A stretch of DNA of 60,035 nt, from NCBI GenBank assembly GCA_947652735.1, contig CANTEG010000016.1, positions 1-60,035 of the forward strand. The letters are read 5' to 3'. The position numbers and the translations under genes are program-made. The number at the start of each line of letters is the position of its first letter. Position 1 is the first letter of the stretch. The notes beneath the pieces are model-generated. The model saw only the letters and a program-made list of their open reading frames with translations. It did not search any database and was not told where the DNA came from. Of the stretch, positions 1-60,035 are shown in pieces. This stretch comes from an uncultured Lachnospiraceae bacterium (GTDB lineage Bacteria; Bacillota; Clostridia; Lachnospirales; Lachnospiraceae).

Positions 1-65
1 TTGCGACAGCTATTAGATAATAGCACAGTGATTTTTGAATGTCAACACCTTTTTTCAAAAATTAT

Positions 66-845
66 TCATAATATTTTCGAAAGGTCTGTAATTACATTCA
101 TAAATACATTTTTATCATATATAAATGTGAGAATTTCGCTGCTTTCTATTTGTTCATATGCCCATACTCCTATCTGTGTATCAGAAAAAATTGCAATTGA
201 AACAAATAATATCCACACTATCAAGAGAGCTTCCATCAAACCAAACATAAGTCCGCCAAATCTGTTTATGCCATTTACTATTGGAATCTGTACTGCAAGT
301 GCCAAAATAAGATTTATAATTCCAAACAAAAGCATAATAAGTGCAAATGTAACTGTAAAAGCAATCGCATTTACTATCATGTATGAAATATATACCGATA
401 TATACTCATAAAACGTATTCACTCCAAAATCAATTCGTGCCTGTCCGTGATTGTTATCTAACAATGCAGTTTTAATAAAGTCAGGAACATCCATTTGGTT
501 TATTATGTCTATCTGACGGCTTTTTGACGGATCGGTTTTCATAGCAATGGACGTAAGCTCGTCCACAGCCTTTTCACTGGAGATACTCAGACTGTCATCC
601 AGTGTTTGCTCAACATTTTTTCTCACTGTGCTTTCAATGGCTGTATATATTTTCTGATGAAAATAATCATCTATACTGGTATTTGCTATAATGATATTAC
701 TTACAGCAGGTGCAAGGAAATAAGACAAAAGCAGGGATACTCCAGTAAACACAAGTTTAATAACCGTTCTGAATAATCCATGCTTATATCCTATAATCAT
801 GCAAAACAAAAAAATGATTAATACAAAAAATGATAATACATTCAT
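66..845 (-). CDS. CvpA family membrane protein
   Basis: This 259-residue protein looks like the CvpA (colicin V production) family. Its N-terminus is a hydrophobic segment followed by GYKHGLFR, close to the family pattern of a first helix ending in G-x-x-x-G-x-x-[KR], and there are about four membrane segments (near 1-20, 26-50, 150-185, 190-222). Residues 60-145 form a soluble extracellular-side loop that is larger than in short CvpA proteins. The gene starts 2 bases after the DUF5711 gene ends, so the two are probably co-transcribed. CvpA proteins have been linked to envelope integrity, but the precise role is unknown and I infer none here. Confidence 0.7.
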   Translation of the reverse strand: MNVLSFFVLIIFLFCMIIGYKHGLFRTVIKLVFTGVSLLLSYFLAPAVSNIIIANTSIDDYFHQKIYTAIESTVRKNVEQTLDDSLSISSEKAVDELTSIAMKTDPSKSRQIDIINQMDVPDFIKTALLDNNHGQARIDFGVNTFYEYISVYISYMIVNAIAFTVTFALIMLLFGIINLILALAVQIPIVNGINRFGGLMFGLMEALLIVWILFVSIAIFSDTQIGVWAYEQIESSEILTFIYDKNVFMNVITDLSKIL

Positions 846-847
846 AT

Positions 848-2134
848 TTATTCACCACTGTCCTTTTTTTCGACAGCCTCTTTATCTTCTGATTCATCTC
901 CCGAATCTGATTTTAACTTTATTATCTCAGTCGCATTGTCATATACAACAACATACTCGTTTCTTTTTCCACTCGGAACAACACCGACTATTTTCCCCGA
1001 CAAATTGCCATCAAACTTTACTCTGCCGTTCGCCCTTATTATCATACAGTTTGACCCACCGCTTATAATAATTTCCTTGTCTGCCGCATAAATATTATCG
1101 TAACCAAATCCAATATTTTTTCCAAACTTTTTATTACCCTTAAGGTCATATGTTGTAAGCTTATATTGCTTTTCTCCGTCTCTTACCTCAGCGTCCTGAA
1201 TAATACCTATGTAATTCTTATTATAAAATACACTTCTTATCTCTGTTTCCAGCTCTATCTTTGCCCGCTCACTCGGCTTTTCTCTCATGGAATATATCGT
1301 TATGGTATTTGTTCCAAACGCTACTACAGTGTCATTGTCTATAAATTCCAACTTAGGTATAACCTCATTTTCAAATCTATAACCGCCTACCATTCTGTCA
1401 GCATTGGCATTTTGTCCCACGTCACCAAAATTGTAAGCAGCAAGATTGTTTTGTACAGCACTGCCACCAATATTGATATAACTGGAAAACAGCTTCTGCC
1501 CATCATCAGATATGGCGATATCCAACGGATAGCCGCTCTTGCTGATAGTCGTTTTCATACTGTAAACAATTTCCCCGTTTTTATCGTATAAATTTATAAA
1601 GTTTGTCGTATCACTTTCAAGCACAACAGCAAATGCCCCTTGACTGGCAACATCAACATCACATATTGTATATGGCATAGTGAGATTACTCACCTGCCCC
1701 TCCTCGTTAAAAACATACAACTCGTTGCCACTCATATCCGCAACCACAGCATAGCTACCACTTGTAACAGCCATAGGCATTTTCATATCAACACCGGCAG
1801 TCCACACAGTATCACCATTTGTGTTTATGTATGATACTCCGTCAGGTGTATACTTGAGCAAATTTCCACAAAACTGAACATAGGATGCTGTATTTTCATA
1901 GCTTGTGTCATTTCTGCTTTCAACCTTGTAGCTGTTATATTCCCGATTCATCATCAAGGTAACGACAACAGCCGCAACAATTGCAATGATAAACAATATA
2001 AGAATCAAAGTTCTTTTTTGTCTTCTTACATTATTTGCAATCTCTCTGTTAGCCTCAGCCGCCTCCCTTGAGCCTCTGACGTGAACTACATTATCAGGCT
2101 GATTATCTAAATTGTTTCTTACTTTTCTTCCCAT
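848..2134 (-). CDS. DUF5711-like membrane-anchored propeller protein
   Basis: A 428-residue protein with a basic cytoplasmic N-terminus (1-41), one membrane helix (about 42-62) and a long exported domain made of repeated beta-rich units with phrases such as LLKYTPDGVSYINTNGDTVW, suggesting a beta-propeller. The C-terminus is charged. It resembles the DUF5711 family of Lachnospiraceae; the function is unknown. It lies between the MPN-LysM gene (48 bases upstream) and the CvpA-like gene (2 bases downstream), which suggests a three-gene envelope module. Confidence 0.6.
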   Translation of the reverse strand: MGRKVRNNLDNQPDNVVHVRGSREAAEANREIANNVRRQKRTLILILFIIAIVAAVVVTLMMNREYNSYKVESRNDTSYENTASYVQFCGNLLKYTPDGVSYINTNGDTVWTAGVDMKMPMAVTSGSYAVVADMSGNELYVFNEEGQVSNLTMPYTICDVDVASQGAFAVVLESDTTNFINLYDKNGEIVYSMKTTISKSGYPLDIAISDDGQKLFSSYINIGGSAVQNNLAAYNFGDVGQNANADRMVGGYRFENEVIPKLEFIDNDTVVAFGTNTITIYSMREKPSERAKIELETEIRSVFYNKNYIGIIQDAEVRDGEKQYKLTTYDLKGNKKFGKNIGFGYDNIYAADKEIIISGGSNCMIIRANGRVKFDGNLSGKIVGVVPSGKRNEYVVVYDNATEIIKLKSDSGDESEDKEAVEKKDSGE

Positions 2135-2182
2135 TCTTTTCTCCCGTATCTTAATCTAACCTTTTAAGTATACAACCAAATC

Positions 2183-3409
2183 CTATCTTGCGTCAATTGC
2201 AGGAAGCAATATTTCATCCCCCTCATATATTTTATCCTCTAAATCCATTTTGTTGGCATCTGCTATATCTTTCATGTATATGATTGAACCATACGCTTTA
2301 TATGCTATGGATGACAGCGTGTCCCCCTCCTTGACAATGTAATAGGTCGGATTTCCCCCTGTCATGGCCGGAAGCGTCTGTTCTGTTGTGATAACAAGAT
2401 TTGTAGCCTGCACCTCCTCCTTTGACGCATCATTTTTTGTTGCGTCCTCATCGTCCTTTTTATCCTCTGTTGACGCAGCATCCGTATCAGTATTTGGCTT
2501 TATATCCTCTGTTGCAATCGCCTCCACTGTATCATTAAGCTTGTCCTCCGCTGTAAGCTCAAGCCTGTTGATTGATACTTCCATGTCCTTCATTTTATCA
2601 TAGTTACTGATAACCGTTATACCCATAGCAAGCATTACAAGCACTACAAAGGAGCTTGCCACGTATATAAGGCTTACATTACTGTTCGCTTTCGGTCTCG
2701 GATTTTTTTCTCTGTAATGCTTAATCAGCTCCTCGTCCTTTCTATGAATTTCCGTGTCGGTCTCCTCAGACATTACTCCCTTTTTCTTTATAATGTAATT
2801 TTGCATATTTTCATTTTGGGAATAATATATAAAATATCCCCGCTGCTTTACAAGCTGCCCTTTTTCATACATATAAAATGCATCTTCACATTCCAGCGAG
2901 TCCGTTATGTATAAAACCTTATTTCTTCCCGGGAAATTTTCCACGTGTATTTTTTCTATTTTATCATTTACAGCAGTTGAAAATCCCATCCTTGACAAAA
3001 ACCATCCCACAACGGAAAGGTCAGGGAAATTTTCTTTAATATCCTCATAAATTTTAGACCATACCTCTTGGTTGAATTCGCTTTCATCCATATCAAATTC
3101 TATATTTTGGGCATCGACAGCTCCGCTTATAAATATGACGTCACCGATTTCGGAACGCTTTGTCTCACCCAAAAGAATTGCTCCCCTTGCCAGTGTACTT
3201 CCTGGTCTCCCAATATAATTTAAGTATGTTACAACATAATCTTCTATGTATATCCTCTTATTGCCCGATGAGTTACCAATTTGTCTGATGTTTTTTGGAA
3301 GCTTAATGGAATCAATTACACTTGAATCTGTACTCTCCTCATTTTTTTCATTTTCCGAAGATGATGTATCAGTATTTTCTTTTGATTTGTCATAGATGAT
3401 TTCTATCAT
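2183..3409 (-). CDS. Degenerate MPN (JAMM-like) domain, membrane helix and C-terminal LysM
   Basis: 408 residues in three parts. Residues about 51-205 look like an MPN/JAB fold: GAILLGE near 80-86 matches the strand carrying the MPN glutamate, and VVGWFLSRMGFS near 133-144 lies where active JAMM enzymes have VGWYHSHPGF, with both zinc-binding His replaced (by Leu and Arg). Residues 245-268 form a membrane helix, followed by an acidic Thr/Asp/Glu-rich linker. Residues about 355-404 are a LysM domain (YYIVKEGDTLSSIAYKAYG), which binds peptidoglycan glycans. With one helix the MPN-like part would be cytoplasmic and LysM outside. The fold assignment of the N-terminal part is inference; LysM is clear. 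Confidence 0.7.
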   Translation of the reverse strand: MIEIIYDKSKENTDTSSSENEKNEESTDSSVIDSIKLPKNIRQIGNSSGNKRIYIEDYVVTYLNYIGRPGSTLARGAILLGETKRSEIGDVIFISGAVDAQNIEFDMDESEFNQEVWSKIYEDIKENFPDLSVVGWFLSRMGFSTAVNDKIEKIHVENFPGRNKVLYITDSLECEDAFYMYEKGQLVKQRGYFIYYSQNENMQNYIIKKKGVMSEETDTEIHRKDEELIKHYREKNPRPKANSNVSLIYVASSFVVLVMLAMGITVISNYDKMKDMEVSINRLELTAEDKLNDTVEAIATEDIKPNTDTDAASTEDKKDDEDATKNDASKEEVQATNLVITTEQTLPAMTGGNPTYYIVKEGDTLSSIAYKAYGSIIYMKDIADANKMDLEDKIYEGDEILLPAIDAR

Positions 3410-3623
3410 GCTTTTCCACCTCTTTCACAAAACTACATAATGTATCAAAAGGATAGCATGTCCTGCTATAACATATCGGTCAAAATCTGTCGTGTGGCAT
3501 GACATTTTTATCGCATGTTTTTTTATTTTAATTCCCACATCGACACGGTATATGAAACATTTCCAAAAGAAAGTTTAAATATATCTCAACTTGTTAAGAA
3601 TACCTGCATAAGCTATTAACAAG

Positions 3624-3632
3624 CATACAATA
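3624..3632 (+). promoter_or_regulatory. Possible sporulation -10 element before yyaC
   Basis: CATACAATA lies about 27 bases before the yyaC start and resembles the CATACA-T or CATnnTA -10 boxes of SigE/SigG-type promoters. No convincing -35 box at the right distance was found, so this is a weak call that rests mainly on the sporulation role of the gene. Confidence 0.25.
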
Positions 3633-3658
3633 AAATTTATCCGAATTCAGGGGACACT

Positions 3659-4234
3659 ATGAACGACATTGTTTCAAAAAAATCAACAATAGAATACTTC
3701 GATACTATGAACAGTTACTCCTACGAGGAGCTTGGAAAATTTATTTTCAGTCTTTTACCTAAGGAAGATTTTACGAATTATACACCTATTATTCTCTGCA
3801 TCGGAACCGACAGGGCAACGGGAGATTGTCTTGGTCCTTTAGTTGGGGAACAGCTCATTAATTACGACAGTCGATTCACTGTTATGGGTTGTCTGCAAAC
3901 ACCTGTGCATGCTTTAAATATAAGAGAAACCATTTGTTCAATAAGAACAGAAATTGAAAACCCATTTATTATTGCGGTTGATGCCTCCCTTGGCCTTATA
4001 TCACATGTCGGGTATATTACAGTCAGTAACGAACCTATTTTACCCGGCAAGGGTGTGCATAAAAGATTACCGGCAATAGGCGATGTGTCTATTACCGGTA
4101 TCGTTAATGTGTCAGGTCAAAGTCCGGGGCTTTTACAAAGCACCAGATTATATACTGTTGTTCAATTGGCAAACTGTATCGCAGATGCCCTTAAATATGC
4201 TATAGATTATTTAGACGATTTTTGCCCCTTATAG
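3659..4234 (+). CDS. yyaC: YyaC-type sporulation protein (DUF1256)
   Basis: 191 residues matching the YyaC/DUF1256 family, related to the germination protease/hydrogenase-maturation-protease fold. Family landmarks are CIGTDRATGDCLGPLVG near the start of the domain, VDASLG in the middle, and the Gly-rich segment ending in SGQSPGLL. In Bacillus the gene is expressed in the forespore and the product is a putative spore protease of unknown substrate. It is the only plus-strand gene in the first 8 kb and its 3' end overlaps that of the convergent coiled-coil gene by 28 bases. Confidence 0.85.
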   Translation: MNDIVSKKSTIEYFDTMNSYSYEELGKFIFSLLPKEDFTNYTPIILCIGTDRATGDCLGPLVGEQLINYDSRFTVMGCLQTPVHALNIRETICSIRTEIENPFIIAVDASLGLISHVGYITVSNEPILPGKGVHKRLPAIGDVSITGIVNVSGQSPGLLQSTRLYTVVQLANCIADALKYAIDYLDDFCPL

Positions 4235-5334
4235 AGATTGATTGCCTCAGACACAGTCTCTGCCTGCTCCTCCTCCATAATGGCAATGATGTCACTAAGC
4301 TTATCTTCCCTGCAAAGTTCTTCACCAATAAATGATGCGTACTGGTTTGTAATTTGCAAAACCTTGTCAGAATACATTTTTTCAAGCTTTGAAATATTGG
4401 CATCAATAGACTTCTTTTCCGCCTTCATGTCCTCAACCGACTGGAGGCGTCTTCCATTTATGTCATCGATGATGAGCTGCTTCGTATCCTCCTCAAAAGC
4501 TTTGAGTGCCTGTTGCTTTTCGGCACCTATCGTATCAGCCTCCTCATCTAGGTTGGCAAGCTTCTCATCATATGCATCCAGCTGATAAACACTTTCATCC
4601 TTATCCTTGCTGATAGAATTTTTTATGGCATCCGCCTGTCTTTTATTTGCTTTTATCTTGTCCCTTATGCTGCGACCCTGTCTAAGTACATCGCCGTGTT
4701 TTATTTTTGTTGCGTTATATGTAACGAAGTAATTCACAAGCTGAAGAACAACCAGTATAGCAGCTATAAGAACACACCAAAAAGCCATATTAATATCCTT
4801 TTTCTCACTTAGGACAAGCTCCTTGATAATAAATGTAACCGCGGCAGGAAACCCGGCAAAATAAATGATAAAACATCCAAGCATGCCTAAAATTTCTACA
4901 ATACCTCTAGGCATAAACATGGTAAAATAAAGCTTTGTCGCACAAAACCAAGGCACCTTATTCTTTTTAAAGAGCGTTTTCATTTCCACTTCAAGCTCAC
5001 GGGTATTCTTTCGTATATCCTTTGTCTCATCATCAATGCGCTCATTTATTCTTTGGTTCTTTTTCTTATCACGCTTGGTTGAAACCTTTTTCTTTCTTGC
5101 CCTGTTGTCATCCAGTCTCTCATCATAGCTGTTGGATATTTCCTGCTTTCTCTTTTTTAGAGTGGCGGCAATCTCATCCGCTATGGATTTTTCTTCTGAT
5201 GCTATGTTCTTTGTGATTCGCTTTTGCTGTGCCCTAAGCTTCTCAAGCTCGGCAGCCATGTTGTCACGCTTCACAACCTCGTCTCTTGCGCCTATTAAAT
5301 AATCTTTTTTCTCATTAAATACATTCTCTGCCAT
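4207..5334 (-). CDS. Coiled-coil protein with two central membrane helices, function unknown
   Basis: 375 residues that I do not recognise. Residues 1-125 are highly charged and helical (long runs of K/E/D/R), two hydrophobic segments follow (about 135-165 and 178-203), and residues 210-350 form a second charged coiled coil. This gives an antiparallel layout with both coiled coils on the same side of the membrane, probably the cytoplasm. The last 28 bases overlap the end of yyaC on the other strand. Such an architecture fits a scaffold or membrane-shape protein, but that is speculation. Confidence 0.65.
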   Translation of the reverse strand: MAENVFNEKKDYLIGARDEVVKRDNMAAELEKLRAQQKRITKNIASEEKSIADEIAATLKKRKQEISNSYDERLDDNRARKKKVSTKRDKKKNQRINERIDDETKDIRKNTRELEVEMKTLFKKNKVPWFCATKLYFTMFMPRGIVEILGMLGCFIIYFAGFPAAVTFIIKELVLSEKKDINMAFWCVLIAAILVVLQLVNYFVTYNATKIKHGDVLRQGRSIRDKIKANKRQADAIKNSISKDKDESVYQLDAYDEKLANLDEEADTIGAEKQQALKAFEEDTKQLIIDDINGRRLQSVEDMKAEKKSIDANISKLEKMYSDKVLQITNQYASFIGEELCREDKLSDIIAIMEEEQAETVSEAINLYKGQKSSK

Positions 5335-5379
5335 ATGTGTTCTCCACTAAACTAAGTCAAAGCGATAATTGCAATGCAA

Positions 5380-6474
5380 TTATCGCCTGTTCATGTATTC
5401 ATCAAGTGTTTTTTTATCAATCTTGATACGGTTATCCATAGTCTTCATAATATCAACAATCTGATACCTTCTGTAAACTCCGTTGTTGCTCAGATCATAA
5501 ATCTTGTTGGTTGTAAAGCCAAGTACCATAGGCCTTAAAATATTGTCAGGATTTTCCGCTATAACGAGTCCCTTTTCCTTATTTGTAAGCTCAATACATA
5601 CTCCAGGTGTAAGTATCTTAATACTCTTTAAAAGTGCGCCTACAATTTCCTCGTCAAATTCATCTTTGTTTAAAAGAAGATACTTTACTGCCGCAATCTC
5701 TGACATGGACTCTCCATTCAGCTTCATACATGTCATTGTATCAAACAGATTTGCAACTTTTAGGATTTTTGTGTTCTTGAGTATCTTGCCTCCCTCAACG
5801 TTGCCATCTCCGTACTCCATCCTATGTATCTGTGCAACAACACGTCTCACGCCGTTATCCATACCAAGCTCAGGTCTTATAAATGAGAGACTGTCACTTT
5901 GGAATTTTCTTACGACAACTAAATCATTTACATCATAGTCATCATACTTATCCCTTATTCTGCTAGGTAACAGTAGCTTACCGGTATCATGCAAAAGTGC
6001 TGCCATGACAACCTCCAACTGCTCACTTGCAGTAACATGTGCGTGTGCCGAAATCAATGCACAAAGTATTGCCGTGTTAATCACGTGCTTATATACATAA
6101 TCCGTTGTACTTCTAAGATTTTGATTAAATGTTATCTTATGGTCAAGTCTTCCGTAATTGATAATAATTGCCTCAGCAAGCTTTTGTAAGCTTTTCGGTG
6201 TTCTCCCTGCAATTACGTTATCCAGCTCATCTCTGATGCTGAACACTGCCATAGTCTGGAACTTTTCAAAATCCAAGTCCTCATCAGACATAGGCGGAAC
6301 CGGTTCTGCCGGCTCAAGAATATAAAGCCCAAGAAGTCCAAAATTCTTCACGCTCTCTATACCCTTCATTGTGAGTCTGGTATTTCGCTCATAAAGTAAT
6401 GTACCCTCTCTATTGTATATTGGCTTTGCTAAACGCATACCATATTTCAAGTCCTCTGACTTAATAAAAAGCAT
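5380..6474 (-). CDS. HD-GYP-like phosphodiesterase with altered GYP motif
   Basis: 364 residues. The N-terminus (1-60) has the LKYGMRLAKPIYNREGTLL pattern common before HD-GYP domains. The HD core is present: His130, then LLHDTGKLLLP with His162-Asp163 and the family Lys. The next metal region reads QIHRMEYGDG instead of the usual HHE...GYP, and ADxYDALTS is replaced by ANLFDTMTC. Canonical HD-GYP enzymes hydrolyse cyclic-di-GMP; the changes make activity or substrate uncertain. A good ribosome-binding site (AGGAGG, 7-base spacing) fixes the start. Confidence 0.75.
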   Translation of the reverse strand: MLFIKSEDLKYGMRLAKPIYNREGTLLYERNTRLTMKGIESVKNFGLLGLYILEPAEPVPPMSDEDLDFEKFQTMAVFSIRDELDNVIAGRTPKSLQKLAEAIIINYGRLDHKITFNQNLRSTTDYVYKHVINTAILCALISAHAHVTASEQLEVVMAALLHDTGKLLLPSRIRDKYDDYDVNDLVVVRKFQSDSLSFIRPELGMDNGVRRVVAQIHRMEYGDGNVEGGKILKNTKILKVANLFDTMTCMKLNGESMSEIAAVKYLLLNKDEFDEEIVGALLKSIKILTPGVCIELTNKEKGLVIAENPDNILRPMVLGFTTNKIYDLSNNGVYRRYQIVDIMKTMDNRIKIDKKTLDEYMNRR

Positions 6475-6557
6475 AAAGCAACCTCCTCGTCACGTTCTAC
6501 AAACTTCATTTTATTTTAACACATTTGATGTTATTTTACAACACTTTCATCAGCACC

Positions 6558-8228
6558 CTACTTTTTCATTAAGCCTGTTCTGTTTAATGCACTTATAAGC
6601 GCAAACGAAGATGCATCCACGATATCTGTCTTTATTCCTGCACCCCATACAATACCGTCTATTCCGTCAACTTCTATTCCCACATAGGCACATGCCTGAG
6701 AATTCGATCCCACCTGAAGCGCATGCTCCTCATATGCCACAAGAGAAAATTTAATGTTAAAATGCTTCATAATAGCACTGCTTACCGCATCCAGTCTGCC
6801 ATTTCCATGGCCGTGATACACTTTCTTTTCATGTCCCACATCTATAGTAATTTCCGCATCTATTCCGTCTATCTGCTTATAATGAGATTCCAGCAGTGCT
6901 ACCGGCTCAGACTTATTAACATATTCATTGTGGAATATATCAAGAACCTCCTTCGGCGAAATCTCCTTGTGCTGATGATCAGAAACTCCCTTAACAGTAT
7001 AGCCAAGGTCCTCTCTCATTTTTGCAGGCAAATCCAAACCATATTTTTGTTCAAGTATATATCCGATACCACCCTTTCCGGACTGACTGTTTATCCTTAT
7101 GACATCACCGTCATATTTCCTTCCGATATCCTCAGGGTTGAGCGGCAGATAAGGAACCGTCCACATTTGTTGCGGGTCATCCTCCCTGTACTTCATTCCT
7201 TTTGCAATCGCATCCTGATGAGAACCTGAAAATGCAGCAAATACAAGCTTTCCTGTATATGGTGAACGCTCGTATACATGCATTCTGGTAAGTCTTTCAT
7301 ATATTTCCGTTGTTCTTGGTATATCTGATAAATCAAGCATCGGGTCAACACCATGCGTAAACATATTCATGGCAAGCGTAATAATATCAACGTTTCCCGT
7401 TCTCTCACCGTTTCCAAAAAGCGTTCCCTCAATTCGGTCAGCTCCTGCAAGTATTCCAAGCTCTGCATCTGCAACTCCACATCCTCTGTCATTGTGCGGG
7501 TGAAGTGATAAAACTACATTTTCCCTGTCATGGAGATTTTTACTCATGTATTCAATCTGACTTGCATAAACATGGGGCAGTGACATTTCAACCGTGGCAG
7601 GAAGATTTATAATAACCTTTCTGTCAGGCGTTGGCTTCCACTCATCAATAACAGCATTACATACCTCAAGTGCATATTCAACCTCTGTTCCCGTAAAGCT
7701 TTCAGGGGAATATTCAAACTGATATGAAACCTTGTGTTCATCAGCCAGTTCATTTAAAAGCCTTGCACCGTCGGTCGCTATCTTAAGAATCTCCTCCTTG
7801 GACTTTTTAAACACCTGCGTCCTCTGTGCATATGAGGTAGAATTGTACAGATGGACAATCACATTTTTAGCTCCCTGAACTGCCTCAAATGTCTTTTTAA
7901 TGATATGCTCCCTTGCCTGTGTCAGAACCTGTATGGTAACATCATCAGGGATAAGATTATCCTCAATAAGAGCACGGCAAAATGCATATTCCGTCTCAGA
8001 TGCGGCAGGGAACCCCACCTCTATCTCCTTAAAACCTACACGTACCAGCTCCTTAAAAAATTCTATTTTTTCATCAAGACTCATAGGAACAATAAGTGCC
8101 TGATTTCCATCTCTAAGGTCTACGCTGCACCATGCAGGTGCCTTGTCAACGTACTCCTTATCTACCCAGCTTGTGCTTTTTACCGGCGGCATATAATATC
8201 CACGCTTATAATGTTGATAATTTTTCAT
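6558..8228 (-). CDS. leuA: 2-isopropylmalate synthase (long form)
   Basis: 556 residues, first step of leucine synthesis (acetyl-CoA plus 2-oxoisovalerate). The DRE-TIM barrel shows SVDLRDGNQAL near residue 37 and the metal ligands SLHPHNDRG near 240; the C-terminal 150 residues form the LeuA allosteric dimer domain (for example GHGNGRLDAV and AYVGIEVDG). It is of the longer type seen in actinobacteria and some Clostridia. A T-box with a Leu CTC specifier precedes it, so expression should rise when tRNA-Leu is uncharged. The start follows AGGAGG. Confidence 0.95.
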   Translation of the reverse strand: MKNYQHYKRGYYMPPVKSTSWVDKEYVDKAPAWCSVDLRDGNQALIVPMSLDEKIEFFKELVRVGFKEIEVGFPAASETEYAFCRALIEDNLIPDDVTIQVLTQAREHIIKKTFEAVQGAKNVIVHLYNSTSYAQRTQVFKKSKEEILKIATDGARLLNELADEHKVSYQFEYSPESFTGTEVEYALEVCNAVIDEWKPTPDRKVIINLPATVEMSLPHVYASQIEYMSKNLHDRENVVLSLHPHNDRGCGVADAELGILAGADRIEGTLFGNGERTGNVDIITLAMNMFTHGVDPMLDLSDIPRTTEIYERLTRMHVYERSPYTGKLVFAAFSGSHQDAIAKGMKYREDDPQQMWTVPYLPLNPEDIGRKYDGDVIRINSQSGKGGIGYILEQKYGLDLPAKMREDLGYTVKGVSDHQHKEISPKEVLDIFHNEYVNKSEPVALLESHYKQIDGIDAEITIDVGHEKKVYHGHGNGRLDAVSSAIMKHFNIKFSLVAYEEHALQVGSNSQACAYVGIEVDGIDGIVWGAGIKTDIVDASSFALISALNRTGLMKK

Positions 8229-8270
8229 GTTTACTACCTCCTATTTTTAATTAATTTAAAATCCAAAGCA

Positions 8271-8551
8271 AAAAAATAAACCCACATCTCCCAAACACAG
8301 AGACGCAAGTTTTCACGCGGTACCACTCTACTTCATACATAATGTATGCACTCAAACAGATACAAACCATAAAGTCATATATCCTCCTGCTGTAACGGTC
8401 AGGCTCCGTCCAAGTCTACTGGTGCTACACACCGTTCAACCGGCAGCTCCGAGGCGAGTTCAAAATTTGCTAAATACTGTCTCACACCAACCGACAGCTC
8501 TCTGTAATCTCACAAAATTCTACTATTCCTCTTCATCGCTTTTTGCTATGT
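8271..8551 (-). promoter_or_regulatory. Leucine T-box riboswitch of leuA
   Basis: On the minus strand the leader contains the T-box sequence AGAGTGGTACCGCG (8316-8329), whose TGGT would pair with the ACCA end of tRNA-Leu. The specifier loop GAACTCGCCT lies at about 8452-8461, with CTC (Leu) at 8456-8458. The intrinsic terminator stem is 8280-8310 (11 pairs, several G-U) followed by a T-rich run at 8271-8279. This is the standard transcription-antitermination arrangement for amino-acid biosynthesis genes in Firmicutes. Confidence 0.93.
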
Positions 8552-8557
8552 AGACTT

Positions 8558-8586
8558 ACTCTATCATAATTTTTATTGAGTGTCAA
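8558..8586 (-). promoter_or_regulatory. SigA promoter of leuA
   Basis: Minus-strand TTGACA (8581-8586), a 17-base spacer and TAGAGT (8558-8563). It places the transcript start at the 5' edge of the T-box leader. Confidence 0.6.
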
Positions 8587-8673
8587 CCAAAAATATGTTA
8601 ATCTATAGCAGGGTTCACAGAACCGTTATAATAGGAATTAAAAAATATAATGTTAGAGAACGGAGGATAAAAT

Positions 8674-9348
8674 ATGCCACCCATTTCAAACGACTGGGCT
8701 GCCGCCCTCTCACCGGAATACAAAAAGGAATATTACAAAAAATTATTTGATTTTGTAGGCTCGGAGTACGCCTCTCATCAAATATTTCCACCAGGAGACG
8801 ATATATTCAACGCCTTTCATTTAACGCCGCTCAAGGATGTAAAATGCGTGATTATCGGTCAGGATCCGTACCATGAGTTCGGACAGGCACACGGACTTTG
8901 TTTTTCCGTGAAACCCGGTGTGGACATTCCCCCATCACTTGTAAACATTTACAAGGAGCTTGAGACTGACTTAGGCTGCTATATTCCGAATAACGGTTAC
9001 CTTGTGAAATGGGCAAGTCAAGGTGTCCTTATGTTAAATGCCGTTCTCACCGTCCGGGCACATCAGGCAGCATCACACCAGGGTAAGGGCTGGGAGCAGT
9101 TTACCGATGCAGCCATCCGAATTGTAAATGAGCAGGATAGGCCTATTGTATTTCTTTTGTGGGGAAGCTTTGCACAAAAAAAGACAGAGATGCTTACAAA
9201 CCCGAAACATCTGATACTGAAAGCACCTCATCCGTCTCCACTTTCCGCCTACAGAGGATTTTTTGGCTGCGGACATTTCAGCAGGGCAAACACATTTTTT
9301 GAGGAAAACGGTATCGAACCTATAGACTGGCAGATAGAAAATATCTAG
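8674..9348 (+). CDS. ung: Uracil-DNA glycosylase, family 1
   Basis: 224 residues, the usual length. It removes uracil from DNA as the first step of base excision repair. The water-activating motif GQDPYH (62-67, catalytic Asp64), the uracil-binding Phe in GLCFSV, and the minor-groove loop HPSPLSA starting at His186 are all present. A strong ribosome-binding site (GGAGG) precedes the ATG. It is divergent from leuA and shares the 8587-8673 intergenic region, where TATAAT at 8627-8632 may be its -10 box. Confidence 0.97.
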   Translation: MPPISNDWAAALSPEYKKEYYKKLFDFVGSEYASHQIFPPGDDIFNAFHLTPLKDVKCVIIGQDPYHEFGQAHGLCFSVKPGVDIPPSLVNIYKELETDLGCYIPNNGYLVKWASQGVLMLNAVLTVRAHQAASHQGKGWEQFTDAAIRIVNEQDRPIVFLLWGSFAQKKTEMLTNPKHLILKAPHPSPLSAYRGFFGCGHFSRANTFFEENGIEPIDWQIENI

Positions 9349-9415
9349 ATGGATAACTCCTTACTGGTTGTAAGGGATATTAACCATATTTATATTGTAA
9401 TAGAAAGGAAGCAGC

Positions 9416-10024
9416 ATGGAACTATATATTGTACGTCACGGTCAGACGTTATGGAATCAGGGAAAAAGACTTCAGGGCAGCACGGACATAAGCCTGAATG
9501 ATAACGGCAGGGACTTGGCGATAAAAACAGGACAGGCACTTGCAGACACAACCATAGATGTCATTTACGCAAGCCCTCTGAAACGGGCATATGAAACTGC
9601 ATCACTGATACGGGGTGACAGAGATATTGAAATCATAACTGATGACCGAATAAAAGAGCTTTCTTTTGGTCACTTTGAGGGTGAAAGCTTTTCTGAGCTT
9701 TTAAAGGATGACAGCCTCACATTTAAATATTTTTTCAAAAAACCTCATTTGTATCAGGCAGCCGATGACGGTGAAACGCTAGAACACCTGATTGAACGTG
9801 CGGGACAATTTATGTCAGAGGTGATAGAACCACTGGAACAAAAGTGTGAGCGGGTAATGATTGTAGCCCACGGAGCTTTGAATAAGGCAATTATGAGCTA
9901 CATTAAAAAACACTCCGTCGAATATTTCTGGTCAGGCGGTCTTCAGGAAAACTGCAACGTCATCATAGTTGATTACACTGACGGAGTATATACCATAATA
10001 GACGAGACAAGGCTGTTTTACTAA
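9416..10024 (+). CDS. Histidine phosphatase (phosphoglycerate mutase-like)
   Basis: 202 residues with the RHGQT motif at the start (catalytic His8), a second Arg/Glu region, and VAHGALNK carrying the second His (His152). This family includes cofactor-dependent phosphoglycerate mutase, CobC/alpha-ribazole phosphatase and broad-specificity phosphatases; at this length a phosphatase is more likely than the glycolytic mutase. The substrate cannot be read from the sequence. It lies 67 bases after ung on the same strand. Confidence 0.9.
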   Translation: MELYIVRHGQTLWNQGKRLQGSTDISLNDNGRDLAIKTGQALADTTIDVIYASPLKRAYETASLIRGDRDIEIITDDRIKELSFGHFEGESFSELLKDDSLTFKYFFKKPHLYQAADDGETLEHLIERAGQFMSEVIEPLEQKCERVMIVAHGALNKAIMSYIKKHSVEYFWSGGLQENCNVIIVDYTDGVYTIIDETRLFY

Positions 10025-10030
10025 CAGCCT
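10010..10030. terminator. Short bidirectional hairpin between convergent genes
   Basis: AGGCTGTT (10010-10017) pairs with AACAGCCT (10023-10030) around a 5-base loop. It covers the stop codons of both converging genes, which are only 4 bases apart. The T-run on the plus side (CTTTTTT) starts 7 bases later, so termination is likely but imperfect. Confidence 0.5.
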
Positions 10031-11054
10031 ACTCTGCTTTTTTCACGAACAGCGCCGGCACAATGCCTATGATAAATGGTACAATCCACGTAAAAAATCT
10101 ATATAACACCAACGTTGCGGCAATGACATCTCCCTCAGGTATCATGGTACCGAAAAATATCGCAACAACAAATTCCAGTGTTCCTACACCTGACGGTGCA
10201 AGCATAACACAGCCCACCATATTACATACCGCCATCAGTGCAAGACATGTGAATATTCCCACATCATAATGCTCCCTTAGTATAATTCCCGGAATGGAAT
10301 ACCAGCACATAAACTTAAATATATTTAAAAATACTACTTCAAAAAACAGTCGTTTATCCTGCCACAACATACGTCCGCAATTTTGAAGGTTTATGACGGC
10401 TGACTCTCCCTGCACCAGCTTAGGATACAGTTTACTGCTCTCTTTTATCAGCTTGTATCCAAGCTTTATCAGCCAGCCTGAAATTGTTCTTGAAACGGTT
10501 ATAATAAACAGAAACAGACAGACAAGGGATATGACAATAGAACCCGCAAGCATATATGTCCAATATTTTGTAAGCTGGCTGTTGCCTGACATGAGCAGTA
10601 AAATAAACGAGGCTACACCTATAACTCCCACTGTTATTTTCATAAATGTGTACTGAGCCATAGACATTCCTGTTCCGCTGCTGACATCTATTTTCTTTGT
10701 GTTATAGTAATAAAGCTGCGCAACACCCGTTCCGCTTCCAAGAGTCGAAACTCTGTAAAAGGCACACATATATGCACAGCTCATTCCCTGAAGTAGCGAA
10801 AGCGTATGCTCATCCTTTGAAGTCATCAGGCTGATAATCCGCCCCTCTGCAATAAAATATACGTTGGCAAGCAATGCACAAAGTGCTATTTTAGTGGCAG
10901 GTATATTTGATATTTCATTTATTGATTCTGTAAAAAAAGATTTGTATTTTATACATGCAAAGGTCAATAGTCCCAATATGAGAACCCACTTTATCAGGCT
11001 TGAAACAACCTTCTTTTTATCCATTTTGTAACTCATAGTCATCCTCTTTGCCAT
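10029..11054 (-). CDS. LPG-synthase/flippase-like integral membrane protein (UPF0104)
   Basis: About 341 residues with seven or eight membrane segments, resembling the transmembrane part of lysylphosphatidylglycerol synthase (MprF) and YbhN/UPF0104 proteins. Landmarks are YRVSTLGSGTGVAQLYYY in the first third and CVMLAPSGVGTLEFVVAIFF near the end. No aminoacyl-transferase domain is present, so it is more likely a flippase-type transporter than a lipid aminoacylase. An upstream GTG would add three residues; ATG at 11054 is preferred because it sits at normal spacing from TTAGGTG. Confidence 0.75.
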   Translation of the reverse strand: MAKRMTMSYKMDKKKVVSSLIKWVLILGLLTFACIKYKSFFTESINEISNIPATKIALCALLANVYFIAEGRIISLMTSKDEHTLSLLQGMSCAYMCAFYRVSTLGSGTGVAQLYYYNTKKIDVSSGTGMSMAQYTFMKITVGVIGVASFILLLMSGNSQLTKYWTYMLAGSIVISLVCLFLFIITVSRTISGWLIKLGYKLIKESSKLYPKLVQGESAVINLQNCGRMLWQDKRLFFEVVFLNIFKFMCWYSIPGIILREHYDVGIFTCLALMAVCNMVGCVMLAPSGVGTLEFVVAIFFGTMIPEGDVIAATLVLYRFFTWIVPFIIGIVPALFVKKAE

Positions 11055-11203
11055 AGAAATCACCTAATCGCCTTTATTTTAATATTTTGTACATAACATT
11101 GCAATATTAAAAGTAAATTTCACATTTTCAAAACAATTACATAATATTAAATTATACCATAAGTTTTGTTTTAAGAAACAATTTAGAAAGCGAGGATACT
11201 CTA

Positions 11204-11581
11204 TTGGACACATATAGATCATATGGCCGTAATTATGCCGGACGCGGCGGTGGCCAACGCGGTTTTTCACAAAACTGCAACCAATGCGGTAACAATGTAC
11301 AAAAATGCGGATGCAATATGCCTGATACGGGAAGAAATTGCGGTTGTCCGTCAAACGACTGTCAGACGCCGGATAACAGATATATGAGAAAGCCGCAAAA
11401 ATGCGACTGCATGGATGACTGCGGTGATGATAACAAGCATATGTCACATATGCCTCTTGCTATGGGGTTTGTACCAATACAGCCATGGGGCGAGTTATAC
11501 GACCCTTGTACGGCCCTTAAGGAGGGTACTGCCTTCCCTTGCCTTAATCTTATATTCTGCGGTTCAAGGGGGAAAATGTAA
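11204..11581 (+). CDS. cotJA: Spore coat-associated protein CotJA
   Basis: 125 residues beginning at TTG after GAGGATA. The conserved CotJA part is the C-terminal 40 residues (LAMGFVPIQPWGELYDP...GTAFPCLNL). The N-terminal 80 residues are an unusual extension rich in Cys, Gly, Asn and Asp with repeated N-C-G and K-C-G units, suited to disulfide cross-linking or metal binding in the coat. It is the first gene of the cotJA-JB-JC operon; the next start is one base after its stop. Confidence 0.9.
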   Translation: MDTYRSYGRNYAGRGGGQRGFSQNCNQCGNNVQKCGCNMPDTGRNCGCPSNDCQTPDNRYMRKPQKCDCMDDCGDDNKHMSHMPLAMGFVPIQPWGELYDPCTALKEGTAFPCLNLIFCGSRGKM

Positions 11582-11845
11582 ATGAATAATATGAGTAAAA
11601 AAGAACTGTTTCACTTTATCAGCCAAGTTTCCTTTATGCTTGATGACATAACATTGTTTTTAAATACACATCCCGACTGTGAGGATGCAATCGAAGCATA
11701 CAACGAGTTTAAGGAAATGAGAAAAGAAGCAGTGTGTGAATACACCGCAAACTACGGACCTTTAAACAGATACGATGTAAATGTATGTAATTATTGGGAT
11801 TGGGTAAATAAACCTTGGCCTTGGGAAGGAGAGTGTGGCTGTTAA
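11582..11845 (+). CDS. cotJB: Spore coat protein CotJB
   Basis: 87 residues, the usual length, with the family patterns Q-x-x-F-x-L-x-D near 15-22, LNTHPDCEDAIEAYNEF and WPWEGECGC at the C-terminus. It is a small coat protein that in Bacillus depends on CotJC for assembly. Its TAA overlaps the ATG of cotJC by one base, indicating translational coupling. Confidence 0.93.
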   Translation: MNNMSKKELFHFISQVSFMLDDITLFLNTHPDCEDAIEAYNEFKEMRKEAVCEYTANYGPLNRYDVNVCNYWDWVNKPWPWEGECGC

Positions 11846-12486
11846 TGTGGGTATATGAAAAGAGACTTCAATGTCCTGTAAATATAAAAGAAACGAACGC
11901 GAAGCTTGCTCAGGCAATTATAAGTCAGTTCGGAGGGCCGGACGGTGAGCTTGCTGCCTCCATGCGCTATCTTTCACAGCGCTATGCAATGCCTTACAAG
12001 GAGGTTATGGCGACCTTAAATGATATCGGAACCGAGGAACTTGGTCATTTGGAAATTATCGGTGCAATCGTTTATCAGTTGACAAAGGATTTATCTATGG
12101 AGGAAATCAAGGCATCTGGCTTTGACAAATACTATGTGGATCATACACTTGGACTGTGGCCACAGGCAGCAGGCGGAATACCGTTCAATGCCTGCGAATT
12201 CCAAAGCAAGGGTGACCCTATAACAGACCTTTACGAGGATATGGCTGCTGAGCAGAAGGCACGAAGCACCTACGACAACATCTTAAGGCTCTGCAAAGAT
12301 TATCCTGATGTTTATGAGCCGATTAAATTCCTCAGAGCACGTGAAATCGTCCACTTCCAGAGATTTGGCGAAGCATTAAGACTCGTCACCGACAAGCTGG
12401 ACGAAAAGAACTTCTACGCATTTAACTCTGCTTTTGACAGAGTTGCGCCATGTGTTGACATAAACAAGTGCGGCTGCGGAAAATAA
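11845..12486 (+). CDS. cotJC: Spore coat protein CotJC (manganese catalase-like)
   Basis: 213 residues of the Mn-catalase-like ferritin fold. Metal-ligand candidates are E in DGELAASMRYLSQRY, the E-E-L-G-H motif (TEELGHLEII), AAEQKARSTY and the distal E-x-x-H (ARDEIVHF-type segment reading AREIVHFQRF). It ends in Cys-rich KCGCGK. The ATG at 11845 overlaps the cotJB stop and matches the family N-terminus MWxYEKxLQ. It is a coat component, possibly with peroxide-removing activity. Confidence 0.95.
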   Translation: MWVYEKRLQCPVNIKETNAKLAQAIISQFGGPDGELAASMRYLSQRYAMPYKEVMATLNDIGTEELGHLEIIGAIVYQLTKDLSMEEIKASGFDKYYVDHTLGLWPQAAGGIPFNACEFQSKGDPITDLYEDMAAEQKARSTYDNILRLCKDYPDVYEPIKFLRAREIVHFQRFGEALRLVTDKLDEKNFYAFNSAFDRVAPCVDINKCGCGK

Positions 12487-12506
12487 AGCGGAGCTTCCTA
12501 ATTAAA

Positions 12507-12545
12507 CAAAACAGCACCTAAGGTTTGTTCCTCAGGTGCTGTTTT
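12507..12545. terminator. Bidirectional terminator between cotJC and the CheA-like gene
   Basis: AACAGCACCT (12510-12519) pairs perfectly with AGGTGCTGTT (12534-12543) and is flanked by A-rich and T-rich tracts on either side, so it can serve both converging transcripts. Confidence 0.85.
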
Positions 12546-12553
12546 ATTTGTAA

Positions 12554-14164
12554 CTACACACGCGTGCCTTTAACAACGGTAGGCGAAAGTGGGATAATCA
12601 GGGTCATTTTTGTACCCTTGCCCTCTGTACTGTCAATTTCAAGCGTGCCGCCAATCGGCTGAATATTTTTCATGACAATATCCATGCCTGCACCACGCTT
12701 TGAATATTCTGATACCTTTTCCTTATCCAAGCCAATACCATCATCACTGATACTAATGTAAACCTTACCGTCATCCTTCCTCGCTTCAAGTTTAACCTGT
12801 CCCTGTGATGATTTGCCCTGTAACACTCTATCCAATGCATCACTTTCTATACCATGATCCACTGCATTTTTCACGAGATGCATAACAGGATCATAAATAT
12901 GTTGTATAATCTTTTTGTCAACCTCAATGTTCTCGCCTATTACCTCAAACTTAATATCCTTATCCAATTCCTCTGATACGTCCAAAGCAATTTTCTCCAT
13001 CTTGTTGAAGACACTTTTAAATGACATCATTCTCATTGACATAACGACTTCCCGCAAATCAACAATGATACTTGAAAGCTGTGCCGATGCATTTTTGAAA
13101 TTACTAAGCTCCAAGCCCGGAACCTTTAAGTCGGAATTTTGCAATACAGCCTCCTCGGCAATGGAAAGCTTACCCACAAGTTCCATAAGGGAATCCATTT
13201 TCTCATCATCCACATTGATTCCCGTCTGCTGCTTATACCAGTTCTTTACCAGTGTTCCTCTCTTGCCCGTGTCCTTAGGTCTTACAACATAATCTCCCGG
13301 CACAATAGGATCCGGCTCATTTTCACGCTCGTAGTCATCTGACATAATGACAATAAGCTCTTCTTCCCTGCCAAGCTCTGCAAGTTCCTTCCTGTATTCC
13401 GCTGCTGTAATTTCATCAAAGTCAATCTTCTCTGTGTCGGAGGTATCTATAATACCCATAATTTCTTCTTTTGCCGCCCTCGTCTGAAGAAGAATATGAA
13501 ATCCATCAGTCAGAATCTTATCTGCGCTGCTGTCATCCGAGAGAATATTCTCAGGTGTATAAACAAGGTCTACCGCTACCCTTTTTAGTGCATACGCCAC
13601 CGAATATGCCTGAATGTTGCTCATCACAGTGTCTTTCTTATAATGGATGACAATCTTATAATAATAAGTATCTTCCTCTGCTCTTGAAGTAATATAAAAC
13701 TGCACCGGGTCCTCATTCTTATCTTCTTCTGCCATTCTCACCTGACTGTTTACTGCGTCCTTCAGTTCATTATAAAACTGCTGCAAATCATTCACAATCT
13801 GGCTCTCGTCTCCGTCAGGCGTGTTCCCGTTTTGGATTTTTAACAGCTCGCCTGAAATAAAATCTGATAAGGCAGATACCATTCCTATCAGTGCCTTATG
13901 CGGAACATCTCCTGCATGCGATTCTCTCAAATAGTAGAATACATCTTCAAATCTGTGTGTGGCATTCGTAATGTTTTCATACATCATAACACCAGATATG
14001 CCCTTTATCGTGTGCATAATACGGAAAATACCATTTATGTCAGCATCATCGAAGCAATCTGCACCCTGTTTCTTTGATATAATATCGTTCAGCTTCTTAA
14101 GCTGCTTCGTGCTTTCATGTACAAACGTGGAAAGCATGCTGTCGGTATTAAATTCCTCTGCCAT
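12554..14164 (-). CDS. CheA-like histidine kinase lacking the CheW-binding domain
   Basis: 536 residues. An N-terminal Hpt domain carries the phospho-accepting His51 in MHTIKGISG. A variable region follows, then a CheA-type dimerisation helix pair (about 320-390, MELVGKLSIAEEAV and SMRMMSFKSVF), and a HATPase with the N box HLVKNAVDHGIE and G boxes DDGIGLD and RGAGMDIV. The segment between the G boxes (ATP lid) is much shorter than in CheA, and the protein ends after the ATPase with no P5/CheW-like domain. It therefore should not join receptor arrays in the usual way. Its partner receiver lies just downstream on the transcript's other side (14183-14581, transcribed first). Confidence 0.85.
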   Translation of the reverse strand: MAEEFNTDSMLSTFVHESTKQLKKLNDIISKKQGADCFDDADINGIFRIMHTIKGISGVMMYENITNATHRFEDVFYYLRESHAGDVPHKALIGMVSALSDFISGELLKIQNGNTPDGDESQIVNDLQQFYNELKDAVNSQVRMAEEDKNEDPVQFYITSRAEEDTYYYKIVIHYKKDTVMSNIQAYSVAYALKRVAVDLVYTPENILSDDSSADKILTDGFHILLQTRAAKEEIMGIIDTSDTEKIDFDEITAAEYRKELAELGREEELIVIMSDDYERENEPDPIVPGDYVVRPKDTGKRGTLVKNWYKQQTGINVDDEKMDSLMELVGKLSIAEEAVLQNSDLKVPGLELSNFKNASAQLSSIIVDLREVVMSMRMMSFKSVFNKMEKIALDVSEELDKDIKFEVIGENIEVDKKIIQHIYDPVMHLVKNAVDHGIESDALDRVLQGKSSQGQVKLEARKDDGKVYISISDDGIGLDKEKVSEYSKRGAGMDIVMKNIQPIGGTLEIDSTEGKGTKMTLIIPLSPTVVKGTRV

Positions 14165-14182
14165 AAGTCTCCCCTCCGTCTC

Positions 14183-14581
14183 TTATATAAGCTTAAGCTT
14201 CCTTAATAAGCTTTCAAATTTTTCTACGTCTATCGGTTTTCCTGCATATGCCTCACATCCAAGCTTAAATGCCATTCTGACATTACGCTCATCCTTTAGG
14301 GCTGTCGTCATAATAATTTTAATGCAGTTTTCCTTTGGTATACCCCTTTGTGCCTCAATATTACGGATTGTCCTTAAAACCTGATATCCATCCATAACAG
14401 GCATCATGACGTCAAGGCATGCCAAGTCATAAGGCTCTCCATCTTCAAGTGCCATCATAAATGCTTCAACCGCTTCCTCACCATCTACAACAACGTCACA
14501 TTCTCCATACTTTGAGAGCTGCTTATCCATGAATTTTCGGCTAACGAAATCATCTTCTGCCAATAAAATTCTCATCTGCAC
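14183..14581 (-). CDS. Single-domain CheY-like response regulator
   Basis: 132 residues forming one receiver domain: acidic pair EDD at 9-11, phospho-acceptor Asp57 in CLDVMMPVMDG, Thr in IIMTTAL and the conserved Lys in AGKPI. There is no output domain. It is 18 bases upstream of the CheA-like kinase in the same direction, so the two form a phosphotransfer pair. Confidence 0.93.
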   Translation of the reverse strand: MQMRILLAEDDFVSRKFMDKQLSKYGECDVVVDGEEAVEAFMMALEDGEPYDLACLDVMMPVMDGYQVLRTIRNIEAQRGIPKENCIKIIMTTALKDERNVRMAFKLGCEAYAGKPIDVEKFESLLRKLKLI

Positions 14582-14630
14582 CTTGCCTCCTTTCTAAATA
14601 TTATGCAACTATCCGCTCAGGGAACCACAA

Positions 14631-14960
14631 CTATTCCTTTTCGAAATGCGCCTTTACATTGCTGCTTGTAAACAATATAAAAGCAGCAATTACGTCTATA
14701 ATTCCCTCCGCAAGATAAAACCAGTGATGACCGGAGACATTACCTGCTACGTGCATAAGAAAAACGACTGCAAGATATGCTCCTGTTGCATAATTAAGAT
14801 ATTTAATCCCTGCAACAAGCGTAAATGCAAGTGCTGCACTTACAAGCAATGTTATAATATTTCCGGTGCTAAATCCTAAAATTAAATTTATAATACTTTT
14901 CACTACCATATATCCGCCTATCACAAGGCATGTATTTTTTCCTGATTCTGCATTTCCCAT
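14631..14960 (-). CDS. Small integral membrane protein, function unknown
   Basis: 109 residues with four hydrophobic segments (about 9-28, 33-50, 53-72, 78-97), Gly/Ala-rich, with no charged clusters in the membrane parts. I do not recognise the family. It is monocistronic-looking: 49 bases precede the receiver gene and 163 bases of featureless AT-rich sequence separate it from the next gene on its other side. Confidence 0.55.
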   Translation of the reverse strand: MGNAESGKNTCLVIGGYMVVKSIINLILGFSTGNIITLLVSAALAFTLVAGIKYLNYATGAYLAVVFLMHVAGNVSGHHWFYLAEGIIDVIAAFILFTSSNVKAHFEKE

Positions 14961-15123
14961 ATATGTATCTCCTTATAATTTTCTTATTATATTATAAAAT
15001 GCCAACCTATAAAAAACAACACTAATATACTTCTTTTTTTATTAAATAAAAACTTTATTTTCTTCTATCATATTGATTAAGCAGTGTGCCACAGCTTTAA
15101 CAAAAAAGCAATGTCCTTTGTTA

Positions 15124-16740
15124 TCACAAGCTGTCCATCACTCCCTTTATTCCCTCTTTATCATATATTTCCTTATAGTACTGAACCTCGTCCTTTATCA
15201 GTTCATCAATCACCTTCATACCAAGAAGTTCCACAGGCGCCTTATCATCCGTCATAACACAGTTCCCCGCCTCATAGCATACCAGACTATTTTCAATATA
15301 TCCCATCAGCTCTTTCAGTTCTCTTTGTGACGGTTCTTCACTTGAGAGCAATGCCGTCTCACCATAAAATGTATTTAACATATCAGCATTGTCGGATGCA
15401 AAAAGCTGCCTGTTCGTAGAGCCTGAAACATCCACCGTGTATACCTCGTCAAACACCGTGGATATTGTATCTGCCAAATACCGGTTTATACTGCCTTCAC
15501 CGCTTCCTCTCATATTCATATTGACAACCATGACACCGTTTGGCGAAAGATGTTCCTTTACCAAAGTAAAAAATTCTACCGATGACATCTGAAACGGTAT
15601 TGTTATATCCTGATATGCATCAACCATTATGACATCATAGGTATCATCTATAGCATTTAAATATGCACGACCGTCATATGTGGTGACCTGAACATTTTCA
15701 GGAAGCTCAAAATACTTTCTCGACAGCCATGTTATTTTTTCGTCAATTTCCACTCCCGTACATATAACATTATCGTAATATCTTCCGCACTGGGTTGCAT
15801 ATGTTCCCGTGCCCATTCCCAAAATAAGAATATTACAGTTATCTTTTCCCGACATGCCTGCCATAAGAGGTGCCGCCATGGCATAGTCATAATACATTCC
15901 CGTAAGTCCTTCATTTTTTATCAGCACCGACTGAACGCCAAAAAGCACATTTGTGGAAAGGATAACCTCCTCGTCATCCTCCTTAACCTGAAGATAATTG
16001 TATACCGACTCACCTTCATAAGCAATATCACTGTCCCAAAATGCAAAGCTGTCCGAAGACCCAAAAATACAGCTTATTATGAGCAGCAAAACCGCAACCA
16101 CGGACTTTATCCGCCCCGTCCTGCAACTTATAAAATATATGATGGCAAGCAGCATAAGAACACCTGAAAATATAATAAATGTTATGGATGTTCCAACCGC
16201 AGGTATGGTGACAAAGGTAGGCAGAAATGTACCAATTATGCTTCCGATTGTATTAAATGCACCAAGCGTTCCCACAACACTTCCGCTGTCCTCAAGACTG
16301 TCCACTGAATATTTTGCAAGTGACGGCGTCACTGTTCCAAGCAGAAACAGCGGGTATACAAATATAACCATACATGTCACAAAAGCAGCCCATATAAGGA
16401 AATTGTTATTTACCGTAAACACCAGCAATCCTGATATTCCGAGAATAATGTATTTCCCAACAAGCGGAATCAGTGCTATCCATACGGCAGCAATTAAAAT
16501 TCTTCCGTAAAGCTTGTCCGGATTCGGGTTTTTATCTGCACTTCTTCCTCCGTATATATTTCCAAGTGCCATTGCAATCATTATGGTTCCGATAATGATA
16601 GTCCATACAATCTGTGAGGAACTAAAGTATGGGGCAAGCAATCTGCTCGCCCCAAGTTCTACTGCCATTACAGACATTCCTGCCAAAAACTCCGTCAGGT
16701 ACAAAAAAATTTTATTTTTTAAAATTACTTTTTCATTCAT
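15124..16740 (-). CDS. Fused membrane/spermidine synthase-like protein
   Basis: 538 residues. The first 225 hold six to seven membrane helices typical of the fused MFS/spermidine-synthase family (FLAGMSVMAVELGASRLLAP at the start, then GNIYGGRSADK). The C-terminal 300 residues carry a spermidine-synthase-like Rossmann fold: ILGMGTGTYA, the acidic VEID, DGRAYL and VDAYQD. These enzymes bind decarboxylated SAM or SAM; the substrate of the membrane-fused forms is not established. It lies 27 bases downstream of the GH13 gene. Confidence 0.85.
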   Translation of the reverse strand: MNEKVILKNKIFLYLTEFLAGMSVMAVELGASRLLAPYFSSSQIVWTIIIGTIMIAMALGNIYGGRSADKNPNPDKLYGRILIAAVWIALIPLVGKYIILGISGLLVFTVNNNFLIWAAFVTCMVIFVYPLFLLGTVTPSLAKYSVDSLEDSGSVVGTLGAFNTIGSIIGTFLPTFVTIPAVGTSITFIIFSGVLMLLAIIYFISCRTGRIKSVVAVLLLIISCIFGSSDSFAFWDSDIAYEGESVYNYLQVKEDDEEVILSTNVLFGVQSVLIKNEGLTGMYYDYAMAAPLMAGMSGKDNCNILILGMGTGTYATQCGRYYDNVICTGVEIDEKITWLSRKYFELPENVQVTTYDGRAYLNAIDDTYDVIMVDAYQDITIPFQMSSVEFFTLVKEHLSPNGVMVVNMNMRGSGEGSINRYLADTISTVFDEVYTVDVSGSTNRQLFASDNADMLNTFYGETALLSSEEPSQRELKELMGYIENSLVCYEAGNCVMTDDKAPVELLGMKVIDELIKDEVQYYKEIYDKEGIKGVMDSL

Positions 16741-16767
16741 AAAACACCCACCATTGTTTTGTATATC

Positions 16768-18864
16768 CTATTTCTTATAGCATAATACCGTAGCTGAAAT
16801 CTTTGGCACCTCAACCTGAAGTACATTATTTAAAATTCCATAGCTGCCATTATTCATAGTATACCCATCTTCTGTCGTCTGTATCAGGCACGTAAGTGCA
16901 CTGTTATCCGGTATTCCCATACGTCTTGGATATATGCTGACAGTCTGGCTTTCATAATCATTGTTTAGTATAACCACAATTGCTTCATTATCCGTAAATC
17001 TTCCATAGCACATAACCTTATATCTGCCATCCAAAAAGAGTACGGAGCCTTTCATAAGCGCCTCATGCTCTTTATGTATTTTTATGATGTCCTTATGGAA
17101 AGCAATCAGCTCATGGTCCTCCCTGCCCCACGGGTAGGTTCTTCTGTTGTCAGGGTCCGTCCACCCGCAAAGTCCTGCCTCATCACCATAATAAATAGTC
17201 GGTGCTCCCGGCCATGTCATCTGAAAAACAACCGCTTCCCGAAATACTCCTTTATTCAGGTTTTCATTTGCAGCCTCAGGTCCCATCGTGTGAAGCCTGC
17301 CTACTCTCCTGTTTGTTCTTGTCAAAAATCTTGAATGGTCATGGTTGGACAGCTCATTCATCGCTATCTCCAATGAATTCTGGTTAAACCTTGACATGTG
17401 GTGTCTGAGTGACCCCATAAATGCGTCAGGATTACCAAGCAAGTCTCCCCTGAACTCATCGCTGTGTTTTTCAACACCTGTCAAAAACCACGTAATAGGC
17501 TCCATAAAGGCATCGTAATTCATAACGGTATCCCACTGGTCTCCCATCAGCCACGAATGAGGATCCCCATAGTGCTCCGCCAAAATAATCGCATCTGGAT
17601 TTGCTGCCTTGACTCTCTTTCTGAAGTCTCTCCAAAATTTATGATTAAACTCCTCGGTATAACCAAGATCAGCAGCAACATCAAGACGCCAGCCGTCTAC
17701 ATTGTACGGGGGCGATACCCACTTCTCTCCAATTCTCATAATATATTCATAAAGCTTTGCCGACTCCTCATAGTTAAGCTTTGGCAGCGTATCATGTCCC
17801 CACCATCCATTATATGTTCCATTATATGGCCATTGCCAATGATCCTGAAACCGGAAAAACTTTTTGTAAGGGCTGTCATGGTCTATGTATGCCCCCTTTT
17901 CATAGCCCTCCTGATTTTCGTAAATACATTCCCTGTCAAGCCATTTATTAAATGAACCACAGTGGTTAAACACGCCATCAAGAATAATTCTCATGCCCCT
18001 TTTGTGCACTTCTTCCACAAGCTTAATCAGAAGCTGGTTACTCGCTTCAAGATTCGCCTTGTTTGTCACTCTGTTTATGTATTTGGTTGATTCCTTGTTT
18101 ATTTTTGAGCCATCCTTGAGGCATTCTCCTTCATCATCCACAATAACACCAAAATGCGGGTCTACATAGTCGTAATCCTGAATATCATATTTGTGATTGG
18201 ACGGGGACACAAAGATAGGGTTTAAATAGATAACGTCTACCCCCAAGTCCTGAAGGTAATCAAGCTTATCCATGACTCCTTGTAAATCTCCACCGTAAAA
18301 AGAGCGGACATCCATCTGGTCAGGGTATTTATACCAGTCTGTAATTCTTTTTGTGCCCTCTCCTATATAGCAATATTCGTTGTCCAAAACATCGTTTGAC
18401 TTATCTCCATTACAAAAACGGTCAACAAATATCTGATAAAACACTGCACCTCTTGCCCATTCAGGAACCTTGAAGCCTGGCATAATGGTAAAGTTATAAT
18501 CTGGATTTAAATTTTTATGCACACCAAGTCTGTTGTATGTACATACAACACTGCCTGAACATATTTCAAAAAAATACTCAATATCTTCATTTACACTCGG
18601 AATCGTATACTCATAGTAATCAAACATATCGTCTCTCTTGCCTATAGACATTTCACATCTTTGTCCATTATATACAAGATATACACAGTCTACCTGCCCA
18701 ATAGCAGTTCGAAACCGAAGTGTAACTGACTGTCCCGGCTCAGGTTCGGCAGGACTCCTGTAATATTCCGTTCCGTCTGAAAAAAAAGCCCATATATTGA
18801 AAGCTTCCCGGTTTTCAAATACATATTCAAATAATTTGTGGGCTTTATCCCTTCTGTCTGACAT
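16768..18864 (-). CDS. Intracellular GH13 alpha-glucan hydrolase (neopullulanase/cyclomaltodextrinase type)
   Basis: About 698 residues without a signal peptide. An N-terminal beta-sandwich like CBM34 (1-130) precedes a GH13 catalytic barrel. Conserved regions are GVFNHCG (region I), DGWRLDVAADLG with the nucleophile Asp (II), IILAEHYGD with the acid/base Glu (III) and LSNHDHSRF (IV). A C-terminal beta domain follows. It probably hydrolyses maltodextrins or cyclodextrins in the cytoplasm. The ATG at 18864 follows GGAGG at good spacing; an upstream in-frame start at 18927 falls inside the promoter and is rejected. Confidence 0.9.
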   Translation of the reverse strand: MSDRRDKAHKLFEYVFENREAFNIWAFFSDGTEYYRSPAEPEPGQSVTLRFRTAIGQVDCVYLVYNGQRCEMSIGKRDDMFDYYEYTIPSVNEDIEYFFEICSGSVVCTYNRLGVHKNLNPDYNFTIMPGFKVPEWARGAVFYQIFVDRFCNGDKSNDVLDNEYCYIGEGTKRITDWYKYPDQMDVRSFYGGDLQGVMDKLDYLQDLGVDVIYLNPIFVSPSNHKYDIQDYDYVDPHFGVIVDDEGECLKDGSKINKESTKYINRVTNKANLEASNQLLIKLVEEVHKRGMRIILDGVFNHCGSFNKWLDRECIYENQEGYEKGAYIDHDSPYKKFFRFQDHWQWPYNGTYNGWWGHDTLPKLNYEESAKLYEYIMRIGEKWVSPPYNVDGWRLDVAADLGYTEEFNHKFWRDFRKRVKAANPDAIILAEHYGDPHSWLMGDQWDTVMNYDAFMEPITWFLTGVEKHSDEFRGDLLGNPDAFMGSLRHHMSRFNQNSLEIAMNELSNHDHSRFLTRTNRRVGRLHTMGPEAANENLNKGVFREAVVFQMTWPGAPTIYYGDEAGLCGWTDPDNRRTYPWGREDHELIAFHKDIIKIHKEHEALMKGSVLFLDGRYKVMCYGRFTDNEAIVVILNNDYESQTVSIYPRRMGIPDNSALTCLIQTTEDGYTMNNGSYGILNNVLQVEVPKISATVLCYKK

Positions 18865-18898
18865 CCTTGACAGCCTCCATTCTAAGTCTATACCGACT

Positions 18899-18927
18899 AT
18901 TCTAATACAAGATTGGCTTTTTAACAA
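18899..18927 (-). promoter_or_regulatory. Probable SigA promoter of the GH13 gene
   Basis: TTGTTA (18922-18927), a 17-base spacer and TAGAAT (18899-18904) on the minus strand, about 35 bases before the chosen ATG. Confidence 0.5.
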
Positions 18928-18965
18928 TGCTTATTTGCAATTTCTTACATAACGAAGCCCTATTA

Positions 18966-19085
18966 AAGAACAAAGCACCTTCGGCACCTTTTATGACACC
19001 ACTACCTTTATGACACTTCGGGCGAAGCTTAGCAGGATTTTTAATCCTGCCTTATAGGAAAGTACGGAGGACTTTCCTATAAAAC
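18966..19085. repeat. Dispersed intergenic repeat, copy A
   Basis: This stretch shares an ordered set of blocks with 51902-51988: AAGAACAAAGC followed by CTTCG, then CTTAGCAGG, then ATAGGAAA paired with TTTCCTAT, then ATAAAACAA. Here GCAGGATT also pairs with AATCCTGC and ATAGGAAAGT with ACTTTCCTAT. Both copies sit directly next to an intrinsic terminator, on the side away from the upstream gene. No coding capacity is seen. Confidence 0.6.
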
Positions 19086-19089
19086 AAGG

Positions 19090-19120
19090 AAAAGGACAGT
19101 CAACGCTCGACTGCCCTTTT
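19090..19120 (-). terminator. Intrinsic terminator downstream of ftsH
   Basis: On the minus strand AAAAGGGCAGTC pairs with GACTGTCCTTTT around a 7-base loop and is followed by a pyrimidine-rich CCTTGTTTT. It lies 250 bases after the ftsH stop. The intervening 19121-19367 contains a long T-rich run on the plus strand (19228-19252) and nothing I can name. Confidence 0.65.
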
Positions 19121-19367
19121 CGGAGAAGGTATTTTGTTACTTATGGGGTGTAGCAAAAAACTATATAATGTATTGGGGGGGTTACAAGTATTATTATAGC
19201 AAATAATCTTAAAAAGTGTGCTCAAACAATTTTTTTATTTTATTTTTTTTTTGTGCATTTTGATTATAATGTTTGCCAAAAAATACATAAAACCGCGTCT
19301 TATTGTGCATAATCGACATTTTTATATAATTTTCATGTTTATATTGACCAGTCCCATATATTGTACT

Positions 19368-21236
19368 CTATTCATCGTCTTCTACATCATGAGCTACATT
19401 CTCAGGCTCAAACAGTGTTGCAAATTCTTTTCCGTCAATACGGTCTTTTTCAAGAAGCAGCTCAGCACATTTGTGAAGCACGTCAATATTATCCTGAATG
19501 ATTTTCTTTGCCTCAAGATAGCAGTTATCTATAAGCCTCTTAACCTCATGGTCGATTTTTGCAGCCACCTTATCGCTATAGCTTCTGGAATGTCCCAAAT
19601 CTCTGCCTAAGAATACTTCCTCACCACTCTCAACCTCATAGTTGATAAGACCAATTTTTTCCGACATTCCGAATTTTACAACCATATCCTGTGCAGTCTG
19701 GGTCGCCTGCTTAATGTCGCCTGAAGCACCAGTTGTAATATCATCAAATATAAGCTCCTCAGCGATTCTTCCACCCAGGCTTACCTCTATATCCTGAATC
19801 ATTCTTTTCTTTGTACGGAACACGTTGTCATTTTCAGGAAGCGGCATGGTATATCCACCTGCTCCCAGTCCATTCGGAATAATTGACACAATATGAACCG
19901 GTCCCACCTCACTTAAAAGATGGAATAAAATCGCGTGTCCTGCCTCATGGTAAGCAGTGATACGTCTGTCATGTTCCGGTACAAGACGGCTCTTTTTCTC
20001 TCCGCCTATGCCGACCTTGATAAATGACTTGTCAATATCACCTTTTCCTATATATGGGCGGTTTTCCTTTGCCGCGCTTATCGCTGCCTCATTGACAAGG
20101 TTCTCCAAATCAGCACCGGAAAAGCCTGATGTGGTTCTTGCTATTTCATGTAAATTTACATCATCAGACAACGGCTTGTTTTTCACATGAACCTTAAGTA
20201 TCTCTTCACGTCCCTTAACATCAGGGCGTCCTACCATAATCTTTCTGTCAAAACGTCCCGGACGAAGTATTGCCGGGTCAAGTATATCAACTCGGTTTGT
20301 AGCTGCAATGACGATGATTCCCTCATTGGCACCAAATCCGTCCATCTCAACAAGCATCTGGTTCAGGGTTTGCTCTCTCTCATCATGTCCGCCGCCAAGA
20401 CCCGAGCCTCTCCTACGTGCAACTGCATCTATCTCGTCTATAAATATAATACATGGTGCATGCTTCTTTGCATCATAAAACAAATCTCTTACTCTGGAGG
20501 CACCGACACCAACAAACATTTCCACAAAATCAGAACCTGATATCGTGAAAAATGGTACGCCTGCCTCACCTGCAACAGCCTTTGCAAGAAGTGTCTTACC
20601 TGTTCCTGGAGGCCCCTCAAGAAGCACACCCTTCGGTATTCTGGCTCCTAAATCGTTGTATTTTTTAGGATACCTGAGGAAATCAACAATCTCGCTCATC
20701 TCCTCCTTTTCCTCGTCCAGTCCCGCAACATCCTTAAATGTATATTTCTTATCCTGATCCGTACTCATCCTTGCACGGCTTTTTCCAAAGCTCATAACCT
20801 TGTTGCCGCCATTGCTTCCACCATTGGCAGTGGCATTAAGCATAACAACAAGTACCACAATAAGTACGATACCTAATATAAGGGGAAGCCATGTAATAAA
20901 GGTGCTTTGCCTCGTTACATCGTAAAGACTCATCTTGATAAGTCCATCGCCATGCTTCATTACCATTTCCTGTATCTGGTTTACATCTGAAGCATAAAAC
21001 TGTTTCGAGGTATCTACTCCTCTATACGTTATGACTATCGTACCTGTCGGCACCTGACTGTTTTGATAGATTAATACCGTATCTATCATATCTTCTTTTA
21101 AATCGCTTTGAAAATCATCTATTGTGTATTTAACATCTGTAGTTGTGTTTTTTGATGATATCCAGACAACTATACAAAAAGCTATTAAAAACAACATTAG
21201 ATAAAAGCCTAAGCTTCTTCGCATCCTACTCTTCAT
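19368..21236 (-). CDS. ftsH: ATP-dependent zinc metalloprotease FtsH
   Basis: 622 residues. Membrane helix 9-27, an extracytoplasmic domain, a second helix (about 114-134), an AAA+ ATPase with Walker A GPPGTGKT (208-215), Walker [10 protein letters not shown] and the SRH arginines ([20 protein letters not shown]), and an M41 protease domain with the zinc motif HEAGH. It degrades misfolded and regulatory membrane proteins and in Bacillus is needed for sporulation. Position after hpt and tilS is the classic Firmicute order. Confidence 0.97.
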
Positions 21237-21263
21237 TCTACGCTCCCTTCTTTCTGTTAGGAA

Positions 21264-21785
21264 TTATTCCTCAATAACGCCTATATAAGATAAATTCCTA
21301 TACTTTTGTGCACAATCCAATCCATATCCTACTACAAACCTGTCGGGAATAACAAATCCCGTCATATCAGGATTAATTTCCACAGCTCTCCTGTCAGGCT
21401 TATCAAGAAGTGTTACAACCTTAAAGCTTGCAGGTTTTCTCTCCTTGAGAATTTTTATAAGATAGGACAGGGTTCTTCCTGAATCCATAATATCTTCCAC
21501 AAGAATAACATCTCTGTCCTGAATTGACTCATCCAAATCTTTAATCAGCTTAACCACACCAGTTGATTTTGTCTCATTGCCGTAACTGCTCACAGACATA
21601 AAATCCATGGTCACAGGCACCTCCAGTTTTTTTGCAAGCTCACACATGAAAAAAACGCTGCCTTTCAAAACTCCTATCAGGTGCACGGAACGTCCTTCAT
21701 ATTCCTTATTTATAGCCTCAGCCATCTCGCTGATTCTATCATTTACTTTGTCTTCGCTTATTAATACTCCTATCTTCTCAGCCAT
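21264..21785 (-). CDS. hpt: Hypoxanthine phosphoribosyltransferase
   Basis: 173 residues from the ATG at 21785, which follows GGAGAGGGAG and matches the family N-terminus. The PRPP-binding motif ILVEDIMDSGRTL and the distal RFVVGYGLDC are present. It salvages hypoxanthine and guanine. The start overlaps the end of tilS by 8 bases, indicating coupling. An upstream in-frame start at 21839 lies within tilS and lacks a ribosome-binding site. Confidence 0.95.
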   Translation of the reverse strand: MAEKIGVLISEDKVNDRISEMAEAINKEYEGRSVHLIGVLKGSVFFMCELAKKLEVPVTMDFMSVSSYGNETKSTGVVKLIKDLDESIQDRDVILVEDIMDSGRTLSYLIKILKERKPASFKVVTLLDKPDRRAVEINPDMTGFVIPDRFVVGYGLDCAQKYRNLSYIGVIEE

Positions 21786-23184
21786 TTTCATCTCCCTCTC
21801 CTTCGTATTCCAGACACAAAATTTCTTTCGTCGCTTCATCTACTTTATAGTTTACATTATACCTAAGTCCTATGACCCATATGATTTCACTGCCACATGC
21901 TACTACCGGCCATGTATCCCTAAGTGTTCTGTCTATTTTACTGTCAATAAAAACCCTTGACAGCTTCTTGGAATTTCCCATTCCGTCAATTATAATATAA
22001 TCCCCCGCTTTCGGAGTCCTTATACAAAATTTCCCATGTATTTTACCATAATCAACCATTTTAGTATATATTTTTTTTGAAACCTCTGCCACGTTATCTT
22101 TTTTCAGCAGACTTACACTTAAGCTCCCATGTCCCGGAACAGTGTATGCACCTGGTTCCGAAATTTCAATGTCGTATTTGGCACTGTCAGCAACGCCACC
22201 GCTTATTATAAGGGTTCCGTAACTCTTTCTTGCAACGATTCCATATGGCAGGAAAACCGTTTTCCCAGTTTCCCCGTACATCAAATCCACCACAGACTTT
22301 ATATGTTTTCTTCCTATATCCTTCTGCTTTCCTGCCGTCTTTATAATTGCTTCCCTAACTATGTACTCCAAAAGCACCCTGTCTTTCCTTGCAATTTTAT
22401 CTATATCAAGAATGATACCTTTTTCGGTATCGTCGTATTTGCCGTATTCCGCCATACAGTAAACAGCCCTATCATGGATAAATTCATAGTCCCTCCCTGC
22501 CTCATCTGCAATATCACATATATGGTTTATGGCATTGCTGTTTATGGTTTCCATTTGAGGGATAATATTATGCCTGATTTTATTTCTATCATAATGCGTC
22601 GTGTCATTTGTGGAATCATTACAAAAGTCCTGATTACACGCTTTAAGATAAGCTTCAATCTCACCTCTTGTGCTTCCCAGCAACGGTCTTATAATTTTGT
22701 CCCTGACAGGTGAAATGCCTGCAAGCCCCTTTAATCCGCTGCCTCTTAATATATTGAAAATCACGGTTTCCGCCATGTCACCTCTGTTGTGTGCCACCGC
22801 AATTTTATCCGCATTATATTTTTTCCGTACCTCCTCAAAGCAACTATATCTGTAAGACCTCCCTGCCTCCTCGACAGAGCAGCCGCACTCCTTTGCATAT
22901 GCATTGATATCCTTTTTAAAAACCACGAAATGGACTCCAAGCCTACCACAAAGCTCTTTTACAAACAACTCATCCCTGTCCGCCTCAGCCCCCCTTAACA
23001 TGTGATTCACGTGAACACCGTATATATTTTTTCGTTCAATGCCGTAATCGTCCGCAAGCATGCAGAGCACAACCATCAGGCATACCGAATCTGCTCCTCC
23101 TGATATACCCACGACCAGATTCTTTACATCTGACAGCATATTATATTCATCTATATAGCTTCTTATATTTTCAATAAAATTCAT
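21778..23184 (-). CDS. tilS: tRNA(Ile)-lysidine synthase
   Basis: 468 residues. N-terminal PP-loop ATPase with GISGGADS (26-33), the HVNHMLRG motif and the H-N-R-G-D-M-A-E-T segment, followed by the TilS central and C-terminal substrate domains. It converts C34 of tRNA-Ile (CAU) to lysidine, an essential step for reading AUA codons. Part of the spoIIE-tilS-hpt-ftsH run. Confidence 0.95.
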   Translation of the reverse strand: MNFIENIRSYIDEYNMLSDVKNLVVGISGGADSVCLMVVLCMLADDYGIERKNIYGVHVNHMLRGAEADRDELFVKELCGRLGVHFVVFKKDINAYAKECGCSVEEAGRSYRYSCFEEVRKKYNADKIAVAHNRGDMAETVIFNILRGSGLKGLAGISPVRDKIIRPLLGSTRGEIEAYLKACNQDFCNDSTNDTTHYDRNKIRHNIIPQMETINSNAINHICDIADEAGRDYEFIHDRAVYCMAEYGKYDDTEKGIILDIDKIARKDRVLLEYIVREAIIKTAGKQKDIGRKHIKSVVDLMYGETGKTVFLPYGIVARKSYGTLIISGGVADSAKYDIEISEPGAYTVPGHGSLSVSLLKKDNVAEVSKKIYTKMVDYGKIHGKFCIRTPKAGDYIIIDGMGNSKKLSRVFIDSKIDRTLRDTWPVVACGSEIIWVIGLRYNVNYKVDEATKEILCLEYEGEGDENG

Positions 23185-23257
23185 TTTTCCCTCTGTTTAA
23201 CATGCTTTTTGCATATCTGAAAATATTAACACATCAAAAAGCCAATGTATATAGTTA

Positions 23258-25288
23258 TCACAAAGTTTTAACAAGTTTACTGACTATTATTGTTGCATCG
23301 TCCTTTAGGCGGTTACCTCCCGAAGCCTTTACTTCGTCCATTATCATCGCGGCAACCTCGTCCGCATCCATGTTATCGCATGTGAGGAGCATATCCTTTA
23401 AATATTCCTCTTTATTTTCAAATACAATACTTTCCAGAACACCGTCACTCAGCATAACTATCATGTCCCCATCGTAAAGCTTTTTCCTACAACTCTCACA
23501 GTCTGCTCCCTCAACCACGCCCACAGGCAATGATGTAGATTTCACTATTTCTATCCATTCATCCCGCTTTATATAGGTTGCTGCTGCCCCCTGCTTATAA
23601 AGGCTTCCATAGCCCGTGTGCAAATCTATAATAAGCATGTCCAGCGTTGCAAAGCTCTCTCCTTTGTTTCTCTGTGCCAAATAGGAGTTTACTATCCTGA
23701 TTGACATTTCCTTGTCAAAGCCTGCCATGAGAAGCTCCTCTAACGCATCAAGCAGATTTCTGCTGTCCGCGTCAGCCCGCTCTCCATTTCCCATCCCGTC
23801 AGCAATCATAAGCAGCTTTCTGCCGTCTCTGATATCACCCACATAAAAATTGTCTCCCGATACCTGTTCCTCATATCGACTCAAGGTCTTCACCGCCACC
23901 TGGCATTCAAATTCAGGCTTTTGTTCCATGCACAGCACATCATACTGTCTTCCAACGATTGCCCTGCTGTCCTCCTTTAAAACAAGTCCAAGTCCTATAT
24001 GCTTTTCTACAATTTTCCTTACAGTATCAGAGACAACAATTTTACCTCTGAGACAACGTATTGTTATATAAACCTCATAACGTCCGTCACTGTTTTTTGT
24101 AAGCAGCAAATTTTTAACTGATATTTCTTTTGCCCCAAGCTCCTCCACAATTTTTGCTTCTATGGTTTTTCTTACGGGTACTGCATTTGATAAGCCCGAT
24201 GTAAAATCATCTATGATATTCCCCACATCCAAAAATCCAATCCCTGCTTCTGCGTCCCTTGCCATAGTATAGTCAATACGTTTAAATGCTTTAGCCAGAT
24301 TGCTTATTCTTTTCATAACAAGCCCCGCCCATTCTGCCGATTCAGTTTCCAGCTCTCCGTTTTTTACCCTCTCATCAATAGCGGCAATCCAGCCTGATGG
24401 AAGAAGCAAAAAGATAAGCAGTGCAGACACAAGTGCCTTTTGGGAATTTTCACTAAGCAGCGGCTGATAAAATATAAATCCACACAGATAGTAAATAATT
24501 GCAAAACATATGCCATATACAAACCGCCCGCCCTTCAACGTACATATAACCGCAAAGGATGCCACTGCAATAATCATCCAGTTTGTAAGAAAGTGGTCAT
24601 TGCCTGTCCGTGCTGACATAATCGCTCCAGCAATCGTTGTCCAGCTTATTCCGATTCCAAATCCAAATCTGTACATTGCATAAAGTATACTAAAAAGGCC
24701 AAATGCCTCAGCTACCACAATTCCTCCAAATGCAGTAACAGGCATACCACAAAGTACGGTTGCCGCAAGCGCCACCGCACTGATTGCCGCCTCATTTTCT
24801 ATCGCTATTCTAACATAATCATTTATTATGGTCTGTATCGCATGTGAATAAATCATTGCAAGTGAAAATGCAATTGCCGCCTCTGCAAATACTGCCGGAA
24901 GCAATATACTGCCTGGAAACAGAACATACCACGTATAATTTACAAGTGCCGTGGAAACAGCGGCAAAAAGTGCCATACCTGTTTTTTGCCACTTGTAGCT
25001 TTTATCCTGCTTTATGTTCATAAGAAGCAGCACTAAAACAGAGATAACTGCATACCTTGCCACATTGATATCCTGGGACCCTGATAATATTCCAAGCATA
25101 AGACTTATGGCACATGCAATATATCTTTCGCCAATAATACAAACTGCAATCAAAAATCCAACTAAAAAGGGATTAATCTCAAATATCTGACATCTCCCCA
25201 CAAAAAAAGCTGCCACAATGAGCCATGCTCTCTTTAGCAACTTCTCCGACAGGGCATTATCCTCTGATACAACACCTGAAATATCCAT
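23258..25288 (-). CDS. spoIIE: Stage II sporulation protein E (SpoIIE phosphatase)
   Basis: 676 residues from the ATG at 25288, which sits 6 bases after GGGAGG. The first 300 residues form about ten membrane helices; a linker follows; residues about 470-676 are a PP2C phosphatase with IADGMGNGERAD, the MLIID strand and VMLSDGVLE. It dephosphorylates SpoIIAA to activate SigF in the forespore and localises to the polar septum. It is shorter than the Bacillus protein (about 827 residues). The promoter is described separately. Confidence 0.96.
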   Translation of the reverse strand: MDISGVVSEDNALSEKLLKRAWLIVAAFFVGRCQIFEINPFLVGFLIAVCIIGERYIACAISLMLGILSGSQDINVARYAVISVLVLLLMNIKQDKSYKWQKTGMALFAAVSTALVNYTWYVLFPGSILLPAVFAEAAIAFSLAMIYSHAIQTIINDYVRIAIENEAAISAVALAATVLCGMPVTAFGGIVVAEAFGLFSILYAMYRFGFGIGISWTTIAGAIMSARTGNDHFLTNWMIIAVASFAVICTLKGGRFVYGICFAIIYYLCGFIFYQPLLSENSQKALVSALLIFLLLPSGWIAAIDERVKNGELETESAEWAGLVMKRISNLAKAFKRIDYTMARDAEAGIGFLDVGNIIDDFTSGLSNAVPVRKTIEAKIVEELGAKEISVKNLLLTKNSDGRYEVYITIRCLRGKIVVSDTVRKIVEKHIGLGLVLKEDSRAIVGRQYDVLCMEQKPEFECQVAVKTLSRYEEQVSGDNFYVGDIRDGRKLLMIADGMGNGERADADSRNLLDALEELLMAGFDKEMSIRIVNSYLAQRNKGESFATLDMLIIDLHTGYGSLYKQGAAATYIKRDEWIEIVKSTSLPVGVVEGADCESCRKKLYDGDMIVMLSDGVLESIVFENKEEYLKDMLLTCDNMDADEVAAMIMDEVKASGGNRLKDDATIIVSKLVKTL

Positions 25289-25340
25289 TTTTACCTCCCA
25301 CATGAATAATGTTGCCTGTCATAAGACACAGCGTTTATCC

Positions 25341-25373
25341 ATTATAAATGCGGGTGTATTTTTTATTTGTCAA
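25341..25373 (-). promoter_or_regulatory. spoIIE promoter with 21-bp spacer and Spo0A-like box
   Basis: Minus-strand TTGACA (25368-25373) and TATAAT (25341-25346) are separated by 21 bases. In Bacillus the Spo0A-activated spoIIE and spoIIG promoters have the same unusual 21-22 bp spacing. TGTCAAA on the plus strand at 25368-25374 matches six of seven bases of the 0A box TGTCGAA and overlaps the -35 hexamer. Confidence 0.7.
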
Positions 25374-25426
25374 ATCATAGTATGTTTATATATAATCTTA
25401 TAGACAAAAAATATCTGTCCTGACAG

Positions 25427-25729
25427 TTACTTGCTGGGACGTATTACTATCTCATCCGGATACACCATGCCAAGCTTTTCCTTTGCTACATCCTCAACAT
25501 ACTGTTTTGTCTGCATATACTTCTCCTGAGCCTCCATCTTCTCCCTCTCGAGCTGGGCTTCCTCTATCTTCTTTTCCAAAGTTCTTTCCGTAACCGCAAG
25601 CTCACGGCTCTGGGAGTATAAATCTGATATTTTGAACACCGATGCCATACAAACAACCACAACTGCAATAACTATAACAAAGCTTGCAACCCCTGATTGT
25701 TTTCTAGTCGATTTTTTTCTTCTTGCCAT
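25427..25729 (-). CDS. divIC: Septum formation initiator, DivIC/FtsB family
   Basis: 100 residues: a basic N-terminus, one membrane helix (about 16-36) and a periplasm-facing coiled coil (39-75) ending in the family pattern EDVAKEKLGMVYPDEIVI. It acts with FtsL in the divisome. The place between yabQ and spoIIE matches the Bacillus arrangement. Confidence 0.92.
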   Translation of the reverse strand: MARRKKSTRKQSGVASFVIVIAVVVVCMASVFKISDLYSQSRELAVTERTLEKKIEEAQLEREKMEAQEKYMQTKQYVEDVAKEKLGMVYPDEIVIRPSK

Positions 25730-25758
25730 CTCTACACCTACTTAATAATAAAGCATAC

Positions 25759-26154
25759 CTATCTATTTTTTGTCTTAAGCGTAATTCTAAACTTTTTTCT
25801 AACATTTTTCAACACTTTATTACATTTTTTACCTAATTTCTTTATAAACCCTATCATGTAATCAGCAAAGTACATGAAAACCTTACTAATTGTATAATGA
25901 TATACAAGTGCCCCTATAACCATTCCAATGAATATGTAAAACCGGAAGCTGCCATAATTATACCTGTTAACACTTGCAATTGTGACACATGCTGCCAGCA
26001 GCCAAAAAAACAGGTCTGATAGTGCAATAAAGAAATAGTTGTGACTTATCATGCGCCTTATGCACCGAATGATATCATAGCCAAAGCAAAGCACGGCTCC
26101 TAAAAGCATACTGATTATAAGCGTATCAACCTGACCTGCGATAAAATCATGCAT
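25759..26154 (-). CDS. yabQ: Spore cortex protein YabQ
   Basis: 131 residues from the ATG at 26154, with four hydrophobic helices (about 6-26, 38-56, 62-80, 85-105) and a basic C-terminal tail, as in YabQ. In Bacillus YabQ is a mother-cell membrane protein needed for cortex formation. An upstream in-frame start at 26190 would overlap yabP; the chosen start lies 1 base from the yabP stop. Confidence 0.88.
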   Translation of the reverse strand: MHDFIAGQVDTLIISMLLGAVLCFGYDIIRCIRRMISHNYFFIALSDLFFWLLAACVTIASVNRYNYGSFRFYIFIGMVIGALVYHYTISKVFMYFADYMIGFIKKLGKKCNKVLKNVRKKFRITLKTKNR

Positions 26155-26155
26155 C

Positions 26156-26431
26156 CTACCTGAACAACCTTCCGAATATTTTAGATGCAACCTTGCCCGG
26201 TTCCGTTATCTCCGAGTATTCCATGCTGTCTATTCTTCCTGTAAATTCCAGTTCACAGGTCTCGCTGTCAAGTTTTGACATATGCAGCTCCGCTCCCTTT
26301 ATCGTCAGCTTCCCCATATCTGTATTAAGCTCTGCACGTTCTGTATCAAACGAGAGAACCTTATGTACACCTGTTATAATACCATTCTTTCTTCCGTCAA
26401 GACAAATTCTGTGGTTTGTCACAGCTTCCAT
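26156..26431 (-). CDS. yabP: Sporulation protein YabP
   Basis: 91 residues of the YabP/YqfC family: HRICLDGRKNGIITGVHKVLSFD, then LTIKGAELHM and LEFTGRIDSMEY. YabP is a SigE-controlled sporulation protein of uncertain biochemical role. It is translationally close to yabQ (same strand, almost abutting). Confidence 0.93.
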   Translation of the reverse strand: MEAVTNHRICLDGRKNGIITGVHKVLSFDTERAELNTDMGKLTIKGAELHMSKLDSETCELEFTGRIDSMEYSEITEPGKVASKIFGRLFR

Positions 26432-26486
26432 ACGTCATTCACCGCCAAAAGAAAAATCATATAAAACATTATATGTCATACAAGTC

Positions 26487-26726
26487 CTACAGATACCTAT
26501 ACATTTCTTTTGCTTCTTCTTTTTTGCTCGTATCAGCTATCATTGTAACCTCGGCTTTAACAGATTTATTTCCAAACGCTATTTCTATAACATCCCCCAC
26601 CTTAACATCATATGATGCTTTTACGACTTTATCATTAACCATCACTCGTCCTGCCGTACATGCGTCATTGGCAACAGTTCTCCTTTTTATCAGACGTGAA
26701 ACCTTTAAATATTTATCTAATCTCAT
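26487..26726 (-). CDS. rqcP: S4-domain ribosome quality-control protein RqcP (YabO)
   Basis: 79 residues forming one S4 RNA-binding domain (MRLDKYLKVSRLIKRRTVAN...GRVMVNDK). RqcP acts with RqcH on stalled 50S-peptidyl-tRNA complexes during C-terminal alanine tailing. Its position between hup and yabP is conserved in Firmicutes. Confidence 0.93.
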   Translation of the reverse strand: MRLDKYLKVSRLIKRRTVANDACTAGRVMVNDKVVKASYDVKVGDVIEIAFGNKSVKAEVTMIADTSKKEEAKEMYRYL

Positions 26727-26761
26727 AATACCTCCAAAATAAAAGAAATAATATTATTTAT

Positions 26762-26788
26762 GAAAAGAAAAAAGCGCCATCGGCGCTT
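26762..26788 (-). terminator. Intrinsic terminator after hup
   Basis: On the minus strand AAGCGCC-GAT-GGCGCTT (26788-26772) is followed directly by TTTTCTTTTC. It should end most transcripts from the hup promoter before rqcP. Confidence 0.88.
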
Positions 26789-26816
26789 AATTTCTTAATT
26801 TTCCCAAAACCCAGAA

Positions 26817-27089
26817 CTAGTTGATAGAATCCTTTAATGCCTTACCAGCCTTAAACTTAGGAGCCTTTGAAGCAGCAATCTTCATTGTCTCGCCTGTTCT
26901 TGGATTTCTACCTTCTCTTGCAGGTCTCTCAGCTACCTCAAATGTACCAAATCCAACTAACTGAATCTTCTCGCCCTTCTTTAACTCATCAGCAACTGTC
27001 TCAGTGAAAGCCTTAAGTACCTTCTCAACATCAACTTTCTTAAGTCCTGTCTTGTCAGCCATGCTTGCAACTAATTCACTCTTGTTCAT
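26817..27089 (-). CDS. hup: DNA-binding protein HU
   Basis: 90 residues, canonical for HU: MNKSELVASMADKTGL at the start, the conserved GFGTFEV and the DNA-inserting arm RPAREGRNPRTGE. It compacts the nucleoid as a dimer. A SigA promoter (27185-27213) and a terminator frame it as its own transcription unit. Confidence 0.97.
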   Translation of the reverse strand: MNKSELVASMADKTGLKKVDVEKVLKAFTETVADELKKGEKIQLVGFGTFEVAERPAREGRNPRTGETMKIAASKAPKFKAGKALKDSIN

Positions 27090-27184
27090 CGAAAAATTCC
27101 TCCTATAAATAAAAAACGTTTTGATTACCTATTGATATTCAAGTAATCCCCTTTTACATGAGCTTTTTAAAGCCCTACGCATAC

Positions 27185-27213
27185 TTATACCCTTTTAACC
27201 AGTATTTGTCAAG
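27185..27213 (-). promoter_or_regulatory. SigA promoter of hup
   Basis: TTGACA (27208-27213), a 17-base spacer and TATAAG (27185-27190) on the minus strand. The leader to the hup ATG is about 90 bases. Confidence 0.75.
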
Positions 27214-27247
27214 TAAAAAAGCTGTTAAAGCTGTCAAAAGCAGTCAC

Positions 27248-27796
27248 TTAGCCCTCCATTTGTCTTCCTAAGAAGTTTGCCGCTATGATTGCCGCCTTCC
27301 ATTCACTTTCTCCCACAGGCTTTTCCCCTTCCTTACTAAGAAGAATCACCGCGCCGATGGCATCACCCTCGCTTATAATTGTCTGAACAATTTGTCCCGA
27401 ATATTCATTTTCTCCGTTTCCGAGAATTTTAATGAATTTCTTTTCACCCTTTTTGGCAACAATTGACTCCCTGTCATTAATTGCCTCCTCAAGTTCCCTG
27501 TGAAGACTTCTGCCGAGAAGCTCCTTTTTCGGAATTCCTGCAACTGCTATGATCTGGTCCCTGTCGCACACGCATACACCGCACCCAAGTATTTGTGCCG
27601 CTGCTTCCACATATTGCTGTGCAAATACACTCAGCTCTCCGATTGGAGAATACTTTTTCAGTATGATTTCTCCTTCTTTATCAGTAAATATTTCCAACGG
27701 ATCTCCCTCACGTATCCTTAAAACACGTCTGATTTCCTTTGGTACTACTATTCTTCCAAGTTCATCTATTCTTCTGACAATTCCTGTTGCTTTCAT
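27248..27796 (-). CDS. spoVT: Stage V sporulation protein T (AbrB-type regulator)
   Basis: 182 residues. The N-terminal AbrB swapped-hairpin DNA-binding domain (MKATGIVRRIDELGRIVVPKEIRR) is followed by a GAF-like domain (about 55-180) characteristic of SpoVT. In Bacillus it tunes late forespore SigG-dependent transcription. It heads the conserved sporulation block. Confidence 0.96.
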   Translation of the reverse strand: MKATGIVRRIDELGRIVVPKEIRRVLRIREGDPLEIFTDKEGEIILKKYSPIGELSVFAQQYVEAAAQILGCGVCVCDRDQIIAVAGIPKKELLGRSLHRELEEAINDRESIVAKKGEKKFIKILGNGENEYSGQIVQTIISEGDAIGAVILLSKEGEKPVGESEWKAAIIAANFLGRQMEG

Positions 27797-27885
27797 ATTA
27801 TTTCAACCCTTTCTTACAGATTTTCATTCATTTAATCGTGATGTTAGTATCTGTAAGAAACGGAAATTTATACACAACAAATTTA

Positions 27886-29979
27886 TTAAAATTTTTGTAG
27901 AAGCATGTTGGCTGACAGGTAGGAATTGAAGCTATAATTATCAAATCCGTGTATACCCAGCAAATTAAGCAATAACGGTAAAATAACAATAAGTGACAGC
28001 AAAATCACTGTATAATTACTGTTTTTCATAAGTTTGCATACGCAGGCAGTTATTATGCTTATCAAGCAAATAGCAACAAACCTTATCAGGTACATTACCA
28101 CACAATATCCCCATATACTCATGTTGGTACCCACCACCGAAAGCCGCATGAGGGACACACAGTTAGCGTTTCCGTTTGTAAATCCAAATTCTTTGCCTGC
28201 CCACACAAACTCTGTTAAGTAAATCATAGAAAACATTACAAAAATATAACACAGTACTATAAACGCTTTTATCACCTTTAGTTTTTTATATTTTGCACTT
28301 ATGTTTATTAGCTTATCCATACCATATCTATATTCCTCACCATACATAAATGCCACAGCTATAAGTACGGCAAGCATAACTACCACCGCGTTCTTAACAT
28401 CGTTTTTATATGTGTCATTTCCAAATATGTAGTTCCATCCTCTGTCATATACAAACTCTACATCACGTTCAGAACGGGATAATATATAATCCACGTACTT
28501 CTTGCATCTTAAGATAGCCCCTTCTTTTTTTAGTTCAAGAAACATCGGCTGAGTAAGCTGCTCATATTCCTCATATAATATATTTCCATTATTATATTCC
28601 TCACTCAATGCACTAGTGTCATCCCGCAATTCCTGCATCCTTATGACTTCAGAATTAATAAAATCGATCTTATCATCGGTAATTTCACCTTCTATCTGTT
28701 TCATATAATAGCGATAATACAACTCATTCTCATTCCATCCTGCATGTTTATCTTTATATACTGCTACCTGAAACATTAAAACTACCATCAACACGGCAAC
28801 CACCTTATATCCAAATAAAAACTTATACCCATCAAGCATAATCAGCCCATGAATTCCGTCCTTTTTTCCTTTACTGCGATACCTCGCAACACTCCTATAC
28901 TCCAACTCCTTTCGGGCAAATATGTATGTGCACAGCCATAGCAGAACAATAATTAACACGGAAAAAACCAGTGTATCCACAAAAAGCGCTGATATTGGTT
29001 TGGTAAATATGTTATAGTTGTAATATTTATAAAACTCCTGAGGATTAAGCATATTTACTATTGTCATACGTTTCAACACCATATTGTTCATCAATTTACC
29101 CATAGCATATACAAAAAATTCCACAACACATAATATGCCAATCAATACATACATGATAACCTCATTTGATGAAAGTGTCGTAATTAATACCGCAAGCACA
29201 GTAAGTATTCCATATATAAATATTTTGTGAATTCCCACACTGACAATAAAGCTTCCTATATTCCCTGTTACAGCAGTTTTTGAATACGCCAGCATGGATT
29301 GCAGTGGAACACGCATTGAGACTTTGCCATATAATTCTATAGCCATACCGATATTGGCAATATATACGACAATACCAAATAAGCAGATATACAAAAGTGC
29401 AGATAATGCCTTTATCAATATGAGCCTTCCGTCACCATATCTTGTCGCCTTAAGCAGATTCAACATACCACTTTTTTTATCCTGCATTATCAAAATATTG
29501 ACTACTATAATAATCACAACCATCACAATGATATCAGATGCAAAAAAGCTCAGTGCCCGTTCCAAACCATAGCTTCCCACAAATTCAGGCAAAATTCCAC
29601 TAAATTCAGAGTAATCTTGTTTTGTTTTTTTGAAATTTTTTTTTGAAAAATCATCCTGAAAAATCGAAACCCGACTACCCTCATCAGCATTGTCCATAAC
29701 TTCCTGTATATACATGCCGTACTCCTGTACAGACATATATTCATCAAATAATCTTTTATAAACAGGCGACCCCATATCATTCATGTAATTGTCCAAAATA
29801 ATATCAGGCTGACTTTCGGCTTCTTGTTTAACGCGTTTGTATTCGGATGGGTTAATTTCGTCCATTGAAAAGGAAATAAGTACAATCCCCATATTTAATA
29901 ACAGCAACCCAAGCATAATCAGCCATAACTTACGATTATTAAAGACAATGAATATTTCATTTTTTGCAAATCCCAGCAT
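27886..29979 (-). CDS. Large ABC-2-type permease (two fused membrane halves)
   Basis: 697 residues with two sets of about six membrane helices. Each half begins with a short lead (FAKNEIFIVFNNRKLW and LDGYKFLFGYKVVAV), one helix and a large extracytoplasmic loop of about 110 residues, then five helices. This looks like an internal duplication of an ABC-2 permease. It lies 7 bases after the ATPase gene and is surely its partner. The two big outer loops suggest interaction with an exported peptide or with an envelope target; the substrate is unknown. Confidence 0.8.
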   Translation of the reverse strand: MLGFAKNEIFIVFNNRKLWLIMLGLLLLNMGIVLISFSMDEINPSEYKRVKQEAESQPDIILDNYMNDMGSPVYKRLFDEYMSVQEYGMYIQEVMDNADEGSRVSIFQDDFSKKNFKKTKQDYSEFSGILPEFVGSYGLERALSFFASDIIVMVVIIIVVNILIMQDKKSGMLNLLKATRYGDGRLILIKALSALLYICLFGIVVYIANIGMAIELYGKVSMRVPLQSMLAYSKTAVTGNIGSFIVSVGIHKIFIYGILTVLAVLITTLSSNEVIMYVLIGILCVVEFFVYAMGKLMNNMVLKRMTIVNMLNPQEFYKYYNYNIFTKPISALFVDTLVFSVLIIVLLWLCTYIFARKELEYRSVARYRSKGKKDGIHGLIMLDGYKFLFGYKVVAVLMVVLMFQVAVYKDKHAGWNENELYYRYYMKQIEGEITDDKIDFINSEVIRMQELRDDTSALSEEYNNGNILYEEYEQLTQPMFLELKKEGAILRCKKYVDYILSRSERDVEFVYDRGWNYIFGNDTYKNDVKNAVVVMLAVLIAVAFMYGEEYRYGMDKLINISAKYKKLKVIKAFIVLCYIFVMFSMIYLTEFVWAGKEFGFTNGNANCVSLMRLSVVGTNMSIWGYCVVMYLIRFVAICLISIITACVCKLMKNSNYTVILLSLIVILPLLLNLLGIHGFDNYSFNSYLSANMLLQKF

Positions 29980-29985
29980 AATATC

Positions 29986-30846
29986 TCACCCTCCAAACAC
30001 ATAAAGATATACATCTTCCAAATCGGGCTTGACATTTTCTACGTTACCTTTCGGTACATCTTCAGAAATAAAACGCATTTTTGTGCTCTCTCCGTAACGA
30101 ACAGCACTGGAGACCAGATACTTCCCCATATAATCAGCAGCCTTATCTGTATCAACCGTCAATTCCCATACTTTTCCTTCAAGCTGCCGCTGCATATTTT
30201 CAGGAGAATCAATCTCAACAATTTCTCCCGTCTTCAACAAAATGACTTTACTTGCAATGTACTCTATATCCTGCACAACATGGGTAGCAATCAGTATAAT
30301 CTTATCCTTTGCATTTTCAGCAATCAAATTTCTTGCATGAATGCGTTCCTTGGGATCCAGACCTGCCGTAGGTTCATCAAATATTACTATTTTGGGATTT
30401 CCTAAAAACGCTTGTGCAATCAGAAGTCTCTGCTTCATTCCTCCCGAATAACCACCTACTTTTTTATCAAGAACATCCGATAAATTTACCTTCTTTGCAA
30501 TTGCTTCTATGGCATCCGACAACTCATTTTTGTTCATCCCCTTAAGCAGCCCCATATAATTCAAAAACCTTCGCCCCGTAAAGAACGGAAACAACTCCTG
30601 TTGCTGTGGCATGTAACCAATCAATTTTTTATAATCGTCTCCCATTTTGGCAATTTCTGTACCATCCAGAAAAATATGTCCGTCTGTCGGCTTCATATTT
30701 TGAACCAACAGCTTCATAAGTGTAGACTTCCCTGCACCATTTGGTCCAAGAAGTCCGTATATGCCCTCTGTCAACTGACAATTCACGTCATTCAAAGCGA
30801 GTAAATTTTTATACTTTTTTGATAGTGATTCAAGCACCAACTGCAT
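29986..30846 (-). CDS. ABC transporter ATP-binding protein
   Basis: 286 residues. Walker A GLLGPNGAGKST, Q-loop QQQELFPFF, signature YSGGMKQR, Walker B IVIFDEPTAGLD and the switch His (IATHVV). The C-terminal 70 residues are the extension common in ABC-2 exporters. ATG at 30846 follows a G-rich ribosome-binding site; an earlier in-frame start at 30882 has none. It pairs with the permease just downstream. Confidence 0.93.
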   Translation of the reverse strand: MQLVLESLSKKYKNLLALNDVNCQLTEGIYGLLGPNGAGKSTLMKLLVQNMKPTDGHIFLDGTEIAKMGDDYKKLIGYMPQQQELFPFFTGRRFLNYMGLLKGMNKNELSDAIEAIAKKVNLSDVLDKKVGGYSGGMKQRLLIAQAFLGNPKIVIFDEPTAGLDPKERIHARNLIAENAKDKIILIATHVVQDIEYIASKVILLKTGEIVEIDSPENMQRQLEGKVWELTVDTDKAADYMGKYLVSSAVRYGESTKMRFISEDVPKGNVENVKPDLEDVYLYVFGG

Positions 30847-30909
30847 TTTATCCCCCCCCAAATTTCGGAAACTGAAACCCATTCATATTTTTCTTTCATT
30901 ATAAAAGTG

Positions 30910-32157
30910 CTATATTCCCTCTTTAATTTCAATCCATGTCAGGCTTTCTCGCTGTTCCTCTGTCAAATCCTCATATGGTATGAAGTTTTCTTCCAAAAAC
31001 ACACTCCAATCCCTCACCGCATTATTACTTATATCACCCGGCAAAAAGTCTCCCGGCTTGTAACCTGTATAATCCGTTGCATCTATATACACAACATTGT
31101 TATCACGGTCTACCATGTATAAAATCGACATATATGTTCCCTCGTCTGAAAATGATGTATTTGCAATATACCATCTATTTTCTTTATAATCATACAGTGC
31201 CTTTTTATAATCACTGGCTACTACATGCATGTATCCGCCAAGCTGGTCAATTCTTGCTTCCTTGGCAGTAAAAAGCTCCTTTGTCTCCACAAAGCTGTCA
31301 TCACATTCCCATATTGTAATTTTATTTACATCCCCCAAGGCCCTGGTTGCCAGATACTTGTTGCCTTCATCAATTAAAATTTGGGGATAAACATTATCAA
31401 AGGTTCTCAGCACAGAAGCAGTTCCTGTACCCAAATTCACTTCCTCGATTACGTTCTTCACATTGCCCAGCCCTGTATCACCCTCTATATAATCGTGGTC
31501 AATATATAATGTACCCTGAGCACGACCTCCAATAATTTCCACCCCCTCCATACATCTTCCTTCAGTATAATCATAATTCTTTATACGCTTAAGCCTGTCC
31601 CATCTGATATTATATGCGTATATGGCATTATCAAAATTATATACATTTACTTGAAATTCCCCATGCATGGTATATGCCGTAAAGTATATTGTATCCCCCA
31701 TAGCCATCATACTTAGGATTGCACCTGAAGCAGCCGAATATATTTCTTTTCTTTTTGCTCCATCATTTCTGATTCTTATTAATTTAATATTACCTTCATA
31801 TGACATTTCCCCATTTTCATCCCAACTAACATCATTGTCAAAATATGATACATATATATAATCCTGATAAATCAGCATTTCAATTCCCATTCCCGGAACA
31901 TACGCATTACACGTCTTGTCATTATGTTCACAGTTTGCCCTATTGCAGACAATTACCTCTTTTCCTGTGGCATTGTCAATAAAACATAATCTATTATCCT
32001 TAACAAAATACATTCCATTATCGCTTATTACCTGCGTTTCTTTACCATACACAATTTCATCAGGAAACTTTTTGTTTAGCTTTACTATTATAAAAACTGC
32101 CAATGTTAAAGCAACTACTGTCAACAAAGAAACTGCATATTTAATGATTCGTTTCAT
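30910..32157 (-). CDS. Membrane-anchored, propeller-like extracytoplasmic protein
   Basis: 415 residues from the ATG after AGGAGG at 32157. One N-terminal helix (about 5-24) anchors it; the rest is beta-rich with repeated strands such as NGMYFVKDNRLCFIDNATG, resembling a six- or seven-bladed propeller (DUF5050-like pattern). CNRANCEHNDKTCNA supplies three or four Cys. I do not recognise a specific family. It is encoded between the secreted small protein and the ABC transporter, so it may be an accessory or immunity-type surface component. Confidence 0.55.
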   Translation of the reverse strand: MKRIIKYAVSLLTVVALTLAVFIIVKLNKKFPDEIVYGKETQVISDNGMYFVKDNRLCFIDNATGKEVIVCNRANCEHNDKTCNAYVPGMGIEMLIYQDYIYVSYFDNDVSWDENGEMSYEGNIKLIRIRNDGAKRKEIYSAASGAILSMMAMGDTIYFTAYTMHGEFQVNVYNFDNAIYAYNIRWDRLKRIKNYDYTEGRCMEGVEIIGGRAQGTLYIDHDYIEGDTGLGNVKNVIEEVNLGTGTASVLRTFDNVYPQILIDEGNKYLATRALGDVNKITIWECDDSFVETKELFTAKEARIDQLGGYMHVVASDYKKALYDYKENRWYIANTSFSDEGTYMSILYMVDRDNNVVYIDATDYTGYKPGDFLPGDISNNAVRDWSVFLEENFIPYEDLTEEQRESLTWIEIKEGI

Positions 32158-32196
32158 ATTCGTCCTCCTTTTATATTGCAACCCATAAAAGAAAGC

Positions 32197-32236
32197 AGGA
32201 ATATCCAGTCACCTTTACACATAACCAGACATTCCT
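32197..32236 (-). terminator. Attenuating hairpin after the secreted-protein gene
   Basis: A 13-pair stem with three G-U pairs (32224-32236 with 32197-32209) and a 14-base loop lies 11 bases after the stop of the small secreted protein. The following run (GCTTTCTTTTAT) is only partly T-rich, so partial read-through into the transporter genes is likely. Confidence 0.5.
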
Positions 32237-32247
32237 ACTCTATTGTT

Positions 32248-32628
32248 TTAATAATTCACCGTACAAGAACCATATATTCTTGTCGGATTCGGATAAATTA
32301 GTGATACCGCAAGAAAGGTTCCCTTCTTTACACTATTTTTTGCTGCCGTTTCATAATCACGATTATTTGCCGAAACACTCACAGTTGTTGTCAGACAATC
32401 CTTATCTGCCTCAAACGCATTTTGAACCCATGAATCTCCTTTTGTCATCCTCATTTTGCCAAGTAGATTTTTATTTCCCTGTTCCCACACATATACAACA
32501 TATGTTCCAGATGACTCAAATAAACCCGAACCAACCGTCGCAGCATCAGACTTAATACTCACCATGCTGACAGCCATAAGTATCACCATAATCGTTGCCG
32601 TTACTTTCTTCTTAAACACATTTGTCAT
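32248..32628 (-). CDS. Small secreted protein, bacteriocin-like gene context
   Basis: 126 residues with a clear signal peptide: KKK at 6-8, a hydrophobic core (10-25) and a cleavage site likely after SDA-A near residue 30. The mature part is about 96 residues, with two Cys (in KDCLTT and GSCTVNY) that could form one disulfide, and aromatic strands (GTYVVYVWEQ). I find no family match. It is the first gene of a unit that continues with a surface protein and an ABC-2 transporter, an order seen in bacteriocin loci. That function is inference. Confidence 0.6.
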   Translation of the reverse strand: MTNVFKKKVTATIMVILMAVSMVSIKSDAATVGSGLFESSGTYVVYVWEQGNKNLLGKMRMTKGDSWVQNAFEADKDCLTTTVSVSANNRDYETAAKNSVKKGTFLAVSLIYPNPTRIYGSCTVNY

Positions 32629-32989
32629 ATTAAATCTCCCCTTTGTATTTTACTTTTTTATTAAATGTACATCAGATGGAATCATTAGTTTGAACAAACC
32701 AATTTTACGATATGAATGTAATCTACAATGCCAAAACGGTTGTCCTTTAATATCCTCCCCCCTATATTAATTTCCCACCGTATCACTACATTTTGTAAAT
32801 ATTATCTTCCCCGCCAAGAGTTGTAACCCGTGCAGAATTTATGAGCTGATTCTAGCACATTCGCCATTTTCTGTCAATGTATATACCAATAGTATATATG
32901 ACACACAATATAACACATTCTACATTTCATGCTCATAAATTCCAAACGGACTTAGCAACATATTTATCACATTATTGTCATTATATATA
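32629..32989 (-). other. Long leader and upstream region of the secreted-protein gene
   Basis: This 361-base stretch has no gene. It holds a SigA-type promoter (32849-32877), so the leader is about 210 bases. A palindrome ATT-N-GTTTG-N2-CAAAC-N-AAT lies in the leader at 32684-32703, and ATATAC-N5-GTATAT lies just upstream of the -35 box at 32881-32897. No terminator for the NSS transporter gene that ends at 32990 was identified with confidence. Confidence 0.5.
32849..32877 (-). promoter_or_regulatory. SigA promoter of the secreted-protein operon
   Basis: TTGACA (32872-32877), a 17-base spacer and TAGAAT (32849-32854) on the minus strand. Confidence 0.7.
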
Positions 32990-34399
32990 TTATCCCAGTT
33001 TCAGTATTCCAAAAGTCTGAAGCAGTAGCAACACCAAAAACAATGGGGCTATGAACTTAATCATCACAACATAAAGTCGTTTTCTTCCCATTTTGCAATT
33101 GCTTTTTTCGACCTCGTCAATTATCGTATCAGGCTTTTGTATCCATCCGATAAGAATACAGGTAAGCAGTGCAACAATCGGCATCAGACAGTTATTGCTT
33201 ATGTAATCCATAATATCCAGTATCTGGGCAGTTGCCCCTTTTGCCGCATTCGGGAGCGTTGCTTCAAAATAAAGCTTATTGTAACCAAGACACACAATTA
33301 CTCCTCCCACAAGGGCAATCATTCCTTCGATTGCACCTGCCTTATTTCTTGACATATGAAACTTATCCATAATACTTACAACAACAGCCTCCATAACCGA
33401 CACCGCACTTGTGATTGCCGCAAATAAAACCATTGCAAAAAATATACATCCCATCACATTTCCAACTGCTCCCATCGCCTTAAATACTTTAGGTAACGAT
33501 ACAAACATAAGGCTCGGTCCCGAGCTCATTCCCTCTGTTCCCATAAATGTATAAACAGCAGGAATAATCATTGCGCCTGCAAGGAACGCAACACCTGTAT
33601 CAAATAATTCTATCTGGTTGATTGACCTGCCAAGGTTTGCATCATCCTTTACATAGGAACCATATGCAATCATAATACCCATGGCAACACTAAGACTGAA
33701 AAACAATTGTCCAAGTGCATCTATAAACACCGTAAAAATCTTTCCTATTGTTATTCCCTCAAGATTCGGTATAACATAAACCTTAAGTCCCTCAAGTCCT
33801 GTTCTTGTAACACCGTCATCTCCCGTATGTGAAATCGTAAGTGCAAATATGGATATACCGATAACCATAAGAAGAAGTATCGGCATGATTATCTTTGAAG
33901 ATGATTCAATGCCCTTGTTTACACCCCTGAAAATAATAAATGCTACTACCGCCAAAAATATAAGCATCATAATTACCGGTTCATATTGCTGTGAAATATA
34001 ACTGCCAAAATAACCATCTTCTGCCGCTTCCACGCCTTGTCCCGTAAGAAATACAATGAAATACTTTAATACCCAGCCGCCAATTACACAGTAATACGGC
34101 ATAATGATAACAGGAACGATACAGGCTATAATCCCTAAAAATCCCCACTTTTTATTCAGCTTGCCATATGCGGTCAGCGGGCTTTGCTTTGTCTTTCTTC
34201 CTATCGATATTTCAGTCGTAAGAAGGGCAAATCCAAATGTGAGTGCCAGCAATATATATACTACAAGGAATAGTCCTCCGCCATCCTTTGCAGCAAGATA
34301 GGGAAACCTCCAAATATTTCCAAGCCCCACTGCACTTCCTGCCGCAGCAAGCACAAACCCCAGCGAACCGCCAAAGGAATTCCTTTTCTTTTGATTCAT
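32990..34399 (-). CDS. Sodium-dependent transporter, NSS family
   Basis: 469 residues with about eleven or twelve helices and the LeuT/NSS signature near the start: AAAGSAVGLGNIWRFPYLAAKDGGG-type segment at about 15-40, including the unwound first helix that binds Na+ and substrate. Bacterial members carry amino acids such as Leu, Trp or Tyr. The substrate cannot be predicted. It appears monocistronic. Confidence 0.93.
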   Translation of the reverse strand: MNQKKRNSFGGSLGFVLAAAGSAVGLGNIWRFPYLAAKDGGGLFLVVYILLALTFGFALLTTEISIGRKTKQSPLTAYGKLNKKWGFLGIIACIVPVIIMPYYCVIGGWVLKYFIVFLTGQGVEAAEDGYFGSYISQQYEPVIMMLIFLAVVAFIIFRGVNKGIESSSKIIMPILLLMVIGISIFALTISHTGDDGVTRTGLEGLKVYVIPNLEGITIGKIFTVFIDALGQLFFSLSVAMGIMIAYGSYVKDDANLGRSINQIELFDTGVAFLAGAMIIPAVYTFMGTEGMSSGPSLMFVSLPKVFKAMGAVGNVMGCIFFAMVLFAAITSAVSVMEAVVVSIMDKFHMSRNKAGAIEGMIALVGGVIVCLGYNKLYFEATLPNAAKGATAQILDIMDYISNNCLMPIVALLTCILIGWIQKPDTIIDEVEKSNCKMGRKRLYVVMIKFIAPLFLVLLLLQTFGILKLG

Positions 34400-34496
34400 A
34401 AATATATCCTCCCTATTTCAGGACAGTGTTCATTGCGACATGTCCTATATTCCGTCCTTTGATAATACCAATAATTAGTGGTAAAGTAAAGGCTTT

Positions 34497-35942
34497 TCAG
34501 TCCGTTATTTCCCTCTTGTCTTTTTGTGATGGGTTGTCTATCAAGTTTCCGTCGTAATCAAACCTTGAACCGTGGCATGGACAGTCCCAACTTAATTCAT
34601 CAGGATTCCAAAGCAATTCACAGCCCATATGCGGACACCGAATGGAAATTCTATGGATAATTCCGTTTTCATCCCTATAGGATGCATATCTGCGAAATCC
34701 TTTCCTCACAATTCCCCCATGCCCCTTTTTCAAATCCTTTTCTTTTGCGCATGATAAAACATGATAACCAGTCAAAAGCCCCCTGATGCTGACACCTACG
34801 TCAATTAAAAAATCACGTGCACATATAAACGGATGAAACCGTTGTGGAGAAAATAATTTTTGATACGGATTCTCATTTCCACAAATTTCATCGCTTATTA
34901 TCATCGCCGAAACCATGGAAAATGTCATGCCCCATTTCTTAAAACCCGTTGCTACATACCAATATGGGCGAAACCATGAATATTTGCCTATTAGAGGGAG
35001 CTTATCATGTGTCTTACAGTCCTGTGCCGACCAACATGCCACCTCTTTCCCCTCTGTCATGTACCTTTTTGCCTGTGTACGAAGCATAAAATAGCAACCA
35101 CCACTTTCATTTTTTCCTGTACGGTGCGAACAATCTCCAACCAAAAGTAAATAGCCTGCATTTCTAAGGGATAGTCCATTCTTGTCTATACTGTAATACA
35201 TTCCATCCAGCTTTTTTGCGCCTGAAAATGCAATAATATAGCTTCTCTCCTGATGCTGTCTCAAAAAATAAAATCCCGGAATAACTGGAAACGGATAATG
35301 TGTTGTAAACACAATGTTCCCCGCAACTACCGTTCCATGATTCGTCGTGATTTTATGTCCTTTTACAGAATACACCTTTGTCTTTTCATATATTTTAAGT
35401 TTTTTTGATATTTCTTTTAGGAATTTCAGGGGATGAAATTGTGCCTGATTTTCAAAACACACTGCCCCTGCCGTAGAAAACGGCAGATTAACATTTTTCA
35501 CATAGGATGCAGGCAGACCAAGCCCTACTGCCGCCCTTGCTTCCCTGACTAATTTTTCTTTATCCCGCACGGAATATAGATATGAGGGAAGTTTCTCGAA
35601 CTCACAGTCTATATTATTTTCTTTGATGATATCCTGATATCTTTGTATTGCTTCCTCATTTGCCCTTGCATATAATTTTGCATTTTCAATGCCATATTTT
35701 TTTATTAATTCCTCATATATTAAATCATGCTGACTTGTAATTTTTGCAGTTGTATTTTTTGTCTGCCCGCTTCCAATCCTGTCCGCTTCAAGAACAATCA
35801 CCTGACGTCCCTTTTGTTGCAGAAAATACGCAGTTAAAATACCAGCCAGCCCAGCCCCGATTACAACGGTTTCCACTGACATATCCGAAGAAAGTACAGA
35901 CCTGTCCTGTATCGTTGTTGTTTTACTCCATATCGACTTCAT
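34497..35942 (-). CDS. FAD-dependent oxidoreductase with C-terminal Rieske domain
   Basis: 481 residues from the ATG at 35942, placed 7 bases after GGAG. The N-terminal Rossmann motif VVIGAGLAGILTAYFL and the DadA/glycine-oxidase-like fold are followed by a Rieske [2Fe-2S] domain in the last 80 residues, with ligands in CPHMGC and CPCHGS. This fusion is widespread in Firmicutes and presumably moves electrons from an amine or amino-acid oxidation. The substrate is unknown. An in-frame start at 35996 would add 18 residues without a ribosome-binding site. Confidence 0.9.
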   Translation of the reverse strand: MKSIWSKTTTIQDRSVLSSDMSVETVVIGAGLAGILTAYFLQQKGRQVIVLEADRIGSGQTKNTTAKITSQHDLIYEELIKKYGIENAKLYARANEEAIQRYQDIIKENNIDCEFEKLPSYLYSVRDKEKLVREARAAVGLGLPASYVKNVNLPFSTAGAVCFENQAQFHPLKFLKEISKKLKIYEKTKVYSVKGHKITTNHGTVVAGNIVFTTHYPFPVIPGFYFLRQHQERSYIIAFSGAKKLDGMYYSIDKNGLSLRNAGYLLLVGDCSHRTGKNESGGCYFMLRTQAKRYMTEGKEVACWSAQDCKTHDKLPLIGKYSWFRPYWYVATGFKKWGMTFSMVSAMIISDEICGNENPYQKLFSPQRFHPFICARDFLIDVGVSIRGLLTGYHVLSCAKEKDLKKGHGGIVRKGFRRYASYRDENGIIHRISIRCPHMGCELLWNPDELSWDCPCHGSRFDYDGNLIDNPSQKDKREITD

Positions 35943-36149
35943 GTTATTCTCCAATTCCATTTTATAGTTTGATTCTGCTATGATTATAGTTTTCACTATT
36001 TATGGAATATTAAACGGAGAAATTGGTAATTTGATGGTTGGAAGTGATTTTGTTAATTCTTTTCGGAACATTTTTTGTTACATTGGTTGCTTACATAGAT
36101 ATAATAATTATTTGATTACAAATCAAAAATAACTTTATCCTATTTTCTT

Positions 36150-37406
36150 TTATACATTTAATATTCCTTTCCTATCTTTTAACATTAAAATTATTTCTTC
36201 TCTCGTTATCATATTCTCTCTATATTTTTCTAGAATATTTAATAATGTATATGTTTCAATAATCAAACTGCCATTTCTCTTTGCCAAATCAATTTGCGTA
36301 TCCTTGACAGGTTCTCGCTCAGAAAGCGGTTTAGCCTTTTGATGATTTATAATTAGTAATGCCTTGATATCTTCTGTACATTTATCTTCATGTTCATCCA
36401 AATAACTTTGGTAATGAACATCTAATTGCGATATGTTTTCATTTTTCACATTGTGATTAACGCCTTTTATTTCTCCAATAAAAACTATATTATCTATTTC
36501 AAAAAGAAAGTCCTCCTTTTTCTCATCAACAAAATCCGATAAATCACATCCTAACAGTTCTTCCAAAATCGAAAAAACAACATTAACCAACTCGTCTCCA
36601 TTGACAAACAACGCTGACTTCAATCTCATATTTTCAGACAATCTTTCTTCAGATATTTTTATTTTCTCCTGTAAATTTTCTATTTTTTCTTGACAGTTTA
36701 TAATTTCTTCCTGCTGTATCTTATCATCAAACATTTTAATTTCATCCATCCAAGCAGGAATATCTTGTTTATCTTCCAGTATATTTAACTTCCTAAGAAT
36801 ATTTAATAAATCTTTATCTGACTCAATTTTTAATGTTGTAAAAATGACTTTACCGATATGTACCATGGTAGCTTTACGGCTTTTATTCGATTCTGCCATA
36901 GCATCTTCTACATATTTAAAATAAAATGCAGCATCATAATTTTTACCATCTATATTCGTTTTGGTATTTTCATATGATAATTCAAAAGCCGATATAGGAA
37001 AATATAAATACGACAATATACTATGAATCAGATACTTAAGCATATCTTTTATTTCTTTTTTATATTGGTATGCATAAGAAGACCAATAATATTTATATTC
37101 TACATTTTGTGGTAATATAATAACTATTTTTGACGTCTCACTTCCTTCTATCATCTCAGATATACTTTCAAAATCATTAATACTATTAATGCTATTACAA
37201 TCCCGCCCATTATATACCCATAAGAAAGGAGAACTCAAGTCGATAACCGTTATTTCATATTCATCCAATGACCGTATATCATGTAAAGAATATTGCTCTA
37301 TTCCTTCCATATTATTATATTTATCTTCTTTTCCGTTATACGTTGCAACTTGTATCAAATTTCCACCCTCTCTTTTTAATAATTTATTATTTTTCTCCTC
37401 GCTCAA
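36150..37406 (-). CDS. Putative PD-(D/E)XK nuclease-like protein in the R-M island
   Basis: 418 residues, no family recognised. Residues 1-215 are mixed alpha/beta; 225-270 form a Glu/Lys-rich coiled coil; the C-terminal part contains FEIDNIVFIGEIKG near 315-328, where D...E-x-K matches the PD-(D/E)XK nuclease core, followed by a helix with a Gln and then ALLIINHQK. It overlaps the end of the DpnII-type endonuclease gene by 20 bases, so it is translated with it. It could be a second nuclease or a defence effector. AT-rich like the rest of the island. Confidence 0.6.
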   Translation of the reverse strand: MSEEKNNKLLKREGGNLIQVATYNGKEDKYNNMEGIEQYSLHDIRSLDEYEITVIDLSSPFLWVYNGRDCNSINSINDFESISEMIEGSETSKIVIILPQNVEYKYYWSSYAYQYKKEIKDMLKYLIHSILSYLYFPISAFELSYENTKTNIDGKNYDAAFYFKYVEDAMAESNKSRKATMVHIGKVIFTTLKIESDKDLLNILRKLNILEDKQDIPAWMDEIKMFDDKIQQEEIINCQEKIENLQEKIKISEERLSENMRLKSALFVNGDELVNVVFSILEELLGCDLSDFVDEKKEDFLFEIDNIVFIGEIKGVNHNVKNENISQLDVHYQSYLDEHEDKCTEDIKALLIINHQKAKPLSEREPVKDTQIDLAKRNGSLIIETYTLLNILEKYRENMITREEIILMLKDRKGILNV

Positions 37407-38262
37407 AAATTTTACCCATTACTCCATTTTCCATATCATCAATACTATAAACATATTCCATAACTTCAAACGTCTCCCTCAGATTCCCTTTGGCACTTCT
37501 CCAACCAATTCCATCCGTAAACCAAACAAATGTAAAACCATCGATGGTATCTGCTTCCTGCGAAAGCATTTTATAGCTCCTTGCAGTTTCATTTAACTTC
37601 GAACCTCCTCCACCATAGAAGTTCGTTTCAATACCATATATCATATTATCCGTCTTTATTACAAAATCAAATCTCTTCGCAGCCTTGCCCTGATTTGAAA
37701 GTGCCGACAAATCAATATTCCACTTTTTTTCAATATCTTTTAAATACATTTCCTTAAAATAATCAACATTTTTCTTAAATCCTGCTTCTAATATGTACTT
37801 CTCCACCAAGTCTTCCATCTGGTGACCACCGCGATTTTTACGTCCATTGGAATCAAGTCCCGTCTCAATGCCCAATGCATAATCAACAAGATTATTTACC
37901 AAATGATTTGCAATCATATCAAACAGCCCCGTTTTTCGCATGAATACTTTATACTGTTCCACACTATAATTAATTTTCTTAAAATTATATAGGAACGCCC
38001 CATCTTCGTCCTGTGCATATATTTCATATTCCCGCACTGCAAGAAGTAATGGTATACATTGCAATGTTTCAGGATACTTTGAAACTATGTTCTCGAAATC
38101 TTCCTCAATATTTTTTGAGCCAATCAGAGAATTTAAAATATTCAATTCCACCTTAATACTTTCTACATTTCTTACTACCTTTTTAAAGTCAATATAATAA
38201 TCATAACTTGAAATACTTGATCTAAACTTACTCAACCATTTATCAAAGTCCCTGTTATTCAT
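37387..38262 (-). CDS. dpnB: Type II restriction endonuclease, DpnII family (predicted GATC)
   Basis: 291 residues, close to the length of R.DpnII. Family landmarks are ETGLDSNGRKNRGGHQMEDLVE in the middle and RFDFVIKTDNMIYGIETNFYGGGGSKLNE, where D...E-T-N-F is the catalytic core. It cuts unmethylated GATC. The gene order M1, M2, R is that of the DpnII/LlaDCHI systems, and its start overlaps the M2 gene by 8 bases. Confidence 0.9.
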   Translation of the reverse strand: MNNRDFDKWLSKFRSSISSYDYYIDFKKVVRNVESIKVELNILNSLIGSKNIEEDFENIVSKYPETLQCIPLLLAVREYEIYAQDEDGAFLYNFKKINYSVEQYKVFMRKTGLFDMIANHLVNNLVDYALGIETGLDSNGRKNRGGHQMEDLVEKYILEAGFKKNVDYFKEMYLKDIEKKWNIDLSALSNQGKAAKRFDFVIKTDNMIYGIETNFYGGGGSKLNETARSYKMLSQEADTIDGFTFVWFTDGIGWRSAKGNLRETFEVMEYVYSIDDMENGVMGKIFERGEK

Positions 38263-39055
38263 CCTTTAATTTCTCCAATCTTCTCTTAGATATTTGCAAG
38301 TATTCCTCACTGATATCTATTCCAATAAATTTGCGTCCAAGTCGCTCTGCGACAACACCTGTCGTCCCAGAACCACAAAACGGATCCAAAATCACCTGTC
38401 CCTCTTTTGTAGCTGCCATCACTATTCTTTCAAGCAAATATTCAGGTTTTTGTGTTGGATGCTTTCCCTCTGTTTTCTCAGATGGTTTAGTAAGTGAACC
38501 TGACCACACATCTTTCATCTGCTTTCCATTATTCATTTCTTTCATTCGTTGATAATCAAAAAAATAATGAACCTTTTTTTCATTCTTCTTTGCCCATAAA
38601 ATGGTTTCAGTAGAATGTGTGAAACATCGACATGCTAAGTTCGGCGGGGGATTTGTTTTCTGCCAAGTTATATTATTTATAATTTTAAATTCTTCCTGTT
38701 CCAATGCCATACCAATAGAATAGATATTATGTAATGTCCCTGATATCCAAATAGTTCCATCTGATTTAAGTACCCGTTTACACAGCTTAATCCATTTCCT
38801 ATTAAATTTGTGTTTTTCTTCAATGCCAGTTCCATCTTTTGAAAGTTTGTCCCATGAGCCTTTATTTACCGAAATCATCTTCCCACCTTGACAAGTAATT
38901 CCACCATTACTTAAAAAATATGGTGGGTCTGCAAATATCATATCCACAGTTTCTGATTCCATTTTTGTTAATATATTGAAAGAATCACCTAATATCAGCT
39001 GTGATTCATCCGTCTCATAATATAATGGCATTTTTTTTATAAATAAGTTTTCCAT
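38255..39055 (-). CDS. dpnA: DNA adenine methyltransferase M2, DpnA type
   Basis: 266 residues of the beta-class amino-methyltransferases: catalytic DPPYFLSNGG at about 41-50 near the N-terminus and the SAM motif DPFCGSGTTGVVAERLGRKFIGIDIS near the C-terminus. In DpnII systems this second enzyme can methylate GATC on single-stranded DNA, protecting incoming plasmids during transformation. It starts 10 bases after the M1 gene. Confidence 0.92.
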   Translation of the reverse strand: MENLFIKKMPLYYETDESQLILGDSFNILTKMESETVDMIFADPPYFLSNGGITCQGGKMISVNKGSWDKLSKDGTGIEEKHKFNRKWIKLCKRVLKSDGTIWISGTLHNIYSIGMALEQEEFKIINNITWQKTNPPPNLACRCFTHSTETILWAKKNEKKVHYFFDYQRMKEMNNGKQMKDVWSGSLTKPSEKTEGKHPTQKPEYLLERIVMAATKEGQVILDPFCGSGTTGVVAERLGRKFIGIDISEEYLQISKRRLEKLKDE

Positions 39056-39065
39056 TAAAACCTCA

Positions 39066-39899
39066 TTAATAGTTACATATAATTACTTCTTCACCCACTC
39101 TGTTAGATGCATCTGAATTAATAAAGCGTTTTACACTTACAACATCTATTTTGTAACCTTTGTTACCATACAATTCGTTTATAAATTTGGTGTTGTGATT
39201 TGTCAGCATACAATAACATCCTCTAGCTGTTAAATTATCATAGAGCATTGCCAACCTCCTATGGCTTTCTATATCAAATCCTTCTTTTGTATAAGACTCA
39301 AAGGATGTGGGATTTAATGGAGCATACGGACTATCAAAAAAAACAAAGTCCCCCTTTACAGCATTTGTGCAAGCACTCTCAAAATCACCATCCATTATGG
39401 TTACACCTTTAAGAGCCTCCGATACATTCATAATAAGTTTTTCTTCCACAGACGCAGTTCTACTTTGGTTGTATGGAACATTAAATAATCCTTTTCCATT
39501 TACCCTATACAAGCCATTAAAACAATGTTTATTAATAAATACAAACAATGCCGCCAATTCCACATCATACTCATCTCTCATTAGTTTATCATTGTAATGT
39601 TCACGAACAGCATAATAATATGCCTTTCCATCCTCCCACATTTCTCTATCCAATCTGTTCACTTCGTTAAGAAATGCTTTTGGCTGAACACAAATTTTTT
39701 TATATACATTAATTAATGCCTTGTTAATATCATTTATCAATGCATTTACAGGTGACAATTCAAACAGTACTGCACCACCACCTACAAACGGCTCATAATA
39801 GTTATTATATTTTTCAGGCATTCTCTCCTTTATTTGTGGAAGCAACTGCCGTTTCCCTCCAGCCCATTTCACAAATGGAGCGACACTTGAATTACTCAT
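39066..39899 (-). CDS. dpnM: DNA adenine methyltransferase M1, DpnM/Dam type
   Basis: 277 residues of the alpha-class (Dam-like) family. SAM motif FVKWAGGKRQLL at 8-19 and YEPFVGGGAVLFEL, then the catalytic motif reading DSPYAPL rather than the usual DPPYxPL, a substitution seen in some GATC enzymes but worth noting. It methylates adenine in GATC of duplex DNA and protects the chromosome from the DpnII-type nuclease. Confidence 0.92.
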   Translation of the reverse strand: MSNSSVAPFVKWAGGKRQLLPQIKERMPEKYNNYYEPFVGGGAVLFELSPVNALINDINKALINVYKKICVQPKAFLNEVNRLDREMWEDGKAYYYAVREHYNDKLMRDEYDVELAALFVFINKHCFNGLYRVNGKGLFNVPYNQSRTASVEEKLIMNVSEALKGVTIMDGDFESACTNAVKGDFVFFDSPYAPLNPTSFESYTKEGFDIESHRRLAMLYDNLTARGCYCMLTNHNTKFINELYGNKGYKIDVVSVKRFINSDASNRVGEEVIICNY

Positions 39900-40005
39900 T
39901 CTGATTCCTCTTCTCTATGTCTACAAAAGGACAACCTTTTACATATCTATTATACTTGCAAACATACAAAATAACAACCACGACTTTCACTCCTTGTGAA
40001 TCAAT

Positions 40006-40728
40006 TTACTTTTGAAACACAAATATATATTCATGTGCCAACAGAAGAAACTTATTGTTCTGTTTTTCCCAATAATTTGTAGAACGACAATTATGCTGTT
40101 CCTTAATAATAATCTCTTTATTCATAAATCCTGCCTGTAAAAAACAATCCATCATACGAAACCCTAAAGGTACAACTTTCCCATATTTTCTTACATCTCC
40201 TATCATTACAGCACACATTTTGCCTTTTTTGAGCACACGGAAAGCTTCTTCTGCCGCCTTTTTCATCTCAACCAAAAACTCATCCACAGCAAGCAAGGAA
40301 ATATCCCCTTTTATCTCTTTACTATATTTGATGATATTGGCATATGGTGGATGCGTACAGATAAAGTCAATGCGACCATCATTGATAAAATGTAAATCTG
40401 TAGCATTGCCATTTCGTGTAAATATTTTTGAATTTGCTTCACATTGGAATTGTAAATTTGTTTCAGAAATTGAAACGGATTGAGGATTGATGTCAACACC
40501 TATCGCATTACGATTAAGTAATTTCGCCTCGACCAAAGCTGTCCCACTGCCCATAAATTGATCCAAGACCCAGTCGCCAGGATTAGAATAGCGAAGTATC
40601 AGATTTCTTGGCACATACGGTGACCAATTCCCACGATATTTTCCTGAATGCGTTGCCCAACCTCCTCTGTCTGCAAACGACCAGACTGTCGTTGATTCAA
40701 GCTTGAAATTATTTGGTTGTAAATTTAT
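40006..40728 (-). CDS. Beta-class DNA methyltransferase with a non-canonical (ATA) start
   Basis: The open frame gives 240 residues when read from 40728. Conserved N-terminal segments are present: TTVWSFADRGGWATHSG, YRGNWSPYVPRNLILRYS, then the SAM motif LDQFMGSGTALVEAKLL and the catalytic THPPYANIIKYS. Only an ATA at 40726-40728 lies at the right place (8 bases after AAGGAGG); no ATG, GTG or TTG exists between it and the in-frame stop upstream. The first canonical start (GTG at 40612-40614) would remove the first 38 residues. Either ATA is used, or the start codon has been mutated. Target sequence unknown. Confidence 0.8.
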   Translation of the reverse strand: MNLQPNNFKLESTTVWSFADRGGWATHSGKYRGNWSPYVPRNLILRYSNPGDWVLDQFMGSGTALVEAKLLNRNAIGVDINPQSVSISETNLQFQCEANSKIFTRNGNATDLHFINDGRIDFICTHPPYANIIKYSKEIKGDISLLAVDEFLVEMKKAAEEAFRVLKKGKMCAVMIGDVRKYGKVVPLGFRMMDCFLQAGFMNKEIIIKEQHNCRSTNYWEKQNNKFLLLAHEYIFVFQK

Positions 40729-40743
40729 AAGACATCCCTCCTT

Positions 40744-40938
40744 TTATTTCCATTGATTGAAGTACTCTAAAACACCCACCATACCGTTTAGCATGAATGC
40801 TCTCATGACATCATTTTCAAATCTTATTTTATTCTCATCAGAAAGTTTATTATAGTCCTGTTGTATCTCTTGTATTTTATGCACTAGTCCTATTACAAAT
40901 TTATCATACTCGTATTTTTCTTCTTGAATTGATTTCAT
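40744..40938 (-). CDS. Small hypothetical protein at the head of the R-M operon
   Basis: 64 residues from the ATG at 40938, which follows AAAGGAG. It is predicted helical and charged (MKSIQEEKYEYDKFVIGLVH...), ending FNQWK. No family recognised. An upstream in-frame start at 41040 is rejected because it would span operator sequence and lacks a ribosome-binding site. Its stop lies 15 bases before the ATA codon of the methyltransferase, so the two genes share one message. Confidence 0.5.
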   Translation of the reverse strand: MKSIQEEKYEYDKFVIGLVHKIQEIQQDYNKLSDENKIRFENDVMRAFMLNGMVGVLEYFNQWK

Positions 40939-41011
40939 TATAGCTACTCCTTTCACTGATGATAACAATAAGTCTATACCAAATTCTTCAAAAAATCCAC
41001 CTCTATTTCCT

Positions 41012-41026
41012 TTCACAATAAGTGAA
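41012..41026. promoter_or_regulatory. Operator box 1 of the R-M island
   Basis: Perfect inverted repeat TTCAC-AATAA-GTGAA in the divergent intergenic region. It shares both arms with the box at 41057-41071. Confidence 0.6.
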
Positions 41027-41056
41027 TTTATATTAATCATATATCATGAGATAATA

Positions 41057-41071
41057 TTCACAAATAGTGAA
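41057..41071. promoter_or_regulatory. Operator box 2 of the R-M island
   Basis: Perfect inverted repeat TTCAC-AAATA-GTGAA, 45 bases centre to centre from box 1 and 13 bases before the ATG of the XRE regulator, so binding there should repress the regulator's own gene. Confidence 0.6.
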
Positions 41072-41083
41072 AGAGGCGTTTGT

Positions 41084-41323
41084 ATGCATTTCAACAATGA
41101 TACTGACCTATATCATGTTATAGGCACAAATATAAAATATTACAGAGAACAAAGAAAAATGACTCAAGTACAGCTTGCTGAGCAAGCACAAATCAGCATC
41201 AGCTATCTGTCTAAAATCGAGGCTGCCGGGTGCAATAAAAGCCTGTCTATATCTGTTTTAAACCAGATCGCTAATGTACTTTGTATTGAAATCAGTCAAT
41301 TTTTTAAGGAGGTAGATGCATAA
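41084..41323 (+). CDS. XRE-family regulator (controller-protein type)
   Basis: 79 residues, essentially one helix-turn-helix domain: IGTNIKYYREQRKMTQVQLAEQAQISISYLSKIEAA with a short C-terminal helix pair. Size and position are those of the C (controller) proteins of restriction-modification systems, which bind paired operators and time nuclease expression. It is divergent from the methyltransferase operon, and its stop overlaps the ATG of the next gene by one base. Confidence 0.88.
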   Translation: MHFNNDTDLYHVIGTNIKYYREQRKMTQVQLAEQAQISISYLSKIEAAGCNKSLSISVLNQIANVLCIEISQFFKEVDA

Positions 41324-41934
41324 TGACTTACGATAAAATGAAAGCTATTGTTTTAGACCTTCCTTTTGATACTATGACCGAAGTCTATAACAACAAAGAA
41401 CAAGCAATTCTAATTTATCGTCCCAGCACGTTATCTGAACGATTTAAAAACTATGATGTTACTACAAACTTTCAAATTTTTCTAAGAATAGGCGACGACA
41501 AACCATTCCGTCCAAATCACTTACGCCTCCTCATTGATTTAAAATTACGCGCAAGAGAACTTCCACAAGCAAAAAAAGAGCTTCTCAACGCTTTTGACAA
41601 AATATTTTATGGTGAAGAACCTCTATCTGCAATTAAACCATTAACCCACATTCGTTTTACTCAATATATTAATCCTATCGATATTACTGCTATATTAGCT
41701 CAGTTATTCATAATTGAACAAGACATCGGATATGGTAGGAAAAGTACATTTAACCCACCATCATTATATATACATGGTTGGATTCGTACATTTATCGAAG
41801 CAGACCAAGAAATAGACCAAGTAGTATATCGTATCTGTAAGAATACACCTCCAGCAGTAAAATATACGTGTCAGGATAACAAAAATCATCCTAAATACAA
41901 TCCAAATGCACCATTACTGTGGTATGTAGATTAA
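41323..41934 (+). CDS. Hypothetical protein coupled to the XRE regulator
   Basis: 203 residues, mixed alpha/beta, no signal peptide or membrane helix, no family that I can name with confidence. Segments that look conserved are FRPNHLRLLIDLKLRARE, NPPSLYIHGWIRTFIEA and PPAVKYTCQDN. Because it follows a controller-type regulator and faces an extra methyltransferase that otherwise has no nuclease, it may be a restriction endonuclease of a second system, but no catalytic motif is evident. Confidence 0.55.
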   Translation: MTYDKMKAIVLDLPFDTMTEVYNNKEQAILIYRPSTLSERFKNYDVTTNFQIFLRIGDDKPFRPNHLRLLIDLKLRARELPQAKKELLNAFDKIFYGEEPLSAIKPLTHIRFTQYINPIDITAILAQLFIIEQDIGYGRKSTFNPPSLYIHGWIRTFIEADQEIDQVVYRICKNTPPAVKYTCQDNKNHPKYNPNAPLLWYVD

Positions 41935-41937
41935 GAA

Positions 41938-41980
41938 AGTGGTAAGATGCTTCACTATAAGCATCTTACCACTCTTTTTA
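41938..41980. terminator. Strong terminator between the R-M island and rpsI
   Basis: A long perfect stem AGTGGTAAGATGCTT (41938-41952) with AAGCATCTTACCACT (41959-41973), 6-base loop, followed by CTTTTTA on the plus strand. The left side (CTTTCTTAAT on the minus strand) may also allow it to end the rplM-rpsI transcript. Confidence 0.88.
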
Positions 41981-42000
41981 AAAACAAAGATTTTCAAATA

Positions 42001-42402
42001 TTATCTCTTTGAGAACTGTGGTGCACGTCTTGCTGCCTTGAGACCGTATTTCTTTCTTTCCTTCATACGTGGGTCTCTTGTTAAGAAGCCAGCCTTCTTG
42101 AGCGCTGGTCTGTAATCAGCGTCTGCCTGAAGCAATGCTCTTGAAATACCATGTCTGATTGCTCCTGCCTGACCTGTAAATCCACCACCATGAACATTAA
42201 CAAGTACATCAAACTTTCCAGTCGTACCTGTTGTTACAAATGGCTGCTGAACGATTACCTTAAGTGTGTTAAGACCAAAGTAATCTTCCATGTCCTTCTT
42301 GTTTATCGTTATTTTTCCAGTACCCGGTACGAGATATACTCGTGCAATACTGCTTTTTCTTCTACCTGTTCCGTAAAATCTTGTACTCTTAGCCACGAAC
42401 AT
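42001..42402 (-). CDS. rpsI: 30S ribosomal protein S9
   Basis: 133 residues with the family landmarks [19 protein letters not shown], the [19 protein letters not shown] core and the C-terminal tail [10 protein letters not shown] whose last Arg contacts P-site tRNA. It is 11 bases after rplM, the universal pairing. Confidence 0.97.
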
Positions 42403-42413
42403 TTCCTCCCTTA

Positions 42414-42848
42414 CTAATACTTAATCTCTAAAGCTTCTGGTTTCTGTGCCTGCTGCTTGTGCTCAGGTCCTGCGTAAACATGAAGCTTCTTAATCATCTG
42501 TCTTCCAAGTGGTCCCTTTGGAAGCATACCCTTTACTGCAAGGTAAATAACGTCCTCAGGCTTCTTTGCAAGCTTTTCCTTAAGTGTCTGCTCTTTCATA
42601 CCGCCAACGTAATCAGAATGGTGATAATAAATCTTCTGATCCATCTTCTTGCCTGTAACCTTAATCTTCTCGGCGTTGACTACTACGATATAGTCTCCTG
42701 TATCAATATGTGGTGTAAATGTCGGCTTGTTCTTTCCTCTTAAAATACTTGCAATTTCAGATGATAAACGGCCTAATGTATGTCCAGTGGCATCAACAAC
42801 ATACCACTTTCTTTCAATGTTTGATGGGCTTGCCATAAAACTCTTCAT
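42414..42848 (-). CDS. rplM: 50S ribosomal protein L13
   Basis: 144 residues: [39 protein letters not shown] and [19 protein letters not shown] are typical of L13. It starts the rplM-rpsI operon behind a long structured leader. Confidence 0.97.
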
Positions 42849-43107
42849 TGTGGTTCCTCCTTAAACTAATCCAAAATATATCATAGATTGACAGGACTAA
42901 AAAGCCTTGTCCATAGGAAATAATTTTATTCCTATATCATGCAGGCATATGCAATCTTAGCTGAAATGTCCGAAACAGCCCATATATCATACCCGCAAAT
43001 CTAATTTACATTTTCAAAATCAATGGAGTTCAGATGAAAATGTAAACGTAAAGGACTACACACGGCACCGGGGCTTTGGTGTCATATACAGTCACACTTT
43101 TACACAG
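42849..43107 (-). promoter_or_regulatory. Long leader of rplM-rpsI, possible L13-type autoregulatory RNA
   Basis: About 260 bases separate the promoter from the rplM start. On the minus strand it can fold several hairpins: an 11-pair stem TTTACATTTTC/GAAAATGTAAA at about 43009-43050, ATAGGAA/TTCCTAT at 42911-42936, and a GGACAAGG/CCTGTC stem near 42888-42906. L13 leaders are known in Firmicutes; I did not match the published consensus, so the class is inference. Confidence 0.4.
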
Positions 43108-43113
43108 TTAAAT

Positions 43114-43142
43114 ATTATATTACACGAAGCCATGTGTGTCAA
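43114..43142 (-). promoter_or_regulatory. SigA promoter of rplM-rpsI
   Basis: Consensus TTGACA (43137-43142), exactly 17 bases, consensus TATAAT (43114-43119) on the minus strand. It lies just after the phosphopantetheinyl transferase stop, so the ribosomal operon is independent of the biosynthetic cluster. Confidence 0.9.
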
Positions 43143-43150
43143 ACACTTTT

Positions 43151-43795
43151 TTACGAAAACCTGACAGAAATATCAGAAATATCCATTGCACAAATGGCCA
43201 TCGTGTAGTCATCCAGTCTTTCCGTATAAAATTTATGTAGTTCCCCCTCCACACACATGTTTTCTATGTCCAGCAAAAAAGAGTCAAGGGGAACACTTAT
43301 CCCCTTGCCACTATACTTTAAATATGCTTCCTTCATCGTCCATACGCGAAAAAACCGTTCCGTCACAGCATCATTATCATCCTGCCCATCACCTAAAACA
43401 TAATCGTATTCCGATTTGGCAAAACATCGTTCGGCAACCTTTATATCCTTATTGCGAAGCTCCTCTATATCTGCTCCCACCTCTTGCTTAGAGTACGCGA
43501 GCATAACCATGTTTCCCGAATGGGAAATGTTATATTTAAACTCCTCATTCCCTTGCAGGAACGGCTTGCCATGCTCATTTTTTCCTATCACAATCTCCTC
43601 AGCCGACAAACCTAACACATCCTTTACTACCTCCTGCAAAAGAAGCCCTGCTGTCATTGACACATATGCCGCCTTTTTATTTTTGAATTTAAGAACCGCC
43701 TCCCGCCTTGCAGGATAAAGCATGTTTATAACTCTGTCAAAATTTTTTTCAAGATAGTCGGCATCAACTTTTTTGAATACTACGTTTATTTTCAT
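43151..43795 (-). CDS. 4'-phosphopantetheinyl transferase, Sfp type
   Basis: 214 residues of the Sfp family: GKPFL, YNISHSGNMVMLAYS, the Mg-binding VGADIEE and FFRVWTMKEAYLKYSGKG. It attaches phosphopantetheine to carrier-protein serines. Sfp-type enzymes usually serve secondary-metabolite carriers, in contrast to AcpS for fatty-acid synthesis. Last gene of the cluster; it should activate the ACPs at 47684 and 51544. Confidence 0.93.
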   Translation of the reverse strand: MKINVVFKKVDADYLEKNFDRVINMLYPARREAVLKFKNKKAAYVSMTAGLLLQEVVKDVLGLSAEEIVIGKNEHGKPFLQGNEEFKYNISHSGNMVMLAYSKQEVGADIEELRNKDIKVAERCFAKSEYDYVLGDGQDDNDAVTERFFRVWTMKEAYLKYSGKGISVPLDSFLLDIENMCVEGELHKFYTERLDDYTMAICAMDISDISVRFS

Positions 43796-43893
43796 TTTTT
43801 GCTCCGCTATATTCCAATTTTACATTTAGCATATGTTCCGATTTATTTTGTAAACAGGCAGTTTCGGGCTGTATACTTATTTTAATCATACCC

Positions 43894-44337
43894 TTACTGA
43901 TTATAAATATCCTCTTTGCTCATTGCGGTAAATGCAAGCATTCCTTTTGCTTTAACCTTGCCGTCAACCAAAACCTTTACATTAAATTTCATAAGCCCGG
44001 CACCGCCCATTTCCTTGGTTACTTCTATTTCAAGCATATCTCCCGGAAGTACAGGCTTTAAAAACTTAAAATCATCACACTTTAACAAAACATATATCTG
44101 GTTTTCATCGGTTCCCTCACTCTCAATCGTTATGGAGCAAAGCTGTGCTGCCGCCTCTATTACAAGCACTCCCGGCATAATAGGCGCATCAGGAAAATGT
44201 CCCGTGAAATATGGCTCATTTATCGAAACACATTTAATTCCCTTTGCATACTCACCTGCCCGCACCTCAACAACCTTTTCTATCATTTGAAACGGCGGTC
44301 TCTGTTTTATTCTTTTTTGAACCTCATTTATATTCAT
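43894..44337 (-). CDS. FabZ-like 3-hydroxyacyl-ACP dehydratase
   Basis: 147 residues of the hot-dog fold. RPPFQMIEKVVEV is followed by the active-site stretch GHFPDAPIMPGVLVIEAAAQL, in which His and Glu match the FabZ catalytic pair. Removes water from beta-hydroxyacyl-ACP. The start is one of two adjacent ATGs overlapping the end of fabG; I use the second. It belongs to the cluster, since it lies directly after the ketoreductase gene. Confidence 0.9.
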   Translation of the reverse strand: MNINEVQKRIKQRPPFQMIEKVVEVRAGEYAKGIKCVSINEPYFTGHFPDAPIMPGVLVIEAAAQLCSITIESEGTDENQIYVLLKCDDFKFLKPVLPGDMLEIEVTKEMGGAGLMKFNVKVLVDGKVKAKGMLAFTAMSKEDIYNQ

Positions 44338-44342
44338 CATAA

Positions 44343-45080
44343 TTATAAGCTTAAGCCTCCGTCTAATACAATAACCTGCCCTGTCATATATGAGCATGCA
44401 GGTCCTGCAAGCATTGCAACCATGTCTGCAACTTCCTCTGCGGTTCCAAACCGTTTGAGTGGAATATCCTTGAGATACTCCTCCTTTTTATCCTCAGGCA
44501 GTTGGTCTACCATGTCAGTTGCAATGAAGCCCGGTGCCACTGCATTCACCCTGATACCGTAAGGTGCCAGCTCCTTTGCCATTGTAGCCGTCATGGAATT
44601 CACGGCTCCCTTTGTGGAGCTGTAAACAGACTGCCCCGGCACTGCAAGCTTAGAGCTTACGGAAGAAACATTTATAATAACACCCTGCTTTTTAGAAAAC
44701 ATTTTAAGAACTGCCTGCTGGGTACAGTATAAATATCCCTTTATGTTAAGGTCAAGACATTTACTGATTGTCTCCTCACTCATCATAAGAACAAACTCAT
44801 CCTTTACAATACCTGCGTTATTCACAAGTACATCAAGCTGTCCGTAAGTATTTACAGTCTCCTTTATCAGTGTCTTCACCTCGTTAATATCAGAAACGTC
44901 CGCTTTAATGGCAGTTGCCTCACCGCCACAGGACTTTATGGCATCAACAACCTCATTTGCCGCCGCATCATTAGAATTGTAGTTTACAATGACCTTATAG
45001 CCATCCTTTCCCAGTTTTATGGCACAGGCACGTCCAATACCTCTGGATGCCCCTGTTACAAGTGCTACTTTTCCTTCCAT
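44343..45080 (-). CDS. FabG-like 3-oxoacyl-ACP reductase
   Basis: 245 residues, short-chain dehydrogenase: cofactor motif TGASRGIG (9-16), NNAG, the catalytic Ser in NVSSVSS and Tyr-x-x-x-Lys in VYSSTKG. Reduces beta-ketoacyl-ACP with NADPH. Clear ribosome-binding site AGGAG. Follows the KS-CLF fusion by 122 bases. Confidence 0.93.
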   Translation of the reverse strand: MEGKVALVTGASRGIGRACAIKLGKDGYKVIVNYNSNDAAANEVVDAIKSCGGEATAIKADVSDINEVKTLIKETVNTYGQLDVLVNNAGIVKDEFVLMMSEETISKCLDLNIKGYLYCTQQAVLKMFSKKQGVIINVSSVSSKLAVPGQSVYSSTKGAVNSMTATMAKELAPYGIRVNAVAPGFIATDMVDQLPEDKKEEYLKDIPLKRFGTAEEVADMVAMLAGPACSYMTGQVIVLDGGLSL

Positions 45081-45202
45081 ACTATACTCCTCACTTATTA
45101 AATATCAGTCAGGCGATTGTAAAACTCTGTTTGTGCGAATCCATTGTACAACTAAATTTTAATCATAAAGAGTTTCCCAATCGCCTAAGCAATATCCCAT
45201 TC

Positions 45203-47599
45203 TTATTCTGCCTTTTTCAATATAACTGCACTGTATGAACCGCCAACAGCATACGAAGTCGTAAGCACATACTTGTATGCGCTTGTATCAACCATCGCTG
45301 TCCTCACTTCATTTTTGTTTACATAATACGCCTTTTGTTCTCCTTGAATGTCTCCCGAAAGCACAAGTGCAGCATGAGCCACCGTAAGAGCACTGGCAGC
45401 CGCACGTCCCTCACCTGTTATATTTTTTATACAGTGTACAGGACATGTTCCTCCAAACAATTCACCATATACGGAGCATTCTATATCATCAACGGTTTTC
45501 ATACCATTGCCAAAGCCGTATATTGCATCGATATCATCCATGGATATACCTGCCATTGCCACGGCATCACGGATTGCATTTGCAAGTCCCTGTTCAGAAC
45601 CATTTACCTCACCATATACAATTGGTTCATGGGTCATTGCATAGCCTGCTACCTCAGCATACTTTTTCGCATTATGACTTTCTGCGTAAGCACCCTCTTC
45701 CAGCGTGATGGTCGTACTTCCGTCCGCCAATGTAAAACCGTTTCCACCCTGATATGTTTCATTTACGCTGTCTGCAATCATACCAAGCTGTCCATACAGC
45801 TTATTCATAACACGGCTGTTTTCATCCGTACCTGTTGCAAGCATAACCTTTGCCCTGTTCTGTTTTATTTCATTGTAAGCATAGCACACGCTGCTCATTC
45901 CTGCCTGTGCACCATTTGTAACGGTAACATTGTAGCCTCTCATGCCCGTCTTGATGGAAAGATATCCGCCTGCCGCATTATAAACGGTATTCGGGAAATT
46001 AAATGCCGAGCCTGCTATCGTTCCATTTTCGGAAATGTGCTCCTGAAACTCATAAACTGTAGTAAGGGGTCCATCACCCGTTCCGATAATCATTCCAAGC
46101 TGTTCCGCATTTTCAGGTGTAATCTCTATACCTGAATTTTCTAAGGCTTCAAGTCCTGATATAACCTGCATAATACTAAATTTATCCAGCTTTCTATAGA
46201 ACGCCATCTTAACGCCAAATTTATCGTAATCCTCTTTGCCTACACTTGCCTCAAGACTTGTGCACTCAGGTGTAATACCTGCTTTTACTTTTTCAATATA
46301 ATTATCCAGTCCATTTCCAAGAGGACTGACAATACCGATTCCGGTTATGTAAACCTTTTCGTCCGATTCAACCTCATCCATATTTCCCGGATTTTTGCTG
46401 AAAATAATACTTGCATTGCTTCCGCCAAATGCAAATGAGTTGGACATAACCGACGTCATTTCCTTGTGGCACATCTCATTTGGTCTGAAATCAAGCTTGC
46501 CTGCCTTTTCAGCGAGTGCTTCCATATCCTCATCTGAGTAACCGATTGTTGGTGGTATATCATTTTCCGTAAGAGCCTTAATTGCAAACACAGCTTCTAT
46601 TGCACCCGCGGCACCGAGACAATGCCCAACCATAGCCTTTGTTGAGCTTACTGTCAAATCATCATTTGCCTCATCAAATATTGTATGGATGGACAAAAAT
46701 TCAGCCTCATCATTTTTTGCGGTACCTGTTCCATGTGCATTAATATATCCGATATCCTTTGCCGTAAGTCCCGACCGCTCCATAGCTGTCCTTATGGCAT
46801 ACATCTGCCCCAGTCCGTCAGGGCGTGGAGCTGTTATATGATGTGCATCGCTGCTGATTCCTGCGGATAGCACATCACAGTATATTTTTGCATTTCTCTT
46901 CATCGCATGCTCATATGACTCAACCACGATTGCACCCGAACCCTCGCCAAGTGTGATACCGTTGCTGTGATTAAATGGGGAGCACGTTTCCTCCGAAAGT
47001 GCATGGAGTGCCAAAAACCCAGAGAAGGGCACTGATGCAAAGGCATCTGCTCCGCCTACTACAAAGGCATCCGCCACACCTGCACGGATAAGCTCACATG
47101 CATATGCGATACTGATGCTGCCTGCAGCACATGCATTTCCAACGTTTGTTACAACGCCCTTAGCCCCGATATAATTTGCCACATGGTTGGCTATAGAGGC
47201 TATACTCATCCTGTTTATATCCTCGGTTTTCTCACCGTTGTTTATATAATTTTCAATGCTGACAACGCCGCCCACGCAGCTTCCCATTATGACACCCACG
47301 CGGCCTGCATTTTCCTCATTTACCACAAGTCCCGCATCCTGACAAGCCTCAGCAGAGGCTTTCAGGCAGAGCTTGGAAACCCGATCCACCTTTTTTGCCT
47401 CGTCTATATCATCAAGGCTGTCGCATTTAACCTCAGCTCCAAGATTGGCATAGCAGTCAGTCGTATCCACCGACTGAACTTTATCTATACCTGTCTTTCC
47501 CGCCAATGCATTTTCCCAGCACTCATCAACACTGTTTCCGATAGCACTTATCATTCCAAGGCCTGTCACAACACAGCGTGTACTGATATCCTTTGCCAT
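45203..47599 (-). CDS. Fused ketosynthase-chain length factor (KS-alpha/KS-beta) protein
   Basis: 798 residues, two complete thiolase-fold ketosynthases in one chain. The first (about 1-403) resembles FabF and keeps the catalytic triad Cys157 (GNACAAGS), His289 (NAHGTGT) and His326 (VGHCLGAAGA). The second (about 414-798) starts again at VYITGIGIVSPLGNG but has Gln565 in place of Cys (TNGAQAGMSS), GFGNG instead of AHGTG, and no His in the third motif (NITGEGRAA). That is the pattern of a chain-length factor. The linker is only about ten residues. In known type II PKSs these are two separate proteins that form a heterodimer. Confidence 0.92.
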   Translation of the reverse strand: MAKDISTRCVVTGLGMISAIGNSVDECWENALAGKTGIDKVQSVDTTDCYANLGAEVKCDSLDDIDEAKKVDRVSKLCLKASAEACQDAGLVVNEENAGRVGVIMGSCVGGVVSIENYINNGEKTEDINRMSIASIANHVANYIGAKGVVTNVGNACAAGSISIAYACELIRAGVADAFVVGGADAFASVPFSGFLALHALSEETCSPFNHSNGITLGEGSGAIVVESYEHAMKRNAKIYCDVLSAGISSDAHHITAPRPDGLGQMYAIRTAMERSGLTAKDIGYINAHGTGTAKNDEAEFLSIHTIFDEANDDLTVSSTKAMVGHCLGAAGAIEAVFAIKALTENDIPPTIGYSDEDMEALAEKAGKLDFRPNEMCHKEMTSVMSNSFAFGGSNASIIFSKNPGNMDEVESDEKVYITGIGIVSPLGNGLDNYIEKVKAGITPECTSLEASVGKEDYDKFGVKMAFYRKLDKFSIMQVISGLEALENSGIEITPENAEQLGMIIGTGDGPLTTVYEFQEHISENGTIAGSAFNFPNTVYNAAGGYLSIKTGMRGYNVTVTNGAQAGMSSVCYAYNEIKQNRAKVMLATGTDENSRVMNKLYGQLGMIADSVNETYQGGNGFTLADGSTTITLEEGAYAESHNAKKYAEVAGYAMTHEPIVYGEVNGSEQGLANAIRDAVAMAGISMDDIDAIYGFGNGMKTVDDIECSVYGELFGGTCPVHCIKNITGEGRAAASALTVAHAALVLSGDIQGEQKAYYVNKNEVRTAMVDTSAYKYVLTTSYAVGGSYSAVILKKAE

Positions 47600-47683
47600 T
47601 TTGAAACTCTCCTTTTTTGTATTAATTTGATGGGACTGCCGCCTTAATAATCATGCGACAGTCCCTGTTAAATACATATATCT

Positions 47684-47932
47684 CTACATGTGCTCTACAA
47701 CATACTTCGTAAGACTTGTAATATTATAAAAATGCTCCTTTGCAACACCTGTCATAGCCACCCCATATGCTGAATCTATACACGCAATAATCTCAAGCGA
47801 GTCAACAGAATCAAGTCCGATACCATCACCGAAAAGAGCAATTTCATAATCAAGCTCCTCCTCAGGTATTCTTAAATTCTTTGAAAGCATCCCCTTAATA
47901 TTCTCTGCAATTTCTAATTCCTTTTCATTCAT
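47684..47932 (-). CDS. Acyl carrier protein 1
   Basis: 82 residues, four-helix ACP with the phosphopantetheine site Ser42 in GIGLDSVDSLEI. The acidic helix II is typical for contacts with ketosynthases. It lies 14 bases after the PlsC-like gene and 84 before the KS-CLF gene, so it is the likely chain carrier of this cluster. Confidence 0.95.
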   Translation of the reverse strand: MNEKELEIAENIKGMLSKNLRIPEEELDYEIALFGDGIGLDSVDSLEIIACIDSAYGVAMTGVAKEHFYNITSLTKYVVEHM

Positions 47933-47946
47933 AATTTTTCTCCTTT

Positions 47947-48588
47947 TTATTCTTTATTTTTATTTATGCCAAATTGATTTTTTAAATCAATGACTTTGCT
48001 TCTACAAATACCTGCATGCTTCTTTAATACAAGTGAGGGTCTTCCCTCCTCGAATTCAATGTTCATTGGCTTGCCGACAATAATATGTATTCTGTGAAAT
48101 ACCCTGAATGTTCCGTCAATACAGATTGGAACAACAGGCACATGCTCCATCTTTGCCAGCATCAAAAACCCCGGTTTAAACTCATCAGGCTCCCTATCCT
48201 TGCTTGTTTTGCCCTCAGGGAAAATATACACAGGTTTTCCTTCTTTAATTGTTTCTTTTCCAAGCTCCAGCCACGATGTATCCAGTTCTTTCCTGTCAAT
48301 CGGTATGTACGGAAGATTTCTAAACAGCCAGTTCAATTTCTTTTTGTCGTACCAGTCTCTTGCAACAAATGTATGGACATCATATTTTCCTAATATTCTG
48401 GTAAGATAAAGCCCGTCTACATGACTGGTGTGATTGGAAAACACCACGCAGCCTGCCCCAAATGCAGCAACCGTGTTTTTTTTGTCCTCCCATGTCAGCT
48501 TCGGCGGATACATAATTCTAATTACAACATTAGCGATTGCAAATGCACATTTTGCAACACCGCGTTTTATATTTTCAACCAAAGACAT
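47947..48588 (-). CDS. PlsC-like acyltransferase
   Basis: 213 residues of the lysophosphatidic-acid acyltransferase family. Catalytic NHTSHVD (H-x4-D), the YIPIDRKELD block and FPEGKTSKDR. One N-terminal hydrophobic segment would hold it at the membrane. Encoded 14 bases upstream of the ACP, it may transfer the finished acyl chain from ACP to a lipid or polyol acceptor; acceptor unknown. Confidence 0.88.
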   Translation of the reverse strand: MSLVENIKRGVAKCAFAIANVVIRIMYPPKLTWEDKKNTVAAFGAGCVVFSNHTSHVDGLYLTRILGKYDVHTFVARDWYDKKKLNWLFRNLPYIPIDRKELDTSWLELGKETIKEGKPVYIFPEGKTSKDREPDEFKPGFLMLAKMEHVPVVPICIDGTFRVFHRIHIIVGKPMNIEFEEGRPSLVLKKHAGICRSKVIDLKNQFGINKNKE

Positions 48589-48593
48589 ACCCT

Positions 48594-49328
48594 CTACCTC
48601 CCGTATGGTCCCACATCAGGTGTGTCCCAATTCATATTTATGGCAGTTTCAAATGTGTTGTGACCAAGCATCGGTCTTTGAAGCTTATTCCATGTCTGTT
48701 CAGAAATGCTTTTGTCACGGTAAAACTCACGCCCTGCCTCGGTAAATTTTTCTAAATATTTTTCCACCTTTGCGGCAAAGCCCTTTTCTGACAGCATTCC
48801 ACCTTGTGGTGCCAGAATTGTCGTGTACTTCCCTGTTCCGCATATTCTGTCAAATTGTGCAAATATTGCATCATAACAGTTGTCTGTCGTTTCATATCCG
48901 CATGTTGATACAAGCACAAGTTTCTTTTTCTGTAGCTCAGGATATCTCATATTATGTAAAAATCTGTGATTTTCTTCATCGCCAGGGTTCCCTCTGTATT
49001 CCTGAACGTATGATATCATTCTGTCCGTAAATGCCTTTAGCTTGGAGGGCATACCGAAAAAGTATAGGGGAAAGCTCTCAACGATAATGTCATTTTCCAT
49101 AACCAAACTCCTAAGCTCATCCATATCATCATGTATGACGCACTCCCCCGGCGTATTTTTCCAGCAGACAAAGCATCCCTGGCAGTGGCTGATGTTTTTA
49201 TCCTTTAAACTTATTTCCGTAACCGTGGCACCTGACTCCATAGCAATTCCATTTACAAATGCTCTTGCAACCTTAAGGGACGCACTAAGCTCTCCTCTCA
49301 AACTGCCATTTATCAGTAAAATCTTCAA
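48594..49328 (-). CDS. Flavodoxin-fold NAD(P)H-dependent reductase
   Basis: 244 residues. FMN-binding phosphate loop INGSLRGELSASLK, then a Cys cluster HCQGCFVCWKNTPGECVIHDD typical of iron-sulfur flavoproteins/NADPH-dependent FMN reductases, and SFPLYFFGMPSKLKAFTDR. TTG at 49328 lies 8 bases after GGGAGG and is preferred to GTG at 49334 (2 bases). It starts the KS operon proper and could reduce or isomerise the growing chain, which is inference. Confidence 0.85.
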   Translation of the reverse strand: MKILLINGSLRGELSASLKVARAFVNGIAMESGATVTEISLKDKNISHCQGCFVCWKNTPGECVIHDDMDELRSLVMENDIIVESFPLYFFGMPSKLKAFTDRMISYVQEYRGNPGDEENHRFLHNMRYPELQKKKLVLVSTCGYETTDNCYDAIFAQFDRICGTGKYTTILAPQGGMLSEKGFAAKVEKYLEKFTEAGREFYRDKSISEQTWNKLQRPMLGHNTFETAINMNWDTPDVGPYGR

Positions 49329-49459
49329 TTTCACAACCTCCCTATGGATATGTTCTTCAAGTGCTTTCTTTTAACATTTGTTCCATCATTTTCAACATAG
49401 GATATTTTCACACACGAAACAAAATAAAACAACAATCAATCAGCCTCACTTGTCTGATT

Positions 49460-49487
49460 TTTAGGCATTTACCATAAAATGCCTAAA
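49460..49487. terminator. Hairpin between the TetR unit and the KS operon
   Basis: Perfect stem TTTAGGCATTT (49460-49470) with AAATGCCTAAA (49477-49487), 6-base loop. The T-run is better on the plus strand; on the minus strand it would lie just after the 88-residue ORF. Confidence 0.5.
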
Positions 49488-49490
49488 TTT

Positions 49491-49757
49491 TTATTTATTT
49501 TTGGGGACACGCCGAAAGCTTTTTCTGCCATATTCATTTGTTTCTTGCACATATTCATATTGGTTTTCACACTGCTTGTTTTTTTCGTAATCTGCAATCA
49601 CCCTGTTTATATTGCCAATCGAAACAGGATATAGCAGTTGTTCCCTGATTTTCTCAGGAGATAACCCCTTTTCGTGCAGACGGATAACTGAATCTGCATA
49701 AGCAAATTCAGATACCATTTTACTAAGTGCAGCCTGAAAATATTTATTATCCTCCAC
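49491..49757 (-). CDS. Small hypothetical protein
   Basis: 88 residues, no family recognised. Helical and charged, with QAALSKMVSEFAYADSVIRLHEKGLSPEKIREQL at the front, which looks like a small helical domain, and a basic C-terminus (RKSFRRVPKNK). It lies between the TetR gene and the biosynthetic operon, preceded by its own 118-base gap. Function unknown. Confidence 0.6.
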   Translation of the reverse strand: MEDNKYFQAALSKMVSEFAYADSVIRLHEKGLSPEKIREQLLYPVSIGNINRVIADYEKNKQCENQYEYVQETNEYGRKSFRRVPKNK

Positions 49758-49875
49758 GTCCTATCCCTCTTTTCCCTGATAAATTCCAAAACATATGCCC
49801 GCTCTATTGATAAAACATACCATAATCATTAGTTACAGTATAGTTTCCCAAAAGAACGGGCATACATTTTTATAT

Positions 49876-50439
49876 TTAGTGCTTATTTGAAATATTTTTT
49901 AGTATAACATCAGGTACTTCACTCATTACTGCTATTATATTTTCCATAATCTGAACCGGACTTGGCTTTAATCTGCCCCGAATCCAATCAACCGCAGTTT
50001 CTGAAAATGCCTTTGCAAAACCATAAGTTACAGCCTTTAAATCTTCTTCATCAGCTATACCGTCTCCATATACCTTTAAGCTGTTATAAATAGGCTCCTC
50101 AGCTATGCTTGTCAGTTTATCGCCAAAAGCATCCCGTCCCATAGACTGATAAAGATACTTTATGAACTCCTCGTTCTTCACGGCATACTGCCCAATCAAC
50201 CTCAGACTTGCCTTCCATGAATCTTCTATATTTTCCTCATCAAGAACGAAAAGCTTTTGCATCTTTATGTCTATAATTTCCTCCAAAAGAGCATACACAT
50301 CCTGATAGTAATAGTAAAATGTATTGCGGTTTATGCCACATTTTTCTGTAATTTTAGTCACAGTAATTTTTTCAATGGGCATCTCCTTGGACAGCTTCAC
50401 AAAACTTTCCATAATGGCAAGCTTAGTAAAATTAGACAT
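49876..50439 (-). CDS. TetR-family transcriptional regulator
   Basis: 187 residues. The N-terminal helix-turn-helix reads KITVTKITEKCGINRNTFYYYYQDVYALLEEII, and the rest is the helical ligand-binding/dimer domain; the C-terminal part resembles the DhaS-like branch. It lies 26 bases after the BtrH-like gene and probably controls this cluster in response to an acyl or product ligand. Confidence 0.9.
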   Translation of the reverse strand: MSNFTKLAIMESFVKLSKEMPIEKITVTKITEKCGINRNTFYYYYQDVYALLEEIIDIKMQKLFVLDEENIEDSWKASLRLIGQYAVKNEEFIKYLYQSMGRDAFGDKLTSIAEEPIYNSLKVYGDGIADEEDLKAVTYGFAKAFSETAVDWIRGRLKPSPVQIMENIIAVMSEVPDVILKNISNKH

Positions 50440-50465
50440 AATATGTGTACCTGTAGTCTATTGTA

Positions 50466-51521
50466 TTAATTCTCCTCAAGCTCAGCTAATATTCTGAATA
50501 ATACGCAGACTTCCTTTTCCTTAGCTGTATCAAAATATTTTTTAAATCTTGAAGCAGCCTCAATCTCTCCTGTTATTGAAATTCTCACAAGAAGATTTCT
50601 GGCTGTAAGCATATTTGTTACAACAGTTTCATACTCATCAATTGTATCCTGATTATACTTAAGGTATCCGTTATTCATCAGATACTTTATTCTCTCAAGC
50701 ATAAGTACTTTATGGTCATACATGACATGAAGCGCCCTGATGTCATAATCAGGCTCCTCTGCATGAACCTGTCTTTCTATTTGGGCAAGGGTCTTATCAT
50801 AAACCTTGATACCAAATGTTGTATCATTAAATCTGTTCCTCATCATACGGAAATGGTTCTTTGTATCCATAGAGTTAAGATACTCTCTTAAGGTAGTTTT
50901 GATAAGCTCAATATCCACATCATAGCAGACAGTATCGCTGTTTTTCATTACTACATAAAGGCCTCTGCCGCCCTTGTAATCATCCTTAAACACATGGTCA
51001 TCCTTCTCCGTGATAACCTCATAGCCTCTTTCAATATCAGAGAACGAAACTGTATTGTATGAATAGTGATCCTGGAATGTAAAATCACCTACGTAGAATA
51101 TTTCCTCATCCCTGTTGTAGCCATATATAAACAACTCGTGAGGGAACTTATAGTCAACCTCTGCGTCGCAGAGAATCTTTGCCTCATCAAATACTCCGTA
51201 TACATATCCATTTAAATCGATAGTCTTTATGATAAAGTCAATAATGTTTCCGCAATAGCTCTCAATCTGTGCCTTAGTAAGAAGTGAGAACACAAGATAC
51301 GGACACTGTTTCAACGAACTGCTTCCCGGCATCATATCTGTAAGGAGCATCTCATCTCCTGTAAATATCTCTTGTATATTGTAGCAGCGAAGCTGGATAT
51401 AGTTACTGAAAATCCACTTTTTTGCATTCTCATCGTCTGAAAGGATAGAGAAAAGCGTTGCGTGCCACTGCCATGATGTAATAGTTGGGTAAGTTACCGG
51501 TAATTTTTTCATATCTGCCAT
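50466..51521 (-). CDS. BtrH-like (papain-fold) protein next to ACP2
   Basis: 351 residues. HELFIYGYNRDEEIFYVGDFTF near 150-172 matches the His/Asp half of the BtrH N-terminal fold, a Cys-protease-like acyltransferase that moves an acyl group from an ACP in butirosin synthesis. The N-terminal motif reads WQWHATLFSIL where active members have a His-Cys pair, so the nucleophile is not evident. The last 120 residues are helical. Position 22 bases after ACP2 supports a carrier-protein partner. The assignment is tentative. Confidence 0.5.
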   Translation of the reverse strand: MADMKKLPVTYPTITSWQWHATLFSILSDDENAKKWIFSNYIQLRCYNIQEIFTGDEMLLTDMMPGSSSLKQCPYLVFSLLTKAQIESYCGNIIDFIIKTIDLNGYVYGVFDEAKILCDAEVDYKFPHELFIYGYNRDEEIFYVGDFTFQDHYSYNTVSFSDIERGYEVITEKDDHVFKDDYKGGRGLYVVMKNSDTVCYDVDIELIKTTLREYLNSMDTKNHFRMMRNRFNDTTFGIKVYDKTLAQIERQVHAEEPDYDIRALHVMYDHKVLMLERIKYLMNNGYLKYNQDTIDEYETVVTNMLTARNLLVRISITGEIEAASRFKKYFDTAKEKEVCVLFRILAELEEN

Positions 51522-51543
51522 GTTTTCAATCCTCCAATACTAT

Positions 51544-51792
51544 TTACTGTGCTAATTTTTCTGATATTGTTGCTGCCAAATCTCCAAATGTATCATATGA
51601 AGATAACGCAAGCTCATAATCAGAAAATTGTACGTCAAATTTGCTTTCTGCCGCAACAATTAATCGAATCAAAGATACGGAATTCACCCCATAAATATCA
51701 GTAATCGAAGATGTCATGTTGATATCTTCAACATCTGGCAAAACGTCGCGAATAACTTCTTCCAGTTTCTTGTTAATCTGTTCCTTGTCCAT
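51544..51792 (-). CDS. Acyl carrier protein 2
   Basis: 82 residues with an ACP fold. The modification site is Ser38 in DIYGVNSVSLIRLI, where the usual Asp before Ser is Asn. It differs strongly from ACP1, suggesting a different substrate, for example a starter or an amino-acyl group as in butirosin. First gene of the cluster, behind its own promoter. Confidence 0.9.
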   Translation of the reverse strand: MDKEQINKKLEEVIRDVLPDVEDINMTSSITDIYGVNSVSLIRLIVAAESKFDVQFSDYELALSSYDTFGDLAATISEKLAQ

Positions 51793-51831
51793 TCTATATA
51801 CCCCCTGACAATATTTTATAGTCCAAAAAAT

Positions 51832-51860
51832 ATTTTACTATTTTTCACTGAAAAAATCAA
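51832..51860 (-). promoter_or_regulatory. SigA-type promoter of the ACP2-BtrH-TetR unit
   Basis: TTGATT (51855-51860), a 17-base spacer and TAAAAT (51832-51837) on the minus strand. A 13-base direct repeat CCCCTGACAATAT flanks it (51802-51814 and 51886-51898). Confidence 0.55.
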
Positions 51861-51901
51861 GATTATTATGCAATCTGAACAAATTCCCCTGACAATATGG
51901 A

Positions 51902-51988
51902 AGAACAAAGCGTCTTCGACGCTGTAGTCCGAGTCTTAGCAGGTTCCGCAAGAACATGCCAATAGGAAACGAAGTTTCCTATTATAAA
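51902..51988. repeat. Dispersed intergenic repeat, copy B
   Basis: Shares with copy A (18966-19085) the ordered blocks AAGAACAAAGC/CTTCG, CTTAGCAGG, ATAGGAAA...TTTCCTAT and ATAAAACAA. Here ATAGGAAAC pairs with GTTTCCTAT and AGCGTC with GACGCT. Like copy A it adjoins a terminator. The blocks between are shorter than in copy A. Confidence 0.6.
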
Positions 51989-51990
51989 AC

Positions 51991-52026
51991 AAAAGAGGCT
52001 GCCGCTATAAAGCGGCATCCTCTTTT
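51991..52026 (-). terminator. Intrinsic terminator after rplA
   Basis: AAAAGAGG-C-TGCCGC (51991-52005) with GCGGCA-T-CCTCTTTT (52012-52026), 6-base loop, ending in TTTTGTTTTAT on the minus strand. It ends the rpmG-rplA operon. Confidence 0.88.
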
Positions 52027-52048
52027 ATAACGTCTGTTGACAATTCTA

Positions 52049-52738
52049 TTAATACCTTGCAGTATTAAGCTTTACGCCAGGACCCATAGTGGAAGCGATA
52101 ACTACACTCTTAAGGTACTGACCCTTAGCAGCCGATGGCTTAGCCTTGATAACAGCATCTATTAAAGTTTGGAAGTTGTCTGTTAATTGCTCCTCTGAGA
52201 AAGAAGCCTTTCCAATTGGCACATGGATAATGTTTGACTTATCAAGTCTGTACTCAATCTTACCGGCTTTAATATCGTTGACAGCCTTTGTAACGTCCAT
52301 TGTAACTGTACCAGCCTTAGGGTTAGGCATTAATCCCTTAGGTCCAAGCACACGTCCGAGACGTCCAACAACACCCATCATATCCGGTGTAGCAACAACA
52401 ACATCGAAATCTAACCAGCCGTCATTCTGAATCTTTGGAACCAGCTCATCTCCACCTGCAAAATCAGCGCCTGCGGCTAAGGCCTCATCAACCTTATCAC
52501 CCTTAGCAAACACTAAAACCTTTACGGTCTTACCTGTTCCGTGCGGAAGTACAACTGCACCACGAACCTGCTGATCTGCATGACGTCCATCAACGCCAAG
52601 TCTTAAATGAGCTTCGATTGTCTCATCAAACTTTGCGCTTGCTGACTTCTTAACTAAAGATACAGCCTCTTCTAAGTCATAAAAATTTGTCTTTTCAATA
52701 AGCTTTGCAGCCTCTGTATATCTTTTACCTTTTTTCAT
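52049..52738 (-). CDS. rplA: 50S ribosomal protein L1
   Basis: 229 residues with [16 protein letters not shown] at the start, the [10 protein letters not shown] block and the highly conserved [21 protein letters not shown]1 is the mobile-stalk protein and a translational repressor of its own operon. In most Firmicutes rplJ-rplL follow; here a terminator and the acyl-carrier cluster follow instead. Confidence 0.97.
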
Positions 52739-52754
52739 TTAATAAAAACCTCCT

Positions 52755-52782
52755 GTGGTATTATCGGGAGCGACCCTCCCAC
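52755..52782 (-). promoter_or_regulatory. Candidate L1-binding operator before rplA
   Basis: The minus strand begins GTGGGAGGG and ends GATAATACCAC, with GTGG pairing CCAC and GGGA pairing TCCC around an asymmetric loop. This matches the base of the L1 stalk in 23S rRNA (GTGGGAGG...GAAATACCAC). The rplA ribosome-binding site AGGAGG follows at once, so L1 binding could block it. Confidence 0.7.
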
Positions 52783-52790
52783 TTTCTGTA

Positions 52791-52932
52791 ATTGATTGCG
52801 TCAGCAATCAATTGCCTACGCAATCACTCATTGCACATAGTGCAATTTCTAATGTGATTGCTCCTTTTCTTTTTTTGCCTACGCAATCGCCTATTGTACG
52901 CAGTACAATCTCAAATGCGATTGCTTCATTTC
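52791..52932 (-). repeat. Tandem structured repeats between rplK and rplA
   Basis: Two units of about 58 bases start at 52812 and 52875 (63-base period), each beginning TTGCCTACGCAATC. Unit 1 folds as GCAATCAC/GTGATTGC enclosing ATTGCAC/GTGCAAT; unit 2 as GCAATCGC/GCGATTGC enclosing ATTGTAC/GTACAAT. In both stems the differences are compensatory. A third hairpin with the same core, ATTGATTGC/GCAATCAAT, lies at 52791-52812. No coding role; likely RNA structures in the message. Confidence 0.75.
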
Positions 52933-52938
52933 CTGTAA

Positions 52939-53364
52939 TTAATCCTCTACAGTTATTCCCATTGAGCGGGCTGTTCCTGCTATCATGCTCATTGCAGCCT
53001 CAACAGAAGCAGCATTTAAATCAGGCATCTTAAGCTCAGCGATTTCCTGAAGCTTTGCCTTTGAAATCTTTGCAACTTTAGTCTTGTTAGGCACCGCAGA
53101 ACCTGACTTAATGCCGCACGCTTTCTTAAGCAGTACTGCTGCCGGCGGAGTCTTAGTTACAAAGCTGAAGCTCTTATCTGCATAAACTGTGATAACGACA
53201 GGAATAATCATATCTCCCTGATCAGCAGTTCTTGCGTTGAACTCCTTCGTAAACTGAACAATATTTACACCATGCTGTCCAAGTGCAGGACCAACAGGCG
53301 GTGCAGGTGTTGCCTTTCCTGCTGGAATCTGTAATTTAATGTATCCTTCTACTTTTTTCGCCAT
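52939..53364 (-). CDS. rplK: 50S ribosomal protein L11
   Basis: 141 residues from the ATG at 53364 after [26 protein letters not shown], the Pro-rich [16 protein letters not shown], and [13 protein letters not shown] near the rRNA-binding domain. An extra in-frame start at 53385 is rejected on spacing. Second last gene of the operon. Confidence 0.97.
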
Positions 53365-53388
53365 TATAGCGTACCTCCTAAACATATT

Positions 53389-53416
53389 GTGGTATTAACG
53401 GGGGATACCCTTCCAC
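53389..53416 (-). promoter_or_regulatory. Candidate L1-binding operator before rplK
   Basis: The minus strand begins GTGGAAGGG and ends GTTAATACCAC, with GTGG/CCAC and GGG/CCC pairs, the same design as the site before rplA (52755-52782) and the L1 stalk base of 23S rRNA. It lies in the nusG-rplK gap. Confidence 0.65.
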
Positions 53417-53427
53417 CTAAAAATAAC

Positions 53428-54009
53428 TTACATCTTTTGAATATCTGTGAATCCAATCTCAACGGATGTGGCTCTTCCAAAAATATCAACCTCGATGGTA
53501 ACCGTCTGTTTGCTTTCATTGATAGCCTTGATTTCGCCACTGTTTCCTTCCCACGCACCAGTTACAACCTTTATCATATCACCGATGGCAACATCAATCT
53601 GAATTTCTTTCACATTGATACCAAGGGTTCTCATCTCTGCCTCCGTCAACGGAACAGGCTTTGACTCCGGACCTACGAAGCCCGTAACGCCCCTTGTGTT
53701 ACGAACAATGTACCATGTGGCATCATTCATAAACATATTAATAAGCACATATCCCGGAAACAGCTTTCTGGAAACATTTTTCTTTACACCGTTTTTCACT
53801 TCCATGACATCTTGAACAGGCACTGCCACTTCAAGTATCTGGTCATGGAGCTTACGGTTTTCGATTGTCTTCTCAATATCGCTTTTAACTTTATTTTCGT
53901 AACCTGAGTAGGTATGAACTACATACCATCTGGCCTCGTTGCTGCTTGGTGTTCTCTCCAAACTGCCGCCGCTGCCTACAGTAGTTTCGCTTGCTACTAT
54001 TTCTGACAT
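53428..54009 (-). CDS. nusG: Transcription termination/antitermination factor NusG
   Basis: 193 residues from the ATG at 54009. The NGN domain (ARWYVVHTYSGYENKV, LFPGYVLI, TRGVTGFVG) is followed by a KOW domain (IGDMIKVVTGAWEGNSGEI). The first 25 residues are a flexible Ser/Thr-rich extension. It lies 12 bases after secE. A GTG four codons upstream is possible but badly spaced. Confidence 0.96.
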   Translation of the reverse strand: MSEIVASETTVGSGGSLERTPSSNEARWYVVHTYSGYENKVKSDIEKTIENRKLHDQILEVAVPVQDVMEVKNGVKKNVSRKLFPGYVLINMFMNDATWYIVRNTRGVTGFVGPESKPVPLTEAEMRTLGINVKEIQIDVAIGDMIKVVTGAWEGNSGEIKAINESKQTVTIEVDIFGRATSVEIGFTDIQKM

Positions 54010-54021
54010 ATATTCACCCAC

Positions 54022-54228
54022 CTAACCTATTATCTGCTCTAAACCCAATGCCAGCAGTATGTCAACTCCGTAAATAAGACAACCCAGAAGGATTGCCACC
54101 ACCAGAACAACAATTGACTGCTTAATCAAAGATTCCTTTGTAGGCCATACAATCTTTGCAAACTCTGCTTTAAGCTCTTGGAACCAGCTTCTCTTAAGTG
54201 TAGGCGATGTCTCTTTGTTTTTAGCCAT
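54022..54228 (-). CDS. secE: Preprotein translocase subunit SecE
   Basis: 68 residues from the ATG at 54228 (GGAGATTGTAT before it): a basic amphipathic part with WFQELKAEFAKIVWPTKES, the family signature, and one membrane helix (about 38-60). It clamps SecY in the translocon. Confidence 0.95.
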   Translation of the reverse strand: MAKNKETSPTLKRSWFQELKAEFAKIVWPTKESLIKQSIVVLVVAILLGCLIYGVDILLALGLEQIIG

Positions 54229-54261
54229 ATACAATCTCCTTCACATATCTGAATATGCAGA

Positions 54262-54411
54262 TTACTTTGTTTCCTTGTGTACCGTATGAGCCTTACAGAA
54301 TTTACAATATTTCTTTGTTTCCATTCTGTCCGGATGTGTCTTCTTATCCTTTGTCATATTGTAATTACGCTGTTTACAATCCTGACATGCCAATGTTATC
54401 TTAACACGCAC
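54262..54411 (-). CDS. rpmG: 50S ribosomal protein L33
   Basis: 49 residues, starting with GTG at 54409-54411 behind GGAGGTGGAAAGTT. The sequence [18 protein letters not shown] and the two Cys pairs CQDC and CKFC show the zinc-binding form of L33. It opens the rpmG-secE-nusG-rplK-rplA operon. Confidence 0.95.
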
Positions 54412-54451
54412 AACTTTCCACCTCCATTTTATTTATTTTTTAATTAGACAT

Positions 54452-54490
54452 GGTCTTTTTCGCCTGATTTTAAGGCATAAAAAAAAGACC
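54452..54490 (-). promoter_or_regulatory. Hairpin in the rpmG leader
   Basis: GGTCTTTTT (54452-54460) pairs with AAAAAAGACC (54481-54490), enclosing a small GCCT/AGGC stem. It lies in the short leader between the promoter and the rpmG start; function unknown. Confidence 0.4.
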
Positions 54491-54509
54491 TTCTTCCATC
54501 GCAAGGTAT

Positions 54510-54538
54510 AGAATAACAAAAGGGTCATATAAAGTCAA
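54510..54538 (-). promoter_or_regulatory. SigA promoter of the rpmG-secE-nusG-rplK-rplA operon
   Basis: TTGACT (54533-54538), a 17-base spacer and TATTCT (54510-54515) on the minus strand. Confidence 0.7.
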
Positions 54539-54704
54539 GAAAAATATTGAAAAATACAAATAAAATATACTGTTATTTTAATTTAATTATAGACAATTTG
54601 CAATAAAAATAATATAATAATCTTAACTAACTTTTATTAAAAAGAGAACAAGTTTTTTTTAAATTTAAAGCATATAATTTAAGTAAGTAGGAAGGAGTGA
54701 TATT

Positions 54705-55967
54705 ATGCGCATAAATCAAAATATATACAACCATTTAAGCAGCTCACTTGTGCCAAAAAAGCGAAATGTCACTCATAAGTCCTCTGAGCTTCGTGCCATA
54801 TATAACAAGATGGCAAAATACAACAAACATTCTCCGCTGTATTTATTGTCACTTTCCGAGCAGAAGCAGTCTTATATGATAAACATTAAAGAAGCGGCAA
54901 TTACTCTTAAGGAAGTTGCCGAAAGCTTTGCAAATCCTGATAGTGACATATACCATAAAAGGTCTTTAAAGTCATCTGACAACGATGCTGTATCAGGGGC
55001 ACTCAAGTCATCAAATTATGGTGACATACCTGACTCCCTTGAAGTTAAAATCGTGTCACTTGCGACTGAACAGGTTAATACGGGAAGCTATATTGCATCT
55101 AACGCTCACAGCTTCAATTCAGGTGATTACAGATTTACAATCAATACACTTGGTGAAACGGCACATTTCAATGTACAGCTTAATGGAGAGTCAAATATTG
55201 AGGTTCAACACAAAATTGCCCAATATATAAACACACGCAGCTTAGGTATAGAAGCATCAGTCGTGACAAATGGCAATAAAAGTGCCCTCATGGTGAATTC
55301 CTCTGAAACTGGCAGACCTTCAAATTCTGATGGATTATATTTTACTTTTAGAGCTGATGGAGAAAATGACATCGTTGATATGCTGAAGCTTAACAATGTA
55401 AGCACAGCTCCTTCAAATTCAAAATTTTATATAAACGGCTCAGTTCACAGCTCTGCATCAAACCATATATCAATCAATCAGACCATAGAGCTCGACTTTC
55501 ACCGCCCTACCGATGAGGCTGTTACCATTGACCTTGTCCCAGACACAGATACAGCCATGGCACAGGTTGACATGTTTGTGGATGCTTACAACAGTCTTGT
55601 AGATTTGTCAGATGCAGAAGCAAAAATGCCGATTGGTTCAAGAAACCTTTACAATGATATTTCCGTCATTGTAACAAAGCACAAAGAAGAACTTGAGGCA
55701 GCTGGTCTTGTGATTGACGATGACTACCATTTAGTAAAGGATGAAGCATTACTTGCAGACAGCGTTCAAAGTGGGGAATTTTCACAGCTATTCAATGACA
55801 TTTCTTCCTTTAAGGATGATGTTTCAAGTGCAACCAACAGACTTACCCTTGACCCAGTTGCTTATATTAATAAGCTGATTGTGACCTATCCAAATACATC
55901 AAACAAGGCAAGCACCCCATATACACAATCTTTGTATAGCGGTCTTATTTATAATAACTACGCATGA
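54705..55967 (+). CDS. Orphan FliD-like protein
   Basis: 420 residues. The region about 105-215 resembles the FliD (flagellar filament cap) N-terminal domain: LEVKIVSLATEQVNTGSYI, SGDYRFTINTLGETAHFNVQ and AQYINTRSLGIEASVVTNG followed by a V-N-S-S-E-T-G end. A later D-x-F-V-x-A-Y-N-S-L segment (about 290) also fits. The usual C-terminal coiled coil for pentamer assembly is short, and no flagellar gene is near. TATAAT at 54673-54678 and AGGAAGGAG precede it. Confidence 0.6.
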   Translation: MRINQNIYNHLSSSLVPKKRNVTHKSSELRAIYNKMAKYNKHSPLYLLSLSEQKQSYMINIKEAAITLKEVAESFANPDSDIYHKRSLKSSDNDAVSGALKSSNYGDIPDSLEVKIVSLATEQVNTGSYIASNAHSFNSGDYRFTINTLGETAHFNVQLNGESNIEVQHKIAQYINTRSLGIEASVVTNGNKSALMVNSSETGRPSNSDGLYFTFRADGENDIVDMLKLNNVSTAPSNSKFYINGSVHSSASNHISINQTIELDFHRPTDEAVTIDLVPDTDTAMAQVDMFVDAYNSLVDLSDAEAKMPIGSRNLYNDISVIVTKHKEELEAAGLVIDDDYHLVKDEALLADSVQSGEFSQLFNDISSFKDDVSSATNRLTLDPVAYINKLIVTYPNTSNKASTPYTQSLYSGLIYNNYA

Positions 55968-55987
55968 TTTATTGTTTTTTTATTATA

Positions 55988-56027
55988 GAACTGCCACACC
56001 AAACATTTGATGTGGCAGTTCTTTTTG
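55988..56027 (+). terminator. Terminator of the FliD-like gene
   Basis: GAACTGCCACA (55988-55998) pairs with TGTGGCAGTTC (56011-56021), 12-base loop, followed by TTTTTG. Confidence 0.9.
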
Positions 56028-56044
56028 TCATTTCTCCAACTACC

Positions 56045-57001
56045 TTATCCCTGAAACAGCAGTTCCTTCTTCAGTATCTCATCCACTATCAAAAGCGCCT
56101 TATTCAAATCCCTGCGCATTTGCTGTCTATACTCCTCCAACTGCTTCTTATTTTGCAGATTGCCGCCAATCTCAAACGCATCGTGTCCATTGCTGACTGA
56201 TATATTTACTCTGTCACTTTCAAAACATATATTTGTACGTCCCTCCGCCAAACGGTCTGCATTTATAATATTTTCCATAAAACGCGGTGTCAGTATATAA
56301 AATGCAAGTTCATCATCCGTCGTTCTTACCTCAAACCGATTATTAAAATCTAAACTTTCAAGTGTAACCGCATGCTCCTCAAACTTTATACCAATTGCAC
56401 GATAAGCTTTTTCAAACATATTATTAATAAAGTCTACCGCCTTACTGCCTCTCTCCCAAATCCTTACCCGCTTATTTCCGAGAGGTTTACCAAGGGCAAG
56501 ACTGATAACAAAACCATTAAATACCGTAATCATGCCGTCATCACTTTGTGCCTCAAGCTTTATATCACAATATGCAATTTGTTTCCCCTTATACACACCC
56601 TTTATATAATCTGATATATACCTTTTTGTATAACCCGGAAGTACACCCGATTTCTGCAAAAAATCTTTGTCGAAGCAGCCATTCGGCTCGTATTGCGAAA
56701 TGGTAATTTGCTCCGCAATAATTTTCTTTACAACAGCTTCCCCCACAAACTGCTTCAGCTTCCTTTGCATTTTTTCTGTCCTTTTACCTACAAGAAAAAC
56801 ACAGAAAAGATAGACAATAACTGCCAAAATTATATACTTGTATACAGGCTTGCCCCCACCTGAAATCACGCTCACAACCAAAAAAAGCAAGCCTAACGGT
56901 ATAACACATGCAACCACTGTCAGCAGCGTGTGTAAACCAGAAAGGCTTTTCACTTTCCTCTGATACTTACGTATTGTTTTTACTATATTTTCATCACTCA
57001 T
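56045..57001 (-). CDS. DUF3137-like membrane protein
   Basis: 318 residues: two N-terminal membrane helices (about 22-47 and 53-70) and a soluble domain in which FNGFVISLALGKPLGNKRVRI and ELAFYILTPRFMENI follow the DUF3137 pattern. Function unknown. Its 3' end faces the FliD-like gene, and the terminator hairpin at 55988-56021 may serve both. Confidence 0.6.
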   Translation of the reverse strand: MSDENIVKTIRKYQRKVKSLSGLHTLLTVVACVIPLGLLFLVVSVISGGGKPVYKYIILAVIVYLFCVFLVGKRTEKMQRKLKQFVGEAVVKKIIAEQITISQYEPNGCFDKDFLQKSGVLPGYTKRYISDYIKGVYKGKQIAYCDIKLEAQSDDGMITVFNGFVISLALGKPLGNKRVRIWERGSKAVDFINNMFEKAYRAIGIKFEEHAVTLESLDFNNRFEVRTTDDELAFYILTPRFMENIINADRLAEGRTNICFESDRVNISVSNGHDAFEIGGNLQNKKQLEEYRQQMRRDLNKALLIVDEILKKELLFQG

Positions 57002-57167
57002 TTTGTCTTCTCCGTTTCAACGTTCCCATCAAGCATCTTTTCTCTCATTATAAAGCAATTTTCTCCGCCTCACAACACCATAAATTTCGACAATAGCACT
57101 ATTGAAGCTATAATAAAACTACAACAAATCAAGCGATGATAAAATAAGTATAATAAGATATAGTCAT

Positions 57168-57902
57168 TTACTCGGCGCACGCCCGGAGCAGCTCCACTTC
57201 CTCGTCTGTCATTCTGCGATATGTTCCGCAAAGCAGCTTTTCATCCAAAAACAGCCTTCCCATTGCAATCCGTCTTAGGTACATGACCTCCATGCCCACT
57301 GCTTCAAACATTTTCTTTATCTGATGGTATCTTCCCTCAGTAATAGTTATCTCAACAGGACTTACCATATCGTGGCTTTCATCATCTGAAAGTTTCTTAA
57401 GTTTTGCAGGCTTTGTCAGCTTACCGTCACCGATATCAAGTCCCTCCTCAAACTGCCTGATTGTCTCCTCCGTCACATTTCCGTATATAATTGCATAATA
57501 TATTTTTGGCACATGCTTCTTCGGTGACAGTAAATCATTTGACAGCTTACCATCATTTGTAATAATGAGCAGACCCTCCGTATCCTTATCAAGCCTTCCT
57601 ACGGGAAATAAATCCCGCCTTTTGTCCTCGTCTATAAGGTCAAGTACCGTCTCGGACCATTTATCTTTTCTTGCAGAAACAAATCCCTGCGGCTTGTTAA
57701 GCATATAATATTCAAACGTTCTAAAGTGAACCTGGTTTCCGTCCACATACACAGTTTCACAATCTGTATCAACCTTTTGTTCCGGTTTTTTTGCAGTTGT
57801 ATCACCAACCTTAACTCTTCCTTGCTTTATCAGATTTTTAACCTGACTTCTTGTACCCTGCCCTGCATCAGCAAGATATTTATCTAATCTAATTTCCGGC
57901 AT
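57168..57902 (-). CDS. Pseudouridine synthase, RsuA/RluB family
   Basis: 244 residues from the ATG at 57902. S4 domain at 1-60 (IRLDKYLADAGQGTRSQVKNLIKQGRV) and a catalytic domain with GRLDKDTEGLLIITND holding the catalytic Asp. Length and the absence of long extensions point to the RsuA-like 16S or RluB/RluE-like type. Translationally close to the upstream permease gene (ATG 2 bases past its stop). Confidence 0.92.
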   Translation of the reverse strand: MPEIRLDKYLADAGQGTRSQVKNLIKQGRVKVGDTTAKKPEQKVDTDCETVYVDGNQVHFRTFEYYMLNKPQGFVSARKDKWSETVLDLIDEDKRRDLFPVGRLDKDTEGLLIITNDGKLSNDLLSPKKHVPKIYYAIIYGNVTEETIRQFEEGLDIGDGKLTKPAKLKKLSDDESHDMVSPVEITITEGRYHQIKKMFEAVGMEVMYLRRIAMGRLFLDEKLLCGTYRRMTDEEVELLRACAE

Positions 57903-57903
57903 C

Positions 57904-58671
57904 TTATCGTACATCCTTTTTCATTTTTCCCCGCATTAAAACTACAGCCAGGATGTATATAACTGTAGCATATAAAAGTGTAATAATCAATGGTTTTGTA
58001 ACGCGGCGCATGTCCCCCGACACTGCCATCCTCACCGCCTGTACCCCGTGATAAAAGGGCAGACAATGGCTAAGACTCTTGATTCCGCCTCCCATACCGT
58101 CTACATCCATCCAAATTCCGCCTATCATGCATGACAGAGTTATTACAATGGAGCAGACCCCTGGTGCCGCCTTATCGTTTAACAGTGCTCCGAACAGCAA
58201 TCCGAACCCAATGTATAAAAGCACAGACGGCAAAAGACACACAACCGAAAACAGCATATTGAAAAGTTTCAGGTCACCTCCTACGATTGCCGCAATAATA
58301 AAAGAGCAGATATACGTTATCATCACCTGAATCAGTGCAAGCACAACCGACGGAAGCGTGTATCCAATAATAAAATCCACAGACCGCATAGGCGAGGCAT
58401 AAAGCCTTGTAAGAAATGCAGTCGTACGATCCTTTGATAACTGAATACATGTAAACAGCATTACAAATGTAAGCCCGAACACAGCCATTCCCGGTGCAAG
58501 GGCATGTATCTTAAATATATTCATCTGCGCTTCCTTCGGTATACTCCTGTCAACCACCGTCATGATAATCAGCATAATAATCGGAAATCCCAGACAAAAT
58601 ATATAGCTTAGGGGATCTCGCAATATTTCCCTAGTTGTCCTCTTACTGAATTCTATACTTCTCATATACAT
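57904..58671 (-). CDS. ABC-2 type transporter permease
   Basis: 255 residues with six membrane helices and the ABC-2 pattern (TREILRDPLSYIFCLGFP at the start, then MAVFGLTFVMLFTCIQLSKDR). Partner of the ATPase at 58796. Exports an unknown substrate. Confidence 0.9.
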   Translation of the reverse strand: MYMRSIEFSKRTTREILRDPLSYIFCLGFPIIMLIIMTVVDRSIPKEAQMNIFKIHALAPGMAVFGLTFVMLFTCIQLSKDRTTAFLTRLYASPMRSVDFIIGYTLPSVVLALIQVMITYICSFIIAAIVGGDLKLFNMLFSVVCLLPSVLLYIGFGLLFGALLNDKAAPGVCSIVITLSCMIGGIWMDVDGMGGGIKSLSHCLPFYHGVQAVRMAVSGDMRRVTKPLIITLLYATVIYILAVVLMRGKMKKDVR

Positions 58672-58795
58672 ATCCTCCGTTTCCAGCCATCAACCCATTA
58701 TTTAACAGGTTCCTTTTGATTTATAAAGCCAAATTTTCTTTCAGGAAAATGCACTGACATCGCATGCAATTTAATGACACTCATTTCACAATTTT

Positions 58796-59524
58796 TTATT
58801 CTTCCGCAATTGATATAAATGCATCCTCAAGGTTATCCTTTCCCGTAAGCTTCTTTATTTCCTCCAACGTACCAAGTGCCTTTATCTCTCCGCCAACCAT
58901 TATTGCGATTTCATCAGAAAGATGCTCCGCCTCCTCCATGTAATGTGTGGTGAGCACAATTGTCATTTTGCCCTTAAGCTTTTCAATTACCCTCCAAAGT
59001 TCACGTCTTGCAAGTACATCAAGTCCAAGGGTAGGCTCGTCAAGAAACAGCACTTTAGGAGACGAAATTAATGCCATTGCTATGCTCAGTCTTCTTTGCC
59101 AGCCACCCGACAAGGTTTTCGCCTTACTTTTTTCAACTTCCTGCAATGTAAATTTTTCTATCATATCCTCCGCAAGCTCATCTGCTTTTTTCTTATCGTA
59201 CCCATATATTCTGGCAAAAAAGTCAAGATTTTCACGCACGGTAAGATTTGGTGCCACCGATGTTTCCTGTGGTGAAAAATTAGAAATTTGTTTTACTTTC
59301 GGAAGGTCAGTCAAAATGCTGTTGCCCATAATTAACGCATCCCCTGCAGTTGGCTTTGAAAGTCCCATCAACATTTTAATGGTTGTGGTTTTACCTGCCC
59401 CATTCACGCCTAACATGGAAAAAAGCTGTCCCTCTTTAATGTTTAAGCTTATGTCATTTACCGCCACCTTACTGCCAAATTCTTTTCGAAGATTTTTTAT
59501 TTCTATTCCGTACCGTTCACTCAT
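58796..59524 (-). CDS. ABC transporter ATP-binding protein
   Basis: 242 residues from the ATG at 59524 (9 bases after GGAGG; a GTG three codons earlier is too close). Walker A LGVNGAGKTTT, signature LSGGWQRRLS, Walker B VLFLDEPTLGLD and switch His in TTHYMEEAEHLS. Forms an exporter with the permease 125 bases downstream. Its start overlaps the DUF3021 gene by 8 bases. Confidence 0.93.
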   Translation of the reverse strand: MSERYGIEIKNLRKEFGSKVAVNDISLNIKEGQLFSMLGVNGAGKTTTIKMLMGLSKPTAGDALIMGNSILTDLPKVKQISNFSPQETSVAPNLTVRENLDFFARIYGYDKKKADELAEDMIEKFTLQEVEKSKAKTLSGGWQRRLSIAMALISSPKVLFLDEPTLGLDVLARRELWRVIEKLKGKMTIVLTTHYMEEAEHLSDEIAIMVGGEIKALGTLEEIKKLTGKDNLEDAFISIAEE

Positions 59525-59978
59525 TTTCCTCACCCTCCATATCCCTAAGCTTATTATTTATATCCGCAACTGCCTTTTTGCATATTCTGTACTGTATCAC
59601 CCAGCATATAACATAAGAAACGATAAAGCTTGCCGTCGTTGAAACGAATGCTTTCGGGTACTTGTTAATATTCCAGCAATAGCAGCCTACAAAAAACCAT
59701 ACGGCTGCTGCAATTACAAAATATATGATGCTCTGGGCAACAAGACTGATTTTCTCAAGCTCCATAATGACTGTCCCCCCAGCCAGTACGGCACTCATGC
59801 ATCCAACAAGAATAAGCTGCACGACAAGAGCCCTGACATCATTGGGGAACTTTTCCGTGTATTCAGGTAGCATTGGAATCAAATCACGTCCGCTGGTAAT
59901 AAAGAAATAAACAACGGTTGTAATCCCGATTGCATATAAAAAGCTGTTTACCATTCTAAACAGTACATTTTTAATCAT
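59517..59978 (-). CDS. DUF3021-like membrane protein (start uncertain)
   Basis: 153 residues from the ATG at 59978, with four membrane helices (about 7-27, 47-68, 78-97, 107-126) and a charged tail, the pattern of DUF3021 proteins, which often accompany LytTR regulators. The frame stays open to the right edge of the window, so a start at GTG 60014 or beyond the edge is possible. Part of the ABC-2 operon. Confidence 0.65.
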   Translation of the reverse strand: MIKNVLFRMVNSFLYAIGITTVVYFFITSGRDLIPMLPEYTEKFPNDVRALVVQLILVGCMSAVLAGGTVIMELEKISLVAQSIIYFVIAAAVWFFVGCYCWNINKYPKAFVSTTASFIVSYVICWVIQYRICKKAVADINNKLRDMEGEENE

Positions 59979-60035
59979 AATTTTTCCGTCGGCAGTCGTC
60001 AGGTTAATCTCCACGATACTGTCAACATCTATGCT

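Follow-up and report, generated by a model that had tools for sequence, protein, structure and literature searches.

Gene content of the locus

The window analyzed here is the whole 60,035-nucleotide stretch of contig CANTEG010000016.1 from an uncultured Lachnospiraceae bacterium. On the minus strand between positions 43151 and 51792, every gene class that a preliminary description of this DNA had named was recovered. Read along that strand, the locus begins with the carrier protein ACP1 (51544..51792; 82 aa; PF00550, Pfam 37.4 bits) and a BtrH-like protein of 351 aa (50466..51521), a remote relative of BtrH_N proteins, followed by a TetR-type regulator (49876..50439; TetR_C_8, Pfam PF14278) and a small ORF of 88 aa (49491..49757). 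Six genes, hereafter the module, come next in the order flavoprotein, PlsC-like acyltransferase, ACP2, ketosynthase–chain-length factor (KS-CLF), ketoreductase, and dehydratase. The locus ends with an Sfp-type 4'-phosphopantetheinyl transferase (PPTase) of 214 aa (43151..43795; PF01648 and PF22624), which with ACP1 and the BtrH-like protein makes up what we call the trio.

The first module gene (48594..49334) encodes a flavodoxin-fold, iron-sulfur-flavoprotein-like reductase of 246 aa with matches to PF02525/PF03358 and a CX2CX2CX7C motif. The second (47947..48588) encodes a protein of 213 aa (PF01553, 80.3 bits) with the features of the PlsC family, an acyltransferase domain containing NHX4D and FPEG; across 13 such sequences, NHX4D was found in 13 and an FPEG-type pattern in 8. 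ACP2 (47684..47932; 82 aa; PF00550, 28.8 bits) contains the motif LDSVDSLE. The fourth gene (45203..47599) encodes a fused KS-CLF-like protein of 798 aa that the fabF model matches in two stretches (500 bits). The FabG-like ketoreductase of 245 aa (44343..45080; PF13561, 218 bits) has the S-Y-K residues and TGX3GIG and is 44% identical to the FabG found elsewhere in the same genome. The FabZ-like dehydratase (43894..44397, conserved part from approximately 44337) scored 133 bits against the NCBIfam FabZ model (cut-off 113), retains the catalytic H/E region, and is 39% identical to the genome's own FabZ. Export, starter, and sugar genes are not among the module genes.

As the preliminary description had stated, genes for an enoyl reductase and for a malonyl transacylase are absent from positions 43151 to 51792, and the genome's own FabK, used as a tblastn query, found no match between positions 40001 and 55000 of the window. 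A separate type II fatty acid synthase (FASII) operon encoding FabH, FabK, FabD, FabG, FabF, and FabZ is present at G000:C28, which bears out the earlier proposal of a dedicated, non-housekeeping acyl pathway.

A conserved trio and a moving module

Across 37 genomes of the genus, the BtrH-like gene occurs in 31 (79–100% identity) and the KS-CLF gene in 10. Several of these genomes are incomplete (64–88%), so absences in them carry less weight. ACP1 stands immediately before the BtrH-like gene at all 16 inspected genus loci, the window included, and at 9/9 loci of other genera. The trio was found without a KS-CLF at 10 genus loci and at all 9 loci of related genera. In the near relative G011, the order is rplA, ACP1, BtrH-like gene, small ORF, and PPTase, with the TetR gene and the six-gene module both missing. 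The small ORF of G011 is 86% identical to that of the window, and window positions 49497 to 49899 align with module-less G011 at 83%, placing this ORF in the core locus and not in the module. A TetR gene also lies near the module in G006, G050, L120, and Lachnospira eligens. The PPTase stands with the module and not with the BtrH-like gene in G042, and in G048 it was exchanged along with the module.

All 10 genus genomes with a fused KS-CLF carry the six module genes in one order, which exceeds a chance arrangement (the G017 contig stops within the final gene), and ACP2 is 93–99% identical across the other nine. The site of the module varies, being either within the trio locus or elsewhere in the genome. 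In G048, rplA and the BtrH-like gene resemble those of G000 (94% and 92% nucleotide identity), whereas the module resembles that of G001 and G015 (96–99%). Because these parts of G048 resemble different genomes, the module appears to move horizontally, together with the PPTase in some genomes. No signature of foreign composition was seen, as the GC content of the module genes (36.9–44.9%) overlaps that of their neighbors (35.3–43.0%). A phage origin was considered and set aside, as the module had no near match in a phage collection. In G006, G041, and G050, the module has a glycerol-1-phosphate-dehydrogenase-like gene next to it, which had raised the idea of an archaeal-type lipid; we dropped it as a module part because it occurs in 26/37 genus genomes and was not found in G000.

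Judging from gene neighborhoods in relatives, the locus is two overlaid systems, the conserved trio and the moving six-gene module, and not the single complete cluster first proposed. By the same comparison, ACP1 and the BtrH-like protein, which had been counted among the pathway parts, lie outside the pathway of the module and belong with the PPTase to a genus-core trio. The suggestion that the chain ends on an amine therefore loses its basis.

The BtrH-like label itself needs qualifying. The window protein had no Pfam match to BtrH_N (PF14399) at E values up to 1 and does not reach the curated score of that family, but 6 of 8 distant relatives match the model, all below the cut-off (best E value 1.2e-5). 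These weak matches and the adjacent carrier protein make up the likeness to the BtrH acyltransferase of butirosin. BtrH acts through a cysteine; in an alignment of 14 BtrH-like sequences no cysteine is invariant, and Cys73 is kept in 12.

The fused KS-CLF protein

The KS-CLF of the preliminary description is present, but as a single gene with two ketosynthase units. The N-terminal half keeps C157, H289, and H326, whereas the C-terminal half has A564, F696, and E730 at these positions; the same retention and loss of Cys-His-His was found in 18/18 fused proteins examined. The window protein shares with type II KS-CLFs a ketosynthase unit that has Cys-His-His and a partner unit that lacks it. It differs from their arrangement as two separate subunits, being one 798-aa frame without stops, and would at most resemble a KS-CLF in single-chain form. 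Among solved structures, the ketosynthase half is closest to FabF (283 bits), ahead of the 6kxd ketosynthase at 176 bits and the actinorhodin ketosynthase at 159 bits. In a ketosynthase tree whose taxa exclude the aryl polyene and ishigamide KS-CLF pairs, window-type fused proteins form their own clade, with support of 100/100 for each half. Grouping of their N halves with those of Priestia and G032 is weak (82/72), with long branches and unequal composition flagged. A FastTree of the fused proteins was midpoint-rooted.

Relatives of the module and its flavoprotein partner

Relatives of the module occur in further Clostridia, and one lies on the L. eligens ATCC 27750 megaplasmid. A contig scan that used two short peptide patterns, and so gives a lower bound, returned 18 fused loci, with L. 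eligens not among them; 8 of the 18 belong to genomes already in our genome set. In a draw of 391 genomes, the full-length fused proteins among the matches listed were that of the window's own genome, those of G504, G641, and G530 (approximately 970 bits), and those of G682 and G642 (approximately 490 bits).

The genomes with a flavoprotein ortholog of at least 72% identity are precisely those 10 of the 37 that have the KS-CLF, the next best match being 41%, and the flavoprotein with its CX2CX2CX7C motif is present at 24/24 relative loci, the window included. Iron-sulfur flavoproteins of anaerobes have a compact cysteine motif, given as CX2CX2CX5-7C in the relevant passage of PMC3164229. The window protein resembles them in its flavin-binding, flavodoxin-like fold and in this motif, both recognized here from sequence. 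We found no literature report of an iron-sulfur flavoprotein accompanied by a fused KS-CLF.

A FabK-like gene was not found at 21 of the 24 loci. The remaining three (G504, G641, and G530) adjoin a housekeeping FabH-FabK-FabD-FabG-FabF operon, which also includes FabZ in G641 and G530; that FabZ is the sole dehydratase there. In L119, no dehydratase gene was found in 21 kb. The L. eligens set brings its own FabD, AccD, AccA, and PlsX, has an alpha/beta hydrolase gene near its start, and has no recognized enoyl reductase; FabD also lies within the set in two other relatives. L120, L127, and L133, whose sets include FabD and AccD/AccA-type genes, were free of FabK-like genes and of a second short-chain reductase over the stretch examined, which in L127 ends with the contig, within a carboxyltransferase gene.

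PlsC is encoded at 16/24 loci and a patatin phospholipase at 7/24. PlsC was not found at seven loci (L126, L127, L133, G504, G641, G530, and L124, whose upstream sequence spans just 330 bp), and the L122 locus is cut by the contig end. Of the two end points first suggested, the lipid is supported by these genes, together with PlsX in L. eligens.

Comparison with known polyene systems

The statement that no characterized product comes from such a gene set was too strong. Granadaene-type operons of Gram-positive bacteria (cyl, and fun of Limosilactobacillus reuteri R2lc), whose known product is a polyene, share the fatty-acid-like core of the module: as described in passages of PMC6985545 and PMC6498181, they encode a ketosynthase, ketoreductase, ACP, and PPTase, with a dehydratase in cyl, list funB as a 798-aa ketosynthase, and name no enoyl reductase. 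Fused ketosynthases of the same build are also encoded by the granadaene-like sets on Priestia pBM500 and in G682 and G642. The G682/G642 operon has a GcvT-like gene in addition to its fused ketosynthase and, as a family check in G682 showed, genes for an ABC transporter and a glycosyltransferase; it also carries flavoproteins of the window type, one adjoining the ketosynthase. With such flavoproteins in this operon, the presence of one in the module is consistent with a polyene product. Of the gene classes by which the granadaene type was judged, the window module has only ketoreductase, ACP, and dehydratase. It lacks the GcvT-like CylF, ABC transporter, and glycosyltransferase genes and has a PlsC-like gene instead; CylE would also be missing, as all module genes were assigned to other families.

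Aryl polyene clusters (ApeO–ApeC) likewise combine a ketosynthase and chain length factor, ketoreductase, dehydratase, ACP, and the lysophospholipid acyltransferase ApeD, and the gene table of PMC8253772 shows no enoyl reductase. In that table, KS and CLF are separate genes, unlike here, and the window module falls outside the class as it is described there, lacking aryl starter activation, ApeJ, ApeK, and transport genes. The plasmid-borne pks set of L. reuteri R2lc, a Firmicutes set of KS (688 aa), ACP, KR, DH, and PPTase with a MAT and four ACC subunits, is also similar; its mutant lacked absorbance at 395–410 nm (PMC6498181). The gene-table rows examined in that paper contain no PlsC/PlsX or flavoprotein, and the window in turn lacks the MFS transporter and ACC genes. 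Celluxanthene clusters were rejected as closest relatives, being described in PMC12144888 as type I iterative polyketide synthases. Among the open-access matches listed (titles and abstract starts), none described the window gene set, and a search for a polyene gene cluster in L. eligens gave no match.

Proposed product and alternatives

These data fit best with a granadaene-like core for polyene synthesis that would pass its acyl chain to a membrane lipid. With moderate confidence, we propose that the horizontally moving module, PPTase included in some genomes, makes a conjugated polyenoyl chain and places it on a membrane glycerolipid. The Sfp-type PPTase would arm ACP2, and FabD would load malonyl, using the housekeeping copy here and the set's own in L. 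eligens and two relatives. The N half of the KS-CLF would condense malonyl units, while the dead C half would shape the pocket and set chain length. Ketoreductase and dehydratase would convert every keto group to a double bond, which no dedicated enoyl reductase seen in the stretches examined would remove. PlsC would then take the completed chain off ACP2 and attach it to a lysolipid. The iron-sulfur-flavoprotein-like reductase is a constant partner of the module. Several points count against this proposal: housekeeping FabK could act in trans, the flavoprotein could reduce double bonds, PlsC was not found at some loci, L119 has no dehydratase gene and G641 and G530 just that of the adjoining operon, the ketosynthase half is nearest FabF, and export, starter, and sugar genes are missing.

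A less probable explanation is an auxiliary fatty acid synthase that supplies membrane lipids with chains of special length, either saturated or mono-unsaturated, in which housekeeping FabK or the module flavoprotein would carry out enoyl reduction. The FabF-like ketosynthase half, the FabK of the own genome, and the modules adjoining housekeeping operons fit such a synthase. So does the flavoprotein at every locus: no recognized enoyl reductase is co-conserved with the module, but this protein is a candidate and could itself reduce double bonds. Against it, the FabD- and AccD/AccA-bearing sets, with L127 cut short, carry neither a FabK-like gene nor a second short-chain reductase. For that reason, the conjugated polyene of the preliminary description is better supported than by the window alone. 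Flavoproteins with such a motif are also encoded in an operon of the granadaene-like type, for which the known product is a polyene, and we know of no flavodoxin-fold acyl enoyl reductase.

That the BtrH-like protein and ACP1 hand the finished chain to an amine in a single pathway is improbable. The genes do adjoin on one strand in the window, G001, G015, G043, and G048, and in L103 a divergent BtrH-like gene is flanked by an AMP-binding enzyme on one side and, on the other, by a small ORF about as long as a carrier protein. However, 21 of the 27 genus genomes without KS-CLF carry the BtrH-like gene, in 5 of the 10 with KS-CLF it lies at a different place or on a different contig, and BtrH and rplA stayed with the species when the module was exchanged. 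Equally doubtful is a free polyene or unsaturated carboxylic acid that would be released into the medium and act there as a signal or antimicrobial; the alpha/beta hydrolase of L. eligens could release a chain, but the module has acyltransferase genes (PlsC, PlsX) in place of a thioesterase or exporter. Housekeeping fatty acid synthesis, despite the FASII-type enzyme classes, has almost no probability, because a second FabH/FabK/FabD/FabG/FabF/FabZ set lies elsewhere in the same genome and no fused KS-CLF was found in 27/37 genus genomes (some incomplete).

Implications

More tentatively, gut Clostridia, including the human commensal L. eligens ATCC 27750, may carry a moving, nearly self-contained machine for a class of polyenoyl membrane lipids not yet described, in which an obligatory iron-sulfur flavoprotein accompanies a single-chain KS-CLF. 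The slowly evolving ACP–BtrH-like–PPTase trio at the rplA ribosomal operon may be a second, unrelated carrier-protein system whose locus serves as a landing site. The division into two systems guards the trio against misreading, and the single-chain KS-CLF would offer a handy object for studying how a dead half sets chain length. Conjugated acyl chains are unstable and light-sensitive. If the proposal is true, the membrane lipids of gut anaerobes would include conjugated chains, which lipid studies may have overlooked, and the L. eligens copy makes this testable in a cultured strain.

A conserved trio of genes and a later module

Read on the minus strand from 51792 to 43151, the gene set encodes ACP1, a BtrH-like protein, a TetR regulator, a small ORF, a flavodoxin-fold reductase (here, the flavoprotein), a PlsC-like acyltransferase, ACP2, a ketosynthase pair, a ketoreductase, a FabZ-like dehydratase and an Sfp-type PPTase. 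It is flanked by rplM/rpsI and rplA/rplK/nusG, named from their sequences. All gene classes listed in the preliminary description are present at 43151–51792. That description treated them as one complete compact cluster for a polyene-like or unsaturated acyl product; the genes do adjoin one another, but the trio of ACP1, BtrH-like protein and PPTase occurs in 10 loci of the genus without the six-gene module that runs from flavoprotein to dehydratase. Elsewhere in the window, a T-box leader (8296–8545, minus strand; Rfam RF00230, 140.8 bits) lies directly 5' of an alpha-isopropylmalate-synthase-like gene (6558–8228).

Because the trio is kept in the genus and in other genera without the module, it is the older system at this locus, and the remaining genes were inserted into it later. 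Of the 37 genus genomes, 31 carry the BtrH-like gene at 79–100% identity, a count that leaves out one more weak match (25%); these include all 10 genomes with the fused ketosynthase described below and 21 of the 27 without it. Among 16 inspected genus loci carrying the gene, the window included, ACP1 immediately precedes it in every case, and the PPTase comes next in the same locus in 15. In G042, the PPTase is on a different contig from BtrH, together with the module, and that of G001 is only a 138-aa ORF. No module separates BtrH from the PPTase in 10 loci (G004, G006, G011, G013, G017, G023, G041, G044, G050 and G051; G011 has a small ORF there), and the module lies between them in five (the window's own genome G000, G001, G015, G043 and G048). 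Of 397 family genomes drawn, 25 have a BtrH-like match, 11 of them at 64% identity or more (own genome counted), and nine of these 11 represent eight other genera. The trio is adjacent in all nine loci of other genera and stands beside rplA in four.

In the window, the trio occupies 50466–51792 and 43151–43795; in the genus it is next to rplA. In conservation, the BtrH-like protein roughly equals a ribosomal protein: between G000 and G001/G015 it is 97% identical, and rplA 95–96%. No synthase or ligase was seen with the trio in the window or in the loci of other genera (L091–L099), and it has no known product.

An empty site and exchange of the module

Genome G011 lacks the KS-CLF (ketosynthase and chain-length-factor-like protein), and its BtrH-like protein is 98.6% identical to the window's. 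Compared with G011, the window has two extra stretches, ~49900–50464 (TetR) and 43718–49496 (flavoprotein to dehydratase), and the small ORF between them is kept at 83%. G048 is close to G000 in rplA (94.3% at the nucleotide level) and BtrH (91.8%), whereas its module is 96–99% identical to those of G001/G015 and only 72–88% to that of G000. The G048 PPTase tracks the module (96.2% to G015, 70.0% to G000), but TetR does not (86.5% to G000, 73.5% to G001). This division of identities shows that the module was exchanged between species, the breakpoint falling between the flavoprotein on one side and TetR/small ORF on the other. An ECF-sigma-factor-like gene (556 aa) lies between the PPTase and rplM in G011 (L052, 11616–13286), and a 561-aa ORF occupies the same place in G048 (L046, 6548); the window has no ECF-sigma-factor-like gene there.

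A fused KS-CLF distinct from housekeeping FASII

The ketosynthase pair is a single gene of 798 aa, found at full length in 10 of 37 genus genomes (78–100% identity). Alignment with FabF finds the catalytic Cys157, His289 and His326 intact in the first half; in the second, these positions are filled by Ala564, Phe696 and Glu730. Across 18 fused proteins of this and other lineages, C-H-H is kept in all first halves, and none of the three residues is in place in any second half. In a tree of the halves, whose sequences included no aryl polyene or ishigamide pair, window-type first halves form one clade and window-type second halves another (each 100/100), and all 13 second halves cluster together (97/96). 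The first halves join those of Priestia and G032 only weakly (82/72), with long branches flagged. G032, which belongs to the same order as the window's genome, has eight matches to the KS-CLF query, including a fused KS-CLF of 812 aa and a set with several ketosynthase-like genes, of which three of six have lost catalytic residues (L029, L030).

The fused form is not unique to the window-type set: a Priestia plasmid set that includes a GcvT-like gene, a Streptomyces plasmid polyketide set and two Clostridia genomes (G682/G642) have it too. No comparison set was found to combine a fused KS-CLF with both flavoprotein and PlsC while lacking the sugar, amino-acid and transport genes. On the plasmid of Streptomyces sp. 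NBC_00536 (L135, 11950–14313), a single polyketide set holds a 787-aa fused KS-CLF and, beside it, two stand-alone ketosynthases.

The gene set with the fused KS-CLF is not the housekeeping pathway, a reading that the preliminary description had tied to the genome lacking any other FabF/FabG/FabZ set. A second set is present: FabH, FabK, FabD, FabG, FabF and FabZ form one gene run elsewhere in the same genome (G000:C28), with FabK (444.6 bits) slightly below the cut-off of 453.1. The FabF of this run shares 38% identity with the first half of the fused KS-CLF.

Relatives of the module

A scan of genome contigs with the second half as query returned at least 19 loci, 18 fused and one unfused (Chryseobacterium). 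The fused loci comprise eight of the same genus (including Eubacterium sp. MSJ-21), two from Lachnospiraceae MAGs of horse faeces and eight from other Clostridia, including Lachnoclostridium sp. MSJ-17. The plasmid collection adds Lachnospira eligens (NC_012780.1 of ATCC 27750, and NZ_CP085937.1), where 99% of the protein aligns at 56% identity, and 391 genomes drawn from the class add G504, G641 and G530 among the matches listed. In these three (L149–L151), window-type ACP, fused KS-CLF, ketoreductase and flavoprotein genes lie immediately 5' of a FASII operon, FabH-FabK-FabD-FabG-FabF(-FabZ).

We compared 24 window-type loci: 10 of the genus, L119–L128, L. eligens ATCC 27750 (L133), G504, G641 and G530. 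The flavoprotein lies within the gene set in all 24, each time with a CX2CX2CX7C motif; in L. eligens it is six genes after the KS-CLF. PlsC is present in 16 and was not found in seven (L124, whose upstream sequence is just 330 bp long, L126, L127, L133, G504, G641 and G530), L122 being cut at the contig end. The set has its own dehydratase gene in 19 loci (that of G017 cut at the contig end); L119 has none within 21 kb, the sole dehydratase of G641 and G530 is FabZ of the adjoining FASII operon, and the stretch ends at L126 and G504, so neither was scored. A patatin phospholipase is encoded downstream in seven (L119, L121–L125 and L128). FabD belongs to the set in L120, L127 and L133, with AccD/AccA-type genes next in all three, and L133 also has PlsX.

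The preliminary description had raised a tightly co-conserved enoyl reductase as a check on its reading. Only the three loci adjoining the FASII operon have a FabK-like gene; no short-chain reductase was found beyond the module ketoreductase in the remaining 21, although many contigs are short and a reductase could lie farther away. The flavoprotein, found throughout, could itself be an enoyl reductase.

The likely product

The granadaene-like operon of G682/G642 (L152, L153), for which we know of no product, encodes two flavoproteins with compact cysteine motifs: the upstream one has CX2CX2CX7C, and in the one adjoining the fused ketosynthase the last cysteine spacing reads as four or eight. 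Their presence in such an operon makes it less probable that these flavoproteins act as chain-saturating enoyl reductases. With malonyl-CoA carboxylase parts and malonyl transferase in three lineages and no recognised enoyl reductase, the set looks built to leave double bonds, and the neighbouring PlsC, PlsX and patatin genes suggest that the chain ends up on a glycerolipid.
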